Position numbers and translations under genes: made by a program
Shown: positions 1 to 64,000 of the stretch, piece by piece
Layout of the letters: each line of letters begins with the position of its first letter
Position numbering within the stretch: position 1 is the stretch's first letter
DNA from: Alicyclobacillus acidocaldarius subsp. acidocaldarius Tc-4-1
GTDB lineage: Bacteria > Bacillota > Bacilli > Alicyclobacillales > Alicyclobacillaceae
Assembly (NCBI RefSeq): GCF_000219875.1
Contig: NC_017167.1
Coordinates: 2,379,361 to 2,443,360, forward strand
Reading direction: 5' to 3'
DNA: 64,000 nt
Notes under the pieces: model-generated
What the model saw: the letters and a program-made list of their open reading frames with translations, nothing else
What the model was told of the DNA's origin: nothing
Database searches by the model: none

Positions 1-1
1 T

Positions 2-1339
2 CGGCCGGAAGTACAGAGACTGCTACATGCTGTACGAGAGGGAAAGTACAGCGCTGTATTAGTTATGGATATTGATCGACTTGGACGTGGAAACCAGATT
101 GACCAAGGCATTATTCAACAAGCCTTCAAGCAATCCGGAACACTCATTATAACTCCTAGAAAAGTTTACAATCTCGAAGATGAGATAGACGAGGAATTCT
201 CCGAGTTTGAGCAGTTCATGGCCCGCCGTGAACTCAAAATCATTACTCGTCGTATGCAACGCGGAAGAAAGCTTTCGGCAAAAGAAGGGAAGTCGATTAC
301 CCCTTATGTTCCTTTTGGTTACAAGAGGGATGAAAACCTCAAATTATATCCAGACCCCGAAACTGCACCGATCGTCCGTCAAATTTTTGAGTGGAGTGCC
401 GAAGGATTAGGCATCATCAAAATTGCAAAGAAACTGAACGAGATGGGGGTTCCAGCTCCACGCTCGAGTGGTTGGCAGAGAACTACCGTTCAGCATATTT
501 TGAAGAACGAAGTCTATCTTGGACGGATTGTTTGGGATAAGAAGAGGGATGTAAAAACACCTCAGGGGAAATACCGTTCTATCAAACGTCCGCGTGAGGA
601 ATGGATTGTTCACGAGAATGCTCACGAGCCTATTATCTCTCAAGAATTGTGGGATAGAGTTGTGCAAGTCCGTAAGATGAATGATCATCGAACAAAGGAT
701 AACTATGACTTGAAAAACCCCTTTGCAGGGATTTTGAAGTGCAAACAATGTGGACGAGTTATGAAGAGGCAACCTCGCCCAAATCGTAAGGGCGATACTT
801 TTCAGTGCTATACGGTTGGTTGTCCGACGCGAGAGGTCCTCATTTCCAAACTTGAAGATCGCGTTTTGAAATCAATTGAAGAGTTTGTTCAGTCATATGC
901 TGCTCAATCTAGCGTTAAGAAACGTGCTGACAATCGACAAAAGCGACTGGAGACTCTACAGAGACATAAAAGATCAATTCAATCAAAAATCAGCAAACTT
1001 GAGACGCAAAAGAACAGACTGTTTGATTTCCTTGAGCAAGGTGTTTACGACATCCAAACTTTTCTTGAAAGAAGTAAATTGGTGGGTGAACAGCTCGATC
1101 AAGCAAGAGAGGAACTCAGAACTTGTGAGCAAGCTATTGAACGTGAAACGGTTCAACAACAGCATGAGGAAGAATTGATTCCAGCGATCAGCGAGGCTAT
1201 CGAGATGTATAGGTCCGCTTCCAATGCAGAAATTAAAAATATGGCGTTGAAATCAGTTATAAAGGAAATACATTATTACAGACCTCGTTCGTGGCCAAGA
1301 TCCAAGGAATTTGAAATAGATATATATTTCCGCATCTGA
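2..1339 (+). CDS. Large serine recombinase, 5' end cut by window edge
   Basis: Site-specific recombinase of the large serine (resolvase/invertase) class, which integrates and excises phages and mobile elements. The frame is open from base 2, so the N-terminus with the catalytic serine lies outside the window. What is visible starts in the end of the resolvase domain (VLVMDIDRLGRG), then the recombinase domain (PFGYKRDENLKLYPDP), a zinc-ribbon pattern (CKQCG, later CYTVGC), a charged coiled coil of about 90 residues, and a C-terminal tail ending at TGA. The coding sequence is clearly more AT-rich than the rest of the window, which suggests acquired DNA. It points at, and ends about 20 bases from, the broken end of the LysM-GH18 gene, as expected when the recombinase gene lies beside the attachment site of its own element. 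Confidence 0.93.
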   Translation, partial: RPEVQRLLHAVREGKYSAVLVMDIDRLGRGNQIDQGIIQQAFKQSGTLIITPRKVYNLEDEIDEEFSEFEQFMARRELKIITRRMQRGRKLSAKEGKSITPYVPFGYKRDENLKLYPDPETAPIVRQIFEWSAEGLGIIKIAKKLNEMGVPAPRSSGWQRTTVQHILKNEVYLGRIVWDKKRDVKTPQGKYRSIKRPREEWIVHENAHEPIISQELWDRVVQVRKMNDHRTKDNYDLKNPFAGILKCKQCGRVMKRQPRPNRKGDTFQCYTVGCPTREVLISKLEDRVLKSIEEFVQSYAAQSSVKKRADNRQKRLETLQRHKRSIQSKISKLETQKNRLFDFLEQGVYDIQTFLERSKLVGEQLDQAREELRTCEQAIERETVQQQHEEELIPAISEAIEMYRSASNAEIKNMALKSVIKEIHYYRPRSWPRSKEFEIDIYFRI

Positions 1340-1400
1340 GCACTTGATAGTCAAGGAACATCATCGACGACTTAAACCGTAAAGTGACATACCCATCAGG
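1340..1400. other. Junction between inserted element and host gene (candidate att site)
   Basis: AT-rich recombinase DNA gives way to GC-rich host coding sequence here. Read on the minus strand, the GH18 gene runs through a conserved MGMSLYG and then reads LSRR and stop, where relatives continue with Tyr-Asp-Trp and roughly 80-100 more residues. The last codons before the stop (TCA CTT TAC GGT TTA AGT) are AT-rich, unlike the codons before them, so the crossover probably lies at about 1365-1390. The exact core cannot be fixed without the other end of the element. Confidence 0.55.
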
Positions 1401-2356
1401 ATTTTCTTCGGGTCGATTGCGCCCGTGGCGTACTCGAGCACCGATTCCACGCGGTCGGCCGGGGCCACGGGCATGGGCGGTCCGCCGACCCATCCCCACT
1501 CGTACGTCATGAGCATGACAAAGTCCACTTCGTCGCCGAGTGCCGCGTAGTCGAAGGCGCCCATCCACGGCGCGTCCGGTTCGTCCGACGACTTGGGGCC
1601 GAGCGCCACGGAAAGGCTCCATCCTCGCGGGCGCAACGCATTGCCCAGCGCGCGGATAAATGACGTGTAGGCGGCGCGATCGCCCGGGTGCATGTGCTCG
1701 AAGTCGACATTCACGCCGCGGTAGCCCTTCTCTTCGCAGACGCGCACCGCTTGGTCGATCACGCGCTTTATGAGCGCGGGAGAATGGAGAATCGCATGCG
1801 CGAGATCGGGGTTAAAGCGATTGCCGTTGAAATTCGTGAGAGTCGCGAGCGGCGCAATGCGGAATTTGGCTGCGGCTTCGAGCATGGGCTTGTCGTTTGG
1901 CGCGTCGAGATCGCCCGTAGCCTGCACGCGGTAACTGAATGCGCAGACATAGGTGAGTTCGGACACATCCTGCAAGAGGGCGGCGTCGTTCTCGTTCCCG
2001 GCCGGCATCAGATATGCGTTCACCTCGATGGTGCGCCTTTGGGGCCGCGTGCCGGGGATGTTTACCGTAACGCCAATAGGCCATGGTCCATCCTTCGGGA
2101 GTCCCGGGTTCCAATTGGCGATGGCTGCGGGCTCAACGCCATACCGGTGTGCCAGGCGGTCCAGCGTATCACCCGCTCTCACAGCGTGGCGGATAACCCG
2201 AAGTGGCGGGCCTTTGGGAATCAGGAGCGCGATGCCCGGTACGATCACGTCCTTCGACGCGAGCTCGTTGTATCGCAGCAGGTCCCGGAGGGACACCCCG
2301 TACGTCGAAGCGACGTCGTCGAGCGTCTCACCCGGTAGAACGCGGTGAATTTGCAT
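1361..2356 (-). pseudogene. LysM-GH18 spore cortex lysin (SleL/YaaH-like), 3' end lost to insertion
   Basis: Putative N-acetylglucosaminidase acting on spore cortex peptidoglycan. Two LysM repeats lie at residues of about 3-47 and 50-95 (HRVLPGETLDDVASTYGVS; RHAVRAGDTLDRLAHRYGVE), followed by a GH18 barrel with the catalytic stretch GVNVDFEHMHPGD, whose Glu is the expected acid/base. The ATG at 2356 has AGGAGG 8 bases upstream. The product would be 331 residues; SleL/YaaH proteins are usually about 430, and the last barrel strands after SLYG are missing. The gene meets the serine recombinase at its 3' end, so it was probably split by integration. Either it is dead, or it is restored when the element leaves, as happens with sigK and spsM in Bacillus. 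Confidence 0.85.
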
Positions 2357-2575
2357 GAGACGGTCCTCCTTCGCGGCGAGCCTCACTGAAGCCTATGCCA
2401 CAGGTGCCTAGTCTCGTGCGCCTATCCGTGTGAACGCCAACCGCGTCCGAGGCGTCTATCCGTTGAGACCAAATCCCCAAGACGGGCGCTGGCCAAAGTT
2501 TAATTCGAGGCCATTGGGATAAACTGATTGTAGCAAGTTCTTTCATCGATAGATTCTGTCATTCGAGGTGCAAAG

Positions 2576-2695
2576 ATGATGCTGACTAAAGTCGCGCTCA
2601 TTCTCCTCATCAGTTTTGGCATCATGGCATTCAACCGGTACATGAAAAAGCAGACCGAGCGAATTGAAGAAAAGATTCAGTCGAATCGAGCGTGA
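2576..2695 (+). CDS. 39-residue single-pass membrane protein
   Basis: ATG ATG start with GAGGTG 5 bases upstream. Residues of about 4-19 form one hydrophobic segment (VALILLISFGIMAF), followed by a basic and acidic tail (RYMKKQTERIEEKIQ) that could be a short amphipathic helix. The stop is followed within 6 bases by a strong terminator, which supports a real transcribed gene. Function unknown. It is divergent from the LysM-GH18 gene and convergent with the lysine-type permease. Confidence 0.6.
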   Translation: MMLTKVALILLISFGIMAFNRYMKKQTERIEEKIQSNRA

Positions 2696-2696
2696 G

Positions 2697-2724
2697 AAAA
2701 GGCGGCCTTGTCGGCCGCCTTTTT
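2697..2724. terminator. Bidirectional rho-independent terminator
   Basis: Perfect 7-bp stem GGCGGCC/GGCCGCC (2701-2707 and 2713-2719) with loop TTGTC, preceded by AAAA and followed by TTTTT. It lies between the convergent 39-residue ORF and the permease gene and can serve both. Confidence 0.85.
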
Positions 2725-2737
2725 CGCTTCTCCTGGC

Positions 2738-4249
2738 TCACTCCTCAAACTGGACCTCTGTGAGCGGAATCACCTTGGTCTTCTTGATCCACTTGTAGCC
2801 GAGCCACAGCACCACGAACAGCGGAATGCCGATGTACGTCGCGACTACGCCCATCCAGTCGATCTTTCCGCCCGTAAACACGCTCGTGTCCTGGCCGATA
2901 ATGACCACTGCGCAAAGCGCCGCAGCGAACAGCGGACCAAACGGATACCACTTCGCGCGGTAGGCGAGATCGTCAAGAGAACGGCCCTGTGCCACGTACG
3001 CCTTGCGGAAGCGGTAGTGGCTCACGGCAATGCCGAGCCACGCGAGAAAGCCCGTCAGGCTCGCGGCGTTCAGCATCCACGTATAAATCGCGCCATTTCC
3101 GACGATGGACGACAAAAACGCGACGAAGCCGATGGCGGTGTTGACATAGAGCGCGTTCATCGGAACGCCGTGGCGGTTGACCTTGGCGAACACCTTCGGC
3201 GCCTTCCCCTCGCACGCGAGCGCCCAGAGCATGCGGCTCGACGCGTACAGCGACGAGTTGCCAGCCGAAAGTACGGCAGTCAGGATGACCGCATTCATGA
3301 CGCCGGCCGCAAACGCGAAGCCGGCCCGGCGAAACACGAGGGTGAACGGGCTAATGGCCACGTTATTCACGCTCGCGTTCAGCAGATTCGGATCCGTGTA
3401 CGGGATGAGCATGCCAATGACGAAGATGGCCAGCACGTAAAAGAGCAGGATGCGCCAGAACACGGTGCGGATGGCGCGCGGCACGTTGCGCTCCGGGTGA
3501 TCGCTCTCGCCCGCGGCGAGCCCGACGAGCTCCGTGCCTTGGAACGCGAAGCCGGCGACCATCACCGTGCTCAAAAAGCCGATCCACCCTCCGTGAAAGG
3601 GCGTGCCACCCGTCATGAACACGTGCCAGCCGACCGGATGCCCGTCGAGAATCCCGAAGATCATCGCGAGACCCACGACGATGAACGCGACGATGGTGAT
3701 GACCTTGATGCCCGCAAACCAGTACTCGCCTTCGCCGTAGCCCTTCACGCTCACCACGTTGAGTAGGAACAGGAGGGCCAAAAATGTAGCGCTCCACACG
3801 ATGGCAGGCACATGCGGGAACCAGTACCTCATGACCATGGCGCCGGCCGCGAGCTCCGCGGGCAACGTCACCGTCCAGGTGTACCAGTAGTTCCAGCCCA
3901 GGGCGAAGCCGAGCGCCGGATCTACGAAGCGCGTGGCATACTGTTCGAACGACCCGGCAATCGGCATGAAGGTCGCCATCTCGCCCAGACTGGTCATCAC
4001 GAAGTACACCATGATGCCAACGAGGATGTACGCGAGCAGCGCACCGCCCGGTCCGGCGGTGGAGATGGACGATCCGCTCGCGACGAACACACCCGTGCCG
4101 ATGGCGCCGCCGATGGCGATCATCGACAGATGGCGCGATCGCAGGTCGCGGCGCAAGCCCACCTCTCGTGGCGAGAGGATGTACGCGGGACGGGTCTTTT
4201 CCTCCCCCAATGCGCGATCTAGGCTCAAATGCACGAACCCCTTTCTCAC
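2738..4249 (-). CDS. Amino-acid permease, lysine-specific (LysP-like) APC family
   Basis: Proton-coupled amino-acid importer of the APC superfamily, AAT family. It has 503 residues and about 12 membrane segments. TM1 carries the substrate-backbone motif GGAIGTGVFVASG (about residues 47-59). The stretch FQGTELVGLAAGES followed by FWRILLFYVLAIF is very close to E. coli LysP, so lysine is the best substrate guess. The start is ATG at 4249. Its own terminator lies at 2697-2724. I looked in the 180-base leader for a lysine riboswitch or T-box and saw neither. Confidence 0.85.
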   Translation of the reverse strand: MRKGFVHLSLDRALGEEKTRPAYILSPREVGLRRDLRSRHLSMIAIGGAIGTGVFVASGSSISTAGPGGALLAYILVGIMVYFVMTSLGEMATFMPIAGSFEQYATRFVDPALGFALGWNYWYTWTVTLPAELAAGAMVMRYWFPHVPAIVWSATFLALLFLLNVVSVKGYGEGEYWFAGIKVITIVAFIVVGLAMIFGILDGHPVGWHVFMTGGTPFHGGWIGFLSTVMVAGFAFQGTELVGLAAGESDHPERNVPRAIRTVFWRILLFYVLAIFVIGMLIPYTDPNLLNASVNNVAISPFTLVFRRAGFAFAAGVMNAVILTAVLSAGNSSLYASSRMLWALACEGKAPKVFAKVNRHGVPMNALYVNTAIGFVAFLSSIVGNGAIYTWMLNAASLTGFLAWLGIAVSHYRFRKAYVAQGRSLDDLAYRAKWYPFGPLFAAALCAVVIIGQDTSVFTGGKIDWMGVVATYIGIPLFVVLWLGYKWIKKTKVIPLTEVQFEE

Positions 4250-4432
4250 TCTAGAACTTCATCGAGGTAAAGTACTGCTACGTGAACATGCTATAGCGAA
4301 TCTGCGTTCGACGCAACGAGAAATCGTTGCCTGTATACGACAAACTCTCGGCGGAAAGATCGTCATATTCGCCCTCGTTTCGGGCACCCTCCTTACGGGT
4401 AAGAACTCAACGCCAAGGGAGGGATATCCCGC

Positions 4433-4993
4433 ATGATGAAGAGACTGATGGGCTACGCGGGATGGCTCGCGCTCATGCTGGCCGCGCTTGTGATGCCGAT
4501 GTCGCGCGTGGCTGTAGTTCACGCGAGCGACCGCGGGGAGATTGAGTTTCGCGTCGGATCGTCCAATTCGACGACGGTTGCGGGGGCGAGGGTCATTGTC
4601 ATCAACCACGAAGGCAAGGTCGTGTCGACAGGGCTCACCGACACGCAAGGCCTGTTCATTGCCCACGTGCCCATGTACAAGGCCAAGTGGAACGAGCGCT
4701 ACGACGCGAAGGGGGTCGTCAACGCCATCGTGGTAGCGGACGGGTACAACGAGCAGGCCGTGTTCGTCATTCCCATCACGGAACACACGATTCAGCCGGT
4801 GATCCTGCAGCCGATTCGGCCGAACGCGCGCAACGCGCCAAGTGTCTCCTTGGGCAACTTCAGTTCCTACGATCTCGCAGGCTACATCGATCGGTATGCG
4901 TCCGAGCTCCACCTGAAGCGCCAGGGGCCGATTCCGGGCGAACCGAGCTACTCGCCCTGGAGCGCGCAACAAGCATCGACATCTTCGAGGTGA
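4433..4993 (+). CDS. Secreted protein with a predicted beta-sandwich domain
   Basis: 186 residues. The N-terminal signal peptide (MMKRLMGYAGWLALMLAALVM, cleavage probably after VVHA) is followed by a region reminiscent of carboxypeptidase-regulatory/SpaA-like folds (TTVAGARVIVINHEGKVV, then TGLTDTQGLF). The C-terminal part is proline- and serine-rich and ends with YSPWSAQQAS. The start ATG (4433 or 4436) has GGAGG about 10 bases upstream. It is followed after 6 bases by the SpoIID-like gene, so the two are probably co-transcribed and act outside the membrane together. No catalytic motif is recognisable. Confidence 0.7.
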   Translation: MMKRLMGYAGWLALMLAALVMPMSRVAVVHASDRGEIEFRVGSSNSTTVAGARVIVINHEGKVVSTGLTDTQGLFIAHVPMYKAKWNERYDAKGVVNAIVVADGYNEQAVFVIPITEHTIQPVILQPIRPNARNAPSVSLGNFSSYDLAGYIDRYASELHLKRQGPIPGEPSYSPWSAQQASTSSR

Positions 4994-4999
4994 TGGCGG

Positions 5000-5611
5000 A
5001 TGAGCGGGTTTCGACGCTTCGCCTTTGCGCTGGCAGGGGCCGCGCTCGTCGCCGGATGGTCCATCGCACCGCCCGTGCACGCGCAAACCATCTTCAACAC
5101 GCCGTATCCCACGGTCATCCGTGTGGCCATCCGGGCCTACAACAATCCCACCGCGCCCATCTTGTACGTGCAGACGCTGGGATTTGAGGAGTACTGCGAA
5201 GATGTGCTTCCCAACGAGTGGGTTCCCAGTTGGAACGAAGAGGCGCTCAAGGCTGGCGCGATTGCGGTCAAGATGTTCGCCTGGTACTGGACGCTCCATC
5301 CACGGACCGAAAACGGATGGACGTACGACGTGGACAACACAACCAACTACCAGACGTTTAAATACCTGAGTGGCCAGTACAAGACGGACCTAGCCATCCA
5401 GCAGACGTGGAACATGGTCTTCGTGCCCCCAGACGGCTCCATCAAGCCGCTGGAGTATCGGCAGGGCTCCGCGCACCGCCCGGGCTACGCGTACATCGGG
5501 ACGTACATCATGTCGCAATGGGGTACCGAGTACTGGGCGAAAGTGGCCAAGCTCCCCTTCACCCAGATCCTGAGCCTTTTCTACCCCGGATATCAACTGC
5601 GATGGGTGTGA
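5000..5611 (+). CDS. Secreted SpoIID/LytB-domain protein
   Basis: 203 residues with a signal peptide (AFALAGAALVAGW, cleavage near VHA-QT). The core matches the SpoIID family: GFEEYCEDVLPNEW, then NEEALKAGAIAVKMFAWY, the segment that in SpoIID carries the lytic-transglycosylase glutamate. SpoIID degrades denuded glycan strands during engulfment. This protein is short (B. subtilis SpoIID is about 340 residues) and has a cleavable signal rather than a membrane anchor, so it is a paralogue rather than SpoIID itself. ATG at 5000, with GAGGTG just upstream overlapping the preceding stop. Confidence 0.8.
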   Translation: MSGFRRFAFALAGAALVAGWSIAPPVHAQTIFNTPYPTVIRVAIRAYNNPTAPILYVQTLGFEEYCEDVLPNEWVPSWNEEALKAGAIAVKMFAWYWTLHPRTENGWTYDVDNTTNYQTFKYLSGQYKTDLAIQQTWNMVFVPPDGSIKPLEYRQGSAHRPGYAYIGTYIMSQWGTEYWAKVAKLPFTQILSLFYPGYQLRWV

Positions 5612-5638
5612 GGCGCGGGAGCCGACCGCATCCACATG

Positions 5639-6058
5639 CTACGAACGCGCGCGAGCGCTCGCGAGAATAGCCTTCACATTGCCGAGGCAGCAGGCGCCTT
5701 GCGGATTACGGAGATCACAGGCGCATCGGCGCTCGCGCACCTGTTCTTCGATATCCTCGTCTGGACGAACGCCGCGATGGACCGCCGCGATGAGCGACTC
5801 GCGCGTCCAATCGAAGCAATAGCACACGGGCGCGTCCGCTGACGCGTCCTTTTGAAACACGCGTTGCCTGACATCCGCGACACGAAAGACCTGATCCGAT
5901 GCGAAATACACGACATTGCAGCCAGGGGATGCGCAAAAGTGAAAATCGTCATCCGGCCGGAGTCGGCGGAGCGCAGCGCCCGTGAGCATCGCCTTGACGG
6001 TGCGAAGCGCGACCCGGCGTGCCGGTTCATGACACGCGGGACAAAGCATGACTGCCAT
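5639..6058 (-). CDS. CopZ N-terminal-domain protein (zinc and [2Fe-2S] binding)
   Basis: 139 residues. It matches the N-terminal domain of Archaeoglobus CopZ: CPAC near the start, FCASPGCNVVYF, then VCYCF and CACDLRNPQGACCLGN, which together hold the cysteines for a mononuclear zinc and a [2Fe-2S] cluster. In CopZ this domain is fused to a heavy-metal-associated copper chaperone domain; here it stands alone. ATG at 6058 with GAGGAGG 7 bases upstream. It is last in an operon with a GT-C-like membrane protein (12-base gap). A redox or copper-related role is inferred from the family only. Confidence 0.82.
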   Translation of the reverse strand: MAVMLCPACHEPARRVALRTVKAMLTGAALRRLRPDDDFHFCASPGCNVVYFASDQVFRVADVRQRVFQKDASADAPVCYCFDWTRESLIAAVHRGVRPDEDIEEQVRERRCACDLRNPQGACCLGNVKAILASARARS

Positions 6059-6070
6059 TGGCGAACCTCC

Positions 6071-7528
6071 TCAGCCCGTCGTGGACGCGTTGCGGACGAA
6101 GATGTCCGCCACGTTATCCGAATAGACGAGGGTCCAGTTCGGGTTGTTCTCCAGATACGTCGTCAGGCTGTATCCGGGCGGAAGTAGGGCGGACTGAAAA
6201 TGATACTGTTGCAGCAGCGCGGGCGCGTCGGGCGCCAGATTCTGCAGATCCATGTAGTTCGCAAACACGCCAGATCGCAGATAGATGTCCGTGCGCCCGT
6301 CCACGAACGTGGGCACGCCCCGGTAGATGAGATACCCCCCAAAGTCGTATGCGTTCAGCAGCGGCCCCGGGATGTGGTGAGACTTCAGATAGTCCACGGC
6401 CGCAACCGGATATGCGTTCGGGTTCATGTGCAAGGAAACCGGCCCCTCAATGCTTGGCATGCGCAGCGCGAAATCGGCGATCTCGCCGATCATGGCCGCC
6501 ACCCAGACGAAGCGAAGCAGGCGCTTGGGGCGCAGGAGCACGCGCAGCCAGTCGAAGCTGAGGAACGCAATGAGCGGTGCAGCGGCAATCGCGAGGTACG
6601 GCATGAACCTCTGATATACGAGCGTCAGTGCGAAACAGGCGAAGAAATAGAGCACGTATTTCCACGGCAACTTGCGAGTGCGTGCGATGGCGACGAGCAC
6701 AATCAGCATCAGGAACGGAATGACGCCGTATTTGTAGTACTGGCTATGAAAGTTGGGTGAGTGCCATTCGTTGATGGAATTCACCATGAGGGCATTGTTG
6801 GAGAGCAGCGCATAGGTGAACTCGTGAATGCCGTTGGGATTCAAGAGCCCGACGCCCACGCATGCGGCAGCAATGGCGACAAGGAGACCCCGGGTCCGCA
6901 TCGGCAGCGGTTGCCCCTGAAACCGCCCGACGGTCGGCAGAAAGGAGACCAGCACTTCAAACAGGATCATCGCAATGCCAATCGACACGCTGGCGTGCGC
7001 GTTGGCCCAGATGAGCGTCAGCGGGATGAGCAGAAACGCGTAACCCACGCGCCCCCTCCGCACGCGCTCGAGGATGAGAAGGAACAGAGCAAACATCGTG
7101 TACGAAACGAGCTGCGGGCGCACGACCCAAAACGGCATGCCCGCCGCAACGGCGAGCGCCGCGCCGATGGCGGAGAAGACGGCGTTGCCACGTGAGAGGT
7201 GAAGACACAACCGGTAGACGAACCATACCGTAAGCGTCTGAAGCCCTACCAGGATGCCGTACACACCAGGAAACCCGAAGTGCTGTGCGCACCACGCGAG
7301 CGCGACTTCAAACAGCCACTCCTGCGTCACCCAAGGTTGTCCGCGCATGGACCATGAAAAGGGATCGTGCGTCGGCACGTGATGATGAGCGAGGATCCAA
7401 GCGCCCGTGGCGAGATGCCACGGCGTGTCGGGATCGGAGAGGGGGGCCGAAGCCGAATAGGCAAAATAGAGCAGCCAGCCAAGCAGGATGACCGCGTCCA
7501 GTCGAAGCCACGATGCGACACGAGCCAA
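6071..7528 (-). CDS. GT-C-fold glycosyltransferase-like integral membrane protein
   Basis: 485 residues with about ten membrane segments. After TM1 an extracytoplasmic loop carries DPDTPWHLATGAW and THDPFSWS, the acidic and aromatic pattern of GT-C enzymes that use polyprenyl-phosphate sugars. The C-terminal soluble part (LNAYDFGGYLIYRG, VDGRTDIYL) is typical of this uncharacterised group. The start is probably TTG at 7528, with GAGG overlapping the upstream stop codon, so it should be translationally coupled to the preceding membrane-protein gene. Acceptor and sugar cannot be told. Confidence 0.65.
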   Translation of the reverse strand: MARVASWLRLDAVILLGWLLYFAYSASAPLSDPDTPWHLATGAWILAHHHVPTHDPFSWSMRGQPWVTQEWLFEVALAWCAQHFGFPGVYGILVGLQTLTVWFVYRLCLHLSRGNAVFSAIGAALAVAAGMPFWVVRPQLVSYTMFALFLLILERVRRGRVGYAFLLIPLTLIWANAHASVSIGIAMILFEVLVSFLPTVGRFQGQPLPMRTRGLLVAIAAACVGVGLLNPNGIHEFTYALLSNNALMVNSINEWHSPNFHSQYYKYGVIPFLMLIVLVAIARTRKLPWKYVLYFFACFALTLVYQRFMPYLAIAAAPLIAFLSFDWLRVLLRPKRLLRFVWVAAMIGEIADFALRMPSIEGPVSLHMNPNAYPVAAVDYLKSHHIPGPLLNAYDFGGYLIYRGVPTFVDGRTDIYLRSGVFANYMDLQNLAPDAPALLQQYHFQSALLPPGYSLTTYLENNPNWTLVYSDNVADIFVRNASTTG

Positions 7529-7534
7529 ACGTCC

Positions 7535-8392
7535 TCACGCCTTCCGCATACGGAGATCAAGATACATGACGGCGAGCGCCACAAAACCAAAGGGAACCAC
7601 GATGAGCGAGGCCACTACGGCGACGACGACGTCGAGGCCGGGAATGACTGCAAAGATGCTGCCCACAAGCAAGAGAAATCCATCTGCGGCCGACAGGATG
7701 AAGGAAAGCGCAAAAAAGAAGCCGACGAGCCGCGCCACTTCGCCCTTGGTGAGTTCGAACGACCGACGCAGCGCCGCGCCGTATCCGCGCTCCTCTTCGG
7801 CAATGACATAGGGGACAAACGCTGCCCTGACCCAATACCAAACGGAGCCCACAAAGGCCGCCAAGAGCCCGATGACCCCCACCGTGACGCCGAGCACCTG
7901 CGAAGCACTCGCCGCGACGCCTGCGCACAGGCCAACCACCCACGATGCGACGAGGGCCGCGACGCCATACAACGCGTAGACCAAGAGTAAGGTCACAAAC
8001 GACATCGGCCACTTGCGAAATGCGTCATTCCCCGCCTCTTGCACCGGCACATCGAATCCGTGCGCCACCATGCCGACCGTGACGCGGCTCGTCGCGATGG
8101 CCATGAGCGGCAGCACCACGAGCGAGTACAACAAGATGACAAACGGCATCCAGGTCGTGTACGCCGGCGGAATGGCCGCGATAGCTGCGCTCACCGAATG
8201 CGCCTGCTGGACCTTCGCCATCCAATTCGCAGGCACCGCGCCGAAAAATCTCAACTGCACGTACGCGTTGATGATATCAAACGGAAGAAGAAACACGAGC
8301 GAGATGCCCATCAGCGAGCGAAACCGCTGGCGATAGACGGACAGCGAGATGCGGAAGATATCTCCTAGCGTGAACTGCATTCTGGGCGTCAC
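7535..8392 (-). CDS. Multi-pass membrane protein (glycerophosphodiesterase-membrane-domain type)
   Basis: About 285 residues and six membrane helices. The ending AVMYLDLRMRKA resembles the YDLRxR tail of the family named after the membrane domain of glycerophosphoryl diester phosphodiesterase. The best start is GTG at 8392, which has GGGAGGA 7 bases upstream; an internal ATG at 8380 is the alternative. It is the first gene of the operon that continues with the GT-C-like protein and the CopZ-N protein. No enzymatic motif is seen; a role in membrane or envelope organisation is a guess. Confidence 0.65.
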   Translation of the reverse strand: MTPRMQFTLGDIFRISLSVYRQRFRSLMGISLVFLLPFDIINAYVQLRFFGAVPANWMAKVQQAHSVSAAIAAIPPAYTTWMPFVILLYSLVVLPLMAIATSRVTVGMVAHGFDVPVQEAGNDAFRKWPMSFVTLLLVYALYGVAALVASWVVGLCAGVAASASQVLGVTVGVIGLLAAFVGSVWYWVRAAFVPYVIAEEERGYGAALRRSFELTKGEVARLVGFFFALSFILSAADGFLLLVGSIFAVIPGLDVVVAVVASLIVVPFGFVALAVMYLDLRMRKA

Positions 8393-8444
8393 CGCGATTC
8401 CTCCCGCCGGAAGGTTGCACGTTCCTTGCCAAAACGTCCTTAAC

Positions 8445-8453
8445 ATCATAGCA
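8445..8453 (-). promoter_or_regulatory. Extended -10 promoter for the membrane-protein operon
   Basis: TGCTATGAT on the minus strand (TG-N-TATGAT), about 53 bases upstream of the GTG at 8392. No convincing -35 element is present. It lies in the 109-base gap after the ABC exporter. Confidence 0.4.
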
Positions 8454-8501
8454 CAGCGGCGGGCGCGCGTCTGCGCCCACCGCGGGTTCGGCCGCGGTTC
8501 G

Positions 8502-10277
8502 TCACGAAAATAGCCGCGATTCGACGCCACTCTCCGCATGAAGCCGCGCGTACAATCCCCCGAGTCGCACCAACTCGTCGTGGCGCCCGCGCTCGACGAT
8601 CCGGCCTCGATCGAGCACCAGGATCTGATCCGCATGGCGAATGGTCGCGAGCCGATGGGCGATGACCAGCGTGGTACGCCCTTGGCTCGCCGCCCGGAGC
8701 CCCTGCTGCACCCACTGCTCCGTCTGGCTGTCGAGGTTCGCGGTAGCCTCGTCGAGGATGAGCACGCGCGGATTGAGCGCGACAATCCGGGCAAACGCGA
8801 TGAGCTGCCGCTCGCCCATCGAAAGATTGGCGCCTCGACCGTAGATGAAGGTATCGTAGCCATCCGGCAATTTCGCGATGACGCGATCCGCCCCCACCGC
8901 GCGCGCGGCCTCCTCCACGCGCGCATCCGAGATGTCCGAGCGGAACATGCGAATGTTGTCGCGAATGGTGCCCGTGAACAGATGGACCTCCTGCTGCACG
9001 ATCCCGACGAACCGGTGCAGCGCGTCCTGCGCAAGCCATCGCAGGGGCACTCCGTCCAACAGCACTTCGCCTTCGTCGGGATCGTAGAAACGAAGCAGCA
9101 GGCTCATCAGTGAACTCTTCCCTGCCCCCGTCGGTCCGACAATTCCGACGAACGATCCGGGCTCTGCCGTGAACGAAATGTCCCGCAGGACCGGATGGCG
9201 CGGGTCGTAACCGAACGTGACGTGGCGAAACTCCACGCGGCCGCGCGCATTGGGCGGCAGCGAGACGGGGCACTCGGGATCGAGCACCTCCGGCTCGATT
9301 TCGAGGATCTGGCCAATCCGCTCGGCGGCCACCATGGCCGACTGAAGGGTGTTCCACTGCTGGGTCATGGCGTTGATGGGCTGAAAGAACTGCTGGATGT
9401 ATCGGATGAACGCGTACAACGTGCCGAACGGGATGGCACCGCCGAGCACCGCGGTTCCCCCGATGTAGACCACAGCCGCCACGGACAGGTTGCCGAGCAT
9501 CTCAAAGGTCCGGTTGAACCAGACCGATGTGAAGTACTCCCGGATGTTGGCGTCCCGATGTTGCCCGGCGAGATGGCGAAACTTCTCCGCCTGGCGCGCC
9601 TCCTGACGGAAGAGCTGCGTGATCCGCATGCCGGCGAGGTTCTCGGCGAGAAACGCTACCATGCTCGCGAGCAGCGTGCGCGTGCGCTGGTAGCGGCGGC
9701 GCAGCGCGCCACGGAATCCTGCGGCAACAGCGAAGATGATGGGCACGAGCACCAGCGAAAACAGGCCCATGCGCAGGTCCAGGCGAAACATGGCGATGAG
9801 GATCATGATGATGGACAGGCCGTCTCGAATCATGCTCAAAAAGAAGTTGGTGAAGAACTGGTTCACCGTCTCGGTGTCGTTCGACACGTTCGCGACGAGC
9901 GCGCCGACGGCGCGGTTGTCGAAGAAGCGCATGGACTGGCGCTCAATGTGCTGAAAGAGCCCGACCCGGATGCTCCGGATGACGCTCTGCCCTGCCCTCT
10001 GCAGCAGCGTAATCTGCAGGTAGTTCGCCGCAACGCCCGCGACCACCACGCCGATGTACAGCGCCGCGATGTCGAGAAGCCCGCGCGCATTCGGATGGTG
10101 GCTCGAGATATCCTGGTCGATGGCGATTTTCACGAGATACGGCTGCATTACGTTCGATGCGTTGAAGACGATGACCAGCGCAATGACGGCGACAAATTGC
10201 CAAGCATACGGCCGCGCAAAGGGTAAGAGCCGCACAAGGGACTTCAAGCCGGGCGAAGACGGGCGCTCCTGCTTCAC
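8502..10277 (-). CDS. ABC exporter half-transporter, BmrD-like subunit
   Basis: 591 residues: six-helix exporter domain (about residues 20-320) and ATPase domain (about 350-580). Walker A is GPTGAGKSS, and Walker B ends in LILDEATANLD with the catalytic glutamate present. The signature is degenerate (LSMGERQL instead of LSGGQ). The preceding gene has the reverse pattern, so the two form a heterodimer with one working and one degenerate ATP site, as in BmrCD and TM287/288. The start is GTG at 10277, overlapping the TGA of its partner (GTGA), with GGAGGAGG upstream. Probably multidrug or lipid export. Confidence 0.88.
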   Translation of the reverse strand: MKQERPSSPGLKSLVRLLPFARPYAWQFVAVIALVIVFNASNVMQPYLVKIAIDQDISSHHPNARGLLDIAALYIGVVVAGVAANYLQITLLQRAGQSVIRSIRVGLFQHIERQSMRFFDNRAVGALVANVSNDTETVNQFFTNFFLSMIRDGLSIIMILIAMFRLDLRMGLFSLVLVPIIFAVAAGFRGALRRRYQRTRTLLASMVAFLAENLAGMRITQLFRQEARQAEKFRHLAGQHRDANIREYFTSVWFNRTFEMLGNLSVAAVVYIGGTAVLGGAIPFGTLYAFIRYIQQFFQPINAMTQQWNTLQSAMVAAERIGQILEIEPEVLDPECPVSLPPNARGRVEFRHVTFGYDPRHPVLRDISFTAEPGSFVGIVGPTGAGKSSLMSLLLRFYDPDEGEVLLDGVPLRWLAQDALHRFVGIVQQEVHLFTGTIRDNIRMFRSDISDARVEEAARAVGADRVIAKLPDGYDTFIYGRGANLSMGERQLIAFARIVALNPRVLILDEATANLDSQTEQWVQQGLRAASQGRTTLVIAHRLATIRHADQILVLDRGRIVERGRHDELVRLGGLYARLHAESGVESRLFS

Positions 10278-12016
10278 GAGACCTCCTCCTCCCGTGCCTG
10301 GAGCCGATACATCTCCGCGTAGATCCCACCTTTCCGGACGAGATCGTCGTGCGTCCCCTGCTCGGCGATCCGCCCTTCTCCCATGACGATGATCCAGTCT
10401 GCATCGCGCACCGCGGACAGCCTGTGCGCAATGACGAACACTGTGCGCTTGCGCCGCATGGCCCGGAACGAGGCGAGAATCCTTTTCTCCGTCTCCATAT
10501 CCACCGCGGACAGGCTGTCATCCAGGATGAGGATGGGCGCGTCCTTCAGCCACGCGCGCGCGATGGCCGTCCGCTGCCGCTGTCCGCCCGAAAGCGTCAC
10601 GCCGCGCTCGCCGATGAGGGTGTCATATCCGTCGGGGAAGCGGGCCACATCGTCCTCGAGACAAGCCGCCCGAGCCGCGGCCACGACGTCTTCGTCCGTC
10701 GCATCCGGGCGCCCGAAGGCGATGTTCTCCCGAAGCGTCGTCGAGAACAAAAACCCGTCCTGCGGCACAAAGGCGATGGACTTCCGCAGTTGTTCAAGCG
10801 ACAGGTCCCGGACATCGACGCCGTCAATCCGGATGGCTCCCGGAGGCGGATCGTAGATCCTAGGCAAGAGGCTGACGAGGGTTGTCTTTCCAGATCCTGT
10901 GCGCCCCACAATGCCAAGTGTCTGCCCGGGACGTACGCTGAGATGAATATCTCGGAGCACAGGGCGCTTTCCATCGGGATACGTGAAGGCATCGAGGTGG
11001 ATATCCACTGCGCCTTCGATCTTGTCGACGCGTACGGGATGCGGCGCGTCGGTCACCAAAGGCCGCTCTTGAAGCAGAAGATCGAGCCTCGCCATGGATG
11101 CAGACGCGCGCTGATACGAATTGATGACCTGGCCAATCTGCTGAAGCGGCACCACAAGCTGCCCCAAGTAGAGCGTGAAGGCGACGAACGAGCCGATGGG
11201 GATCTCATGTCGAATGGTGAGCCATCCGCCGTACAGGAGCGCGATGCCGAACGCCACTGAGCTCGCGGTGGGAATAATGGACTGGAACGCGGCCTGCTTG
11301 CGAACCAGGGACATCTGTTCGGATACGATGTGATCGACGCGATCCGCAAATCGCGCGACCTCGATGGGCTCGTTGGCCGTCGCCTTCACCAGCCGGATGG
11401 CGGTGAAGCTCTCCTCCGCCAACTCGGACATGGAAGACAGGGCCTCCTGCACCTGGCGCGACGACGCGCGCACCTTGGGGCCAATCCATACGACGAAAAA
11501 AGGGATACACAAAAGCGGGATCATGCTGAGCACGGTGAGTTTCCAGTTGACCGTGGTGAAGGTCATCACGAGCGTCGCGATGAGAAGAAACACGGCATTG
11601 GTGAGAATGTTGAGGCCGCCAGAGAGAGCCTCGCGGACCTGCTGCACGTCGTTCATGGCGTGACTCAACAAATCCCCAATGCTTCGGCGGCGGAAGTAGT
11701 CGACGTCCATCTTCTCCCAGTGCGCAAACAGCTTCGTTCGCAGCAAGTACTCGAATCCACGGGCCGCGCGGCCGTTCTGCGACTGGCCGATGCCGTAGAA
11801 AAGCACGTACAGCGTACCGACTGCCATGAGGAGGAGCGCGTACATGAAAACGCCTCGGCCGCTCAACCGATGCGAGCTCAATGCGTCGGTGAAGCGGCCG
11901 AGCAGGTTGGGGAATTGAACGAAAATCCATTCAGAGATGAGAATGGCAAGCGTTGATCCGACATAGCCGAAGCGATGCTCCCACAGGTACGACTTCAGCA
12001 GCGATTGCGGGCGTAT
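10274..12016 (-). CDS. ABC exporter half-transporter, BmrC-like subunit, non-ATG start
   Basis: Partner of the next gene. The ATPase domain has Walker A GRTGSGKTT, a canonical LSGGQRQR signature and Walker B LILDDSLSAVD, where Asp replaces the catalytic Glu; this marks the degenerate half of a heterodimer. From the TTG at 11881 the protein would be 535 residues and lack TM1. The frame continues upstream for 45 codons encoding a normal first membrane helix (LWEHRFGYVGSTLAILISEW), to a stop just beyond 12016. No ATG, GTG or TTG lies in that stretch. An ATA codon at 12016 sits just after a strong GGAGGAAGGTGAGG site, so initiation at ATA is the best guess and gives 580 residues, the family length. 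Confidence 0.82.
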   Translation of the reverse strand: MRPQSLLKSYLWEHRFGYVGSTLAILISEWIFVQFPNLLGRFTDALSSHRLSGRGVFMYALLLMAVGTLYVLFYGIGQSQNGRAARGFEYLLRTKLFAHWEKMDVDYFRRRSIGDLLSHAMNDVQQVREALSGGLNILTNAVFLLIATLVMTFTTVNWKLTVLSMIPLLCIPFFVVWIGPKVRASSRQVQEALSSMSELAEESFTAIRLVKATANEPIEVARFADRVDHIVSEQMSLVRKQAAFQSIIPTASSVAFGIALLYGGWLTIRHEIPIGSFVAFTLYLGQLVVPLQQIGQVINSYQRASASMARLDLLLQERPLVTDAPHPVRVDKIEGAVDIHLDAFTYPDGKRPVLRDIHLSVRPGQTLGIVGRTGSGKTTLVSLLPRIYDPPPGAIRIDGVDVRDLSLEQLRKSIAFVPQDGFLFSTTLRENIAFGRPDATDEDVVAAARAACLEDDVARFPDGYDTLIGERGVTLSGGQRQRTAIARAWLKDAPILILDDSLSAVDMETEKRILASFRAMRRKRTVFVIAHRLSAVRDADWIIVMGEGRIAEQGTHDDLVRKGGIYAEMYRLQAREEEVS

Positions 12017-12159
12017 AGGACCTCACCTTCCTCCACTTCGGTCGTCAGCCCTATTACGATACCGCACTCATTCGTGCCCAGCAAGAGAAGGATGCCGCCT
12101 CTTGACAGGCGCGAAAACGACCATTCAAACGCCCATTGGCCATTACGGCCATCCGTCAT
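11995..12159 (-). CDS. 54-residue protein between nhaC-type gene and ABC exporter
   Basis: Starts at ATG 12159 in an ATGA overlap with the stop of the antiporter gene and ends 22 bases inside the proposed start of the ABC subunit, so it is tightly packed between two real genes. The sequence (FSRLSRGGILLLLGTNECGI, ending EVLYARNRC) has a mildly hydrophobic middle and no recognised domain. Its 3' end carries the ribosome site of the ABC gene, so translating it may help initiation at the unusual start there. It could be a leader-type or small accessory protein; function unknown. Confidence 0.5.
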   Translation of the reverse strand: MTDGRNGQWAFEWSFSRLSRGGILLLLGTNECGIVIGLTTEVEEGEVLYARNRC

Positions 12160-13697
12160 CGAGCGATCTCGCCGAGCAGAAAGTACCCTATCACGCACGC
12201 CGCCACGGGGATGAGCGCCGTCTTCAGCTTGTAGTTGGCGTAGTCCATGACGGGAACCTTCATCACGGTGGCCATCGCCACCGTGTTGTCACTCAACGGT
12301 GAGACAAAGCCGCCGAACGTGCCGCTCGCGAACACGGCCCCTGCCGCAATGGCGAGGCTCCCCGCGCCGCCCTGGGCAAGCGAGAACGCGAGCGGCATCA
12401 GGATGGCCCAGGTGCCGAAAGAGCTGCCTAGAACGTAGGAGATGAGGCAGCCAACGATGAAGAGCGCCGGAATGATGAGCGATCTCGGCACGTATTGGAC
12501 AATCTCCCGCTGACAGAACTGCGCAAAGCCGAGATCGGCCGCAACCGCAGAAACCGCCCAGATGAGCGCCAGAAGGACGATGACGGGCATCATTTCGTTG
12601 CCGCCTTGCAAAAAGCCTACCATGATGCGATGGAGCGGCGTGCCTCGGACAGCGTACAGCACGGCCATCGCAACGACCGTGAGCACCAGCGCCTCCAGCA
12701 TCGCCTTCGCCGCGTTGGACTGCACGAAGGCTTGGACAAGCGTCCGCCCGGGCGCGTACCCAGAGAGGACGGTGAACGCAAGTGTGCTGGCCAAGAGGAG
12801 CGCCAGCGGGAAGACGAGGTTCATGACGGAGGGATGCGCGCGCTTCGCGAGCGCCTCGACGGGATCGGGCACCTCCTCCTCGGCAGCCTCCCGGCGGCGC
12901 ATACCGCGCTGTACCGCAGCATCCTGCGGAAAGGCCATAGCCCCTGCTTCGAGCCCGAAGACTCCTCGGTGCTCGTGCGCGAGGCGCGGAAACGGGCTGA
13001 CTTCGCCGCCATCTGGCATAGCGCCAGTCATTCGGGTCGACGTCCGCACCTGCGTCGAGAAGCGGAAAAACGTCAGGAACGCCCCCATCAAGAGCATCGC
13101 CCAGGCAAAGAAGTTGTACGGAATAGTCGCGAGAAACAGCGCGTACGGAGACGCTGCCGCGGTGTGGTGCGCGGACGTGTGCATGAGTCCGACCATATAA
13201 GCCACGAAAGCGGTCCCGATGGGGACCACGGCGCAAAGCGGCGTCGCCGTGACGTCGATGGTGAACGCAACTTGTTCCTTTGCGATGCGGAAACGTTCGA
13301 AGACGCGGCTCACAATGGGTGCCACCGTCAGGATGCGGAAGTCGGGCGCCATGCAGGTGAAGAGGCTCGACAACCAGGTGAATACAAAGGCCCCACGAGG
13401 CGAGTGAATCCGCGCCTCCATCCAGCGGCTGAATCCCTTGACGCCGCCCGAGACGCGCAAAAGGCCCACAAAGGAGCCGAACAGGTAGAGAAAGAGAATG
13501 AGACTCATGTTGCCAGAGAGTCCAAGCTCTCGGCCAATGTAAGCGATGGCGGACTCAAGGCCGGCTAGCGGGCGGGGGTGTTCGATATAGCAACCGACGA
13601 ACAGCCCAAGCGCGAGTCCCAAAATCACCTGTTTCGTCAGAAGCGCCACGGGGATAATGACGATGAACGGCACGATGGATGCGAATGATCCGTGCAT
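12156..13697 (-). CDS. NhaC-family Na+/H+ antiporter
   Basis: 513 residues and about 11-12 membrane helices. Family features include the membrane segments VPFIVIIPVALLTKQVILG and GSFVGLLRVSGGVKGFSRW, and the re-entrant glycine/serine-rich ends such as CLISYVLGSSFGTWAILMPL. A hydrophilic loop of about 60 residues (DGGEVSPFPRLAHEHR to AEEEVPDPVEALAKR) lies mid-protein, longer than usual. The ATG at 13697 has GGAGGAGG upstream. It starts a run with the 54-residue ORF and the two ABC subunits. It probably exchanges sodium or another cation or metabolite for protons. Confidence 0.82.
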   Translation of the reverse strand: MHGSFASIVPFIVIIPVALLTKQVILGLALGLFVGCYIEHPRPLAGLESAIAYIGRELGLSGNMSLILFLYLFGSFVGLLRVSGGVKGFSRWMEARIHSPRGAFVFTWLSSLFTCMAPDFRILTVAPIVSRVFERFRIAKEQVAFTIDVTATPLCAVVPIGTAFVAYMVGLMHTSAHHTAAASPYALFLATIPYNFFAWAMLLMGAFLTFFRFSTQVRTSTRMTGAMPDGGEVSPFPRLAHEHRGVFGLEAGAMAFPQDAAVQRGMRRREAAEEEVPDPVEALAKRAHPSVMNLVFPLALLLASTLAFTVLSGYAPGRTLVQAFVQSNAAKAMLEALVLTVVAMAVLYAVRGTPLHRIMVGFLQGGNEMMPVIVLLALIWAVSAVAADLGFAQFCQREIVQYVPRSLIIPALFIVGCLISYVLGSSFGTWAILMPLAFSLAQGGAGSLAIAAGAVFASGTFGGFVSPLSDNTVAMATVMKVPVMDYANYKLKTALIPVAACVIGYFLLGEIAR

Positions 13698-13775
13698 GCG
13701 GAACCTCCTCCCTGCATCCTTTGTACAGTGTCCTCCAAACCGCGTTAGACATACCTCAGGGAGGGGGGAAACGGT

Positions 13776-14276
13776 GTGCTCGGCGTGATGGATCTCGACC
13801 TCATGGAGGTTTGCAGTGTGCTCTCGTCCATCGGTACGCTCGCCATCGCGCTCACGTCGTGGTACCAGATTCGGCGCGATACGCAGATTGGCTACGTGCC
13901 GATGGTCGTGATCGACGATTTTCAACGGCTGGACGGCGAATTGGTGGCCGAACTGCGAAACTACGGCACGGGTCCGGCGTTGGATGTGAAGCTATGGGGA
14001 ATGAGAGGGGAAGAGCGCGTGCCGATTGCGCCTGTGGTGGAGGGACGCCGCATGTCAGGGCTGCACCTCGCACCGGCGGAGGCCAAACGCGTGCATCTCG
14101 CTGCAGACTGGCGTTCTCGACACTGGGGAGATGAGAAAGCGCCAGATGAGATTGTCCTCCGCTATCGGTCCGTCCGAGGACGGAAGTTTTCCGCGCGGTC
14201 CCAAATTCCGCCGGAGCTTCGGACGCAAGCAAACCCAAGCAAGCTCGGGCAAGCCGGAAGCGGCTTGCCCGAGTGA
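13776..14276 (+). CDS. Membrane-anchored protein of unknown function
   Basis: 166 residues starting at GTG 13776 with GGGAGGGGGG upstream. One N-terminal helix (VLSSIGTLAIALTSWYQI) is followed by a soluble, probably beta-rich domain (ELRNYGTGPALDVKLWG is typical of small N-anchored proteins with an Ig-like fold). Divergent from the antiporter gene and convergent with oppA. No family is recognised with confidence. Confidence 0.6.
   Translation: MLGVMDLDLMEVCSVLSSIGTLAIALTSWYQIRRDTQIGYVPMVVIDDFQRLDGELVAELRNYGTGPALDVKLWGMRGEERVPIAPVVEGRRMSGLHLAPAEAKRVHLAADWRSRHWGDEKAPDEIVLRYRSVRGRKFSARSQIPPELRTQANPSKLGQAGSGLPE
14244..14273. terminator. 13-bp perfect hairpin between convergent genes
   Basis: CTCGGGCAAGCCG and its exact complement with a GAAG loop. 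It overlaps the last codons of the plus-strand gene and lies 10 bases past the oppA stop on the minus strand, where CTTGCTTGGGTTTGCTT follows. It probably terminates oppA transcription; the T tract is imperfect. Confidence 0.55.
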
Positions 14277-14282
14277 GAGGCT

Positions 14283-16052
14283 TCACTTGCTGGAGGACAT
14301 CCAGATGTAGTTGAGGAGCGAATACCCGGTTGTCGGGTTGAGCACCTGCGTCGTGGCATTGTGCACGTTGGGCGCGATGACCGTGATACCAGCCGGGACA
14401 TTCTGCCACAAGACGGGCAACTGCTTTGCGATGTAGTCCTCGTACGCGAAGAAGTTCTTCATGTTCTCGGCCTGCGAGGAGACCGGCTCGGTGGTCTTTG
14501 CAATCAGCTTGTCGGCCGTCGGATCGTTATAACCGAAGTTGTCCAGGCCGCCAGGCTCGAACAACTGCTCGCCGGATGGATAGGATCCGCCGTACGTGAT
14601 GCCCGTACCGGCTGCCGCAGCCCACTTGCCGGGGTTCTTAGTGTCGCTCATGATCCCAATTTCCTGGTTAAACGGCATCTGCTGCAGCGTCACGTCGACG
14701 CCAATTTGCTTCCAGTCCTGCTGCACAAGTTCCGCCTCTTGCAGCGTCGACTCGGAACCAGAAGAAACCAGCATGGTGAACTGGAGCTTCTGACCGTCCT
14801 TCGTCATGACGCCATTCTCCATCTTCCACCCGTCCGATTCAAGCAGCTGCTTGGCCTTCGCCGGGTTGTAAGCGAAGAGATTATTGAGAGACGGATCGTA
14901 GTACACCGTCTTCGGCTGCGCAGGAATTGGCCCATAGAGGGGCGGCGCGAATCCGTGATAAATGTCCTGGTTGATTTCATTCTGGTTCATCGCGTATTCT
15001 AAGGCTTCACGAACCTTGAGATCGTTAAACGCGCTGTAGAGGGGCGACCCCTTCTGCAAGTTCAACTCGATAAAATCGTAGCCGAAATTGTAGGCAGGAA
15101 CAATCTTATAACCCATCTTGATGAGACTGTTTCGAGCATTCCACTGCGATGGATCGAGATAGCCGAGATTGACCGAGCCGCTGCGAAGCGCTGCGAATTC
15201 AGAATCAGCCGAGCCCTCGTATTGGAAGACCAGCTTATTCAGCGTGCTCTTGTGGCCAGCGAACGTGGGGTTAGGAACAAGCACCCACGCCTGGCTCTGC
15301 TTCGCACTCACGAGCTTGAAGGGCCCATCCACCACGGTGAAGAAGCTCGGATTGGTGGCCTCTTTGCCAAGGTAGGCAATCTCCTGCGCCATGTTGTTGG
15401 GGTACTTGTTCCATGCATGCTCGGGCAAAGCCGTAAGCTGACCGATGCCGTTGTAGATGAACCACTGCTGGTTCACGGGCTTCTTAAGCGTGATCTGCAC
15501 CGTGTAGTTGTCGAGTGCTACCACACTCTTAACGTTGCTTGGCACGTCGCCCGAACCTGCATTGTAGTTCGGCCAGGGTGGCACGTTTGACTCGTCGGTT
15601 GCTTTGATCAGGTTGTAATCCCAGACCACGTCTTGCGCGGTCACAGGCTTTCCATCAGACCACACCCAGTTCTTCTTTAGATGAATGGTATACACGGTAC
15701 CGGTGGCGTTGTAGTCGATGCTGCTCGCGAAGCTATCATTCCAGTCGATCGCATAGTTACTGCCAATATAGAGGACACCGGGATAGAGTAAAATTTGCAG
15801 CGCCGCGTTGTAAATGCTCGCGTTGGCGGAATTCGTTAGAGGTAGATACCAGTTGATGTTCGTCGACGGGGCCAGCGCGACGACCAGAGTCCCCCCCTTC
15901 TGGACCGGCTGGACCGACGCCGCAGACGGTGTAGGAGTTGATACGGGTTTTGATGATGGAACCGCATTCGTCCCACAACCTGCGATGAGCCCAGCCGACA
16001 GGACCACCGATGCGGCGGTCACGCCTCCTGCTTGCCTGACTCGTTTTTTCAT
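14283..16052 (-). CDS. Oligopeptide ABC transporter substrate-binding lipoprotein (second copy)
   Basis: 589 residues, SBP family 5 (OppA/DppA). The signal peptide ends in lipobox LIAGC, so it is membrane-anchored outside the cell. The body is closely similar to the other copy at 18367-20106 (shared GGTLVVAL, SLKKNW-like and PSGEQLFEPGGLD segments), so they are paralogues. Start ATG at 16052. It is separated from oppB by a terminator and has its own promoter, so it can be expressed alone. Its base composition is visibly more AT-rich than that of its paralogue. Confidence 0.9.
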   Translation of the reverse strand: MKKRVRQAGGVTAASVVLSAGLIAGCGTNAVPSSKPVSTPTPSAASVQPVQKGGTLVVALAPSTNINWYLPLTNSANASIYNAALQILLYPGVLYIGSNYAIDWNDSFASSIDYNATGTVYTIHLKKNWVWSDGKPVTAQDVVWDYNLIKATDESNVPPWPNYNAGSGDVPSNVKSVVALDNYTVQITLKKPVNQQWFIYNGIGQLTALPEHAWNKYPNNMAQEIAYLGKEATNPSFFTVVDGPFKLVSAKQSQAWVLVPNPTFAGHKSTLNKLVFQYEGSADSEFAALRSGSVNLGYLDPSQWNARNSLIKMGYKIVPAYNFGYDFIELNLQKGSPLYSAFNDLKVREALEYAMNQNEINQDIYHGFAPPLYGPIPAQPKTVYYDPSLNNLFAYNPAKAKQLLESDGWKMENGVMTKDGQKLQFTMLVSSGSESTLQEAELVQQDWKQIGVDVTLQQMPFNQEIGIMSDTKNPGKWAAAAGTGITYGGSYPSGEQLFEPGGLDNFGYNDPTADKLIAKTTEPVSSQAENMKNFFAYEDYIAKQLPVLWQNVPAGITVIAPNVHNATTQVLNPTTGYSLLNYIWMSSSK

Positions 16053-16151
16053 TACATGTGAACCCCCTTCTGTTTCGTCCGTCGCGAGGGAACCTGTTTG
16101 AAGTTCCTCGGCACGAACCCTTTGAATTGGCAGACTTCTTTTATGAGTCTT

Positions 16152-16180
16152 AGCATACGAGTCTGGCGGCTGTGTGTAAA
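16152..16180 (-). promoter_or_regulatory. Sigma-A-type promoter for the second oppA
   Basis: On the minus strand TTTACA (16180-16175), 17-base spacer, TATGCT (16157-16152). It lies about 100 bases upstream of the oppA ATG. The rest of the 371-base gap (16053-16423) holds AT-rich DNA and the oppB terminator, with no gene seen. Confidence 0.6.
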
Positions 16181-16378
16181 GCGCATTCCAAACAAGCAGT
16201 CCGATTACCTGAGGCGACATTTTACCCGTCAGATCAAGGCTTCACATCTGTTTTCTATCAATCACGCATGTCTAATTAAAAAAATTCTTAATCGATGGAA
16301 GGATGGGAGACTTTAGGTCCGAACCGCCAGAATCTTGCGCAAGGCTGTGTCAGAGGATTGTCCAAAGCCAAAACAACG

Positions 16379-16411
16379 GTGGGTCCGCTCGACTTCGTCG
16401 AGCAGACCCAC
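16379..16411 (-). terminator. Terminator after oppB
   Basis: 15-bp stem (GTGGGTCCGCTCGAC with GTCGAGCAGACCCAC, one G-T wobble) and TTC/GAA loop. On the minus strand it is followed by CGTTGTTTTGG. It lies 13 bases past the oppB stop. Confidence 0.7.
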
Positions 16412-16423
16412 ATACGGTTTCTC

Positions 16424-17386
16424 TCACGACATCGATTCGAGGCTAATCCGCGGATCAACCAAGCTGTACAGGATGTCCGCCAGCAGGTTGCCGATAATGG
16501 TCAGCGCACCGAGGAACATCGTCACGCCCAGCAAAACAGGATAATCCAGTGTTCCTACGGCATTCCAATAAAGGAGGCCCATGCCTGGATAGTTAAAGAT
16601 CTCTTCGATGAACAGGGCGCCTGCGAAAAGCGCCGGGAACGACAGGCCAAAAAGCGTAATTTGCGGCAGAATCGAATTCCTGAGCACGTGACGCCACAGC
16701 ACCTGCGACTCACGCAAGCCTTTCGCTCGCGCCGTGCGGACGTAGTCCATGAGCAGCGTTTCGCGCACGGATGAGCGCATGTAGCGCGAGTAACCAGCCA
16801 GCGTGACCAGTGTCAAGGTCGCGGCGGGCAGGATCAGGTGATGCAGCCAATCCCAGAAGCCCGGATTCGGATCCTGCGGGTTCACCACGCCGCCGGACGG
16901 AAACCAGTGCAACTGGATGGAGAAGAACATCACCATCAGAATGCCCAACCAGAACGACGGCATCGAGTAGAAGAAGTAGTTCAGCACGGTGATAATGTGA
17001 TCGGCGATGGTGTTTTCGAAATACGCCTGCACCGTGCCGATGAGCATCGCGAACAACTGCGCGAAGATGGTCGCAATCAGGACGAGCGACAGCGTGTTCG
17101 GCAGCGCATGTGCGATGAGGTACGTCACCGGCTCCGTGTAGTTATACGAGTATCCGAGGTTGCCGTGGAGGATGTTCCACAACCAGATCAGATACTGCAT
17201 GTAAAGCGGCTTGTTCAGGCCGAGCGACTGCGCCAGGGCCGCGGCCCGCTGCGGCGTGTAATGCTGGCCGAGCAGAATGCGGACCGGGTTCCCCGGGACA
17301 ATATGGAGCAGGATGAACGTAATAATGGAAATTCCAATGAGCGACGGAATGGCCTGCAGGATGCGGCGCACAATGTAGCTCAGCAT
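16424..17386 (-). CDS. Oligopeptide ABC transporter permease OppB/DppB
   Basis: 320 residues with six membrane helices; N-terminal MLSYIVRRILQAIPSLIGIS is typical of DppB. The EAA-type coupling loop reads RTARAKGLRESQVLWRHVLR, followed by the motif FIEEIFNYPGMGLL. It pairs with OppC, encoded 36 bases upstream, to form the channel fed by the OppA lipoproteins and driven by OppDF. Confidence 0.92.
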   Translation of the reverse strand: MLSYIVRRILQAIPSLIGISIITFILLHIVPGNPVRILLGQHYTPQRAAALAQSLGLNKPLYMQYLIWLWNILHGNLGYSYNYTEPVTYLIAHALPNTLSLVLIATIFAQLFAMLIGTVQAYFENTIADHIITVLNYFFYSMPSFWLGILMVMFFSIQLHWFPSGGVVNPQDPNPGFWDWLHHLILPAATLTLVTLAGYSRYMRSSVRETLLMDYVRTARAKGLRESQVLWRHVLRNSILPQITLFGLSFPALFAGALFIEEIFNYPGMGLLYWNAVGTLDYPVLLGVTMFLGALTIIGNLLADILYSLVDPRISLESMS

Positions 17387-17422
17387 TCGGGCTCACCCCA
17401 CTTCCGTGATCGACTTGCGCCA

Positions 17423-18310
17423 TCAGTCAGTGCGCGTTTCCAGCGCATGGCGCAGGCCATCCCCGATGAAGTTCACGAACAGCTGCGAGCACAGAATCAG
17501 AATGCCTGGCGGATAGATGAGCCACCACGCGTTCTGGAAGATGTAATTCATCGCAGCTGATAGATCGGCACCCCAGTTCGGCGCCGGGGGCGGCAACCCG
17601 AGCCCCAGGAATGACAGACCTGCAATCGAGAGAATGGAGTCTGCGACTGCGAAGGTCGTGGTCACCAACACGGTTCCGATAAAGTTCGGAACCAGATACT
17701 TCGTCATGAGCCGCCACGTTCTGACGCCCGCCAAGAGAGCTGCCTCGACGTAAGTCTCGTTCTTGATCTTCAACACTTCGCCGCGGACGATACGGCTCAC
17801 GCCGAGCCAGCTTGTCGCAGCGAGCACGAAGATCATGAGACCTACGTTCGGCTTGAACGTCGCGTTCAGGAACAGCAGGATGAAGATGCTCGGAATGGAC
17901 AGCAAGATGTCCACGATACGCATGAGGATGATGTCCACCCATCCACCCGCGAGCGCGCTCACCATGCCGTAGAACGTTCCGAACGCCATTGCCACAAACG
18001 CCGACAAGAAGCCGACTTCGAGCGACGCCTGACCACCCACCATCATGCGCGCGAGCACGTCGTGACCCGCGTCGTCGGTGCCCAGCGGATGCTTGGCACT
18101 CGGCGGTTGGAGCAGTGCGGTGAAATCCCCCTGCGTCGGACTGACGTGGTAGAGCATCGGCCCCACGAAGCAAAAGGCAAACAGGAGCACCATGCCGATC
18201 ACGCCAATCGAACTCAGCGGATACCGCCAGAACCGCTTCCAAGTGCGCCACTTGGTGGCCTGTACGCGCGGCTCGCCTGCGGAATTTGCCACTTGCGTCT
18301 CTGTGACCAC
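17423..18310 (-). CDS. Oligopeptide ABC transporter permease OppC/DppC
   Basis: Start chosen at GTG 18310 (VVTETQVA), which has GGGAGG 6 bases upstream, giving 295 residues; a GTG overlapping the oppA stop at 18370 is possible. Features: soluble N-terminus, family motif LGTDDAGHDVLARMMVGGQ, coupling loop with AALLAGVRTWRLMTKYLVPN, then SILSIAGLSFLGLGLPPPAP. It forms the permease heterodimer with OppB. Confidence 0.9.
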   Translation of the reverse strand: MVTETQVANSAGEPRVQATKWRTWKRFWRYPLSSIGVIGMVLLFAFCFVGPMLYHVSPTQGDFTALLQPPSAKHPLGTDDAGHDVLARMMVGGQASLEVGFLSAFVAMAFGTFYGMVSALAGGWVDIILMRIVDILLSIPSIFILLFLNATFKPNVGLMIFVLAATSWLGVSRIVRGEVLKIKNETYVEAALLAGVRTWRLMTKYLVPNFIGTVLVTTTFAVADSILSIAGLSFLGLGLPPPAPNWGADLSAAMNYIFQNAWWLIYPPGILILCSQLFVNFIGDGLRHALETRTD

Positions 18311-18366
18311 GCCTTTCCCTCCCTTCTGCCGGGCGACTGGCGTTCCCAGCCGCCCCGTGTTGTACA

Positions 18367-20106
18367 TCACTTGGACATCCAGATATAGTTAAATAGTGGA
18401 TAACCGGTTGTCGGATTCAGGTACTGCTCGGTCGCGTTGTGCACGTTCGGCGCGACGGCAATGAGGCTCGCAACGCCGTTGGTCCAAAGGACGGGCACCT
18501 GCTTCGCGCAGTACTCCTCGTACGCGAAGAACGCCTTCAGCGAAGCCTGCTGCGATGGCGCCGGCGATGTCGTCGCAGCGATGAGCTTATCGAGCACGGG
18601 ATCGTCATAGCCGAAGCCGTCAAGCCCGCCGGGCTCAAACAGCTGCTCACCGGACGGATACGATCCGCCATAGGTGATGCCGGTGCCTGCTGCAGCCGCC
18701 CACTTGCCGGGATTGGACGTGTCCTGAATGATCCCGAAGATCTCGGACAGCGGCATCGGCTTCAGCGAAATCTGCACGCCGATTTGCTTCCAATCCTGCT
18801 GAATGAGCTCCATCATCTGCGTTGTCGACTGCGTGCCACTCGGATAGATGACCTGGAACTTGAGCTGCAATCCGTTTTTGGTCATCACGCCGTTTTGCAT
18901 CTTCCAGCCGTCCGACTCCAGCAACTGACGCGCTTTCGCCAGGTTGAACGGAAAGAGCGGCTTCGCGAGATTCGGATCGAAGAAGATGGTCTTCGGCGTC
19001 GTCGGGATCGGCCCGTACTGCGGCGGCGCAAAGCCGTGATAGATGTCCTTGTTGATAGCGTTCTGGTCAATCGCGTACTCGAGCGCCTGTCTCACCTTCA
19101 CATCGCTGAACGCCGCGTACATGGGCGAACCCTTTTGCTGGTTGAGCTCGATGAAGTTGTACCCAAAGTTGTACGCCGGCATGATGGTGTAACCCGACGA
19201 CGTGAGCGACTGACGCGATGCGTACTGCGAAAGGTCGAGATAACCCAGGTTCACCGCTCCGGTTTTGAGCGCCGCGAACTCCGCATCGTTGGTCGCTTCA
19301 TACTGGAAAATCAGCTTGTCGAGCGTGCTCTTGTGCCCGCCGAACAACGGGTTGGGCACGAGCGTCCACGACTGACTGCTCTTTGCGCTCTGCAGCTTGA
19401 ACGGCCCGTCGACCACCGTGAAGAACGCTGGGTTCGTCGCTTGTTTTGCCAGGTAGATGATCTCCTGCCGGATGTCGTTTGGGTACTTATTCCAAGCATG
19501 CTTCGGCAAAGCGGTCAGTTGCCCGATGCCGTTGTAGATGAACCACTGCTGGTTCACTGGCTTCTTCAGCGTGATCACGACCGTGTACGGATCCTTCGCC
19601 ACGACGCTCTGGACGTTATCCGGCACGCCGCCTGCGCCCGCGTTGTAATTCGGCCACGGCGGAGGCGCGTCCTTCGCGTCGGTCGCCTTGATGAGCTCAT
19701 AGTCCCAGACGACGTCATCCGCGGTCACTGGGTGGCCGTCCGACCACTTCCAGTTCTTCTTCAGCGAGATGGTATACACCGTGCCCGCCTGATTGTACGT
19801 GATGTTCTGGGCGAAACTGTTGGCGTAATCGATCTGGTACCGATGGTCGATATAGATCACGCCGGGATACAGTTGCGTATACAACTGGGCGTTGTACAGG
19901 CTCGCATTGCCCGCATTCGTAATGGGCAAGTACCAGGTGATGTTGGTCGCGGGCGGCAAGGCGTAAATCAAGGTGCCGCCCTTTTGCACGCCGGTTCCTC
20001 CAGTCCCTGCCGCGTTTTGCGGGCTCCCGCCGCCACAGCCTACGACAGCGCCGAGCGCCACCGTCGCTGCCAACCCGCCCGAGAGCAGCTGTGCTTTCCG
20101 TTTCAT
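18367..20106 (-). CDS. Oligopeptide ABC transporter substrate-binding lipoprotein
   Basis: 579 residues, SBP family 5. Signal peptide with lipobox VVGC. Conserved opening GGTLIYALPP and closing PNVHNATEQYLNPTTGYPLF. It lies inside the opp operon (oppD-oppF-oppA-oppC-oppB) and its stop overlaps an upstream reading of oppC. Start ATG 20106, preceded by GGGGGAAGTGAC. A paralogue lies at 14283-16052. Confidence 0.92.
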   Translation of the reverse strand: MKRKAQLLSGGLAATVALGAVVGCGGGSPQNAAGTGGTGVQKGGTLIYALPPATNITWYLPITNAGNASLYNAQLYTQLYPGVIYIDHRYQIDYANSFAQNITYNQAGTVYTISLKKNWKWSDGHPVTADDVVWDYELIKATDAKDAPPPWPNYNAGAGGVPDNVQSVVAKDPYTVVITLKKPVNQQWFIYNGIGQLTALPKHAWNKYPNDIRQEIIYLAKQATNPAFFTVVDGPFKLQSAKSSQSWTLVPNPLFGGHKSTLDKLIFQYEATNDAEFAALKTGAVNLGYLDLSQYASRQSLTSSGYTIMPAYNFGYNFIELNQQKGSPMYAAFSDVKVRQALEYAIDQNAINKDIYHGFAPPQYGPIPTTPKTIFFDPNLAKPLFPFNLAKARQLLESDGWKMQNGVMTKNGLQLKFQVIYPSGTQSTTQMMELIQQDWKQIGVQISLKPMPLSEIFGIIQDTSNPGKWAAAAGTGITYGGSYPSGEQLFEPGGLDGFGYDDPVLDKLIAATTSPAPSQQASLKAFFAYEEYCAKQVPVLWTNGVASLIAVAPNVHNATEQYLNPTTGYPLFNYIWMSK

Positions 20107-20183
20107 GTCACTTCCCCCTTCGACGAACCCTGTGACTAGGGTCTCGAAACCGAGAGAAGTTCATGCACACGCAAAACCTGCGC

Positions 20184-21152
20184 TCACCCGTGGAGGTGGC
20201 ACGCGACCCAGTGGTCTGGATGCACCTGGACTGGCTTGGGCATCGTCTGACGACACACGTCCATCACCCGCGGACAGCGTGTGTGGAACGGGCATCCGGA
20301 CGGCGGATTTGCCGGGCTCGGCACGTCGCCCTGCAAGATGATCCGCTCGCGCCGCTTCGTGCGCCTGGGCTCCGGCGCGGCCGAGAGAAGCGCCTGCGTG
20401 TACGGATGCAGCGGATCCTGATACAGCGAGTGCTTCGGGCCGATCTCGACCAGGTGTCCTAGGTACATCACGCCGACGCGATCGCTGATGTGCCGGACAA
20501 CCGCCAAGTTGTGCGAGATGAACAAATACGACAGGTTGAACTGGTGTTTCAGGTCCATCAGCAGATTCAGGATCTGCGATTGGATGGACACGTCGAGAGC
20601 TGAGACGGCCTCGTCCGCGACGATAAGCTTCGGATTCAGCGCGAGTGCTCGCGCGATGCCGATGCGCTGCCGCTGACCGCCGGAAAACTCGTGCGGGTAG
20701 CGGTTGATGTCGCTCGCACGCAAGCCGACGGTCTGGAGCAGTTCTCCCGCCCGCTCAAACGCCTCGGACTTCGACAGCACCTTGTTCACGATGAGCGGCT
20801 CCGCGATGCTCTCGCCGACTGACATGCGCGGGTTCAACGAGGCATACGGATCCTGAAACACCATCTGCGATTTGCGCCGGCTGGCCCGGAGTTCCGCGCC
20901 CTTGGCGTGAGTGATGTCTTGTCCGTCCAGGATGATCTTTCCGGAGGTCGGCGTCGTTAGCCGCATGATCATGCGGCCCGTCGTCGATTTGCCGCAACCC
21001 GACTCGCCGACGATGCCGAGCGTCTCACCTGGCTTTACCTGAAACGAGACGCCGTCCACGGCGCGCACGTAGCCAACTGTCCGCTTCAGGATGCCGGACT
21101 TGATCGGAAAGTACTTCTTCAAATCCTGGACTTCGAGCACGTACTCGCTCAT
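20184..21152 (-). CDS. Oligopeptide ABC transporter ATPase OppF
   Basis: About 322 residues. Walker [10 protein letters not shown], signature FSGGQRQR, Walker [12 protein letters not shown], and the C-terminal oligopeptide extension with [12 protein letters not shown], the cysteine pattern shared with OppD. The ATG at 21152 ([10 protein letters not shown]) has AAAGGAGGG 6 bases upstream and is preferred to the GTG overlapping oppD. It forms the ATPase heterodimer with OppD. Confidence 0.92.
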
Positions 21153-21169
21153 GCGCTCCCTCCTTTCCC

Positions 21170-22135
21170 TCACACGAGATCGCAGCGAACCAAGTGACCC
21201 GGGGCCACTTCGCGCAACTCAGGCATCTTCTCGAAGCAGGACGGCTTCGCGATGGGGCAACGCTCAGCGAATCGGCAGCCCTTCGGGAAGTTCGCCGCGC
21301 TCGGCACCGTGCCCGGGATGGAGTAGAGCACATCCTTGTCCTCTTCGAGCGACGGGATGGACTCCATCAGCGCTCGGGTGTAAGGGTGCTTGGGCTCCGA
21401 GAAGAGCGTGTCTGCGTCGACGGACTCGACCACCTGCCCAGCGTACATCACCACGACGTGATCGGCCATGTCGGCCACGACGCCGAGGTCGTGCGTGATG
21501 AGGATGATGGAGGTGTTCGTCTCGCGCCGCATCTTCTTCATGAGATCGAGCACCTGGGCCTGGATGGTCACGTCGAGCGCGGTGGTGGGCTCGTCCGCGA
21601 TGAGCAGTTTCGGCTCGCAAATCATCGCCATGGCGATCATCACGCGCTGACGCATGCCGCCCGAGAGCTGATGCGGATACTCGCGCACAATCTGCTCGGC
21701 GCGCGGGACGCCCACGAACTTGAGCATCTCCACGGCGCGATCCAGCGCCTCTCGCTTCGGCACGCCGCGGTGGCGAACCAAAACTTCCGAAATTTGCGTG
21801 CCAATGCTCAGCACGGGGTTGAGCGCCGTCATCGGCTCCTGGAAGATCATTGCGATCTCGCTGCCGCGCAAATCCGCCATTTCGCGGTCGCTCAGCTGCA
21901 GGAGATCTCGGCCGTCAAACAGAATCTGACCGCCGACAATCTTCCCGTACGGCCGGGGCACGAGCCGCATGATGGACAGCGACGTCATGCTCTTGCCGCA
22001 GCCCGACTCGCCCACGATGCAGACGACCTGTCCCCGGTTGACGTCGATGTCGATCCCGTCGACCGCCTTCACGGTCGCCTGCTTGCTCACGAAGTACGTC
22101 TTCAAGTCGCGAATCGCGAGGAGCGGTTCGGCCAC
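21170..22135 (-). CDS. Oligopeptide ABC transporter ATPase OppD
   Basis: 321 residues from GTG 22135 ([15 protein letters not shown]), chosen for its GGGAGGGG site; further upstream the frame codes for nothing domain-like. Walker [10 protein letters not shown], signature LSGGMRQR, Walker [11 protein letters not shown], and C-terminal [14 protein letters not shown]. First gene of the opp operon, with a promoter about 150 bases upstream. Confidence 0.92.
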
Positions 22136-22280
22136 GTCTTGCCCCTCCCATCTGTCGAAGAATGTCGAATCGGTGTTCGATTTCGGAACCTGTATGACAA
22201 CGTCACATGAGTGCATTCCAATCTCATCGCGCGTCCGAAATCGTCGGTACCCTGCACGCACCGTGCCTAGTATAGCGCAA

Positions 22281-22309
22281 ATTGTATCGACGGCCATCCC
22301 CGGTGTAAA
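22281..22309 (-). promoter_or_regulatory. Sigma-A-type promoter for the opp operon
   Basis: Minus strand TTTACA (22309-22304), 17-base spacer, TACAAT (22286-22281). A second possible -10 (TATACT) lies 9 bases further on. The leader to oppD is about 140 bases. The rest of the 459-base gap up to 22595 faces the divergent OmpR gene, where TACAAT before 22555 could be its -10. Confidence 0.65.
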
Positions 22310-22594
22310 GGAGCGCGACAGGCACGTACCTCACGTTTTTCCATCGGGTTGCGACGAGAATCGCGAACTTTCGCTGCTTTCTCCGACTTTCGTAGGAAAG
22401 TAAGAATTCTCTTAGCCTCCGCGACACCTTTTCGCGCGGCGAATGCGGCAAGAAATCTTACGAAAGCGCAAACATTCGGACATCCCCCGATCCCGCCGCA
22501 GGGTTGCATTCCGCCATTCAAGCGGCGTTCAATCCTACAGTGTACAATAAAAGCGGTCCAGTCCGACGTACGGAACCATGCGGGAGGTTATCCG

Positions 22595-23320
22595 ATGCGC
22601 ATCTTGCTCGTCGAAGACGAGGTGCGGCTCGCGTCCGCACTCAAACAACTTCTCAAGGAACACCGATACGCCGTCGACGTCGCCCACGACGGCGAAACCG
22701 GCTGCGATCTCGCCCTGACCGACAGCTACGACATCGCCATCCTCGACATCATGCTGCCGAAGATAAGCGGTCTCGACATTCTGCGCGCCATGCGCAAGGC
22801 GGGCCTTCAAACGCCCGTACTGCTGCTCACAGCCAAGGACACCGTCGAAGACCGCGTGACGGGCCTCGACGCCGGCGCTGACGATTACCTCGTCAAGCCG
22901 TTCGACAACAAGGAGCTTTTGGCGCGCGTGCGGGCCCTCTCGCGACGCACCGGCCAGATTGCGGGCGGCGACGCCATCGAGGCGGGCCCGTTTCGACTCG
23001 ATCTTAACACTCGAACCGTGACGCGCAACGGGGAACCCCTGGCGCTGACCCCCAAGGAATTCCAGCTGCTTGAACTGTTCATGCGCAACCCCAACAAGGT
23101 GTTGTCCAAAGAGGTCATTCTCGATCGCGTCTGGGGACCCGATGCCGACGTGATTGGCAACGCGGTGGAAAACTACGTGCACTTCTTGCGGAAAAAATCG
23201 ACGAGCCCGACTTGCCGTCGTACATCACCACCGTGCGGAGCGTGGGATACATATTTCACCCGGACCCGTCGGCGGGCCGCAAGGCGTGAGAAGGGACGTG
23301 CGGCTTGTTTAAGCGACTGA
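22595..23320 (+). CDS. OmpR-family response regulator, C-terminus frameshifted
   Basis: The receiver domain starts MRILLVEDE, with acceptor Asp in IAILDIMLPKISG and the Lys in YLVKPFD. The winged-helix domain follows (LTPKEFQLLELF, NPNKVLSKEVILDRVW). After ENYVHFLRKK the frame changes at a run of six A (23192-23197): as given it reads STSPTCRR to a stop at 23320, overlapping the kinase gene. The -1 frame continues with the expected IDEPDLPSYITTVRSVGYIF and stops at 23289. One extra A, or -1 slippage on AAAAAA, gives the normal protein. ATG at 22595 with GGGAGG upstream. Pairs with the kinase that follows. Confidence 0.85.
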   Translation: MRILLVEDEVRLASALKQLLKEHRYAVDVAHDGETGCDLALTDSYDIAILDIMLPKISGLDILRAMRKAGLQTPVLLLTAKDTVEDRVTGLDAGADDYLVKPFDNKELLARVRALSRRTGQIAGGDAIEAGPFRLDLNTRTVTRNGEPLALTPKEFQLLELFMRNPNKVLSKEVILDRVWGPDADVIGNAVENYVHFLRKKSTSPTCRRTSPPCGAWDTYFTRTRRRAARREKGRAACLSD

Positions 23321-24594
23321 GCCTCCGGCTGACGCTGTTGACCGTCATCCTGTTGGTGATCCTGTACAGCATCACGTCGCTCGCGCTCTACGGGATCATC
23401 CGGGGATTCGTGATGCGAAGCATCGATTTCAACCTCCGCCAGGCGGCCTACCGCGTAGCCAATACAGCTGTCTTGACAGGCATCCCGAGCTTCGCCTCCA
23501 CCGGGTCTCCGGAGATCAACTTCGTCCTCGCAGACAACGGCGTCTACACGTCTATCGCGGACCCGGACCTTGCAAGCGCGCTGGAAAATCGCCTGAACCG
23601 AGCCGTGGATCGGCCCACGTTCTTCAATTTCACCTATGAGGGCGAGCACTACCGCGTCTTTGAGCTGCCCGTCGGAGCGGGCTCCGGCGCGCCAACGTAC
23701 GTCGCCACGGTGCTCGACGACACCCAGACGGTGCGCGCCATGAGCGACCTGCGCTCCGTCATCATCATCGTGGGGCTGTTTGGCATCTGCGGGGCGACGC
23801 TCGTCGGCTTCATTTTGTCGGAGCGGATGCTCCAGCCCATCCGCCGGGCGTTTCAGCGCCAACTCGAATTCGTCGCGGACGCCTCGCACGAGCTTAGGAC
23901 GCCGCTCGCGGTCATCCAGTCCAACCTCGGCATCGTCATGGAACACACGGACCAAACCGTCGAGGAAAACCTGGAGTGGCTGAACAACGCCCACGGCGAG
24001 GCGCGCAGGCTCGCGAAACTCGTGCAGGACCTGCTGACGCTCGCGCGGTCGGACTCCGAGCGCATGCCGGTGGAGCGCCGGCCGGTCGCGCTCAACGACC
24101 TGCTCGAGCGCATCCACGATCTGTACGAGACCATCGCGGAGATGCGCGGCATCGAACTCACCGTGCGTGCGGAAGAACCGCTCGTCGTCTTGGGCGATCG
24201 CGACCGGCTCCATCAGCTTCTGGTGATCCTCATCGACAACGCGATAAAATTCACCGACGCGGGCGGCAAGGTCAAGATTACCGCAAGTCGCAACCGGAAT
24301 CAGGCGATTCTCTCGGTCCGCGACACGGGTATCGGCATCGCCAAGGAGCACCTGGAGCGGGTCTTCGACCGGTTTTACACCGTGGACACGGCGAGATCGC
24401 GCCACGGGGAGGCCAAGGGGACGGGACTAGGGCTCTCCATCGCCAAGTGGATTGTGGAAGCGCACGGAGGTCGCATCTCCATCGCGAGCGAAGGCATAGG
24501 CAAAGGCACGACGGTCCGCGTAGAACTGCCCCTTTCGCCAAAGCGGGGCCCCGAATCAGACGCGGGCGACGTCATGGCGAAAGGCGAGGCGTGA
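23305..24594 (+). CDS. Sensor histidine kinase
   Basis: 429 residues from TTG 23305 (MFKRLSLRLTLLTVIL). Two membrane helices (about residues 9-32 and 150-172) flank an extracytoplasmic sensor region. Then come the H-box FVADASHELRTPLAVIQ, N-box LIDNAIKF, G1 VRDTGIGIAKEHLERVFDRF and G2 GTGLGLSIAK. No clear HAMP domain is seen between TM2 and the H-box, which follow closely. Cognate of the OmpR regulator just upstream. Its end overlaps the convergent acyltransferase gene by 23 bases. Confidence 0.9.
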   Translation: MFKRLSLRLTLLTVILLVILYSITSLALYGIIRGFVMRSIDFNLRQAAYRVANTAVLTGIPSFASTGSPEINFVLADNGVYTSIADPDLASALENRLNRAVDRPTFFNFTYEGEHYRVFELPVGAGSGAPTYVATVLDDTQTVRAMSDLRSVIIIVGLFGICGATLVGFILSERMLQPIRRAFQRQLEFVADASHELRTPLAVIQSNLGIVMEHTDQTVEENLEWLNNAHGEARRLAKLVQDLLTLARSDSERMPVERRPVALNDLLERIHDLYETIAEMRGIELTVRAEEPLVVLGDRDRLHQLLVILIDNAIKFTDAGGKVKITASRNRNQAILSVRDTGIGIAKEHLERVFDRFYTVDTARSRHGEAKGTGLGLSIAKWIVEAHGGRISIASEGIGKGTTVRVELPLSPKRGPESDAGDVMAKGEA

Positions 24595-25360
24595 CGCCGA
24601 CCTCAGGCAGGCGGTTGAGGAGGAATTCCACCAACGAAGCCTTCGCCTCGCCGCTCGTCCACGCCACTTGCGCCGCCTCGGCCAAGGTCGTGGCCTTGTC
24701 TCGCTCGACGCGCACGTCTTCGCGCCCGGCGTAGGAATAGAAGCGCTGAATGGCGGCGATGGCCGCGTCGAGATCGGGAGAGATGCTGATGCAGCCGTGC
24801 GCGAGGACGTAGCCAGGATGGCGAGACGCCACGCCTGCCAGCCCCCCGCGCCACGACTGCGCCGTGCCCACGACCTTGCGCCCGCCTACTGCGACGTTGT
24901 AGTTGCCGTCGCAATAGGCCCCAGGGACGTCGGTCATCTCGGCAGCCAGCCCGAGTGCCTGCAGCCACTCGACGAGCGGCTGACAAATCATGCGATAGTA
25001 CCTGTCCGTGGTCGCGCCCTCGGCCTGACGCGGAAAGATGAGGGACAAATTCAGCATCCCTTCGCCGTGCGGCACAGCGGTCCCGCCCGTGGAGCGAACG
25101 AAGAGCGGCCACCCTTCCGCCGCCATGCGCGCCATGGCCGCCTGGCCGGCCGGACCGGCCACGTCGCGGCGACTGACGACGAGCCCCTTCACGGGCAGAT
25201 GGCGCCACACACGGACAACAGGCAACCTTTCTCGGTGCGCCACCTGGTGGCCGAATTTGTCATCTTGCAGGATGTTGTCGAGAGGAGAGACGGACACCTC
25301 CTCGATTGACAACTCCACTTCCCTGGGCCACAGCGAATCCCACGATGTCATCATCCTCAT
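24572..25360 (-). CDS. Lipoate/octanoate transferase family protein (LipL-like)
   Basis: 262 residues of the biotin/lipoate protein-ligase fold. Diagnostic stretches are RSTGGTAVPHGEGMLNLSLIF and, near residue 150, GAYCDGNYNVAVGGRKVVG, which resembles the active-site Cys region and lysine of B. subtilis LipL, the enzyme that moves octanoyl groups from GcvH to E2 domains. Start ATG 25360, in an ATGA overlap with the stop of the upstream histidine kinase (25354 is a possible alternative), so it is the third gene of a regulator-kinase-transferase operon. LipL and LipM/LplA relatives are hard to separate, so the exact substrate is open. Confidence 0.72.
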   Translation of the reverse strand: MRMMTSWDSLWPREVELSIEEVSVSPLDNILQDDKFGHQVAHRERLPVVRVWRHLPVKGLVVSRRDVAGPAGQAAMARMAAEGWPLFVRSTGGTAVPHGEGMLNLSLIFPRQAEGATTDRYYRMICQPLVEWLQALGLAAEMTDVPGAYCDGNYNVAVGGRKVVGTAQSWRGGLAGVASRHPGYVLAHGCISISPDLDAAIAAIQRFYSYAGREDVRVERDKATTLAEAAQVAWTSGEAKASLVEFLLNRLPEVGVTPRLSP

Positions 25361-26823
25361 CCTCCCGAAACGCGCCCCTGGCCGACGAGTGGCAGCACAA
25401 TCACGACGGTCGTGCCCTTGCCTACGGCGCTGCGAACGTAAATCTGTCCCCTGTACCGCTCAACCACCTGCTTGGAAATGGCGAGCCCAAGCCCAGCGCC
25501 TTGCCCCTCGCGGCGCGCGGCCTCTCCCCGGTAAAACCGCTCAAAGACATGCGGCAACACGTCCTCCGGAATGCCCTCTCCGTTGTCTGACACCGTGATG
25601 CGCGCCGTGGTGGACTCCTCGCGCGCCATGAGCCGAATCCAGCCGCCCTGCGGCGTATGGCGCATCGCATTGTCCACGAGCCCCACCAGCACCTGCCGCA
25701 GCCGATCCGGCTGAATCGCCACCCGCCCGCCGCGGGTCAGGTGCACGCTCACCTCAATCTCTAAGTCCGGGCGCAGCAGGAGCGCGTCGTCGCGTAGGCG
25801 CGCAAACATCTCATCCATCTCGGCCTGTCCCATCCCGCCGCCGACTGGCAGTTCATCCAACTGATCCAGGTTCGAGAGGGCGAGAAGTTCATCCACAAGC
25901 CGCTGCAGACGCCCCACCTCGAGCACGATGTTCCGCACCGCGGGTTCCCAGACGTGCGGGTTGTCTCGCCCCCATCGCCTAAGAAGATTGGCGTGGCCCG
26001 CGATGATGGTAAGCGGCGTGCGCAGCTCATGGGACGCATCTGCCACGAAGCGGCGCTGATCGTCCATCGCCACATCGATCCGATCCAGCATCTGATTGAC
26101 CGACTCCTGAAGAGACATGAGTTCCGGCGGCAAATCCGAAAACGAAAGCCTGCCGGCCTTGCGCCACTCCACCTGTTGGATGCCCGCCATCAAGCGCGCA
26201 AGCGGGCGAAATCCCCGCTCGATGAGCACGCGCATGCCCACGGCGAATAGCGCGATGACGGCCGCATCCAGCACCACGAACACCGCGAGCATGTGGAGCG
26301 CCGCCTGGCGGATGGGATCGAGCAAGGTGAAAATCGACAATTGCCCGTATCCCCCGTTTTCGAACCGCACGCCCTCCGTAAGCGCCAGCACCCGATGATA
26401 TCCATTTTGGTCCCTCCACGCATACGGGTAACTCCAGTGCGGCTTCGCGAAGTCAGGCCCCTGCGCTGGCATCGGCACCCGCGATGCAATCTCGTCCACC
26501 ACCGTCCCCGTGAATACAGGGCCCATGATCTGGAACAACACATTGCCGTCGGCGTCGGTGAGGCGAATGACCGAATCGGTCGCGGCCGCATACCGATCCC
26601 ACGTGGTGGTCACGGTCTCTTCGGCCAAACGGTCTGCGCCCTGGCCGAGTAGCGTGGCCATCTCGAGCTCCATGACGCGTTTTTGGCCCACCATGCTCGT
26701 GGCCGCGTAGGAGACCATAAACACTGCAGTGAACAAACACAGAACCACCGCGCACCATACGGTGCTCCAGATGAGCAGCGTGCCTTCGATGCTCCGCCGC
26801 TGCGCACGTCTCGACCACCTCAT
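25357..26823 (-). CDS. Sensor histidine kinase
   Basis: 488 residues from ATG 26823, in an ATGA overlap with its regulator. TM1 (LLIWSTVWCAVVLCLF), an extracytoplasmic region, and TM2 (MLAVFVVLDAAVIALFAVG) are followed by a HAMP-like linker, H-box FVADASHELRTPLTIIAG, N-box GLVDNAMRHT, G1 VSDNGEGIPEDVLPHVFERF and G2 GAGLGLAISK. The architecture is like ArlS/CssS-type kinases. The signal is unknown. Confidence 0.92.
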   Translation of the reverse strand: MRWSRRAQRRSIEGTLLIWSTVWCAVVLCLFTAVFMVSYAATSMVGQKRVMELEMATLLGQGADRLAEETVTTTWDRYAAATDSVIRLTDADGNVLFQIMGPVFTGTVVDEIASRVPMPAQGPDFAKPHWSYPYAWRDQNGYHRVLALTEGVRFENGGYGQLSIFTLLDPIRQAALHMLAVFVVLDAAVIALFAVGMRVLIERGFRPLARLMAGIQQVEWRKAGRLSFSDLPPELMSLQESVNQMLDRIDVAMDDQRRFVADASHELRTPLTIIAGHANLLRRWGRDNPHVWEPAVRNIVLEVGRLQRLVDELLALSNLDQLDELPVGGGMGQAEMDEMFARLRDDALLLRPDLEIEVSVHLTRGGRVAIQPDRLRQVLVGLVDNAMRHTPQGGWIRLMAREESTTARITVSDNGEGIPEDVLPHVFERFYRGEAARREGQGAGLGLAISKQVVERYRGQIYVRSAVGKGTTVVIVLPLVGQGRVSGG

Positions 26824-27485
26824 GTCTCCTCGACCTCGAGCCGATAACCCTGCCCGCGCACCGTCTTGATGTATCGCCGCTCGGGGTCCAACTTCTGACG
26901 AAGATAGCCGATATACACGTCCACCACGTTCGTATCCCCAGGCGCCTGAAATCCCCACACGCGCTCGAGCAACTCCTGACGGGAACATGTCCGATTCACG
27001 TTGCGCAGCAGGTACAGCAATAGGTCATACTCGCGCGCAGTGAGATCGACCTCTTGCCCCTGATACATCACGCGGTGCGCATCGAGGTGCACCGTTGCTT
27101 CCCCAAAGCGAAAAGGAGCCCCGTTCGCTTCATACCGCCGCCTGATGGCCCGCATGCGCGCCCACAGTTCCTCGATGGCGAACGGTTTGACCAGGTAGTC
27201 GTCTGCACCCGCGTCAAGCCCGCCAACGCGGTCCGCCACTGCGCCACGCGCCGTGAGCATCATGATGGGGACATTCGAAAACCTGCGCACCTCGCGACAC
27301 AGATCGACCCCGCTCATGCCCGGCAGGACGATGTCGATGACCAACAAATCGTAGGACTCCGATCTCGCCCGCTCCAGAGCGGTTTCCGCGTCCATCGCGA
27401 CGTCCACCTCGACGCCAGACAATTCGAGTTCCAAGCGCAGAAATTCCACGAGACCGGGCTCATCCTCGACAATCAGTACCCGCAT
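26820..27485 (-). CDS. OmpR-family response regulator
   Basis: 221 residues. Receiver MRVLIVEDEPGL with acceptor in LLVIDIVLPGMSG and YLVKPFA; winged helix with LTAREYDLLLYLL and the C-terminal YIGYLRQKLD, IKTVRGQGYRL. First gene of the operon with a histidine kinase and a LipL-like transferase. Intact, unlike the regulator at 22595. Confidence 0.93.
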   Translation of the reverse strand: MRVLIVEDEPGLVEFLRLELELSGVEVDVAMDAETALERARSESYDLLVIDIVLPGMSGVDLCREVRRFSNVPIMMLTARGAVADRVGGLDAGADDYLVKPFAIEELWARMRAIRRRYEANGAPFRFGEATVHLDAHRVMYQGQEVDLTAREYDLLLYLLRNVNRTCSRQELLERVWGFQAPGDTNVVDVYIGYLRQKLDPERRYIKTVRGQGYRLEVEET

Positions 27486-27506
27486 CGCTCGATCACCGCC
27501 CTCATC

Positions 27507-28415
27507 TTACCGCAATTCGGACGCGGCCGCTCCCACCGACGCGAGCCACTCGATGAATGCGCGCGCAGCCGCCGGAATGTGAGATTCCCTGCGCCAGACC
27601 AGTGTCACGGTGCGTCGGCCGAGATCGCAGCCGACGATATGGACGAGTTTCAACCGGCCTTGTGTCACGTCGTCCGCTACCGCCGGCCAAGGTACCACGG
27701 CGAGACCGAGTCCCGCCTGCACGAATCGATTCATCGCTTCGAGGCTGTCAGTTTCCATTACCGGCGGAGCGGGTCGTTCCACCCCGGCGCGATGCAGGAG
27801 ATCGTCAATCTGCCGACGAAGCCCCGACTCGCCGTGCATGACCACCAGCGGATACTGCGCCAACTCCGCCATGGAGGCGCGTTTTCCCGCGAGCGCGTGA
27901 TAGGAAGGCGCCACAGCCACGAGTTCGTCCCGCCAGAGCGCAATTTGCTCCACACCCGACTCGTCTTCCGGTGGCGTCGTCACAATGGCGAGATCGACCG
28001 TGCGCGAGGCGAGGCGCTCGAGCGTCACTTTGGACGATCCCGTCACCACTTGAAACCTCACGCGCGGGCGCATGGACGCGTACCGAGCCACAAGGGTAGG
28101 CAGGCGGTACAGCGTGGGGGAGAGCCCCGCTCCGATGCGCACCAGGCCCGCCTCCGGATTCGACATCTCGAGAAGCGACTCCGCCAACTCCTCCTGCTTG
28201 CGCAGCACTTCAAGTGCATACGCGTGCACCCGCTCGCCGGCGGACGTCAGTGCGAGTCGTTTTCCACTCCGGTCAAAAAGCGCCTGTCCGAAGTGGCGTT
28301 CCAGTTGTTGAATTTGCCTCGTCACCGTCGGCTGCGTCACGTGAAGTGCCCGAGCCGCCTCGGACACGCTTCCGAGGGAGACCACGGTGACCAGTGCTCG
28401 GAGCGCCTCAAACAT
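27507..28415 (-). CDS. LysR-type transcriptional regulator
   Basis: 302 residues from ATG 28415 (MFEALRALVTVVSLGSVSEA), with GGAG 8 bases upstream. N-terminal winged helix (AARALHVTQPTVTRQIQQLE) and a periplasmic-binding-like effector domain (from about residue 90). Divergent from purA, with a dyad in the shared gap that fits a LysR operator. Effector unknown. Confidence 0.88.
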   Translation of the reverse strand: MFEALRALVTVVSLGSVSEAARALHVTQPTVTRQIQQLERHFGQALFDRSGKRLALTSAGERVHAYALEVLRKQEELAESLLEMSNPEAGLVRIGAGLSPTLYRLPTLVARYASMRPRVRFQVVTGSSKVTLERLASRTVDLAIVTTPPEDESGVEQIALWRDELVAVAPSYHALAGKRASMAELAQYPLVVMHGESGLRRQIDDLLHRAGVERPAPPVMETDSLEAMNRFVQAGLGLAVVPWPAVADDVTQGRLKLVHIVGCDLGRRTVTLVWRRESHIPAAARAFIEWLASVGAAASELR

Positions 28416-28445
28416 CACGATCACTCCATACAGGTTAAGCATGAA

Positions 28446-28461
28446 AATGATACATATCATT
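28446..28461. promoter_or_regulatory. Inverted repeat, candidate LysR-type operator
   Basis: AATGATA-CA-TATCATT, a perfect 7-bp dyad containing the T-N11-A pattern of LysR regulators. It sits in the gap between the divergent lysR and purA genes, just before the purA -35 box. Confidence 0.45.
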
Positions 28462-28464
28462 CAT

Positions 28465-28493
28465 TTTACACATGGAAAGGTGGAGCGTACACT
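28465..28493 (+). promoter_or_regulatory. Sigma-A-type promoter for purA
   Basis: TTTACA, 17-base spacer, TACACT. It is 30 bases upstream of the GTG start at 28523, and GAGGAGGG stands 8 bases before that start. Confidence 0.55.
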
Positions 28494-28522
28494 GATGTTG
28501 TGTTTAGAGGAGGGAACGCGCG

Positions 28523-29781
28523 GTGTTTCATGCGGTTGTAGGCGCTCAGTATGGCGACGAAGGCAAGGGAAAATGGTCGATTACCTGGCGGAGGAGGCGG
28601 ACATCGTCGTCCGCTACCAGGGAGGCGGCAACGCAGGTCACACCATCGTGAATTCGTTTGGGAAGTTTGCGCTTCACCTCGTCCCGTCAGGGATCTTCCA
28701 CCCGCACACGCTCTGCGTGCTCGGCGCCGGCGTCGTCGTGAACCCGCCCAAACTGGTGGAGGAGTTGACCGCGCTCGCAGAAGCCGGGATTGACACGAGA
28801 CGGCTTGTCATCTCGGACCGAGCGCACATGGTGCTGCCGTATCACATTTGGCAGGACATGTGGGAAGAAGAGGCGAGATCGAGGAAAGTCGGCACGACCC
28901 TTCAGGGAATTGGCCCCGCCTACCAGGACAAAGTGGGGCGATTTGGCATTCAAATGGGCGAAATGCGCCATCTCGACCGCCTGAAGGAGCGCGTGCGCTC
29001 GGCCTTCGAGGCCAAATGCCGGCGACTGCCGGACCTCGAGCGCTATGGCACGTGGGAGGACGTGTGGGAGCCCATCGCCGCGGCGCGCGATGCGCTTCTG
29101 CCATACATCACGGATACGACGCCGCTCCTCTACGAGGCCGCCCAGACGAACAAGCACGTGCTCTTCGAAGGGCAGCTCGGCATCATGCGCGATCTCGATT
29201 GGGGCGTGTACCCATTCGTGACGTCGTCCAACCCCATCGCGGGGGCCGTGTGCAGCGGAGCCGGCGTGCCCCCCACCAAAATCGAGCGCATCACGGGCAT
29301 CACCAAGGCGTACACCACCGCCGTCGGCGAAGGCCCGTTTCCGACGGAGCTCCACGATGAGTTCGGCGCCTTCCTGCGCCATCGCGGCCACGAATACGGC
29401 GCCACCACGGGGCGGCCGCGCGGCTGTGGCTGGCTCGATCTCCCGGCTCTGCGCTATGGCGCGTGGATTAACGGGTACACGGAACTTGCGCTCATGAAGC
29501 TGGACGTCCTCTCCGGGTTGGACGAGATCCGCGTCGCCGTCGCTTACGAGCTGGACGGCCAGCGCCTCGAATGGCCGCCCGCCGCGTATGACATGGAGCG
29601 AGTCAAACCGATCTACGAATCGCTTCCCGGTTGGCAGGAAAATATCAGCGAATGCCGGGCGTTTGAAGACCTTCCCGAGGCCGCGCAAAGATACGTGACT
29701 TTGATTGAACAGCAGGTCGGCGTGCCCATCCAGTACGTGAGTGTCGGACCGAGCCGAGAGCAGACGATTGTGCGGGGGTAA
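28523..29781 (+). pseudogene. purA: Adenylosuccinate synthetase, frameshifted near the start as given
   Basis: Converts IMP, aspartate and GTP to adenylosuccinate on the way to AMP. From GTG 28523 the first codons read the family start FHAVVGAQYGDEGKGK, including the GTP-binding GDEGKGK. At a run of four A (28570-28573) the frame then needs one more A to continue as MVDYLAEEADIVVRYQGG. All later motifs are intact: GGGNAGHTI, TTLQGIGPAYQDK, FEGQLGIMRDLDWGVYPFVT, TTGRPRGCGWLDL. The rest of the gene is undamaged, so a sequencing error or a very recent mutation is more likely than an old pseudogene. Confidence 0.88.
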
Positions 29782-29841
29782 GTTACACGTACGAACCGCT
29801 GATCAAGACGCGGCAGACCTATGGCATGCCCAACATCCACA

Positions 29842-29872
29842 CCGCCCGAGCACCGAGTTCGATCTCGGGCGG
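29842..29872 (+). terminator. Hairpin downstream of purA
   Basis: 9-bp stem CCGCCCGAG/CTCGGGCGG with a 13-base loop, 60 bases past the purA stop and followed by CGCGCCGTTTC. It has no real T tract, so it is a weak candidate. Confidence 0.35.
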
Positions 29873-29962
29873 CGCGCCGTTTCAAGCGGTATACACGGCG
29901 CATAGCAAGACACGAAGCGCGTCACTGACCCGTGGTCCTCTCGTCAAGTACGCCCGACGTGC

Positions 29963-31034
29963 TCAGTCCCGACGTTCGTCTGGCGTCTCCCGGCAGGGCA
30001 GACGCAGTTGAACGCGCGTCCCCTCGCCCGTGGTGTGCAGATCAAACGAAAATTCCGGCCCAAAGTACAACTCGAGGCGGCGGATTAAGTTCTTCAAACC
30101 CAGTCCCGATGCCTCCTTACGGGTCTCGCACGCCGTCACGGGCTTTGGTCGTCCGTCATCCTCAACCTCGATCTCCACATACGCTTCGCCTGTGCGGTGC
30201 GCGCGGATGGAAATGCGCCCTTCGGCCCGCTCCGCGAACCCATGAAGGATACTGTTTTCCACCAAGGGTTGCAGCGTCAGTTTAGGGACGAGCACCTGCA
30301 GGACAGACGGATCGGCGTCTAATTCGATTTTGAGTCGTCCTTGAAAGCGAATGTTTTGGATTTCTACGTACCGCTGCACATGCTCCAGTTCCTCACTTAG
30401 CGTCAGAAATTCGCGGGGATCGCTCAAGGATAATCGCAGAAATCGTCCCAATGCGTAGACGAGTCGCTCAATGTCGTGTTCTCCGCGAGCATACGCCATC
30501 CAATAAATCGAATCGAGTGTGTTGTACAAAAAGTGCGGATTGATCTGCGCCTGGAGAGCGGCAAATTCGAGTTGACGCTTTTCTTCCTCTTGCCATTTCG
30601 TCTGTTCGAGCAAACGGTGGATCTCGTCGACCAGGCGATCAAAACCTTGTGCAAGCACCTGGAATTCATACCAGCCGAGTCGGGTGTCAAGCCGAACCGA
30701 CAGGTCACCTCGCTCGACAGAGGACATGGCTTCCGTTAATCGGCGCAGAGGGCGCGTGACCATCCAAGAAAATAAAAAGGCCACCAACAATGATGCACCA
30801 GATCCCCAGCCGAAGGCGGCAAACATCCAGCCGCGCAGGTTGTAAGTCGCACCATCCGCCAGCGTCCTCTCTGGAATCCAAGATACAATCTTCCAACCAT
30901 TGAGTGGGATGGAGGCGACGGCGACCACGAGCGATTGAGACGGAGTTGAAACGACTTCATCCTGTCCCGCGCGGTCAACGACCGACATCAGCGTTTGTGC
31001 CAAGGCCCGCGGCGGCGCAAGCCCAGTAAGCCAG
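29963..31034 (-). pseudogene. YesM-like sensor histidine kinase, C-terminal part (split by IS)
   Basis: The C-terminal two-thirds of a kinase whose N-terminus lies at 33479-34175. It contains the end of the sensor domain, a membrane helix (FAAFGWGSGASLLVAFLFSW), a HAMP linker (TRPLRRLTEAMSSVERGDLSVR), the His-kinase signature QINPHFLYNTLDSIYW, and the ATPase boxes LQPLVENSILHGF and GLGLKNLIRRL. Removing the IS and one copy of GCCAG rejoins the frames as HGRW-LTGLAPPRALA without any other change, so the gene was intact until the insertion. The cognate YesN-like regulator is just upstream at 34172. Confidence 0.88.
31030..31034. repeat. Target-site duplication GCCAG, left copy
   Basis: GCCAG directly before the TGTATAGCGC end of the IS; the same five bases follow the other end at 33479-33483. 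Confidence 0.85.
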
Positions 31035-31182
31035 TGTATAGCGCATAATAAAAGTGCAGAACACCGCAACGTAAAAGTGCAGACTTGGTGCGGTGCCTGC
31101 GGATAGTGAATAGGCACTTGCAACACCACTCTTCCAACTCTACCCTAGGGTTTGTCTAGGAATCCTGGGGAGATGAGAGAGG

Positions 31183-32681
31183 ATGTTGAAAGTGCCACAG
31201 CAGCAGTATATCAAGTTTCTCTACGAGAATGGGGACTGTTCGATTTCCGAAATTGCCAGGTCCCTGGGAATCAACTGGCGTACTGCCAAGAAATACGCCA
31301 CCAAGGACGACTGGAATGAGCCCCTGCGGCGGCGCAGGAAACGGCATCCCGTTCTCGGCCCGTACCTTGACATCATCGATACATGGCTGACGGAGGAGCA
31401 GGCGCTGCCCCGCAAGCAACGGTACACAGCCAAGCGAATCTTTGACCGGCTGTGTGAGGAGCACGGGTTCGAGGGCGGGCGTCGAACCGTCGAGCGGTAC
31501 GTGGCCCAGCGGCGCAAGGAACTCAAGCTCGAGCGTGCCGAATCCTACGAGCGGCTGGAGCACCCCGGTGGCGAGGCACAGGTGGACTTTGGAACGGCTT
31601 ACGTAGGACAGGCTGGACAGTTGGTCGAGCGGAAGGTGCTTGTGATGTCCTTCCCGTTTAGCAATGCTGCGTTCGCCTTCCCGGTGCGTGCGGAGAACAC
31701 TGAGTGCTTTTTGGAGGCGATGAAACGAATCTTCGGGCGGATAGGAGGTGTTCCGAGCAAGATCTGGTTCGACAATCTGTCGGCGGCGGTCGTCTCCATT
31801 GACAAGGACGGCGGGCGGACGTTCACCGACCAGTTCCTTCGGTTCGCAGCCCACTACCGGTTCCAGCCGGAGTTCTGCAACCCGTACAGCGGGCATGAGA
31901 AGGGGCATGTGGAGAACAAGGTGGGATACAGCCGTCGGAATTGGCTCGTCCCCCCTCCCGTGTGCGATACCGACACCGAGCTGGAGGAGCATCTGGCCCG
32001 TAAGTCAGAGGCTGATATGGAACGCCCGCATTACGCCAAGCATGAGCGTATTGCCGACCTGTGGGAAAAGGAGCGTTCAAAACTGCTCGCGTTACCGGCC
32101 ACGCCGTTCGAGGTGTTCCGCCTGGAGGCTGCCCGTCTGAACAAGTACCGGGAACTGCGGTTCGAGAAAGCCACCTACCCGTTGCCTCAGTGCCGAGGGC
32201 TGGAGACGGTGCTGCTGAAAGTGAAGTGGGATGAAATCGAGGTCTTGTCGAGCGACGGGGAGTACCGGCTCCTAGGGAAGCTTCCACGGCCTTATGCGGA
32301 CAAGCCCATTACGATTGAGTGGACCATCGTATTCGACGGATACCGGAGGAAACCTCGGTCCGTGATGTACTCGGACCTGGCAAGATACATGCCTCCTTCG
32401 GTACGCGCCTTCATACGGGTGGAGAATGCCGAGCTGAGAAAGGCCCGTATCGCCCTCGTTCGTCGCCTGCTGGAGAGCCACGAGATGGCCGAGATAGGCG
32501 CGGCGCTCGATACGTTGGCGGGGCACTTCAGCCCGGAGGCTGTCCTCGAGCACACGCTATACGCCATGAAACACCCCGAGTTTCGGCCTGAACCGTTGGT
32601 GGAATCGCACACCCCGGTAGAGATTCACGGGCACATGCCCGATCTGAGCCAGTATGACGCCATTCTGGGGGTGAGCAGATC

Positions 32682-32685
<4 letters not shown>
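31183..32685 (+). CDS. istA: IS21-family transposase IstA
   Basis: 500 residues. N-terminal helix-turn-helix (SISEIARSLGINWRTAKKY) and DDE integrase core: Asp in EAQVDFGTA, Asp in IWFDNLSAAV and Glu in GHVENKVGYSRRN. Complete and undamaged. Its stop overlaps the start of istB (GTGA), the usual istAB arrangement. Confidence 0.95.
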
Positions 32686-33410
<725 letters not shown>

Positions 33411-33478
33411 TCTTCTGTACTGCAGTGCCTATGCACAAATCCGTGTCGTTTCTCTGCACTTTTTACTTGCGAAAAACA

Positions 33479-33483
33479 GCCAG
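33479..33483. repeat. Target-site duplication GCCAG, right copy
   Basis: Second copy of the 5-bp duplication, directly after the ...AAAAACA end of the IS21-family element. Confidence 0.85.
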
Positions 33484-34175
33484 CGACCATGTTCATCAAG
33501 CACGGCGAGATCGGCGTCACGCCCTGTGCTCACACTTTCCATCACGGTGCGAACATACTCTGGCTTGACGCCGATGACCACAATTGCATCGGAAGGTGTC
33601 GTCTGAAGCCACTGCGACACGAAGAAGCGCGGTCGGTGATCGTCAAACAACCACTCTGCGGGAGGTTGTTCACCAATCCAGACGGGCGTGGTGTTGTAAA
33701 AGGTATGTTGGACGAACCATTGGTAGGGTTGATCGATCGGGCGATAGGGTGCGAGTTCGTGGCCAGCGTCTACAAATTCCATGCCGTTGTCCAGAAGTAA
33801 CATCACTGTATCGATGAGTTCATCGTGATTACGTTGAACTTGCGTCAGGAGCCGATTGACATATGTGTACATCGTGAAGGGTGTGTAACCTTTCGGAGGT
33901 GACTGAAAGTCGATCTCGCGCTGAATCACAGGGTCCGAGACCAGCGTGTGGAGCGCATTCCTCTCCACTGATAAGAACTGTTCATTCAGATAGTCAGCGG
34001 TCTGCACGACAAACGAAACCAGCGATCGGCGCCCCACTTCGTCCGAAATCGCGCGGAGTTTGCGCATGACGAAACTGCCCAGGATGACCAAACACGACAT
34101 CATGAGCACCCAGGTCACAAGAAATATCCATGCAGTCAGGGACCGACCCAGGCGGCGAATGGCGTTCACAGTCAT
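33484..34175 (-). pseudogene. YesM-like sensor histidine kinase, N-terminal part (split by IS)
   Basis: Starts at ATG 34175, in an ATGA overlap with the regulator stop. First membrane helix (LTAWIFLVTWVLMMSCLVIL), then about 200 residues of extracytoplasmic sensor domain ending DADLAVLDEHGRW at the insertion point. Read into the IS it would add a short foreign tail and stop at 33429, leaving a membrane-bound sensor without a kinase domain. The C-terminal part is at 29963-31034. Confidence 0.88.
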
Positions 34176-34942
34176 CCCCCTTCTTCCACCCGACCGACCA
34201 ATCCATTCGGCATGTCACGCGCGGCCAGAGCCCCTTGCAAATAAGCCTTTGGGTGCAGTCCCGTGTGCCTTTCGAAGATGTCACAAAAATGGCGCACGTC
34301 TTCAAAACCTACACTGTGAGCCGCATCTACGAGACGCACCCCTTTGCGGAGAAGCGCCGCAGCGGCTTCGATCTTGCGCATGTGCACGTATTCGAGAAAC
34401 GTCAGTTGCATCTTCTTTTTAAATAGAGCCGCCAGATAGGTTGGGGACACGTGGATGGCCGCCGCAACGTCCTGAAGGCGCAGCCGTTCCGAAATGCGAG
34501 ACTCGATATAACGAATGGCCTGTGCGATCACGTCTTGGCCGTCCGCTGGGGAGAGATTCACCCCGGCCTCCACTTTCGCAATCCGGTCAAACGAGCGACT
34601 GAGCACATCGCGGATTTCTGCGGCACCAGCTGGCTTAAGAAGATATTCCATCACGCCAAGTCGAATTGCTCGCTGCGCGTATTCAAATTCACCGTATCCA
34701 CTGACAATCACGTTTACCGTAGGGCGTCGCTCAGGAGGCACTCGTTCCAGCGCATCCAGCCCTCCGAGGAAGGGCATGCACACATCGAGAAACGCCAGGT
34801 CAACAGATTCTTCAGTCAGGATCTCCAATGCGCGGTGACCATCCGCAGCCTCGAAGACGGCGGTGGCGAATCCCGAACTTTCGCAGACCGCGCGCAACCC
34901 TCTGCGCACGATAGGCTCGTCGTCCGCAATCAGGATGCGCAT
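34172..34942 (-). CDS. YesN-like response regulator, receiver plus AraC-type HTH
   Basis: 256 residues from ATG 34942 with GGGGAGGG upstream. Receiver MRILIADDEPIVRRG, acceptor Asp in LAFLDVCMPFLGG, YLLKPAG; C-terminal AraC domain (LRLQDVAAAIHVSPTYLAAL, HSVGFEDVRHFCDIFERHTG). It follows a ribose-type ABC transporter, and such pairs usually control the neighbouring sugar transporter. Its kinase is split by an IS, so the system is probably unresponsive in this strain. Confidence 0.9.
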   Translation of the reverse strand: MRILIADDEPIVRRGLRAVCESSGFATAVFEAADGHRALEILTEESVDLAFLDVCMPFLGGLDALERVPPERRPTVNVIVSGYGEFEYAQRAIRLGVMEYLLKPAGAAEIRDVLSRSFDRIAKVEAGVNLSPADGQDVIAQAIRYIESRISERLRLQDVAAAIHVSPTYLAALFKKKMQLTFLEYVHMRKIEAAAALLRKGVRLVDAAHSVGFEDVRHFCDIFERHTGLHPKAYLQGALAARDMPNGLVGRVEEGG

Positions 34943-35001
34943 GTGTAGTCCCTCCCCTGGATAGGTGGCCGGGTGCTTCTCGCACCCGGCACCTGTGCGC
35001 T

Positions 35002-36027
35002 TTACATTTCGACCTCTTCGTGCGAAGCCTTCGGCGTCGTCCACAGCTTTCCGCTCTCGTAAGCCTGTAGATTCGACTTCGTCACCAACACCGTAGGCGT
35101 TTCCAGGAATTTCGGAATGGACTGGCCCATGAAGTACTTGTGCATCTGCTCGACCACGGTCTCTCCCATTTCGTAGGGGAACGTGCCGATGGTCGCGGTC
35201 ACCAGTCCACTCTGGATATCTTGCAATGTCACAGGGTTGCCGTCGATGCCAATCGTGTAAATGTGTTTGTGCATCTGACTCGCCGCAATGGCTGCGCCGA
35301 TATCCATCTCGTCACTTGCACCATAAACCAATTGAATGTTCGGATGAGCCTGAAGCGCTTGCATCGTGATGGACAAGCCCTCGCTGCGCAGCCAATCCGC
35401 TTGCTGCTCCTCCACAATGTGTATATTCGGATACTTCTTGATGATCTCCTTGTATCCGCCTACGCGCTCCGTGTTGTAGTAGCTCGGGATACCGTCGAGA
35501 ATCATGATGTTCCCACGGCCGTGCAGAAGTTGAACCGTGAATTGAGCCAACTTGTGTGCAGCCTCGCGCTGGTTATAACCGATATACTCCGTGACATTTC
35601 CGGCTCCAGTGGATGCGAGCCCGTTGAAGATGAAAACGGGGATGTGCGCCTTGTTCGCTTGCAGGATGGCGGTGCCAATGGCCTTATCATCCATGGGACA
35701 GACTGCGATGGCCGAGACGTGTTCAGACACAAGGTTTTCCATCATACTCACCTGTGTGTTGAAGTCCGACTCTGCCGGAGGCGCCTCCACAATGACCTTG
35801 TATCCGTACTCCTGAGCTATCTTGCGAGCGCCTTGCACAATCTGGACGTAAAACGGACTGGTCATACCGGGTGGCAGAATGGCGATGGTTTTCTGACCCG
35901 AATTAGCAGCCTGAGCGTTCCCAGGTCCGAGCGCCAGCGCGCTTAAACAAGCCACCGCTGCCCCCAGCCATTTTCCGATCTTCATGCGATTTTGAGCGCT
36001 CCCGCCTCGTTTTCCCCACTTCTTCAT
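35002..36027 (-). CDS. Sugar ABC transporter substrate-binding protein (RbsB-like)
   Basis: 341 residues from ATG 36027 with GAGGGGGG upstream. The signal region contains LGAAVACLSALALG and an AQA-AN cleavage site rather than a lipobox cysteine. Periplasmic-binding type 4 fold: MTSPFYVQIVQGARKIAQEYG, AIAVCPMDDKAIGTAI, TIGIDGNPVTLQDIQSG. Third gene after the ATPase and permease. The sugar is not identifiable. Confidence 0.88.
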   Translation of the reverse strand: MKKWGKRGGSAQNRMKIGKWLGAAVACLSALALGPGNAQAANSGQKTIAILPPGMTSPFYVQIVQGARKIAQEYGYKVIVEAPPAESDFNTQVSMMENLVSEHVSAIAVCPMDDKAIGTAILQANKAHIPVFIFNGLASTGAGNVTEYIGYNQREAAHKLAQFTVQLLHGRGNIMILDGIPSYYNTERVGGYKEIIKKYPNIHIVEEQQADWLRSEGLSITMQALQAHPNIQLVYGASDEMDIGAAIAASQMHKHIYTIGIDGNPVTLQDIQSGLVTATIGTFPYEMGETVVEQMHKYFMGQSIPKFLETPTVLVTKSNLQAYESGKLWTTPKASHEEVEM

Positions 36028-36055
36028 GAGATCTTCCCCCCTCGTCAAGATCGTT

Positions 36056-37144
36056 TCAATCCTGGCGAACCTCGCCCTGTATTCGCCTGCCGACCACCGC
36101 TCGACGAAACCAGCGCTGTACCGCAATTCGCTTGCGAAGAATGTCCGTCAACACGGCGAGCACGATGATGAGCCCCATCACCACGTCGCTCCAGTACGTG
36201 TTCACGTTCAAGAGGGTCAGCCCGTCGCGAACGCAGGACATGATCAACACACCCACGAGACTGCCGAACATGCTGGCCGATCCGCCGGACAAACTCGTGC
36301 CGCCAATCACGACGCCCGCGATGGTGTCGAGTTCGTACCCGTCGCCGTTGGTGCTGATTCCGGATTGCAAACGTGTGTCGAGCAAGATGCCGGCCAGCGC
36401 CGAGAGCACGCCGGAGAGGACATAGACGCCGATGAGCACGCGGTCCACGCGCACACCCGAGAGACGCGTGGCAAACTCGTTGCCACCAATGGACAGCGTG
36501 TATTTGCCGAACAACGTGCGCGACAGAAGAATCCAGGAGATCACGTAGACTCCAATGGTAATCCAAATGAGATCGGAAACGCCAAGAAATGTGTTTGTCG
36601 CCAAGTTATCAAACGATGTAGGAAGCGCGTCGATGGTTTCGCCTTGCGTCAGGACGTACGCGAGCCCCCGAACCATCTCCATGGTTCCAAGTGTCACGAT
36701 GAAGGGCGCCATGCCAAGCTTGGCCACCGCCAGACCGTTGAACAACCCCACCACGGCGCCGACGCCCAGTCCGGCAAGGACTGCGATGAGCACCCCATGG
36801 CCCATGCCCCCGACGGCCTTGTCCGTGCTCATCAGGAGCGCAGAAATCACGCCCGAAAGCCCTACGATGGAACCGACCGACAGGTCAATCCCACCAGTTC
36901 CGATGACGAAGGTCTGTCCTGCAGCCATGATTGCCACGATGCTCGCCTGGATCACGATGTCTTGAATGTTCCCCCACGTCCTGAACGCGGGAGATGCAAG
37001 GCTCAATGCACCCGCCAGAAGGATGAGCGCGAGAAGGGCGCCCGTTTGGTTGAGGCGGGCGTTCAGCCAACGCGTCCGCGGAACAGCACTGTGCGCAACC
37101 TCTGACGGCTTCGTTTCTACGGACGAGAGCCCGCCATCGCCCAT
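36056..37144 (-). CDS. Sugar ABC transporter permease (RbsC-like)
   Basis: 362 residues. Family motifs: GIDLSVGSIVGLSGVISALL, GLFNGLAVAKLGMAPFIVTLGTM split over two helices, and GGTSLSGGSASMFGSLVGVL near the end. Starts at ATG 37144, inside the last codons of the ATPase gene (28-base overlap), with GGAGGAGGTG upstream. Confidence 0.92.
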   Translation of the reverse strand: MGDGGLSSVETKPSEVAHSAVPRTRWLNARLNQTGALLALILLAGALSLASPAFRTWGNIQDIVIQASIVAIMAAGQTFVIGTGGIDLSVGSIVGLSGVISALLMSTDKAVGGMGHGVLIAVLAGLGVGAVVGLFNGLAVAKLGMAPFIVTLGTMEMVRGLAYVLTQGETIDALPTSFDNLATNTFLGVSDLIWITIGVYVISWILLSRTLFGKYTLSIGGNEFATRLSGVRVDRVLIGVYVLSGVLSALAGILLDTRLQSGISTNGDGYELDTIAGVVIGGTSLSGGSASMFGSLVGVLIMSCVRDGLTLLNVNTYWSDVVMGLIIVLAVLTDILRKRIAVQRWFRRAVVGRRIQGEVRQD

Positions 37145-38604
37145 TGCGCAATCACCTCCTCCGATGCTTCCTCCCTTGTTAGATGCGCGACGATCTCGCC
37201 CTCCCTCATGACGAGGATGCGGTCGGCAAGCGTCAGTACCTCGGGCAATTCGGACGACACCATGAGAATGGCGAGCCCCTTGCGTCTCAGCTCATGAAGG
37301 AGCTGATAAATTTCAAATTTGGCCGCGACGTCCACTCCCCGTGTCGGTTCGTCGATCATCAGGATCTCACTTTCCGCGGCAAGCCATCGCGCGAGCATGA
37401 CCTTCTGCTGGTTTCCACCGGAAAGCGTCGCAACTCGTTCGGACGATCTCGACATTTTGATTCGCAATCGTTGTCCGTATAAGTCTGCGAGCGCTTCCGT
37501 ACGGCGACCACGATACCACACGGGACCACTCACGCGTGGGTACGACGCTAATGCCACGTTGTGTGCAATCGCATGCTCCAGTACGAGTCCCTGAGCCTTT
37601 CGGTCCTCTGGAAGAAACCCAATTCCTAAGCGGATGGCGTCCGCAGGTCCACGGATGTTTGTCCGGCGGCCGCGCACCCAGACCTCTCCCGCGTCGACGG
37701 GATCGACGCCGAAGATGGCTCGCAAAACCTCCGTTCGGCCCGAGCCCACCATACCAGCGAGTGCGACAATCTCTCCTCGGTGGACATCAAACGTCACATG
37801 GCGAAACACGCCCTGGCGTGTAAGCCCTTTCACCGAAAGCAGCGGTTCACCTCGCTCCACGGTCTCGAACTCCGTTTGGTGCACTTCTCGCCCGACCATC
37901 AGTTGAATCCACGTGTCCCGATCCGACGCTTTTGCATCGAGCGTGTCGATGGTTCTTCCGTCTCGCATGATGGTGACACGGTCCCCAATGCGTGGAATCT
38001 CATTCAAGCGATGCGAGATGTAGATGATGGACATCCCGCCTTGTTTGAGTCTACCAATGATTTCAAACAGGCGATCCACCTCTCGCTCACTGAGCGATGC
38101 GGTGGGTTCGTCCATGACGAGAATATCTGGACTGCGGCGCACCATTTTGGCGATCTCGACGAGTTGCTGAGCTGCAATCCCAAGCTGGCCCACCGGGACA
38201 CGGGGGTCGATCCGAAGCCCGAGGTCTGCCAGCAGCTGTTCGGCCATCTCTTCCATCTGTCGCTTGCGGAGCCACCCAGCCCGGCACTGTTCATCACCGA
38301 GGAACACATTCTCCGCGACGGACTGCTGGGGACACAGCTGAAGTTCCTGGTGGATGACCGCGACGCCCGCGCGCAATGCGTCCAGAGCCGACTGTGGGCG
38401 GTAGGGCTCTCCTCGGAGCCATATCTGCCCTGAATCCGGCCTATACACCCCCCCGATGATGTTCATAAGCGTGGACTTCCCGGCGCCGTTCTCGCCCAAG
38501 AGCACATGGACTTCGCCTTTGCGCAAGTCGAATCGGGCACCGTCGAGTGCTTTCACGCCAGGGAACTGTTTCGATACGCCTTCCACTCGCAGGATCTCCT
38601 CCAC
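37117..38604 (-). CDS. Sugar ABC transporter ATPase, two fused ATPase domains (RbsA-like)
   Basis: 495 residues from GTG 38604 (VEEILRVEGVSK), chosen for its AAGGAGG site. First ATPase domain: Walker A GENGAGKST, LGIAAQQLVEIAKM in the signature position, Walker B LVMDEPTASLS. Second: degenerate Walker A GMVGSGRTE, signature LSGGNQQKVMLARWL, Walker B LMIDEPTRGVD. This is the normal RbsA/MglA pattern. First gene of the sugar transport operon. Confidence 0.93.
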   Translation of the reverse strand: MEEILRVEGVSKQFPGVKALDGARFDLRKGEVHVLLGENGAGKSTLMNIIGGVYRPDSGQIWLRGEPYRPQSALDALRAGVAVIHQELQLCPQQSVAENVFLGDEQCRAGWLRKRQMEEMAEQLLADLGLRIDPRVPVGQLGIAAQQLVEIAKMVRRSPDILVMDEPTASLSEREVDRLFEIIGRLKQGGMSIIYISHRLNEIPRIGDRVTIMRDGRTIDTLDAKASDRDTWIQLMVGREVHQTEFETVERGEPLLSVKGLTRQGVFRHVTFDVHRGEIVALAGMVGSGRTEVLRAIFGVDPVDAGEVWVRGRRTNIRGPADAIRLGIGFLPEDRKAQGLVLEHAIAHNVALASYPRVSGPVWYRGRRTEALADLYGQRLRIKMSRSSERVATLSGGNQQKVMLARWLAAESEILMIDEPTRGVDVAAKFEIYQLLHELRRKGLAILMVSSELPEVLTLADRILVMREGEIVAHLTREEASEEVIAQWAMAGSRP

Positions 38605-38706
38605 CCTCACTCCCCTCCTTGTACGTACATCTCGATTGTAACGAGGGCAGATATCGTGCGCAGCGAGCAATCTTTTGATCTTTGATGGGCGATCTTGCAC
38701 ACCAGC

Positions 38707-39489
38707 TTACTTACCCGAATCCTTCCACGCCTCAAGCGCCATCTCCAACACGACCGGGCAGTGATCGCTCCCGAGGACGTGATCGTCGATGCGAGCGTCG
38801 AGGATGCAATCCCGCAGCCTCTCGCTGACCAGGAAATAGTCGATCCGCCATCCGATGTTCCGCTCCCTCACACGTGGCATGTTCGACCACCACGTGTATT
38901 TGTCCGTCACGTCCGGATACAGCGCGCGAAAGGTGTCGACAAACCCTGCGTCGAGAAGTTCGGTCATCTTGGCCCGTTCTTCGTCGGTGAATCCCGAGTT
39001 GCCGCGATTTGATTTCGCGTTTTTGATGTCGATCTCCTGATGCGCCACGTTGAGATCCCCGCACGCGATAACGGGTTTCTCTCGGTCCAGCGCACAGAGA
39101 TACGCGCGAAACGCGTCTTCCCATTCCAGGCGATACGGCAGGCGCGACAGGTCCCGCTTCGCGTTTGGCGTGTACACCGTCACCACGTAAAACGACGGGA
39201 ATTCGAGCGTGATGATCCGGCCCTCCGGATCGACGCCGTTGCCGAACCCGTAGCGAACGTCGAGCGGCGGCATGCGCGTGAACACGGCCGTGCCGGAGTA
39301 GCCCTTTCGCTCTGCATAGTTCCAGAATTGCTGGTATGCCTCGCCGATGGGAAGCTGGATCTGTCCCGCCTGCAGCTTCGTCTCCTGCACGCAAAACACG
39401 TCGGCATCGACGGACTCGAAATACGGAAGAAATGCGCCCTTGTTCACGCAGGCGCGAAGCCCATTCACGTTCCACGATACGAACTTCAA
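38707..39489 (-). CDS. Exodeoxyribonuclease III
   Basis: 260 residues of the ExoA/Xth AP-endonuclease family, acting in base-excision repair. Motifs: FVSWNVNGLRA, FCVQETKLQAGQ (metal-binding Glu), GDLNVAHQEIDIKN, GWRIDYFLVS, LGSDHCPV (catalytic Asp-His). The start is probably TTG 39489 with GAGGAGG 6 bases upstream; no ATG is near. Single gene, downstream of the S41 remnant. Confidence 0.92.
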   Translation of the reverse strand: MKFVSWNVNGLRACVNKGAFLPYFESVDADVFCVQETKLQAGQIQLPIGEAYQQFWNYAERKGYSGTAVFTRMPPLDVRYGFGNGVDPEGRIITLEFPSFYVVTVYTPNAKRDLSRLPYRLEWEDAFRAYLCALDREKPVIACGDLNVAHQEIDIKNAKSNRGNSGFTDEERAKMTELLDAGFVDTFRALYPDVTDKYTWWSNMPRVRERNIGWRIDYFLVSERLRDCILDARIDDHVLGSDHCPVVLEMALEAWKDSGK

Positions 39490-39511
39490 CGTCGTCCTCC
39501 TCACCAGATCC

Positions 39512-40220
39512 TCAATCGTCGCTCGCAAGAAGTTCGAGGGCTAGCTCCAATGCCGGATCGCGCCCCGAAGACAGGTCCTCGAGCGACACGTCCACAGACA
39601 CATCGGGCCACAGACCAACGTTTTCGAGAATGGCGCCGACGCCCATGCTGAAGCCGGCGCGCTGACAGGTGATGGGTTGCCCGGTCGACCCGGACGTCGT
39701 TTCTCCCAACACGATGGCGCATTTCGTCACGAGGAGCGGCATCACGAAGTCCTCAGCCGCAGACGCGGTCGCGCGATCCACCAGAACGGCCAATCGCCCT
39801 CGGAACACAGGTTCCTCCGGTTGCTCATACAGCGGGTCGCCACACGGCACCGCTGCCGTCCGGCCGAATGGAGAACTCCCCCTCTCCCCCGGATCTTCGC
39901 CACAGAAAGCCCACATCAGCAGCGAACTCCGTCCACCACGGCCACGGCCTCTCCATCAAGGCCCGAAGGAGCTTTGTGGGCGTCGCTCCTCCAGTATTGC
40001 CCCGGACGTCCACCACGAGGGCGTCTGCGTTCGACACGCGCGTCACCCACGCCACAGCAGCCTCTTCGTATGCGGGATCTGCAAAGCTTGGCACGCGAAG
40101 ATATGCGACGCCATCCGGCACGAGCCGCCGCCCTTCCGGCGTCTCCTTGTACGAATCAGGGAGCATTCGAGGGATCGTGACGGTGCGCCTGCGCAGGCCG
40201 TCGTCAAATTCGAGGGCCCT
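39512..40220 (-). pseudogene. S41-family peptidase remnant
   Basis: Two overlapping frames together make the catalytic half of an S41 (C-terminal-processing-type) peptidase: first VPDGVAYLRVPSFADP and VDVRGNTGGATPTKLLRAL, then, after a shift near 39850-39870, FRGRLAVLVDRATASAAEDF with the presumed catalytic Ser and GETTSGSTGQP. The coding similarity starts abruptly at about 40220 behind a stop codon, so the N-terminal half is missing. Both the truncation and the frameshift say it is dead. It sits between exonuclease III and the gapA terminator. Confidence 0.75.
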
Positions 40221-40297
40221 TCATCTTCATATCAAGTTCGTTCAGGCCCCTCGGAACCCCTCCTACCTGAGATCCGTCCCAAAGGCCAAATGTAAGG

Positions 40298-40341
40298 AAA
40301 AAACCCGCGCCCAGAGTGCCAGTTGGCACTATGGGCGCGGG
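40298..40341 (-). terminator. Rho-independent terminator of gapA
   Basis: Long stem CCCGCGCCCA...TGCCA with TGGCA...TGGGCGCGGG (40304-40341), followed on the minus strand by TTTTTTCC. It ends the transcript just after gapA, so the usual pgk-tpi-pgm-eno genes do not follow here. Confidence 0.88.
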
Positions 40342-40358
40342 CTCGTGCTTCGCGAGCG

Positions 40359-42414
<2,056 letters not shown>

Positions 42415-42492
42415 GCCACTTCTCCTCATCGTCACTGGTCGGTCGTGTCGCCACAACGCCTATCGTCGGGGAGGATCCGGCGGAACAAAAGG

Positions 42493-42529
42493 GACACTTT
42501 TCGTCCCGTAGGATCCTCATACCGTCCCA
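42493..42529 (-). promoter_or_regulatory. CggR operator
   Basis: The minus strand contains CGGGAC-N6-TGTC (42508-42493), an exact match to the half-operator known for B. subtilis CggR, preceded upstream by a second GGGAC (42528-42524) with a degenerate partner. It sits between the promoter region and cggR, where a repressor would block transcription. Confidence 0.7.
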
Positions 42530-42581
42530 TCGTTTTCAGTGTAGCGCGTTTGCAGCGCAGGCGCAATGCGTCTCGGCCCGT

Positions 42582-43544
42582 TCATATCTTGCGCAGATGG
42601 ACCTCCTGTACGCGGTGGTGCGCGCCTTTGGCCAGGATCAGATCCGCCCGGGACTTCGTCGGCGCAATGTTTTCGCGCAAGTTCTTCGCGTTGATCTCCT
42701 CCCAGATGCGCAACGCGGTTGCCACGGCTTCCTCATCGGACAAATCCGCGTAACGCCGGAAATAGGACTTGGGATCGCGGAACGCCGTCTCCCGCAGCTT
42801 CAAAAACCGGTCGACGTACCAGCCGCGGATGAGGTCTTCTGGCGCATCCACGTAGATGGAGAAGTCAAAGAAGTCGGAGACGAAAATGGTCATCGGGCGC
42901 CCGCTCGAAGACATGCGCGTCTGAAGCACATTCAACCCCTCGAGAATCAGGATGTCGGGCTGCTCCACGACGATGCTCTCCCCGCGCACAATGTCGTACT
43001 CGATGTGGGAGTAGACGGGCGCCTCGACGCGCGGTTTGCCGGATTTGATGTCCGCCAGAAATCGAATCAACCGCCGCGTGTCGTAGCTCTCTGGAAAGCC
43101 CTTTCTTTGCATCAAGCCTCGCCGTTCGAGTTCAGCGTTCGGATAGAGGAAGCCGTCGGTGGTGACGAGATCGACCTTCGGATGGTTCGGCCAGCGCGAC
43201 AAGAGCGCCTGGATGATGCGGGCGGTCGTGCTCTTGCCGACGGCGACGCTGCCCGCGATGCCGATGATGTAGGGGACCTTGCGCGACTGATGGCCCAAAA
43301 ACGCGTGAGTGGCCTCGTAGAGATTCTGCGTCGCGGCCACATACAGGTTGAGGAGCCTGGAAAGGGGCAGATAAACCTCCTCGACCTCCTCCAGGGACAC
43401 GCGTTCGTTCAAGCCGTGAAGCTGGGCGAGATCGTCCTCGGAGAGAAGGAGCGGGGTGGAGTCGCGCAGTCGGCTCCACTCCTCGCGCGAAAGAGTCAAA
43501 AAGGGAGAAAAGCGCTCGCTGGCCTGTGCCTGATTCTGCATCAT
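42582..43544 (-). CDS. coaA: Pantothenate kinase, type I (CoaA)
   Basis: 320 residues from ATG 43544 ([18 protein letters not shown]). Phosphorylates pantothenate, the first step of CoA synthesis. Close to E. coli CoaA throughout: P-loop [74 protein letters not shown]. The gap upstream has a TATACT -10 at 43634-43629 with a poor -35, and a small GC hairpin in the leader (43601-43621). Confidence 0.94.
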
Positions 43545-43751
43545 TCGCCCCCCGCAATCTGTCTCGAAGCGGATGGATGAGTCCGTCATGAACGCATAAA
43601 GCCCGGCCTGACTCGCCGGGCCAACGACAGTATACAATGTTCAATCCGTCAAAGAAAAGGAATGCTGTACAGTCGTGCGTATCCAGTTCACGTAGTTAAA
43701 GTCTCAAGTCGTGGTGTAGAATCTGTCTTCTACGCTCCGTGCGGCCAAACG

Positions 43752-45581
43752 TCATCCTTCCATCATGCTTCGATACTGCGCCTGCACGAGCTTGTAGTAG
43801 GCGCCGCGGCGGCGCATGAGATCGTCGTGCCGGCCGCGTTCGACGATGCGACCGCCGTCAAACACGAGAATTTGATCCGCCTCGCGAATGGTGGACAGCC
43901 GGTGCGCGACGACGAACGAAGTACGCCCTTCGAGGAGGACCTTGAGCGCCCGCTGAATGAGGTGCTCCGTGTATGTGTCAATGCTCGCCGTGGCCTCGTC
44001 GAGAATGAGAATCCTGGGATCCGCGAGGATGGCGCGCGCAAACGAGATGAGCTGGCGCTGCCCCTGGGACAACCGCGTCCCGCGCTCCTGCACCTCGGTG
44101 AAGTAACCGTCCGGGAGGCGGCGGATGAACTCATCCGCGTACACGGCCTTCGCCGCTGCAATACACTCTTCGTCCGTCGCATTCGGCCGGCCGTAGCGGA
44201 TGTTGTCTATGAGCGAGCCCGAGAAGAGGAACGTCTCCTGCAGCACCATGCCCATCTGCCGACGAAGGCTGCCCAGTGAAACGGAGCGGAGGTCGTGCCC
44301 GTCGATGCGGATCTCGCCCGAGGTCGGATCGTAGAAGCGGGCGAGCAGATTGACGACCGTCGATTTTCCAGCGCCGGTGTGGCCGACGAGCGCGATGGTC
44401 TCCCCCGGGCGTGCGACGAACGAGACGTCCTCAATGGCCAGGCGCGAGGGCTGGTAGGCGAAGGTGACGTGACAGAATTCCACGTGCCCCCGGACAGGCG
44501 GTAACTCACGCACGACGCCGCGGTCCGTCACTGTCGGCCGGGTGTCGAGGTATTGAAAAATGCGCTCCGACGACGCCATTGCGACGAGCACCTGGTTGTA
44601 CAGTTGCCCGAGCTGACTGATGGGCGTCCAAAAGCTGCCCAGATAGTTCGCGAACGCGACGAGAAGCCCGACGGTGACCACGCCCGTGTGCACGAGATGA
44701 ACGCCGTACCAGAACAGAAGTGCCGTTCCGAGGGCACCGGTGAGGTCCACCAGCGGGCCAAACGGGATGCTGAACCGCTGCGCTCTCAGAAAGGTCCGCA
44801 TGTAATCGCGGTTCATGTCCTCGAAGAAGGTCTGATTTTCATCTGCGCGGACGTACGCCTCCGTGACCCGCATGCCCTGAATGGCTTCCGCCAAGTGCGC
44901 GTTCAGGCGGCTCAGGCGCAGGCGGACCTGTTGCCAGGCGCGTCGAATTTGCACAGTCAGCCGCAGCGACAGGACGAACATGAACGGCACAACGACCAGC
45001 GCGACTGTCGCGAGCCGCCAGTTGAGCGAGAACATGATGGCGATGATGCCTATTAACGTGAACACGTTCGTGATCGAATTGATGACGCCGTTGGTGAACA
45101 GATCCTGGAGCGAGTTCACGTCGTTCAAGATGCGGACCAGGATGGAGCCCGCGGGGCGCGCGTCAAAGAAGTCGGATGAGAGCCCCTGCACGTGGACGAA
45201 CAGCTCGTCGCGCAGGCGTTGAATGACGCGTTGCCCGAGGCGATTGGTGAGGTCAATCCGGCAGAACGACGCGGCGAAGTTGAGGAGATAGAGCGCGACG
45301 AGCGCCGCCGCGTACTCGAACAGCAGGTGCGAATGGCGATGGCCGACGAGCGCGTCGACCGCTCGCCCCACCAGATACGGCGCGAGCAGCGTCACGACGA
45401 GATTGCCGCCCGTCGCGAGGAGCGCCAACGCAATGAGCTTCGGATAGGGCCGCATGTAGGAGGCGAGCCGCAGAATGAGCGACAGCTGCAGCTTTTTCTC
45501 GAGCGCCTCATCGTCTCGATAGATGAACGGCGCGCGGAGGAGCGCCTCGGCGTTATCCTGGACTTCCTGCGCACGTGCCAT
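43752..45581 (-). CDS. ABC exporter half-transporter, BmrD-like subunit
   Basis: 609 residues from ATG 45581, with GGAAGGAG upstream and one base after its partner's stop. Exporter membrane domain, then ATPase with Walker A GHTGAGKST, signature LSQGQRQL and Walker B LILDEATASID (catalytic Glu present). The partner has LSGGQ and LDD, so this is the consensus-Glu half of a heterodimeric drug or lipid exporter. Confidence 0.9.
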   Translation of the reverse strand: MARAQEVQDNAEALLRAPFIYRDDEALEKKLQLSLILRLASYMRPYPKLIALALLATGGNLVVTLLAPYLVGRAVDALVGHRHSHLLFEYAAALVALYLLNFAASFCRIDLTNRLGQRVIQRLRDELFVHVQGLSSDFFDARPAGSILVRILNDVNSLQDLFTNGVINSITNVFTLIGIIAIMFSLNWRLATVALVVVPFMFVLSLRLTVQIRRAWQQVRLRLSRLNAHLAEAIQGMRVTEAYVRADENQTFFEDMNRDYMRTFLRAQRFSIPFGPLVDLTGALGTALLFWYGVHLVHTGVVTVGLLVAFANYLGSFWTPISQLGQLYNQVLVAMASSERIFQYLDTRPTVTDRGVVRELPPVRGHVEFCHVTFAYQPSRLAIEDVSFVARPGETIALVGHTGAGKSTVVNLLARFYDPTSGEIRIDGHDLRSVSLGSLRRQMGMVLQETFLFSGSLIDNIRYGRPNATDEECIAAAKAVYADEFIRRLPDGYFTEVQERGTRLSQGQRQLISFARAILADPRILILDEATASIDTYTEHLIQRALKVLLEGRTSFVVAHRLSTIREADQILVFDGGRIVERGRHDDLMRRRGAYYKLVQAQYRSMMEG

Positions 45582-45582
45582 C

Positions 45583-47406
45583 TCAACGCTCTCCTTCCGC
45601 CATGCAAGCATTCGTGAACTGGTGCAAAGCCTCGAGATCCCTAAACTGCATGTCGTAGATCTGGCGGTACAGGCCGCCGAGATCGAGCAGTTCCTGGTGT
45701 CGGCCCCGCTCGACGATCCGACCGCCGTCGAGCACGAGGATCTCGTCCGCGTCTTTCACAGCGTTCAGTCGCTGGGCGATGAGAAGCGTCGTGGCGCGCC
45801 CTGCTCGTGCGGCGAGACGCTTCTGTATCACTTCCTCCGTCTCCATGTCGACGGCGCTCGTCGCGTCGTCCAGGATGAGAATGCGAGGCTCGGGCACGAG
45901 CGCGCGGGCGATGGAAACCCGCTGCCGCTGGCCTCCGGAAAGGCCGAGACCCCGCTCGCCCACGAGCGTGAGATACCCGTCAGGCAGCCGATGGATGAAC
46001 TCGGCCGCGTCCGCCACTTCGCTTGCCTCTTGCACCCGGGCCATGTCCGCGTCCGGGCGCCCGTAGGCGATGTTGGCAAAAAGCGTCGTGGAGAAGAGGA
46101 ACGCCTCCTGAAAGACGAAGCCTATTTGCCGCCGCAGGGCCTCCCGCTTCCATTGACGCACGTCGACGCCGTCCACGAGGACCGCGCCTTCGTCCACGTC
46201 CCGGAAGCGGGGAATCAGCGAGACGAGTGTGGACTTGCCGCTTCCCGTGAGGCCGACAATCGCGAGGGTCTGGCCGGGCCGCGCGGTGAACGTGATATCG
46301 CGCAGCACGTATTCACCGCCCAGCTTGACGCTCACGCCGCGAAACTCGACGAGTCCCTCCATCGGACGGTCCACTTCCTCAAGAGAGTCGTCGAGATCGT
46401 CCTCCTGCTCGAGGATCTCGAGGAGGCGGGCGCCGGCGGCGGTGGCTTGGGTCCAGTTGTTCAGGAAGAACCCGAGCTGCGACATGGGCCAGATCATGTA
46501 CCAGATAAGCGAGAGAAAGGCGACGAGATCGCCGAGATTCATGTGGCCCGACATCACGAGCCACCCGCCGACGAGAAGGATGAGCACGACGCCGAGATTC
46601 CCGGTCAGCTCGATGGCGGGAAAGAAGGCGCGCCACAGCCGCGTCGCGCGGATGTTCGCGTCGTAATACGCCTGATTGCGCTCCCGGAATTTGTCGATCT
46701 CGTGCGCCTCGCGCGCGAAGGACTTCACGGTGCGAACGCCCATGAGGCTCTCTTGGACGCCCGAATTCAGCCTGCCCAGCGTTTCGCGGATGGCCATGAA
46801 GACGGGGCCAATCTTCTTGTCGAAGCGGATGGCCGTCGCGGCGAGCACGGGAACGACGATGGAGAGAAGAAGAGCCAGCCGGACGTCGAGCGTGAGCATC
46901 ATGCCGATGCTGAACACGATGGTCAGGAATAAGTTCACAAGGTTGTTGATGCCAAACGCGAAAAACATGCGGAAGGCGTCGAGATCGGCCGTGAGGCGAG
47001 ACATGAGGTCGCCCGTGTGGAACTCGTCGTAAAACCGAAATGGCAGGTGGTTGAGCTTGCGGTACAGCTCGTTGCGCAGATCGAAGGCTGTGCGCGCGCC
47101 GAACACCTGCGCCAGGTACGCCTGCGTGAAGTTGCAGACGCCCTTGACGAGGGACGCGAGGAGGATGGCCCCGGCGAGCGGGAGCAGCAGATCCTCGCGG
47201 CGCCCGAGGATCACGCGATTCACAATGGCCTTCAGGAGATAGGGATACGCGAGCTGCAACAGGGCCGTCAAGACGAGGAAGCCGAGGCTCACCCAAAGGA
47301 GCGACAGGTACGGCCGATAAAAGCGAGATAATCGTCGGTACACGCCAGCCAAGACAGGTCTCTCCCCTTTTCGCGGCCGGAGCCGGATCAGTCGCACGCC
47401 AGACAT
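45583..47406 (-). CDS. ABC exporter half-transporter, BmrC-like subunit
   Basis: 607 residues. Six-helix exporter domain, Walker A GLTGSGKST, signature LSGGQRQR, and Walker B LILDDATSAVD with Asp in place of the catalytic Glu. This is the second such pair in the window (the first is at 8502-12016), and gene order is the same: Asp-type first, Glu-type second. Start ATG 47406. Confidence 0.9.
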   Translation of the reverse strand: MSGVRLIRLRPRKGERPVLAGVYRRLSRFYRPYLSLLWVSLGFLVLTALLQLAYPYLLKAIVNRVILGRREDLLLPLAGAILLASLVKGVCNFTQAYLAQVFGARTAFDLRNELYRKLNHLPFRFYDEFHTGDLMSRLTADLDAFRMFFAFGINNLVNLFLTIVFSIGMMLTLDVRLALLLSIVVPVLAATAIRFDKKIGPVFMAIRETLGRLNSGVQESLMGVRTVKSFAREAHEIDKFRERNQAYYDANIRATRLWRAFFPAIELTGNLGVVLILLVGGWLVMSGHMNLGDLVAFLSLIWYMIWPMSQLGFFLNNWTQATAAGARLLEILEQEDDLDDSLEEVDRPMEGLVEFRGVSVKLGGEYVLRDITFTARPGQTLAIVGLTGSGKSTLVSLIPRFRDVDEGAVLVDGVDVRQWKREALRRQIGFVFQEAFLFSTTLFANIAYGRPDADMARVQEASEVADAAEFIHRLPDGYLTLVGERGLGLSGGQRQRVSIARALVPEPRILILDDATSAVDMETEEVIQKRLAARAGRATTLLIAQRLNAVKDADEILVLDGGRIVERGRHQELLDLGGLYRQIYDMQFRDLEALHQFTNACMAEGER

Positions 47407-47541
47407 TGAATCACAGTCGGCCGCGAAACGGGATGACGAATCTGGTTATCTTTTTCCGAATGTGGCTGGTGCGCAAACACCGCTCGCCAAGACCAAAATC
47501 AACACGTCGTTCCCATCAGAAACGGCAGGATTCACGTGTCA

Positions 47542-48423
47542 TCACGTCGCTCGCTGGCGGAACTCACGAGGCGAGATGCCGTATTTCTGGCGAAAGACGC
47601 GATAGAAATAGGAGTACGAATGAAACCCGCATCGGTCGGCAATCTCCTCGAGGTTCAGGTTGCTGAAGCGCATGCGATCGCACGCCATCTGCAGTCGCAC
47701 ATTTTGCAGGTACTGGACGACGGTCTGACCGTAAGCCTCTTTAAAGATGTGCACGACGCGCGAGACCGAGAGCCCGACGGCGTTGGCGACGTCCGAGAGC
47801 GACAGGTCTTCCGCCGCATGCCGCTCGATATAGGCTCGAATGCGCTCCGCTGCGATAGGGACGGGCGTGGCGCGCTTCGGATCGTAGCCGTATTTGTCAA
47901 ACGTGAGGCACAGCGACCGGAGCAAGTAGTCGCAGAGCTCTTGGTCCGGCTTGCCCGGCCGGCGGTATTCTTCGATGAGCTGGCGCCAGAGATACACGCA
48001 GTTTTCGTGTAGCGCGAGGCGCAAGTGCCGCTTCCTCGGCCGATGGTTCCACCATTCATCGACCCACGGGCCGTTGCAGAACAAGTACAGATCGGTCGAC
48101 AGGTGCTCGCCCGGGCGTTCCCCCTCGTCCGGCTCGATTCGCAGCTCGTACGGTTCCCCTGCCGGAAAGAGGAGCAGGTCCCCTGCGCTGACCACCATCG
48201 ATGCACCGGACGTCGTGACGACCGCATGGCCGTCGAGCTGAAGGCGAAACAGGTAGCAGTCGAGCCCTTGGTGCACCGTCTGCACGAAGGGGGTATCGTG
48301 CTCCGCAAATCCTGCGCCGAGAAGCCAGGCTTCAGGCTCTCGGCTCGCGCGACTCCCTCGAGACACGAAGCCATTCACTCCCATCGCGAGGCCATCTGCC
48401 CACGCAGATCTCGCGTTCTTCAT
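47542..48423 (-). CDS. AraC-family transcriptional regulator with cupin-type sensor
   Basis: 293 residues from ATG 48423 with GAGG 5 bases upstream. The N-terminal part looks like an AraC sugar-binding cupin (ATTSGASMVVSAGDLLLFPA-type strand pattern); the C-terminal pair of HTH motifs reads LSLSDVANAVGLSVSRVVHI and EEIADRCGFHSYSYFYRVFR, ending GISPREFRQ. It lies upstream of the ABC exporter genes on the same strand and could regulate them; target and ligand unknown. Confidence 0.88.
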   Translation of the reverse strand: MKNARSAWADGLAMGVNGFVSRGSRASREPEAWLLGAGFAEHDTPFVQTVHQGLDCYLFRLQLDGHAVVTTSGASMVVSAGDLLLFPAGEPYELRIEPDEGERPGEHLSTDLYLFCNGPWVDEWWNHRPRKRHLRLALHENCVYLWRQLIEEYRRPGKPDQELCDYLLRSLCLTFDKYGYDPKRATPVPIAAERIRAYIERHAAEDLSLSDVANAVGLSVSRVVHIFKEAYGQTVVQYLQNVRLQMACDRMRFSNLNLEEIADRCGFHSYSYFYRVFRQKYGISPREFRQRAT

Positions 48424-48434
48424 GGCATCCTCTA

Positions 48435-48464
48435 TTAGACATCGGGCCTCGCGTCCACTATACT
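48435..48464 (+). promoter_or_regulatory. Candidate promoter for the DUF1641 gene
   Basis: TTAGAC, 18-base spacer, TATACT, about 80 bases upstream of the GTG at 48546. The -35 is a weak match. Confidence 0.35.
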
Positions 48465-48545
48465 GAGCAGTGGAATCGAGAGTCCCAGACAATCACAACC
48501 AAGCACGCAGTTCTACGGTGCAAGGCGCAAGGAGGCTCATCCGTC

Positions 48546-49037
48546 GTGAGTGAGACGCAACAGATGCAAGAGACGCTGGATGTGTCGGACATTCTGCTGG
48601 ATCCGTCCGTTCAACGGTCGTTGAACCACGTGCTCGAACGGTTGCCGCAGATCGCCAAGCTGGTGGAGGCGCTGACGGCCGATGAGCGCACGCTCGAAAG
48701 CCTCACCGCCATCGTCGAACACCTCCCCCAACTCGCGAAGTTGGTCTACCTCGTCAGCCGCGTGTCTCAGGCCGTGGAAGACGTCATCACGGACGGAGAC
48801 TCGCTCGAAGGATTCGGCAAGCTCGCCAAACAAATGGTCGAACCGGCCGTGGGCCCCGCGAAGAAGCTGCTCGATGCGTACAAGGTGGCCAAGGAGCGCG
48901 CCGAACACGACACTACCACGTACAGCGTGTTCAGCCTGCTGAAACTCCTCAAGGAGCCCGTGGTGCAGAAGAACCTCCGCATCGTCTCCGCCATGCTCGA
49001 GGAACTCGGCAAAGACGAGTCCCACGGCCACCATTGA
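48546..49037 (+). CDS. DUF1641 protein
   Basis: 163 residues, helical and highly charged, no membrane segment. DUF1641 pattern: LPQIAKLVEALTADERTLES, LVSRVSQAVEDVITD, GFGKLAKQMVEPAVGPAKKL, and FSLLKLLKEPVVQKNLRI. In other Firmicutes such proteins sit beside formate dehydrogenase or NAD(P)/FAD oxidoreductases; here the neighbour is msrB. GTG start 48546 with AAGGAGG 11 bases upstream. Molecular role unknown. Confidence 0.8.
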   Translation: MSETQQMQETLDVSDILLDPSVQRSLNHVLERLPQIAKLVEALTADERTLESLTAIVEHLPQLAKLVYLVSRVSQAVEDVITDGDSLEGFGKLAKQMVEPAVGPAKKLLDAYKVAKERAEHDTTTYSVFSLLKLLKEPVVQKNLRIVSAMLEELGKDESHGHH

Positions 49038-49103
49038 GCCTGTGGCGATCGCGTCGGACCGTCAAGGCGCGATCGCCCCGCCTGACGAGAGGGAGAGATG
49101 GCC

Positions 49104-49565
49104 ATGAGCGAATCCCAGCGCAAGTGGACCAAAGAGGAGCTGCGAAAGCGCCTGACGCCGCTTCAGTACGCCGTGACCCAAGAAAACGCGACGGAGCCGC
49201 CGTTTCAGAACGAGTACTGGAACCACCACGAGGAGGGCCTGTACGTCGACATCGTGTCCGGGCAACCGCTCTTCTCGTCGAGAGACAAGTTCGACTCCGG
49301 CTGCGGCTGGCCCAGCTTCACGAAGCCCATTTCACAGGACGCCGTGGTGGAACGGCTGGACCTCAGCCACGGCATGATCCGCACCGAGGTCCGCAGCCGC
49401 GACGCAGACGCGCACCTGGGGCACGTGTTTCCCGACGGCCCCATCGACAAGGGCGGTCTCCGCTACTGCATCAACTCGGCGGCGCTCCGCTTTATCCCGA
49501 AGCAGGACCTCGAAAAGGAAGGGTACGGCGAATACCTCACGCTGTTTGAGGACGGCGAGGACTGA
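49104..49565 (+). CDS. msrB: Peptide-methionine (R)-S-oxide reductase
   Basis: 153 residues. Reduces methionine-R-sulfoxide in oxidised proteins. Motifs: [24 protein letters not shown], and the catalytic Cys in [11 protein letters not shown]. No CxxC zinc pairs are present, so it is the zinc-free form. ATG 49104 is preferred because GGGAGAG then has normal spacing; ATG 49098 is also in frame. Confidence 0.94.
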
Positions 49566-49573
49566 TTCCCCGT

Positions 49574-50353
49574 ATGCTGTGGGCCGTCAAGCTGGCGGAG
49601 AGCCTCGCCCTGCCGCCGGGCCTCTTCTCCACCCTCACGTTGGTCTTGGCCGTTCTCCTCGCACGCCATTGCCGCAGATTTGCCATCGCGTTGGCCGCCG
49701 TGTCGCTGGCCTTCGCTGCCGCGTGCACGACGGCCGTCGGCAATTGGCTTCTCATCCCTCTCGAACGCGCTTACGCGCCGCCTGCGCGTCCCACAGGTGA
49801 CGCCATCGTGGTGCTCGGCGCGGGCTTTTCGGCGGCCACGCCGGATTTCGCCGATCCCGCCCTCGACACCGGCACCCTGTACGGCGACTCAGGCGAGCGC
49901 GTCCTCGCCGCGGCGGCCCTGTACCGCGAGCTGCACCTGCCCATCGTCCTTTCCGGCGGGCCCCTCATCCGTGCGAACGGAAAATCCTACGCGTTTGCGC
50001 TCATCGCCGCGCGCGATCTCGCCGCACTCGGCGTGCCACCGCGCGACCTGTACGTGGACGCCACGAGCCGGACGACCGAGGAGAACGCCGAACACACGGC
50101 CGTCATCCTGCGCAGGCTCCACCGCTTGCACCCCGTTCTCGTCGCATCGGCGGCGCAGATGGCGCGCGCCGTCATGGACTTTCGGCGCGTCGGCGTGGCG
50201 GTCGAGCCGTACCCGGTCGGCTATGTCGCGAGCTCCGTCCCCACGCCCCTCGCGTACGCGTGGCTGCCCTCGCAGGCGGGCTTCGACGAGACCTGCACCG
50301 CGCTGCACGAAGACCTCGGCATCCTCGCCGCGCGCCTGCACCTCCACGGCTAG
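49574..50353 (+). CDS. YdcF/ElyC/SanA-family (DUF218) membrane protein
   Basis: 259 residues. Two N-terminal membrane helices (LFSTLTLVLAVLLA, FAIALAAVSLAFAAACTTAV), then the DUF218 domain: DAIVVLGAGF, LPIVLSGGPL, TSRTTEENAEHTAVIL and ASAAQMARAVMDFRRVGVAV. Relatives such as ElyC and SanA affect envelope or lipid-carrier metabolism. Follows msrB after 8 bases and overlaps the convergent phosphatase gene by 4 bases. Confidence 0.85.
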   Translation: MLWAVKLAESLALPPGLFSTLTLVLAVLLARHCRRFAIALAAVSLAFAAACTTAVGNWLLIPLERAYAPPARPTGDAIVVLGAGFSAATPDFADPALDTGTLYGDSGERVLAAAALYRELHLPIVLSGGPLIRANGKSYAFALIAARDLAALGVPPRDLYVDATSRTTEENAEHTAVILRRLHRLHPVLVASAAQMARAVMDFRRVGVAVEPYPVGYVASSVPTPLAYAWLPSQAGFDETCTALHEDLGILAARLHLHG

Positions 50354-51147
50354 GCGCGCCGTGGGGCGTGCCGCTCAAGCAGCAGGGCGAGATCGCCGTA
50401 CGCCTCGCGCGTGGCCGCCACGATGCCGCGGGTGAGCGTGTGCGGCTGGTTGAAGCGAAACGGTCGCCCGGCGCCGTCGTGCACCCGGCCGCCCGCCGCC
50501 AGGACGAGCGCGACGCCTGCCGCGATATCCCACTCGTGTTTGGGGCCGAGGCTGAATGTCCCATCCGCCTCGCCCGCTGCGACGAGCGCGAGCTTGTACG
50601 CGATGGAGCCCACCGCCCGGACGTCGAGGACGCCGGCAAACGGCTCGAACTCGCCGCGGTTCATCTCCGACCGGCTGCCGAGAATCGTGAGCCGCTCGCC
50701 GCGGATGCGGGAACAGGCCATGGGCGTTCCATTCCGCCATGCGCCGAGGCCCACCGCGCCGAGAAACAGATCCCCCGTCGCGGGATTCACCACCGCACCC
50801 GCCACCGGCTCGCCGTCCCGCGCCAGCGCCACCGAGACGGCGTACTCGGGAATGCGGCGGACGAACTCCCTCGTGCCGTCAATGGGATCGACAATCCACA
50901 CCCAGCTTTTCCTCAGGCGATCCGGCCGATCCTTCGTCTCCTCCGACAGCCAACCGGCCTCCGGAAGCAGCGCGAGGAGTCTCTCTTTTAGAAACGCGTC
51001 ACAGGCGAGATCGGCCGTGGTGACCGGGTCCCGCCTCTCTTCCGGATGCTTGAATTGCGTGTCAAAGCCCTGCCTGGCGATGTCCTCCACCAGGCGGCCT
51101 GCCTCCTGCACGACCTCCGCCAGGCCGTCGAGCCATGCCTTGTCCAT
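50350..51147 (-). CDS. Inositol-monophosphatase-family phosphatase
   Basis: 265 residues from ATG 51147 with GGAG and AAGG-type sites upstream. Metal and active-site motifs: SEETKD, WIVDPIDGTREFVRR, and HEWDIAAGVALVLAAGG. The family includes IMPases, CysQ (PAP phosphatase) and fructose bisphosphatases; the exact substrate is not decided by these motifs. Same strand as uxuA but 94 bases downstream. Confidence 0.87.
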   Translation of the reverse strand: MDKAWLDGLAEVVQEAGRLVEDIARQGFDTQFKHPEERRDPVTTADLACDAFLKERLLALLPEAGWLSEETKDRPDRLRKSWVWIVDPIDGTREFVRRIPEYAVSVALARDGEPVAGAVVNPATGDLFLGAVGLGAWRNGTPMACSRIRGERLTILGSRSEMNRGEFEPFAGVLDVRAVGSIAYKLALVAAGEADGTFSLGPKHEWDIAAGVALVLAAGGRVHDGAGRPFRFNQPHTLTRGIVAATREAYGDLALLLERHAPRRA

Positions 51148-51241
51148 GCGCCCTTCCGACTCCTTATGCACCTCGTGCCCAGATCAACACCCGCCTTCCA
51201 TTATACCGGCGGTGTAAAGCGGAGCGGTGCAGATAGCCGCG

Positions 51242-52297
51242 TCAGACTCTGTTCTCGACGAACGCACGGGACGCCTCCCAGAGCCCGTTCAGATACGTGA
51301 GGCCGAGCGCGCGATCGTACAGGCCGTAGCCGGGGATGCCCGTCTCGCCCCAGATCATCCGGCCGTGATCCGGCCTGGCCGGGCCCTGGTAGTCGAGCCG
51401 CGCGAGAATGGCCACGAGCTCCGCCATGTCGACCGATCCGTCCCGCGACAGGTGGCCGGACTCGTAAAACGATTTCTCGCCGACGCGCTTCACGTTTCGC
51501 AGGTGAACGAAGTGAAGCCGATTGCGCTCGCCGAGATCGCGCAGGATAGCCGGCAGGTCGTTCTCCGCCGTTGCACCGAGCGATCCAGAGCAGAAGCACA
51601 CGCCGTTTGCGGGCGAATCGCAGATCTCGAACATGCGCAGAAACGACGCGTGCCGGCCGATGATGCGAGGGATGCCGATGACGGGCCAGGGCGGATCGTC
51701 CGGATGGATAGCCAGGCGAATGCCTACCTCTTCCGCGACGGGCGCGACGGCGCGCAGGAAATAGGCAAGGCTGTCCCAGAGTCCCTCGTCGCCCCGCTCC
51801 CGGTACTCGTCCCGCAGGCGGCGCAGTTTCTCGCCGTCCTCGTCGATGTTCCAGACCGGCAGCTTCACCCGACCCGACAGGAGCGCCGCTTCGTCCACCT
51901 CGTCGTGGAAGTACGCAAGCGAGTTCGATCCGTCCGGCAGCGGATAGGCGAGCGAGGTGCGCATCCAGTCGAAGAGCGGCATGAAGTTGTAGCAGACCGT
52001 GTCAATCCCGGCCTTCGCGAGCCGCCTGAGCGTCTGTTGATACGCCTCGATGTACCTGTCGCGCGCCGGGCGCCCAAGCTTGATGTCCTCGTGCACCGGC
52101 ACGCTCTCGATGACGGTCAGGCGAAAGCCGTGTGACTCCACCCGACGCACAAGCTCGCGGATCTCGTCTTCGGGCCACACTTCGCCCGGCGGCACGTGGT
52201 AGAGCGCGGAGACGATGCCGACGCACCCTGGGATCTGCCGGATCTTTTCGAGCGTGACGGGATCGTCAGGTCCGTACCAGCGGAAGGAAAGCTGCAT
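51242..52297 (-). CDS. uxuA: Mannonate dehydratase
   Basis: 351 residues from ATG 52297 with GAGGGGAGG upstream. Dehydrates D-mannonate to 2-keto-3-deoxygluconate in hexuronate breakdown. UxuA hallmarks: MQLSFRWYGPDDPV, IESVPVHEDIKLG, YNFMPLFDWMRT, LAIHPDDPPWPVIG, NGVCFCSGSLGA, HFVHLRNVKR, RPDHGRMIWGE. Third gene of the kdgK-eda-uxuA operon, 15 bases after the aldolase. Confidence 0.95.
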   Translation of the reverse strand: MQLSFRWYGPDDPVTLEKIRQIPGCVGIVSALYHVPPGEVWPEDEIRELVRRVESHGFRLTVIESVPVHEDIKLGRPARDRYIEAYQQTLRRLAKAGIDTVCYNFMPLFDWMRTSLAYPLPDGSNSLAYFHDEVDEAALLSGRVKLPVWNIDEDGEKLRRLRDEYRERGDEGLWDSLAYFLRAVAPVAEEVGIRLAIHPDDPPWPVIGIPRIIGRHASFLRMFEICDSPANGVCFCSGSLGATAENDLPAILRDLGERNRLHFVHLRNVKRVGEKSFYESGHLSRDGSVDMAELVAILARLDYQGPARPDHGRMIWGETGIPGYGLYDRALGLTYLNGLWEASRAFVENRV

Positions 52298-52312
52298 CGC
52301 CGCCACCTCCCC

Positions 52313-52939
52313 TCATCCGCGGACGAGCCGCGTCAGCCGCTCCGCCCGCTTCGCGATGGACGCGTAGTCCCGCGCCTCGATGTCGGACTTGGGAAAGAGC
52401 GAGCTGCCGACGCCGACCGCCACCGCGCCCGCGTCGAGAAACGCGCGCGCATTGTCCTCGCTCACGCCGCCCGTTACCATGGCCTTAAGATCCTTGAACG
52501 GACCGCGGAGATCGCGCAGATAGCCCGGGCCCACGAGGCTGCCAGGGAAGATCTTCACCGCCTGCGCGCCGTGCCGAAGCGCCGCGGCGACCTCCGTCGG
52601 CGTGAGCACGCCCGGCACCATCGGGACGCCCCATTCCTTAGCGGCTTTCATCAGGTCGGGATCGAGGTGCGGAGACACGAAGAACGACGCGCCCGCCTCC
52701 TTCGCCGCCTGCATCTGGTCGCGCGTGAACACGGTGCCTGCGCCAAGTAGGACGCGATCGCCCAACGCCTCGCGCGTCCGCCGGATGAGTTCCGCGCCGT
52801 CCGGCGCGTCCATGGTTACCTCGATGGCCCGCACCCCGCCGTCGACGAGCGCACGCACCACGTCGAGAAACGTGTCCGACGGCAATCGCCGCAGGACCGC
52901 CACAATCTTCTCCTGTTCCAGCATCGATACCAGGTTCAT
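52313..52939 (-). CDS. 2-keto-3-deoxy-6-phosphogluconate aldolase
   Basis: 208 residues from ATG 52939, in an ATGA overlap with the kinase. Cleaves KDPG to pyruvate and glyceraldehyde-3-phosphate. Motifs: IVAVLRRLPSDTF, AIEVTMDAPDG (active-site Glu), LGAGTVFTRDQ, FFVSPHLDPD, and Schiff-base Lys in AVKIFPGSLVG. Acts directly after the neighbouring KDG kinase. Confidence 0.94.
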   Translation of the reverse strand: MNLVSMLEQEKIVAVLRRLPSDTFLDVVRALVDGGVRAIEVTMDAPDGAELIRRTREALGDRVLLGAGTVFTRDQMQAAKEAGASFFVSPHLDPDLMKAAKEWGVPMVPGVLTPTEVAAALRHGAQAVKIFPGSLVGPGYLRDLRGPFKDLKAMVTGGVSEDNARAFLDAGAVAVGVGSSLFPKSDIEARDYASIAKRAERLTRLVRG

Positions 52940-53925
52940 CGCTCCACGCCTCCCTGGCCCTCGAGATACGACATGGCCTCGCGCCACGTCGGATAGCCGT
53001 CATAATCCCCTCCGGCGGTCACGGCGCACGCGCCGACGAGCGCCGCCAGCCGCAGCGCCTCCTCGGTGGTCCAGCCCTTCATCCGCCCCGCAATGAATCC
53101 CGCGTTGAAGCCATCCCCCGCGCCGACCGTGTCCACCACGTTCGAGACGGGCCACGCCGGCACGTGGAGTACGCCGCCATCCGACAGCCACTCCGCCCCT
53201 TCCGCGCCCCGCTTGACGATCACGCCTTCACCAGCAAAGCCCATGTCCCGGATGGACGCCCAGACCTCCTGAGCGCGTGCCGTGCCAAGCAACATCTCCG
53301 CCTCCGTGTCACCTAAAAACAGCCACGTGACCTTCGGCGCGACTTGCACCAAGAGCGCCCGCCACGCGTCTTCGGGCGCCAGCTTGAGGCGCACGTTGAT
53401 ATCAAACGAGACCGTGGCGCCACATCGCCGCGCTGCCTCCACGAGCGCATCGCTCGCCGCGCGGGCCGCTTCGCCAATCATCCAGGTGATGCCCGTCCCG
53501 TGCACCCACGCAATTTCGCCCGACGCAAGCCGTTCCTCGGCTGGATACGTCGCGAACCCTTCCTCGGCCATAGCGGACTGGCTGCGATAGTAGAACACCT
53601 CGGTCCGCCCGTCGAGCCCTGCCCACTGCTTGAAGTAGATCCCCGTTGGGCACCGATGGGAGGCCGTGACGAGTCGGTCATCGACGCCTTCCTCGCGCAG
53701 CGCACGGCGGATCTGTTCGCCAAACGGATCATCGCCCACCTTCGCCAGATACGCAACGGGGACCTCCAATCGCGCGAGGCCGACCGCGGTGTTCAGTTCC
53801 GCGCCGGCACAACTCGTGTGAAAGCGGCGCACCTGATGCAGCCTCCCGGCGCCATCCGGTACGCAGACCACCAGCGGTTCTCCAAATGTCAAGACGCGCA
53901 ATTCGCTCGGTTCTCGATCCGCCAT
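52936..53925 (-). CDS. kdgK: 2-keto-3-deoxygluconate kinase (PfkB family)
   Basis: 329 residues from ATG 53925 with GAGGGGCGAG upstream. PfkB motifs: GAELNTAVGLARL near the start and DTVGAGDGFNAGFIAG with the catalytic Asp near the end. The assignment as KDG kinase rather than another sugar kinase rests on the operon with KDPG aldolase and mannonate dehydratase. First gene of the operon. Confidence 0.88.
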   Translation of the reverse strand: MADREPSELRVLTFGEPLVVCVPDGAGRLHQVRRFHTSCAGAELNTAVGLARLEVPVAYLAKVGDDPFGEQIRRALREEGVDDRLVTASHRCPTGIYFKQWAGLDGRTEVFYYRSQSAMAEEGFATYPAEERLASGEIAWVHGTGITWMIGEAARAASDALVEAARRCGATVSFDINVRLKLAPEDAWRALLVQVAPKVTWLFLGDTEAEMLLGTARAQEVWASIRDMGFAGEGVIVKRGAEGAEWLSDGGVLHVPAWPVSNVVDTVGAGDGFNAGFIAGRMKGWTTEEALRLAALVGACAVTAGGDYDGYPTWREAMSYLEGQGGVER

Positions 53926-54006
53926 CTCGCCCCTCCTCGCCGACAGGCTCGACCAGCGCGCCAAGCGGTGCGCATGGCGCACAACCGCCACGAGCCTGTG
54001 CCAGCT

Positions 54007-54036
54007 CTTGTATACTTGTGTGTTAGAAGATGTGAA
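54007..54036 (-). promoter_or_regulatory. Promoter with overlapping GTATAC dyad upstream of kdgK
   Basis: Minus strand TTCACA (54036-54031), 16-base spacer, TATACA (54014-54009). The -10 overlaps CTTGTATACTTG (54007-54018), whose GTATAC centre resembles the GGTATACC-type sites of GntR-family hexuronate regulators such as UxuR and ExuR. About 80 bases upstream of the kdgK ATG. The rest of the 302-base gap to 54227 shows no gene. Confidence 0.45.
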
Positions 54037-54227
54037 AGAATGAGGGCGAGATCGCCCACAAAGCCATTGTAGCATGAACGCGGCAGATGCGGTTCGACCC
54101 ACGACAGGTGCCAAAGCGGCCATAGTGCAGACCGGTCGGCAACACGGGCACGCGCGAGACCCGCGGCGCGAGGCGTACCGCTTACGGTTGGCGACGGAGG
54201 ATTCGCCTCCTTCCGGCTCGCGCGGAC

Positions 54228-55406
54228 CTACGGCTTTCCAACCCGGCCAGCGAGCCACGCGCGAACGGCGTTCTCCGTCGCCGATGCGAGAAGCGACGTG
54301 GCGTTCGCCATGGCCTCGTCCAGCGAGATGGGCCCTCGCGCGATGGAGAACATGGCGGATACGCCGTGCTCGTACAGCTGCTCGGCGCCCGGGGCGATGG
54401 CCCCGGAGATACAGAACACCGGCACGCCGCGGGCTTGCGCGCGCCGGGCGACGCCAGCCACCGCCTTGCCGCGCGCGGTCTGCGCATCCGTGCGTCCCTC
54501 GCCCGTCAGGACGAGCGCGGCACGTTCGAGGGCGTGATCGAACCCGACGGCGTCGAGCACGAAATCAATGCCGGACACGCGCGTGGCGCCTAGAAGGTAG
54601 AGCGCGAAGCCAAGGCCGCCTGCGGCACCTGCGCCGGGCAAGTCCGCCGCCTGACGCCCGAACGCCGCCTCGCACAATGCCGCGATGTGCGTCAGCTCAG
54701 CGTCCAAGTAGGGCTCGTCTTCCGCAGGAACGCCCTTCTGCGGCCCGAAGACGGTGGTGGCCCCGTTTTCGCCCGTGAGCGGGTTGTCCACGTCGCATAC
54801 GGCGAGCATCTCGGCGCCGCGGAGGCGCTCATCGAGGCCAGACACGTCGACGCGCACCACGCGGTGAAACTCCGCCGGCACCGGGGGCACGTCCTGGTCC
54901 ACATCATCGAGGAAGCGTACGCCGAGCGCCGCGAGCATGCCGACGCCCGCGTCGTTCGTGGAGGATCCCCCGAGCGCGACGGCGATGCGGCGATAGCCCA
55001 TGTCGAGCGCGTGCCGGATCATCTCGCCGACCCCGACCGTGGTCCGGCGCCAGACGTCCGCGCCCGAACGGAGGGCCTCCGGCAGGCCGACGGCCTCCGC
55101 GCACTCGACGACGGCGGTGCCATCGGGGAGGGCAAGGAAGCGCCTCTCCTTGCGGTGACCGCTCGCCGTCGTGACGACGACCGATAACCAACGCGCATGG
55201 GTAGAGGTCGCGATCGCATCGAGTGTACCTTCGCCGCCGTCGGCGATGGGAAGGAGGCTGAGCTCCGCAGCTCGACAAGCGCGGTGGGCGCCTTCCGCCA
55301 TGGCTCGGGCGGCCTCTACCGCCGTGAGACAGCCCTTGAAGGAATCGGGGGCGAGGAGGAGGCACAAGTTTCTTGGTTGTCCGGCTACTGGCGTCCCTCG
55401 TGCCAT
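54228..55406 (-). CDS. Glycerate kinase (GlxK/GarK type)
   Basis: 392 residues. Phosphorylates glycerate (GarK-type product 2-phosphoglycerate). Motifs: LLAPDSFKGCLTAVEA, LPIADGGEGTLDAI, ALGGSSTNDAGVGMLAALG, and GAGAAGGLGFALYLLGA. Of two nearby ATGs, 55406 has the correct spacing from GAGGAGG. It starts only 16 bases after the cmr6 stop, so it can be read through from the CRISPR effector operon. Confidence 0.93.
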   Translation of the reverse strand: MARGTPVAGQPRNLCLLLAPDSFKGCLTAVEAARAMAEGAHRACRAAELSLLPIADGGEGTLDAIATSTHARWLSVVVTTASGHRKERRFLALPDGTAVVECAEAVGLPEALRSGADVWRRTTVGVGEMIRHALDMGYRRIAVALGGSSTNDAGVGMLAALGVRFLDDVDQDVPPVPAEFHRVVRVDVSGLDERLRGAEMLAVCDVDNPLTGENGATTVFGPQKGVPAEDEPYLDAELTHIAALCEAAFGRQAADLPGAGAAGGLGFALYLLGATRVSGIDFVLDAVGFDHALERAALVLTGEGRTDAQTARGKAVAGVARRAQARGVPVFCISGAIAPGAEQLYEHGVSAMFSIARGPISLDEAMANATSLLASATENAVRAWLAGRVGKP

Positions 55407-55422
55407 GCTCATCCTCCTCGGG

Positions 55423-56568
55423 TTACAACTTCGGACGGAATGGTCCATTCGGACGGTTCTGCCGCATCGTCGTTGACGGCGAGGTCTTCACTTTATCCCA
55501 CTCCACCCGTTCAGGATCCAAGTCAGGGCGGAACTTCTTCAACTTCAGCTCTAAGGTCCCACCAATTTCCGGAGCCTCTCTGAATGTCACGCTGCTCGCG
55601 ACACCGTAGAGACGAGGTGGGTTCACCGTTTCAAACCATATGCCTTGTTTACCTTCGGGCGGCTCGATTCGCCTGACGCGGAGGATATCCCCTGCACGAG
55701 GCATCGACGGCGGCTGTGTAGCACCGGAAATGAACTCCGCTTGTCTTCGCTTCGCTCGCCCGTAACCGCTCGACTTTTTCCCGCCGAGGCCCCACAGGGA
55801 AAGGGCGTCCAACAGCCGGTCCCACGACCAGGCGAGCCATTCCTCAGCTTTTTCCTCCTCACAGTCCATTCCGAGCCTGAGGAGAAACGTCGGGCGGTCG
55901 AGGCTCAGAAAATGGACTGGGATGGGGTCGTCCATTCCGTGCGGCGTGTCCAGTCCACGGTAATAGGATGGATAATGAATGGTCATAACCTCGAGTCGCA
56001 GGGATTTGAGCGCCTCGGGCTTGATGAGCGCATCGTAGAAGATCAACGCGCCCCGGTTCCGTTCCTCGTCGTCTCGTTCAGTGGTGCCAAAGAGAAAGCG
56101 ATGGCCTTCCCCGCCTCGCTGAAATTCCGGATGACGCCCCTGTTGACCGACGACGTCGTGCACAAAATGAGACAAAAGCCCCTTCAATGTGCTGCCCGGG
56201 ATATAAGGAACCCCGTACACGGGATGGAACATCAGCCCAACCTCGTACACCGACTCGCGGCCGAGGCCCACTGCCACGCGTTCTGCAAACTCGATCTCGC
56301 CACTCACATGGCGAGTACGTCTCATGCTGGGCATCGACGCGGCCCGTTGATACACCCGCGGATAGAGATCACCCTGTTGTGCAGCGCAGAACGCCTTGTG
56401 AATTCGTTCATATGCCGAGGCCAGCAAACTCCCGGCATCACCTTGAGGTTCATGCACGCCGACGAATCCAAATCGCTGAAAGACGAGGCCCGGATTCTCC
56501 AACTTGGCGCCTACCGTCTCCCACATGCTCTCTTGCGCCAGAGGGCCTCGAATGTCACGATCACGCAT
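55423..56568 (-). CDS. cmr6: Type III-B CRISPR RAMP protein Cmr6
   Basis: 381 residues from ATG 56568 (MRDRDIRGPLAQESMW), with GAGGAGG upstream and an 8-base overlap with cmr5. RAMP features: VPYIPGSTLKGLLSHFV, RGALIFYDALIKPEAL, and the glycine-rich LWGLGGKKSSGYGRAKR. Cmr6 caps the Cmr4/Cmr5 filament at the 3' side of the crRNA. The C-terminal 80 residues are basic and extend beyond the core fold. Confidence 0.88.
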   Translation of the reverse strand: MRDRDIRGPLAQESMWETVGAKLENPGLVFQRFGFVGVHEPQGDAGSLLASAYERIHKAFCAAQQGDLYPRVYQRAASMPSMRRTRHVSGEIEFAERVAVGLGRESVYEVGLMFHPVYGVPYIPGSTLKGLLSHFVHDVVGQQGRHPEFQRGGEGHRFLFGTTERDDEERNRGALIFYDALIKPEALKSLRLEVMTIHYPSYYRGLDTPHGMDDPIPVHFLSLDRPTFLLRLGMDCEEEKAEEWLAWSWDRLLDALSLWGLGGKKSSGYGRAKRRQAEFISGATQPPSMPRAGDILRVRRIEPPEGKQGIWFETVNPPRLYGVASSVTFREAPEIGGTLELKLKKFRPDLDPERVEWDKVKTSPSTTMRQNRPNGPFRPKL

Positions 56569-56971
56569 GCGGCTCCTCCTCGTCGCCAAACTGGATTTCG
56601 ACCATTCGCTTCAACCAGGAGGCCGCCTCCAGCGAGAGGCGCGATACGACAAGATACTCGTGCAGTTTCATCTGTGTAAGCTCATCCGTCTTCAGCTCCT
56701 TCATTCCAGTGAAGGGAGACAAAAGAGAGGCCAGATGAGCGAGCACGAGTCCGTGAGCCGTGGGATTGTTGGAGGCCCGGCGAGATCGACTTTCCAAGTA
56801 GGCGATGGTCTGAAAGAGACCGGATTGATGCAGCAAAGCTGGCAATCCACGCGCCAATGACGCATATTCGGAACGCACACGAGTGTCGGCCGCTTCACGA
56901 ACGAGGTTCTTAGCACATTGCAACCATTGAACCGCGCGCGGTTGCAAATCGGACTCAAGCACGCTGTGCAT
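56561..56971 (-). CDS. cmr5: Type III-B CRISPR small subunit Cmr5
   Basis: 136 residues from ATG 56971, one base after the cmr4 stop. All-helical small subunit; recognisable by RSEYASLARGLPALLHQSGL, FQTIAYLESRSR and the C-terminal RLSLEAASWLKRMVEIQF. Forms the inner filament of the Cmr complex. Confidence 0.85.
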   Translation of the reverse strand: MHSVLESDLQPRAVQWLQCAKNLVREAADTRVRSEYASLARGLPALLHQSGLFQTIAYLESRSRRASNNPTAHGLVLAHLASLLSPFTGMKELKTDELTQMKLHEYLVVSRLSLEAASWLKRMVEIQFGDEEEPHA

Positions 56972-56972
56972 T

Positions 56973-57866
56973 TCAGTCCACCGCCCTCTCAGGCCCGAAG
57001 ATGAGTAGGGACTGCCCGCAGCCCGTCGTCGGGTTGCCACCTATTTGCGTAACCACCCGCCCGCAAAACGGACTCGCCAAATCGCTCCCTTCCTCGCGCC
57101 TCGGGTTATCCACCGACACGAGTCCAACGAGCACGGACTCCGGCGGCAGGGACTCCTCGTACCAAAGCGCCCCTTGGGCAACGGTGCCATTGTCGCCCAT
57201 TCGAATGTGTGCGTCCACCTGCGTTCCATGCTCAGAAAAGAATTGAAACAGTTGATCATGGACGACGACGAAGCGATCCACGAAGGTTTGACGCCAGTCC
57301 TCGTCGTCAAATAGGATTTCCGCAATGCGTCGGCCGATGGATGTTGTAACGTCGCAGTTCTCCGACTTCAGGCAAAAGTCCAGAAGGTACAGGGAAGGTT
57401 CCGGATTCGACGGAAACGTGAATGCGAGCTTTGAGCTGTTTGAAACCAACACCCGATCGGTTTCGACCGCGCGTGACAGTGCGGGAATTTCAACACCTGT
57501 CAGCGCCATGTCCCGCGCCAGGCGCTGCAGGATGAGGGGGCAAGTCACATACGCATAGGTTCCAATCATGCTCGCGACCGGCAGACACACCAGGCGGGCA
57601 TCCGTGAACGTCGCGATGCCCGCCCGCTCCTGCGTACCGAACACCCGCTCGACCTCTCTCAAACCGTCTTGCTCCGGCGTACCCTTTTGTCGACACTTTC
57701 GCTCCCATTCATCGCGAAGAACACCTTTGATGGAGGTGCCCGGCAGGTACGGCCATCCTGTCACCTTTTCCCGCACGATAGGTAGGTCCACAAATCCCGT
57801 GCCTTGTCCCGCCCCGACATGGATGGGCGAATACGCATAAACCCAGTACGTCTGAATGACGGTCAC
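56973..57866 (-). CDS. cmr4: Type III-B CRISPR RAMP protein Cmr4, target-RNA nuclease
   Basis: 297 residues from GTG 57866, in a GTGA overlap with cmr3. Cmr4 forms the backbone along the crRNA and cuts target RNA every six bases. Motifs: YSPIHVGAGQGTGFVDLPIV, holding the catalytic Asp, then WPYLPGTSIKGVLRDEWERK and FTDARLVCLPV; C-terminal GGNPTTGCGQ. All active-site elements look intact. Confidence 0.92.
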   Translation of the reverse strand: MTVIQTYWVYAYSPIHVGAGQGTGFVDLPIVREKVTGWPYLPGTSIKGVLRDEWERKCRQKGTPEQDGLREVERVFGTQERAGIATFTDARLVCLPVASMIGTYAYVTCPLILQRLARDMALTGVEIPALSRAVETDRVLVSNSSKLAFTFPSNPEPSLYLLDFCLKSENCDVTTSIGRRIAEILFDDEDWRQTFVDRFVVVHDQLFQFFSEHGTQVDAHIRMGDNGTVAQGALWYEESLPPESVLVGLVSVDNPRREEGSDLASPFCGRVVTQIGGNPTTGCGQSLLIFGPERAVD

Positions 57867-59110
57867 AGTACATCCTCCCCCCACGCCCAGTGTCCTGCGG
57901 CGACAACGCCGAATCCATCGCGAGCGTCCTGCGGATCATCCGCCACGGAAAACCACCATAAATCCAGAGGCCGGATCGGCCGATAGGCGTCCTCGTTCAA
58001 GACGGTGAAGAAATATACGCTACCCGCGGGAACACACTTTCGCATGGGCTTCGGACCACGCGGTTCCGCGAGACTCCAACCCGAGACGGGAACAAATCGA
58101 GGCACCACGGCCGTTTCGAGCCTGACGCGCAGATGAGTGCCCGGCAGTTCCCCCTCCAGGCGGTCATCGAGCCACTTGGGCAACCATCCTCGTGCAAACG
58201 GACACGGCGTCAGGAACACCAGGCGAAGCAAGTCGCCGCTGCGGTAAGGCTCGGCGAGCGCCGAGCTACTGCGCCATTCGCCCGGCACAGGTTGTCTCGC
58301 TTCTCTCCACGTCACGCGCGCCAATCCACGTTCCCCACCGAGATGGCCTGCAACATCCGAGCGACTCTGAAAGACGTCCCCGACCTCGTCCGGAAGTTCA
58401 ACCCAGCAGGCGATCCGCTCATCATGTTGAAAGCGGAGGCCGGAGGTAGAGAACAGTCCTCCCGTCTTTCGCTGTCCGCCTTCCATCTGCACGTGCGTGC
58501 GCCACTCCACCGCTGGGCCGGATCGGAAATGAAGAGAGCGCTCGCCACTCGCTTGCCTCGCCGTTTCGAAGCCAAGGTATGAAGCCAGAGCTGATGCTGG
58601 ATCTGCGGTGGATGCCTCGAACCCATTGGATTGGACGTGATCGAACGTCATCCATCGGACATACGCTTCGAGCGACCAAAAAGCGGGGGGCGCGATGGGC
58701 TTATCCGCACCAGGCGGACAGGCGAAAGCGCTGAGCTGACTCAGATCGGTCCCGGCGTCGGGGCCCATTCGTTTGGGAATCATGGCGCCCACTTTGATGC
58801 CATCGCCCGTCCGCGCCATCCACACGTCCCGCGGAGCGGGAACGAAGAGGTTCGGGAACCCTGATTCTCGCATGACTGCAAGCATGGGGCCCTGCACGGA
58901 GATCTGTTTCAAGAGCTCAATGTGGTCGTCCGTAAAAGCGGGCCCGCCCTTGGACATCACAGAACCCACCAGTGTGCGCACGGCCCCCGCCGTCGTCGGA
59001 GGGAGAGGCCATGACAGCGTGCGAAGCGTGCGGTTCTCGCCACCGAAAGGCCGTCCGTCCCTGACTACCAAACGGTCGAAGGGCTCAAACAGGATCCAAC
59101 CCGTCCTCAC
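57863..59110 (-). CDS. cmr3: Type III-B CRISPR protein Cmr3
   Basis: 415 residues from GTG 59110, in a GTGA overlap with cmr2. N-terminal signature FEPFDRLVVRDGRPFGG (the Cmr3 EPxDxxxxRDxxPF pattern), LPPTTAGAVRTLVG, and a glycine-rich GFGVVAAGHWAWG end. Binds the 5' tag of the crRNA next to Cmr2. Confidence 0.9.
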   Translation of the reverse strand: MRTGWILFEPFDRLVVRDGRPFGGENRTLRTLSWPLPPTTAGAVRTLVGSVMSKGGPAFTDDHIELLKQISVQGPMLAVMRESGFPNLFVPAPRDVWMARTGDGIKVGAMIPKRMGPDAGTDLSQLSAFACPPGADKPIAPPAFWSLEAYVRWMTFDHVQSNGFEASTADPASALASYLGFETARQASGERSLHFRSGPAVEWRTHVQMEGGQRKTGGLFSTSGLRFQHDERIACWVELPDEVGDVFQSRSDVAGHLGGERGLARVTWREARQPVPGEWRSSSALAEPYRSGDLLRLVFLTPCPFARGWLPKWLDDRLEGELPGTHLRVRLETAVVPRFVPVSGWSLAEPRGPKPMRKCVPAGSVYFFTVLNEDAYRPIRPLDLWWFSVADDPQDARDGFGVVAAGHWAWGEDVL

Positions 59111-60957
59111 GTGTCCACCTCCTCGCCGGCGCGGATCTCAACGTTCTGCCACGCCTCAGGTTCCGCGTGACTTGCCAACCAGTGACCAAATTTCAACCAC
59201 GAAGCGCAATCCTGAAGCGCGGCGGTTGCCGCTCCATCCTGCAGAGCCTGCCGCGCGAGGAGACGCGATCGAAACAGTGAGGTGATGTCGTCCATGACGT
59301 CGTCGGCAAGCCGGCGCTCACCCGCCACCGTCCGCCGAGACAGTGCTCGCCGCAGTTCACCCGCCACGATGTCCTCGTCCGCGGCGCCGCCGTACAGGCG
59401 ACCAATCTGCTCAAGGACATATCCTGTGGTGTGCGCAATCTCCGACCTCTGATGCCACGCGGCCAGCCGCTCCATGCGCGGCACAGGGTCTTCGTCCCAT
59501 CGGCACCGAACCCGAATCGGATCGCCGCCCGAACGCGTTTGTACGAGCACGCAGAGACCATTTCGGTCCGGCTCCTTGGCCTCATGCTCCGCCTGTTGCG
59601 CGAGTTGGCGAAGATAACCCAGGTCTTCCCGGCAATATCCAATGGCGATCCCAACAGACAAAGAAGGCTTGTCACTCGCGACGGCGGATGCCACCTTCTC
59701 TTCGAAAAGCTTCCGCAGTGCGTCTGCAGCCCGCAGGCAAGTTTCGATGGGCAGAAACGCGAACACGTCGTCGCCTCCAGCGTAGACCGGAACCCCACGG
59801 TGTTGGACGATCACGTCCTGCGCCCGCCGCGCGAACTCCGACACGCGATAGCTGAAGTTCGAGTGGTCGTCGGGAGTTGTCAGTCGGTCGATTTGAACGC
59901 CCATCCGATCTCCATCGGCCATCAACACGGCGAGATAGGGCTGAGGCGAGCGTCCCCGAATCTCTCGCAACCGAGTCACCACGCGCTTTAACTCATCCGC
60001 TAGACCGGGATACTGCTCCTGTAACTGCCGGAACTCTTCTTGCTCAAAAAAGCCTTCCAAGAGGGCCTTCCCATCGTATGGGAAGTTTTCGTAATGATCC
60101 GGCACATAGACCTCGGATCCGTCGCGGCCCCTCGCGGATGACACTACGTCCAATTCAGGTGCCTCTATGAGGACGCGTTCCAATGTCTCGGAGACCCGCC
60201 CGAGTTGCACTCGAAAGCGCTCGTCGGAGATGCCCGCCTGAATCCAGCTGTCTACAGCGACGCGCACGACCGATGGGTATGGCCGTTGACCACTCAGACG
60301 CTTGATGAGCCCCATTGCGTCGAGGGCTTCCCCGAGTCGGATGCCCATTCTCCGCAGCGCACGTTCGATTGAGGCGTCGTTCGTGGAGATACGGAGAACC
60401 GATTCTCGAACGCCGTCCAAGCTCGATTTTGGCACTCGCGCCCCTTCGTTGGGATTAAAGTTCCGAAGCATCTTGCGGGCCGCCAGAATGCCTTCAACGC
60501 GCCGCCGGTCGCGATCGTATGTACCCGTCATCGGCACCCACGCCGCGTAGAATTCGAGAAAGTCATCGACCTGACGGTAAAAGAACGCTTCGTCAAACAC
60601 ATCGCGGCAGGATGAAAGCTCCCTTTGCAGGGCTTGAACTGCTGTTTGTGCCTTTTCACGTAACCACGTGGTAGCAGCTTGATGAGCCCGGTCCAGGACA
60701 CGAACCACGGACTCTCCTTCGAGCACGGCCAGGATTTTATTCGCGACAGCCTGAGAGCCGCTCAAGCTCTCCTTGTGCGGGAAGATGAGCGTGGCACCGT
60801 CATCCACGAGGCTTGTTGCGACGCACTTGGACACGTCGGATAGCAAATAAGATCCGAACCACAGATCTCGTGTTCGACGCGCCGCTTGGACGAAATCCTG
60901 GACAGGACCGAGTGCGATAGAAATAAGATACTTCTGCAAAGAGACCACGTCCTTCAA
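59107..60957 (-). CDS. cmr2: Type III-B Cas10 (Cmr2), cyclase motif present, HD domain absent
   Basis: 616 residues. Begins directly with the Cmr2 motif SIALGPVQDFVQAARRTRDL; there is no N-terminal HD nuclease domain. First Palm with YLAVLMADGDRMG; second Palm with VPVYAGGDDVFAFLPIE, the GGDD active site that makes cyclic oligoadenylate from ATP. C-terminal helical region. The start is TTG 60957, overlapping the cmr1 stop, or possibly TTG 60939. Expected output is second-messenger signalling rather than DNA cutting. Confidence 0.93.
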   Translation of the reverse strand: MKDVVSLQKYLISIALGPVQDFVQAARRTRDLWFGSYLLSDVSKCVATSLVDDGATLIFPHKESLSGSQAVANKILAVLEGESVVRVLDRAHQAATTWLREKAQTAVQALQRELSSCRDVFDEAFFYRQVDDFLEFYAAWVPMTGTYDRDRRRVEGILAARKMLRNFNPNEGARVPKSSLDGVRESVLRISTNDASIERALRRMGIRLGEALDAMGLIKRLSGQRPYPSVVRVAVDSWIQAGISDERFRVQLGRVSETLERVLIEAPELDVVSSARGRDGSEVYVPDHYENFPYDGKALLEGFFEQEEFRQLQEQYPGLADELKRVVTRLREIRGRSPQPYLAVLMADGDRMGVQIDRLTTPDDHSNFSYRVSEFARRAQDVIVQHRGVPVYAGGDDVFAFLPIETCLRAADALRKLFEEKVASAVASDKPSLSVGIAIGYCREDLGYLRQLAQQAEHEAKEPDRNGLCVLVQTRSGGDPIRVRCRWDEDPVPRMERLAAWHQRSEIAHTTGYVLEQIGRLYGGAADEDIVAGELRRALSRRTVAGERRLADDVMDDITSLFRSRLLARQALQDGAATAALQDCASWLKFGHWLASHAEPEAWQNVEIRAGEEVDT

Positions 60958-62399
60958 CCAGCGTCAGAACGATAGAGAACCTCAAAACCTTGCTTCCGCA
61001 CATGGCGAAGAAAATCGGCCAACGCGTCACCCGTCTTCTCGAACCGCACCTCGCCCCCCTCCAGGGCCTTAAAACGGTCTTCCATCGCTGAGAGCGCGGC
61101 TGTCGCGGGCACGGGGATCGGAGTCATCGAACCTACTTTCAGAGACATTCGAACAAATCCGTGCTCCTGGTGCGATGGCAGCGGGGACTCGAGCCAAACG
61201 CACATCGGGTAGACGGCGTCGCCGATGCGGACCGGTCTCAAGATGAAAGGACTGGGAAGTCGGCCCAACAAAGGATTCGCACTTTTGTCCGGCCTCAGTT
61301 CGGCGTTCGGCGTCGACTCACCCTTGAATTGGAATATAACTGGAAGACCAAGCACGGCACGCGGAAACCTTAATGCTCCGTTCTCCGGGTTGCCTCGGCC
61401 GCGATGAATGGCTCGGATGACGCTGGCCTCGGGCCACGGGGTCTTCGTGAAACTACGCGTTGGCCCGTTCTTCGGCTGTCTGGGTTGTCGATATTGCCGC
61501 AGCGGCTGTAAACAGTCCTCCCACGCCTCCCACACAGCCGTTTCCGACGTGTTTCTCCGCCGATGTGGGTTCGACGGTTTAACCAGTACGGCGCATACGG
61601 CAGGCTGACCTGCGGATGGATGCGAACGCAGGTGATCTCGAAGCTCGTCCAAATGACGCGGAACACCCGGGACATCATCGGAAATCAGCGCCCCAAAACC
61701 TCTCCGCCAACGCATGCCAAGTCCCCCAAAATGAATCCATCTCCAGAGAGCCTCACGAATTTCCTGGTCAACTTGACATTTTGCCTCGTCCGAGAGATGG
61801 CGAGCCCAGGGATTCCAAGCGATCGTGACGCGAAAGGACCCCATGCCGACTTCCGACATAGCGCCCGGTGGATCGTTCTTCTGCTGCTGCAACGGAAAGG
61901 CAGCGTAAGCCATGGACAACGACCCACTCTTGTCGCCCTGCACCTCCATGATAGAAGCCAAACCCTGAACGACGTCCCTCGCCCTCTTATTCCTGACATT
62001 GCAAGACTTCCACTCGTTGTTTTGCACCTGCACAGCCACCAAACCGGCCCGGCTGGGACTCCCCCAAATCGCATCTTCTCGCAGACGCAGCTGCTCTACG
62101 GGATCAAGCTCTGCGATGGGGATAACACGGAGACGCGTGGACTTGCTGGTATTCTTGCTGGCTTCCTGATGGCGCAGCCCGTCAATCCACCTGTCCAGCG
62201 GCCCCGGCTGGGACACCGTTCGCCACCAAAACCGAAGATACCCCCGCACCGTCTCACCGCGTACAGGGTGACTCGGATCCACCCGCTGCGACCGAATCCC
62301 CGCGCCAATTACGGGCGTGAGTGTTCGAATAGAGGCGCTCGCGATACACTTCGGGCGTTCATCGATTTGAGGAAGTTGAATCTCCGGAACCTTGCTCAT
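60954..62399 (-). CDS. cmr1: Type III-B CRISPR RAMP protein Cmr1
   Basis: 481 residues from ATG 62399. Motifs: ASIRTLTPVIGAGIRSQRVD, VRGETVRGYLRFWWRTVSQ, FGGLGMRWRRGFGAL, and LRFPRAVLGLPVIFQF near the second RAMP fold. Sits at the 3' end of the crRNA with Cmr6. Its start lies 41 bases inside the full-length frame of the upstream CARF-HEPN gene, so translation of that frame could feed into cmr1. Confidence 0.9.
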   Translation of the reverse strand: MSKVPEIQLPQIDERPKCIASASIRTLTPVIGAGIRSQRVDPSHPVRGETVRGYLRFWWRTVSQPGPLDRWIDGLRHQEASKNTSKSTRLRVIPIAELDPVEQLRLREDAIWGSPSRAGLVAVQVQNNEWKSCNVRNKRARDVVQGLASIMEVQGDKSGSLSMAYAAFPLQQQKNDPPGAMSEVGMGSFRVTIAWNPWARHLSDEAKCQVDQEIREALWRWIHFGGLGMRWRRGFGALISDDVPGVPRHLDELRDHLRSHPSAGQPAVCAVLVKPSNPHRRRNTSETAVWEAWEDCLQPLRQYRQPRQPKNGPTRSFTKTPWPEASVIRAIHRGRGNPENGALRFPRAVLGLPVIFQFKGESTPNAELRPDKSANPLLGRLPSPFILRPVRIGDAVYPMCVWLESPLPSHQEHGFVRMSLKVGSMTPIPVPATAALSAMEDRFKALEGGEVRFEKTGDALADFLRHVRKQGFEVLYRSDAG

Positions 62400-63725
62400 C
62401 CGACGTCTCCTCTCGCGTTTGCATGAACTCCAACAGCCTATCCATCGGCGCGACAATCGCAGTTCGAAACGTCTGCTCAGACGTGTTCTGGACGCCACAC
62501 TGAAAAAATCCGTGATTTAACTGATTGCGCAAATTCGAAACGTCGGAGATATCGCCTGAGAAACGCTCCAGAAAAGCACGGGCCGCATTCCATCGGTCTT
62601 CAGCAACCCCTTCCAGCTTAACGTCGTCCTGGGGGGGGGCGCTTGCGGCGCGCTTGACTTCGACTGCTGCGCCTTTCCATGTGCCCACCGAAGCAACTGT
62701 TCGCGAACTTTGTCGTTAAAAACGTCCACACCCGCCAGTTCACAAGCGTGAGTCGCGTACAACTCTCTCATCGTCGTGTACGCCTGGTGAATCATGCCGC
62801 GATCCAGGTACCAGCGGACCATCGCAAGCATGAGTGGCACCCACTCCGCCTGGCATAGTGGCTCAATTTGCTCCCGCGCCTGATGCAGAATTCTTAGCAG
62901 CGGATAGAAACTGGCTGCAGCCTCCGCGGGCTCGGCGAAACGGCGCTGACACTCATCCAAAGCGTCGAGAGCCTCCCTGGCAGCACAAGATACCTCGTGA
63001 TGCTTCGTAAGGCGCATCGTTTTCCACAAGACATTCCACTTGCTAGCAAACTTCTGAAGCGGCGATAAGAAAGAGGCTTGCGTTGGACTTCTCCTCGCGA
63101 CGGAACTTTGAATTTCCCTCACCAAGCGCTCCACACCGCTCGCGTCCGGGCCCTTGAGAGCACGGGACATCTCAAGAACCCACTCCTGCAATTGTGCAAG
63201 GGCTGTTAGGTCAAGGACGTCACCCGTGTCAGCACCATAAAGAATGAGATCCAATTGGATCCCTTGGATGACGTACGTGTAATGCAGCAACGTGAGCACG
63301 AGCATCGGGAAGTATCGAAAGGAGTGTGTAACGTCCACAGCAATGTGCACGTCCGCCCCTCTTTCCGACGCTTGGGCCAACATGCCTACCAACGTATCGA
63401 AATTGCGCCACACACTTTGATCACACGGCTCTTGGTCGAACCCCACCTCGTGAATGGCGATTCCCATGCGTTCGGCCTGAGTGTAAAGTTGATCGTGAAG
63501 CGTCGCCTCGCCTTCTTCGGGCGGTTTTACCCAGTTCTCCCGAGCTCGTTCGGTCAACACCACCCAAACTTCATTGGGACGAAATGGGATTACCCCGCGC
63601 CGCATCCACTCGAGCGCCGTAACCTGAAAGTAACGGCTGTTGGAGACCTCGTCCTCCCATCTGTAGTCTACTTTTCGAGGTGAGCTTCCCCCGACAAACG
63701 TGAGAAAGATGTTTTGGGCAGCCAT
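62359..63725 (-). CDS. CARF-HEPN effector (TM1812/Csx2-like), frameshifted at a C9 run
   Basis: Starts at ATG 63725 with GAGGAGGAAG upstream. N-terminal CARF domain (IFLTFVGGSSPRKVDY) and, near residue 130, VDVTHSFRYFPML, a DxTHxFR variant of the family motif (usually DxTHGFR). A helical middle leads to SSAPQAPPP, coded by nine C. As given the frame then stops at 62517. One frame over, the protein continues QDDVKLEGV to RNQLNHGFF, an R-x4-H HEPN ribonuclease site, and stops at 62359. Ten or seven C would fuse both parts. In this family cyclic oligoadenylate made by Cas10 activates the HEPN RNase. Confidence 0.85.
62631..62639. repeat. Homopolymer of nine G (nine C in the coding strand)
   Basis: Lies at the linker between the CARF-helical part and the HEPN part of the effector gene. 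The coding strand reads GCG CCC CCC CCC AGG. By far the longest mononucleotide run I noticed in the window. Confidence 0.95.
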
Positions 63726-63739
63726 CGTCTTCCTCCTCT

Positions 63740-64000
63740 TCAGGATCTCACGCTTGGACTCCAAAGCTCTTCGACGTCGTAACCATCTCCCGTCCGAACG
63801 ACTTTCACGCGCTCGTAGGCGTACCGATGAGCTTTGGGCCTTCGCAGTTGCCGCTCGTATTCGTCATGGTTCGCGTAGGCAGCATAAACGCGCTGAACGA
63901 TGCCCTTTTCATAAAAGAGTCGGTACGGGTTGTCGCCGTCGTCGAACACGAAGTGGCCGTTTTTCAACTCCGTTTTGCTCTCCCTCAATTGAGGATCTCG
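63740..64000 (-). CDS. Unknown protein, 5' end cut by window edge
   Basis: The frame is open to the end of the window, and the TTG at 63988 has no ribosome site, so the true start lies outside. The visible 86 residues (NGHFVFDDGDNPYRLFYEKG, RPKAHRYAYERVKVVRTG) are hydrophilic with many aromatic and basic residues and no family I can name. The stop is 14 bases before the CARF-HEPN gene on the same strand, so it belongs to the CRISPR operon or to the gene preceding it. Confidence 0.5.
   Translation of the reverse strand, partial: RDPQLRESKTELKNGHFVFDDGDNPYRLFYEKGIVQRVYAAYANHDEYERQLRRPKAHRYAYERVKVVRTGDGYDVEELWSPSVRS

Follow-up and report, generated by a model that had tools for sequence, protein, structure and literature searches.

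A 118-kb element splits a YaaH/SleL-type gene of Alicyclobacillus acidocaldarius and may be excised during sporulation by its own serine recombinase

Elements that split spore genes have been described as skin in sigK of Bacillus and Clostridioides (PMC4191935, PMC517825, PMC10747680), SPbeta in spsM (PMC4191935), and gin in gerE of B. cereus ATCC10987 (PMC5595907). Further split spore genes are spoVFB, spoVR, and yabG, interrupted by vfbin, vrin, and yin, respectively, and the phage MMB025 sits in sigK of Alicyclobacillus acidoterrestris (PMC4191935, PMC10747680, PMC13141910). Here, we describe an element of 118,365 bp that splits a yaaH/sleL-type gene in Alicyclobacillus acidocaldarius subsp. 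acidocaldarius Tc-4-1, and which its own large serine recombinase (LSR) may well excise in the mother cell during sporulation. The best reading of this locus is a gene-intervening element comparable to skin, SPbeta, and gin: the pieces of a sporulation gene lie on the same strand, a short repeat marks both junctions, joining restores the frame, and the LSR gene lies at the right end of the element.

How does this locus compare with the described systems? As far as the available text of those papers goes, skin in sigK shares with it the element's own serine recombinase, a split mother-cell gene, a short core repeat, and a joining that restores the frame. Unlike skin, the element described here targets a YaaH/SleL-type gene, spans 118 kb, and carries plasmid- or ICE-like genes; its developmental timing is putative. 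SPbeta in spsM (PMC4191935, in the portions available) is likewise very large, with the recombinase gene at one end and a spore-maturation target. However, SPbeta is an active prophage, while the present element has no convincing virion gene in the ORFs examined, and the recombinase and target differ. The gin element, according to the accessible part of PMC5595907, is non-phage and encodes several serine recombinases. The elements that we found at a second site of the yaaH/sleL gene in related genomes (site B, described below) likewise lack a shared phage core, and two or more LSRs are encoded in each of four cases (G001, G005, G008, and G052); in contrast to gin, they occupy another target gene and recur in 17 genomes. 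The vfbin, vrin, yin, and MMB025 elements follow the same logic in other spore genes, and the host genus of MMB025, Alicyclobacillus, is that of most of the named relatives with a site-B split; the available text on these four elements makes no mention of yaaH or sleL (PMC4191935, PMC10747680, PMC13141910). The term “yaaH” has no match in the accessible text of PMC13141910, PMC5595907, PMC10747680, or PMC4191935, and our search of the open-licence PMC literature returned no report of yaaH or sleL being split. Elements of this kind are known; the novelty appears to lie in the target gene and the scale.

The window, by which we mean the whole 64,000-nucleotide stretch that was analysed, lies on the single 3.12 Mb contig C1 of this genome (G000), and contains only the final 1.38 kb of the element, which corrects the earlier account. 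The features of the locus are as follows.

G000:C1:2379361-2443360, the source window.
Window 1..1339, plus strand, the 3' part of the LSR gene (whole gene 514 codons, start at L002:19795 = C1:2379155).
Window 1377..1381, minus strand, the right copy of the core TACGG (plus-strand CCGTA), shared by both ends.
Window 1377..2356, minus strand, the 5' piece of the YaaH/SleL-type gene, encoding two LysM domains and GH18 minus its last ~100 residues.
Window 2390..2397, minus strand, the -10-like box CATAGGCT upstream of the YaaH/SleL gene, kept at -41 to -44.
C1:2262372-2262376, the left copy of the core TACGG, at the far end of the element.

A minus-strand ORF (2386-1361) encodes two LysM domains and a GH18 domain. 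Its frame remains open to window position 1361, while its homology breaks off at SLYG, at window position 1377. The LSR gene ends at 1339, 37 bases from the junction core, with its first codons to the left of the window; the preliminary description was therefore right that the gene is truncated at SLYG beside a serine recombinase. The GC content is 0.63 in the SleL ORF vs 0.43 in the LSR gene. The intact homologue of genome G002 extends ~100 residues beyond the truncated piece, and aligns end to end with its closest solved relatives, 4s3k (E 3e-79) and 4s3j (E 2e-73), which are solved YaaH and cortical-lytic enzymes. With two N-terminal LysM domains and a full-length GH18 domain, the split gene is predicted to encode a YaaH/SleL spore peptidoglycan hydrolase, and a role in the spore is suggested by its homology to YaaH/SleL. 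A box resembling CATAGGCT occurs in 10 of the 17 scanned regions upstream of the split gene, and is presumably regulatory.

The missing 3' codons, opening with the YDW motif, had been predicted to lie at the opposite end of the element, with a short direct repeat of the junction. In a tblastn search with the C-terminus of the G002 protein against 120 kb upstream together with the window's first 5 kb (~126 kb), they were found at C1:2262062-2262379, on the same strand and with 91.5% identity to G002 (E 2e-64); the sole further match at E < 0.1 in these ~126 kb was a 19-residue stretch right at the junction. The repeat is TACGG, present at both ends, and the distance from core to core gives the size of the element. 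Joining at TACGG yields MSLYG-YDW in a single open frame of 442 codons, and the rejoined junction reads ...TTTACGGATACGAC... In G002, the gene is uninterrupted and both flanks are collinear with those of G000, the ends overlapping by exactly 5 bases, which indicates a clean insertion rather than a chance truncation. The other YaaH-like genes of the G000 genome are just 43% and 30% identical to the split gene, and therefore the uninterrupted second copy that would have spoken against the earlier proposal is absent. At the level of the sequence, the split is confirmed as real and precise, and the element should be excisable in principle.

What kind of element is this? Its GC content is 0.555, vs 0.60-0.61 in the flanks. 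The LSR matches the Pfam families Recombinase (2e-31), Resolvase (5e-9), and Zn_ribbon_recom (1e-6), and its gene lies in an operon downstream of genes for an HTH protein and an IrrE-like protease, next to a divergently oriented gene for an HTH repressor; it appears to be under an ImmR/ImmA-like control module. We scanned 30 of the 115 listed ORFs with PHROGs and an overlapping set with Pfam. The ORFs examined include those for ParA, ParB, a TraD/HerA-like ATPase (sharing ~29% identity with plasmid TraM-recognition proteins), a primase, helicases, ArdC, a C5 methylase, anti-repressors, TnpB, and a DruA-family protein (L004:314-1435; Pfam, E 2e-105), the last being a possible defence gene. No relaxase was found among them, and the PHROGs scan of the 30 ORFs gave no convincing virion family, with one weak tape-measure match (E 5e-4) inside a ParB-like protein. 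By megablast, the last 20 kb of the element had no match to phages, and another 20 kb, compared with plasmids, had just a short TnpB-like match; an IMG/VR scan with the LSR returned two distant loci (27-28%). A prophage as the default identity was dropped, given the lack of a megablast phage match in those last 20 kb and just these two IMG/VR loci. We read the element from its gene content as plasmid- or ICE-like, and it may alternatively be a phage-plasmid. No directionality factor was identified for it. A tRNA-Thr (TGT) gene also lies inside the element (L004:6167-6239); if this is the sole copy, growing cells could not lose the element.

In the proposed mechanism, the LSR, together with a directionality factor, would cut the element out between the two TACGG copies, and would do so in the mother cell during sporulation. 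Its loss there would cost the spore genome nothing, and the rejoining would confine production of the full enzyme to the mother cell. For the window's element regulated excision is plausible, and would be timed to sporulation. The preliminary description had proposed this skin-like logic of a split gene: every part that the sequence could test came out as predicted, whereas our search upstream of the window's LSR found no mother-cell promoter pattern, and the ImmR/ImmA-like module lies there. Plain disruption is a serious rival for this element, which is apparently recent and under ImmR/ImmA-like control. The element would then be an ordinary plasmid- or ICE-like integrant in a dispensable spore gene, excising for transfer or at random under that control, with the gene off in most cells; we find this quite possible, short of probable. 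Such an integrant would account for a recent insertion, G000 lying beside the intact G002, for the row of HTH, IrrE-like protease, and LSR genes with the divergent repressor, and for the ParA/ParB, TraD/HerA-like ATPase, ArdC, and primase genes aboard, and the 43% and 30% paralogues might cover the lost function. It fits poorly with related LSRs that repeatedly abut cut mother-cell genes (yhbH in 18 genomes, cotJC in one) and with the independent splitting of the same host gene in 17 genomes, where both pieces are under selection wherever this is testable. An artefact of assembly or rearrangement is highly improbable: no point in its favour was found in the single-contig assembly, and the collinear G002 flanks with their 5-base overlap, the LSR at the boundary, and the same architecture in other genomes all argue against it.

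The recurrence that speaks for gene-intervening elements was found in the order at large. Of the order's 59 genomes, 17 have a yaaH/sleL gene that is split at a second site, site B (GGACC, protein GGPPM): G001, G003-G008, G011, G012, G016, G018, G023, G033, G034, G041, G043, and G052. This count leaves out G050, which is ambiguous (one copy passes site B to the contig end, and another 3' piece lies elsewhere), G009, in which a contig end cuts the gene, G014, without a close ortholog, and G046, which has a nearly whole copy with a TAG and an extra 3' fragment. The pieces share one contig in 15 of the 17 genomes and lie on two contigs in G033 and G043, and the element sizes that could be measured range from 3.7 to 41 kb. 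All 17 rejoin in frame (18 of 18 with G000), at cores picked by motif with shared repeats of 2-15 bases, just GG in G043; G016 and G043 have odd C-terminal ends once joined. Since any precise LSR insertion rejoins in frame, this alone is not evidence of regulation. In G046 (L081, L083), the extra 3' fragment lies 21 kb downstream, perhaps as a trace of an earlier element.

Selection on the separated pieces is more informative. We calculated dN/dS by NG86, separately for the 5' and 3' pieces. For G003/G011, dS is 0.97/1.05 and dN/dS 0.045/0.046 (5'/3' piece), and for G006/G011 the values are 1.11/1.21 and 0.038/0.031. The dN/dS values of further pairs are 0.052/0.047 (G007/G012), 0.089/0.073 (G004/G008), and 0.047/0.032 (G003/G006), while G016/G034 gives 0.064 in the 5' piece and 0.175 in the 3' piece; intact pairs with finite values range over 0.058-0.157 / 0.040-0.085. 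Continued constraint on a 3' piece behind an element is not expected unless the piece is joined or put to some other use. Neutral decay is rejected for site B by the dN/dS of both pieces, and may apply to G000. Pairs of site-B LSRs are constrained as well (dN/dS 0.096-0.137), with ~0.10 for G003/G011 and G006/G011 at a dS similar to that of the gene pieces. The elements of G003, G006, and G011 are collinear, and therefore this insertion at site B is older than their divergence. The site-B elements look domesticated, and the combination of recurrent splitting with purifying selection on pieces and recombinase supports a developmental logic; regulated excision at site B is likely.

A tree of 44 proteins, each rejoined or intact, requires a minimum of 6 gains or losses for site B, as compared to a mean of 13.7 after shuffling, with 0 of 500 shuffles as low. 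G000 stands next to the intact G002 on this tree, and its nearest relatives (G002, G013, and G010) are all intact. The insertion in the window therefore appears to be of recent date, and its pieces carry no usable signal of selection; the per-branch counts are small. Across 13 genomes, LSR and gene distances are only weakly correlated (rho 0.287, a value reached in 152 of 5000 permutations). Horizontal exchange is thus likely outside the circle of close relatives, and the elements are not simply tracking the gene.

One LSR family accompanies all 17 site-B splits. Thirteen members were aligned, and are 46-96% identical among themselves and 21-24% identical to the window's LSR, which belongs to an unrelated family. 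The other four are those of G005, G033, G041, and G043. The LSR gene lies within the element in G005 and G041, and beside the 5' piece in G023; in G043, it shares a contig with the 3' piece, at a distance of ~25 kb. A conserved block with an invariant CATA precedes 12 of the aligned LSRs, and a motif-guided search found a small conserved ORF between the CATA block and the LSR for 17 of 20 LSRs. We infer that the block may be a promoter and the small ORF a candidate directionality factor. Beside the -10-like box of these operons lies an RRACARNY stretch, which we take to resemble a SpoIIID site. The regions upstream of spoIVA, located in 9 of 15 cases, contain GCATACC..GCATATATT, which is consistent with CATA as a mother-cell -10 in the order. 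A classic sigK promoter, which according to the available text of PMC517825 has AC and CATA at a 14-16 gap, was rejected for the site-B LSR operons: CATA is present, while AC is missing at that gap. The same source, in the part available, describes a near-complete dependence of spoIVCA on SpoIIID (PMC517825).

Are other spore genes split in the same manner? LSRs related to that of the window (match at E 1e-45) occur in 27 of the 59 genomes, and in 18 of these 27, by coordinates, a cut yhbH directly adjoins the LSR. A first cut site in yhbH (DTSGSMG) is seen as well, with both pieces present in 17 genomes and the 5' piece only in G023. Six genomes (G019, G029, G043, G047, G052, and G053) have yhbH cut at both sites, and the third piece was located in four of them (G019, G047, G052, and G053); in the 12 genomes with the second cut alone, the last ~35 residues of yhbH were not located. 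The dN/dS values of yhbH pairs are 0.012-0.056, a range given without the G045/G046 3' comparison, which is out of frame. In G035 (L187, L225; G035:C2), an element whose LSR resembles the window's cuts cotJC after MWVYE, five codons in, and the rest of the gene lies ~24 kb away on the same contig. G005 may hold a second cotJC case by its sequence, with the pieces on different contigs and the 5' piece not found. Finally, among 65 loci, there are five records (L128, L133, L134, L135, and L142) in which an element of 2.5-4.2 kb, with an LSR related to that of site B, interrupts an HtrA-like protease gene between the codons for its catalytic residues, and all five genes rejoin in frame. Among the 19 loci with an LSR at 45% identity or more, a YaaH/SleL piece lies nearby in 10 and an HtrA-like piece in 5, and for the other 4 no such piece is within reach.

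We lean, on balance, toward the view that the mother-cell genome of this order is a patchwork respliced at several loci, involving at least four genes (yaaH/sleL and yhbH, each at two sites, cotJC, and the HtrA-like protease gene) and two LSR families, with yhbH in six genomes needing two excisions; the rebuilding of split genes in spore formation may be common in the order. To our knowledge, each described case of developmental gene splicing among spore formers involves one element in one gene. In this order as a whole, by contrast, two unrelated recombinases have struck the same gene at two sites, and relatives of both occur in other mother-cell genes. This offers a testable case of terminal mother-cell genes as a preferred harbour for integrative elements, and provides many natural replicates for the rules of att sites, directionality factors, and timing signals. 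It is also a warning for annotation, as spore genes called broken in such genomes may be merely interrupted.

Two smaller observations concern yhbH. At L195 (G053:C6:106500-120500), the three pieces lie within ~12 kb and are separated by two LSRs, one from each family, and the joining of these three pieces would take two excisions. In P. larvae, the prophage genes include a YhbH protein, according to the available part of PMC9341999, and this is perhaps a similar case.
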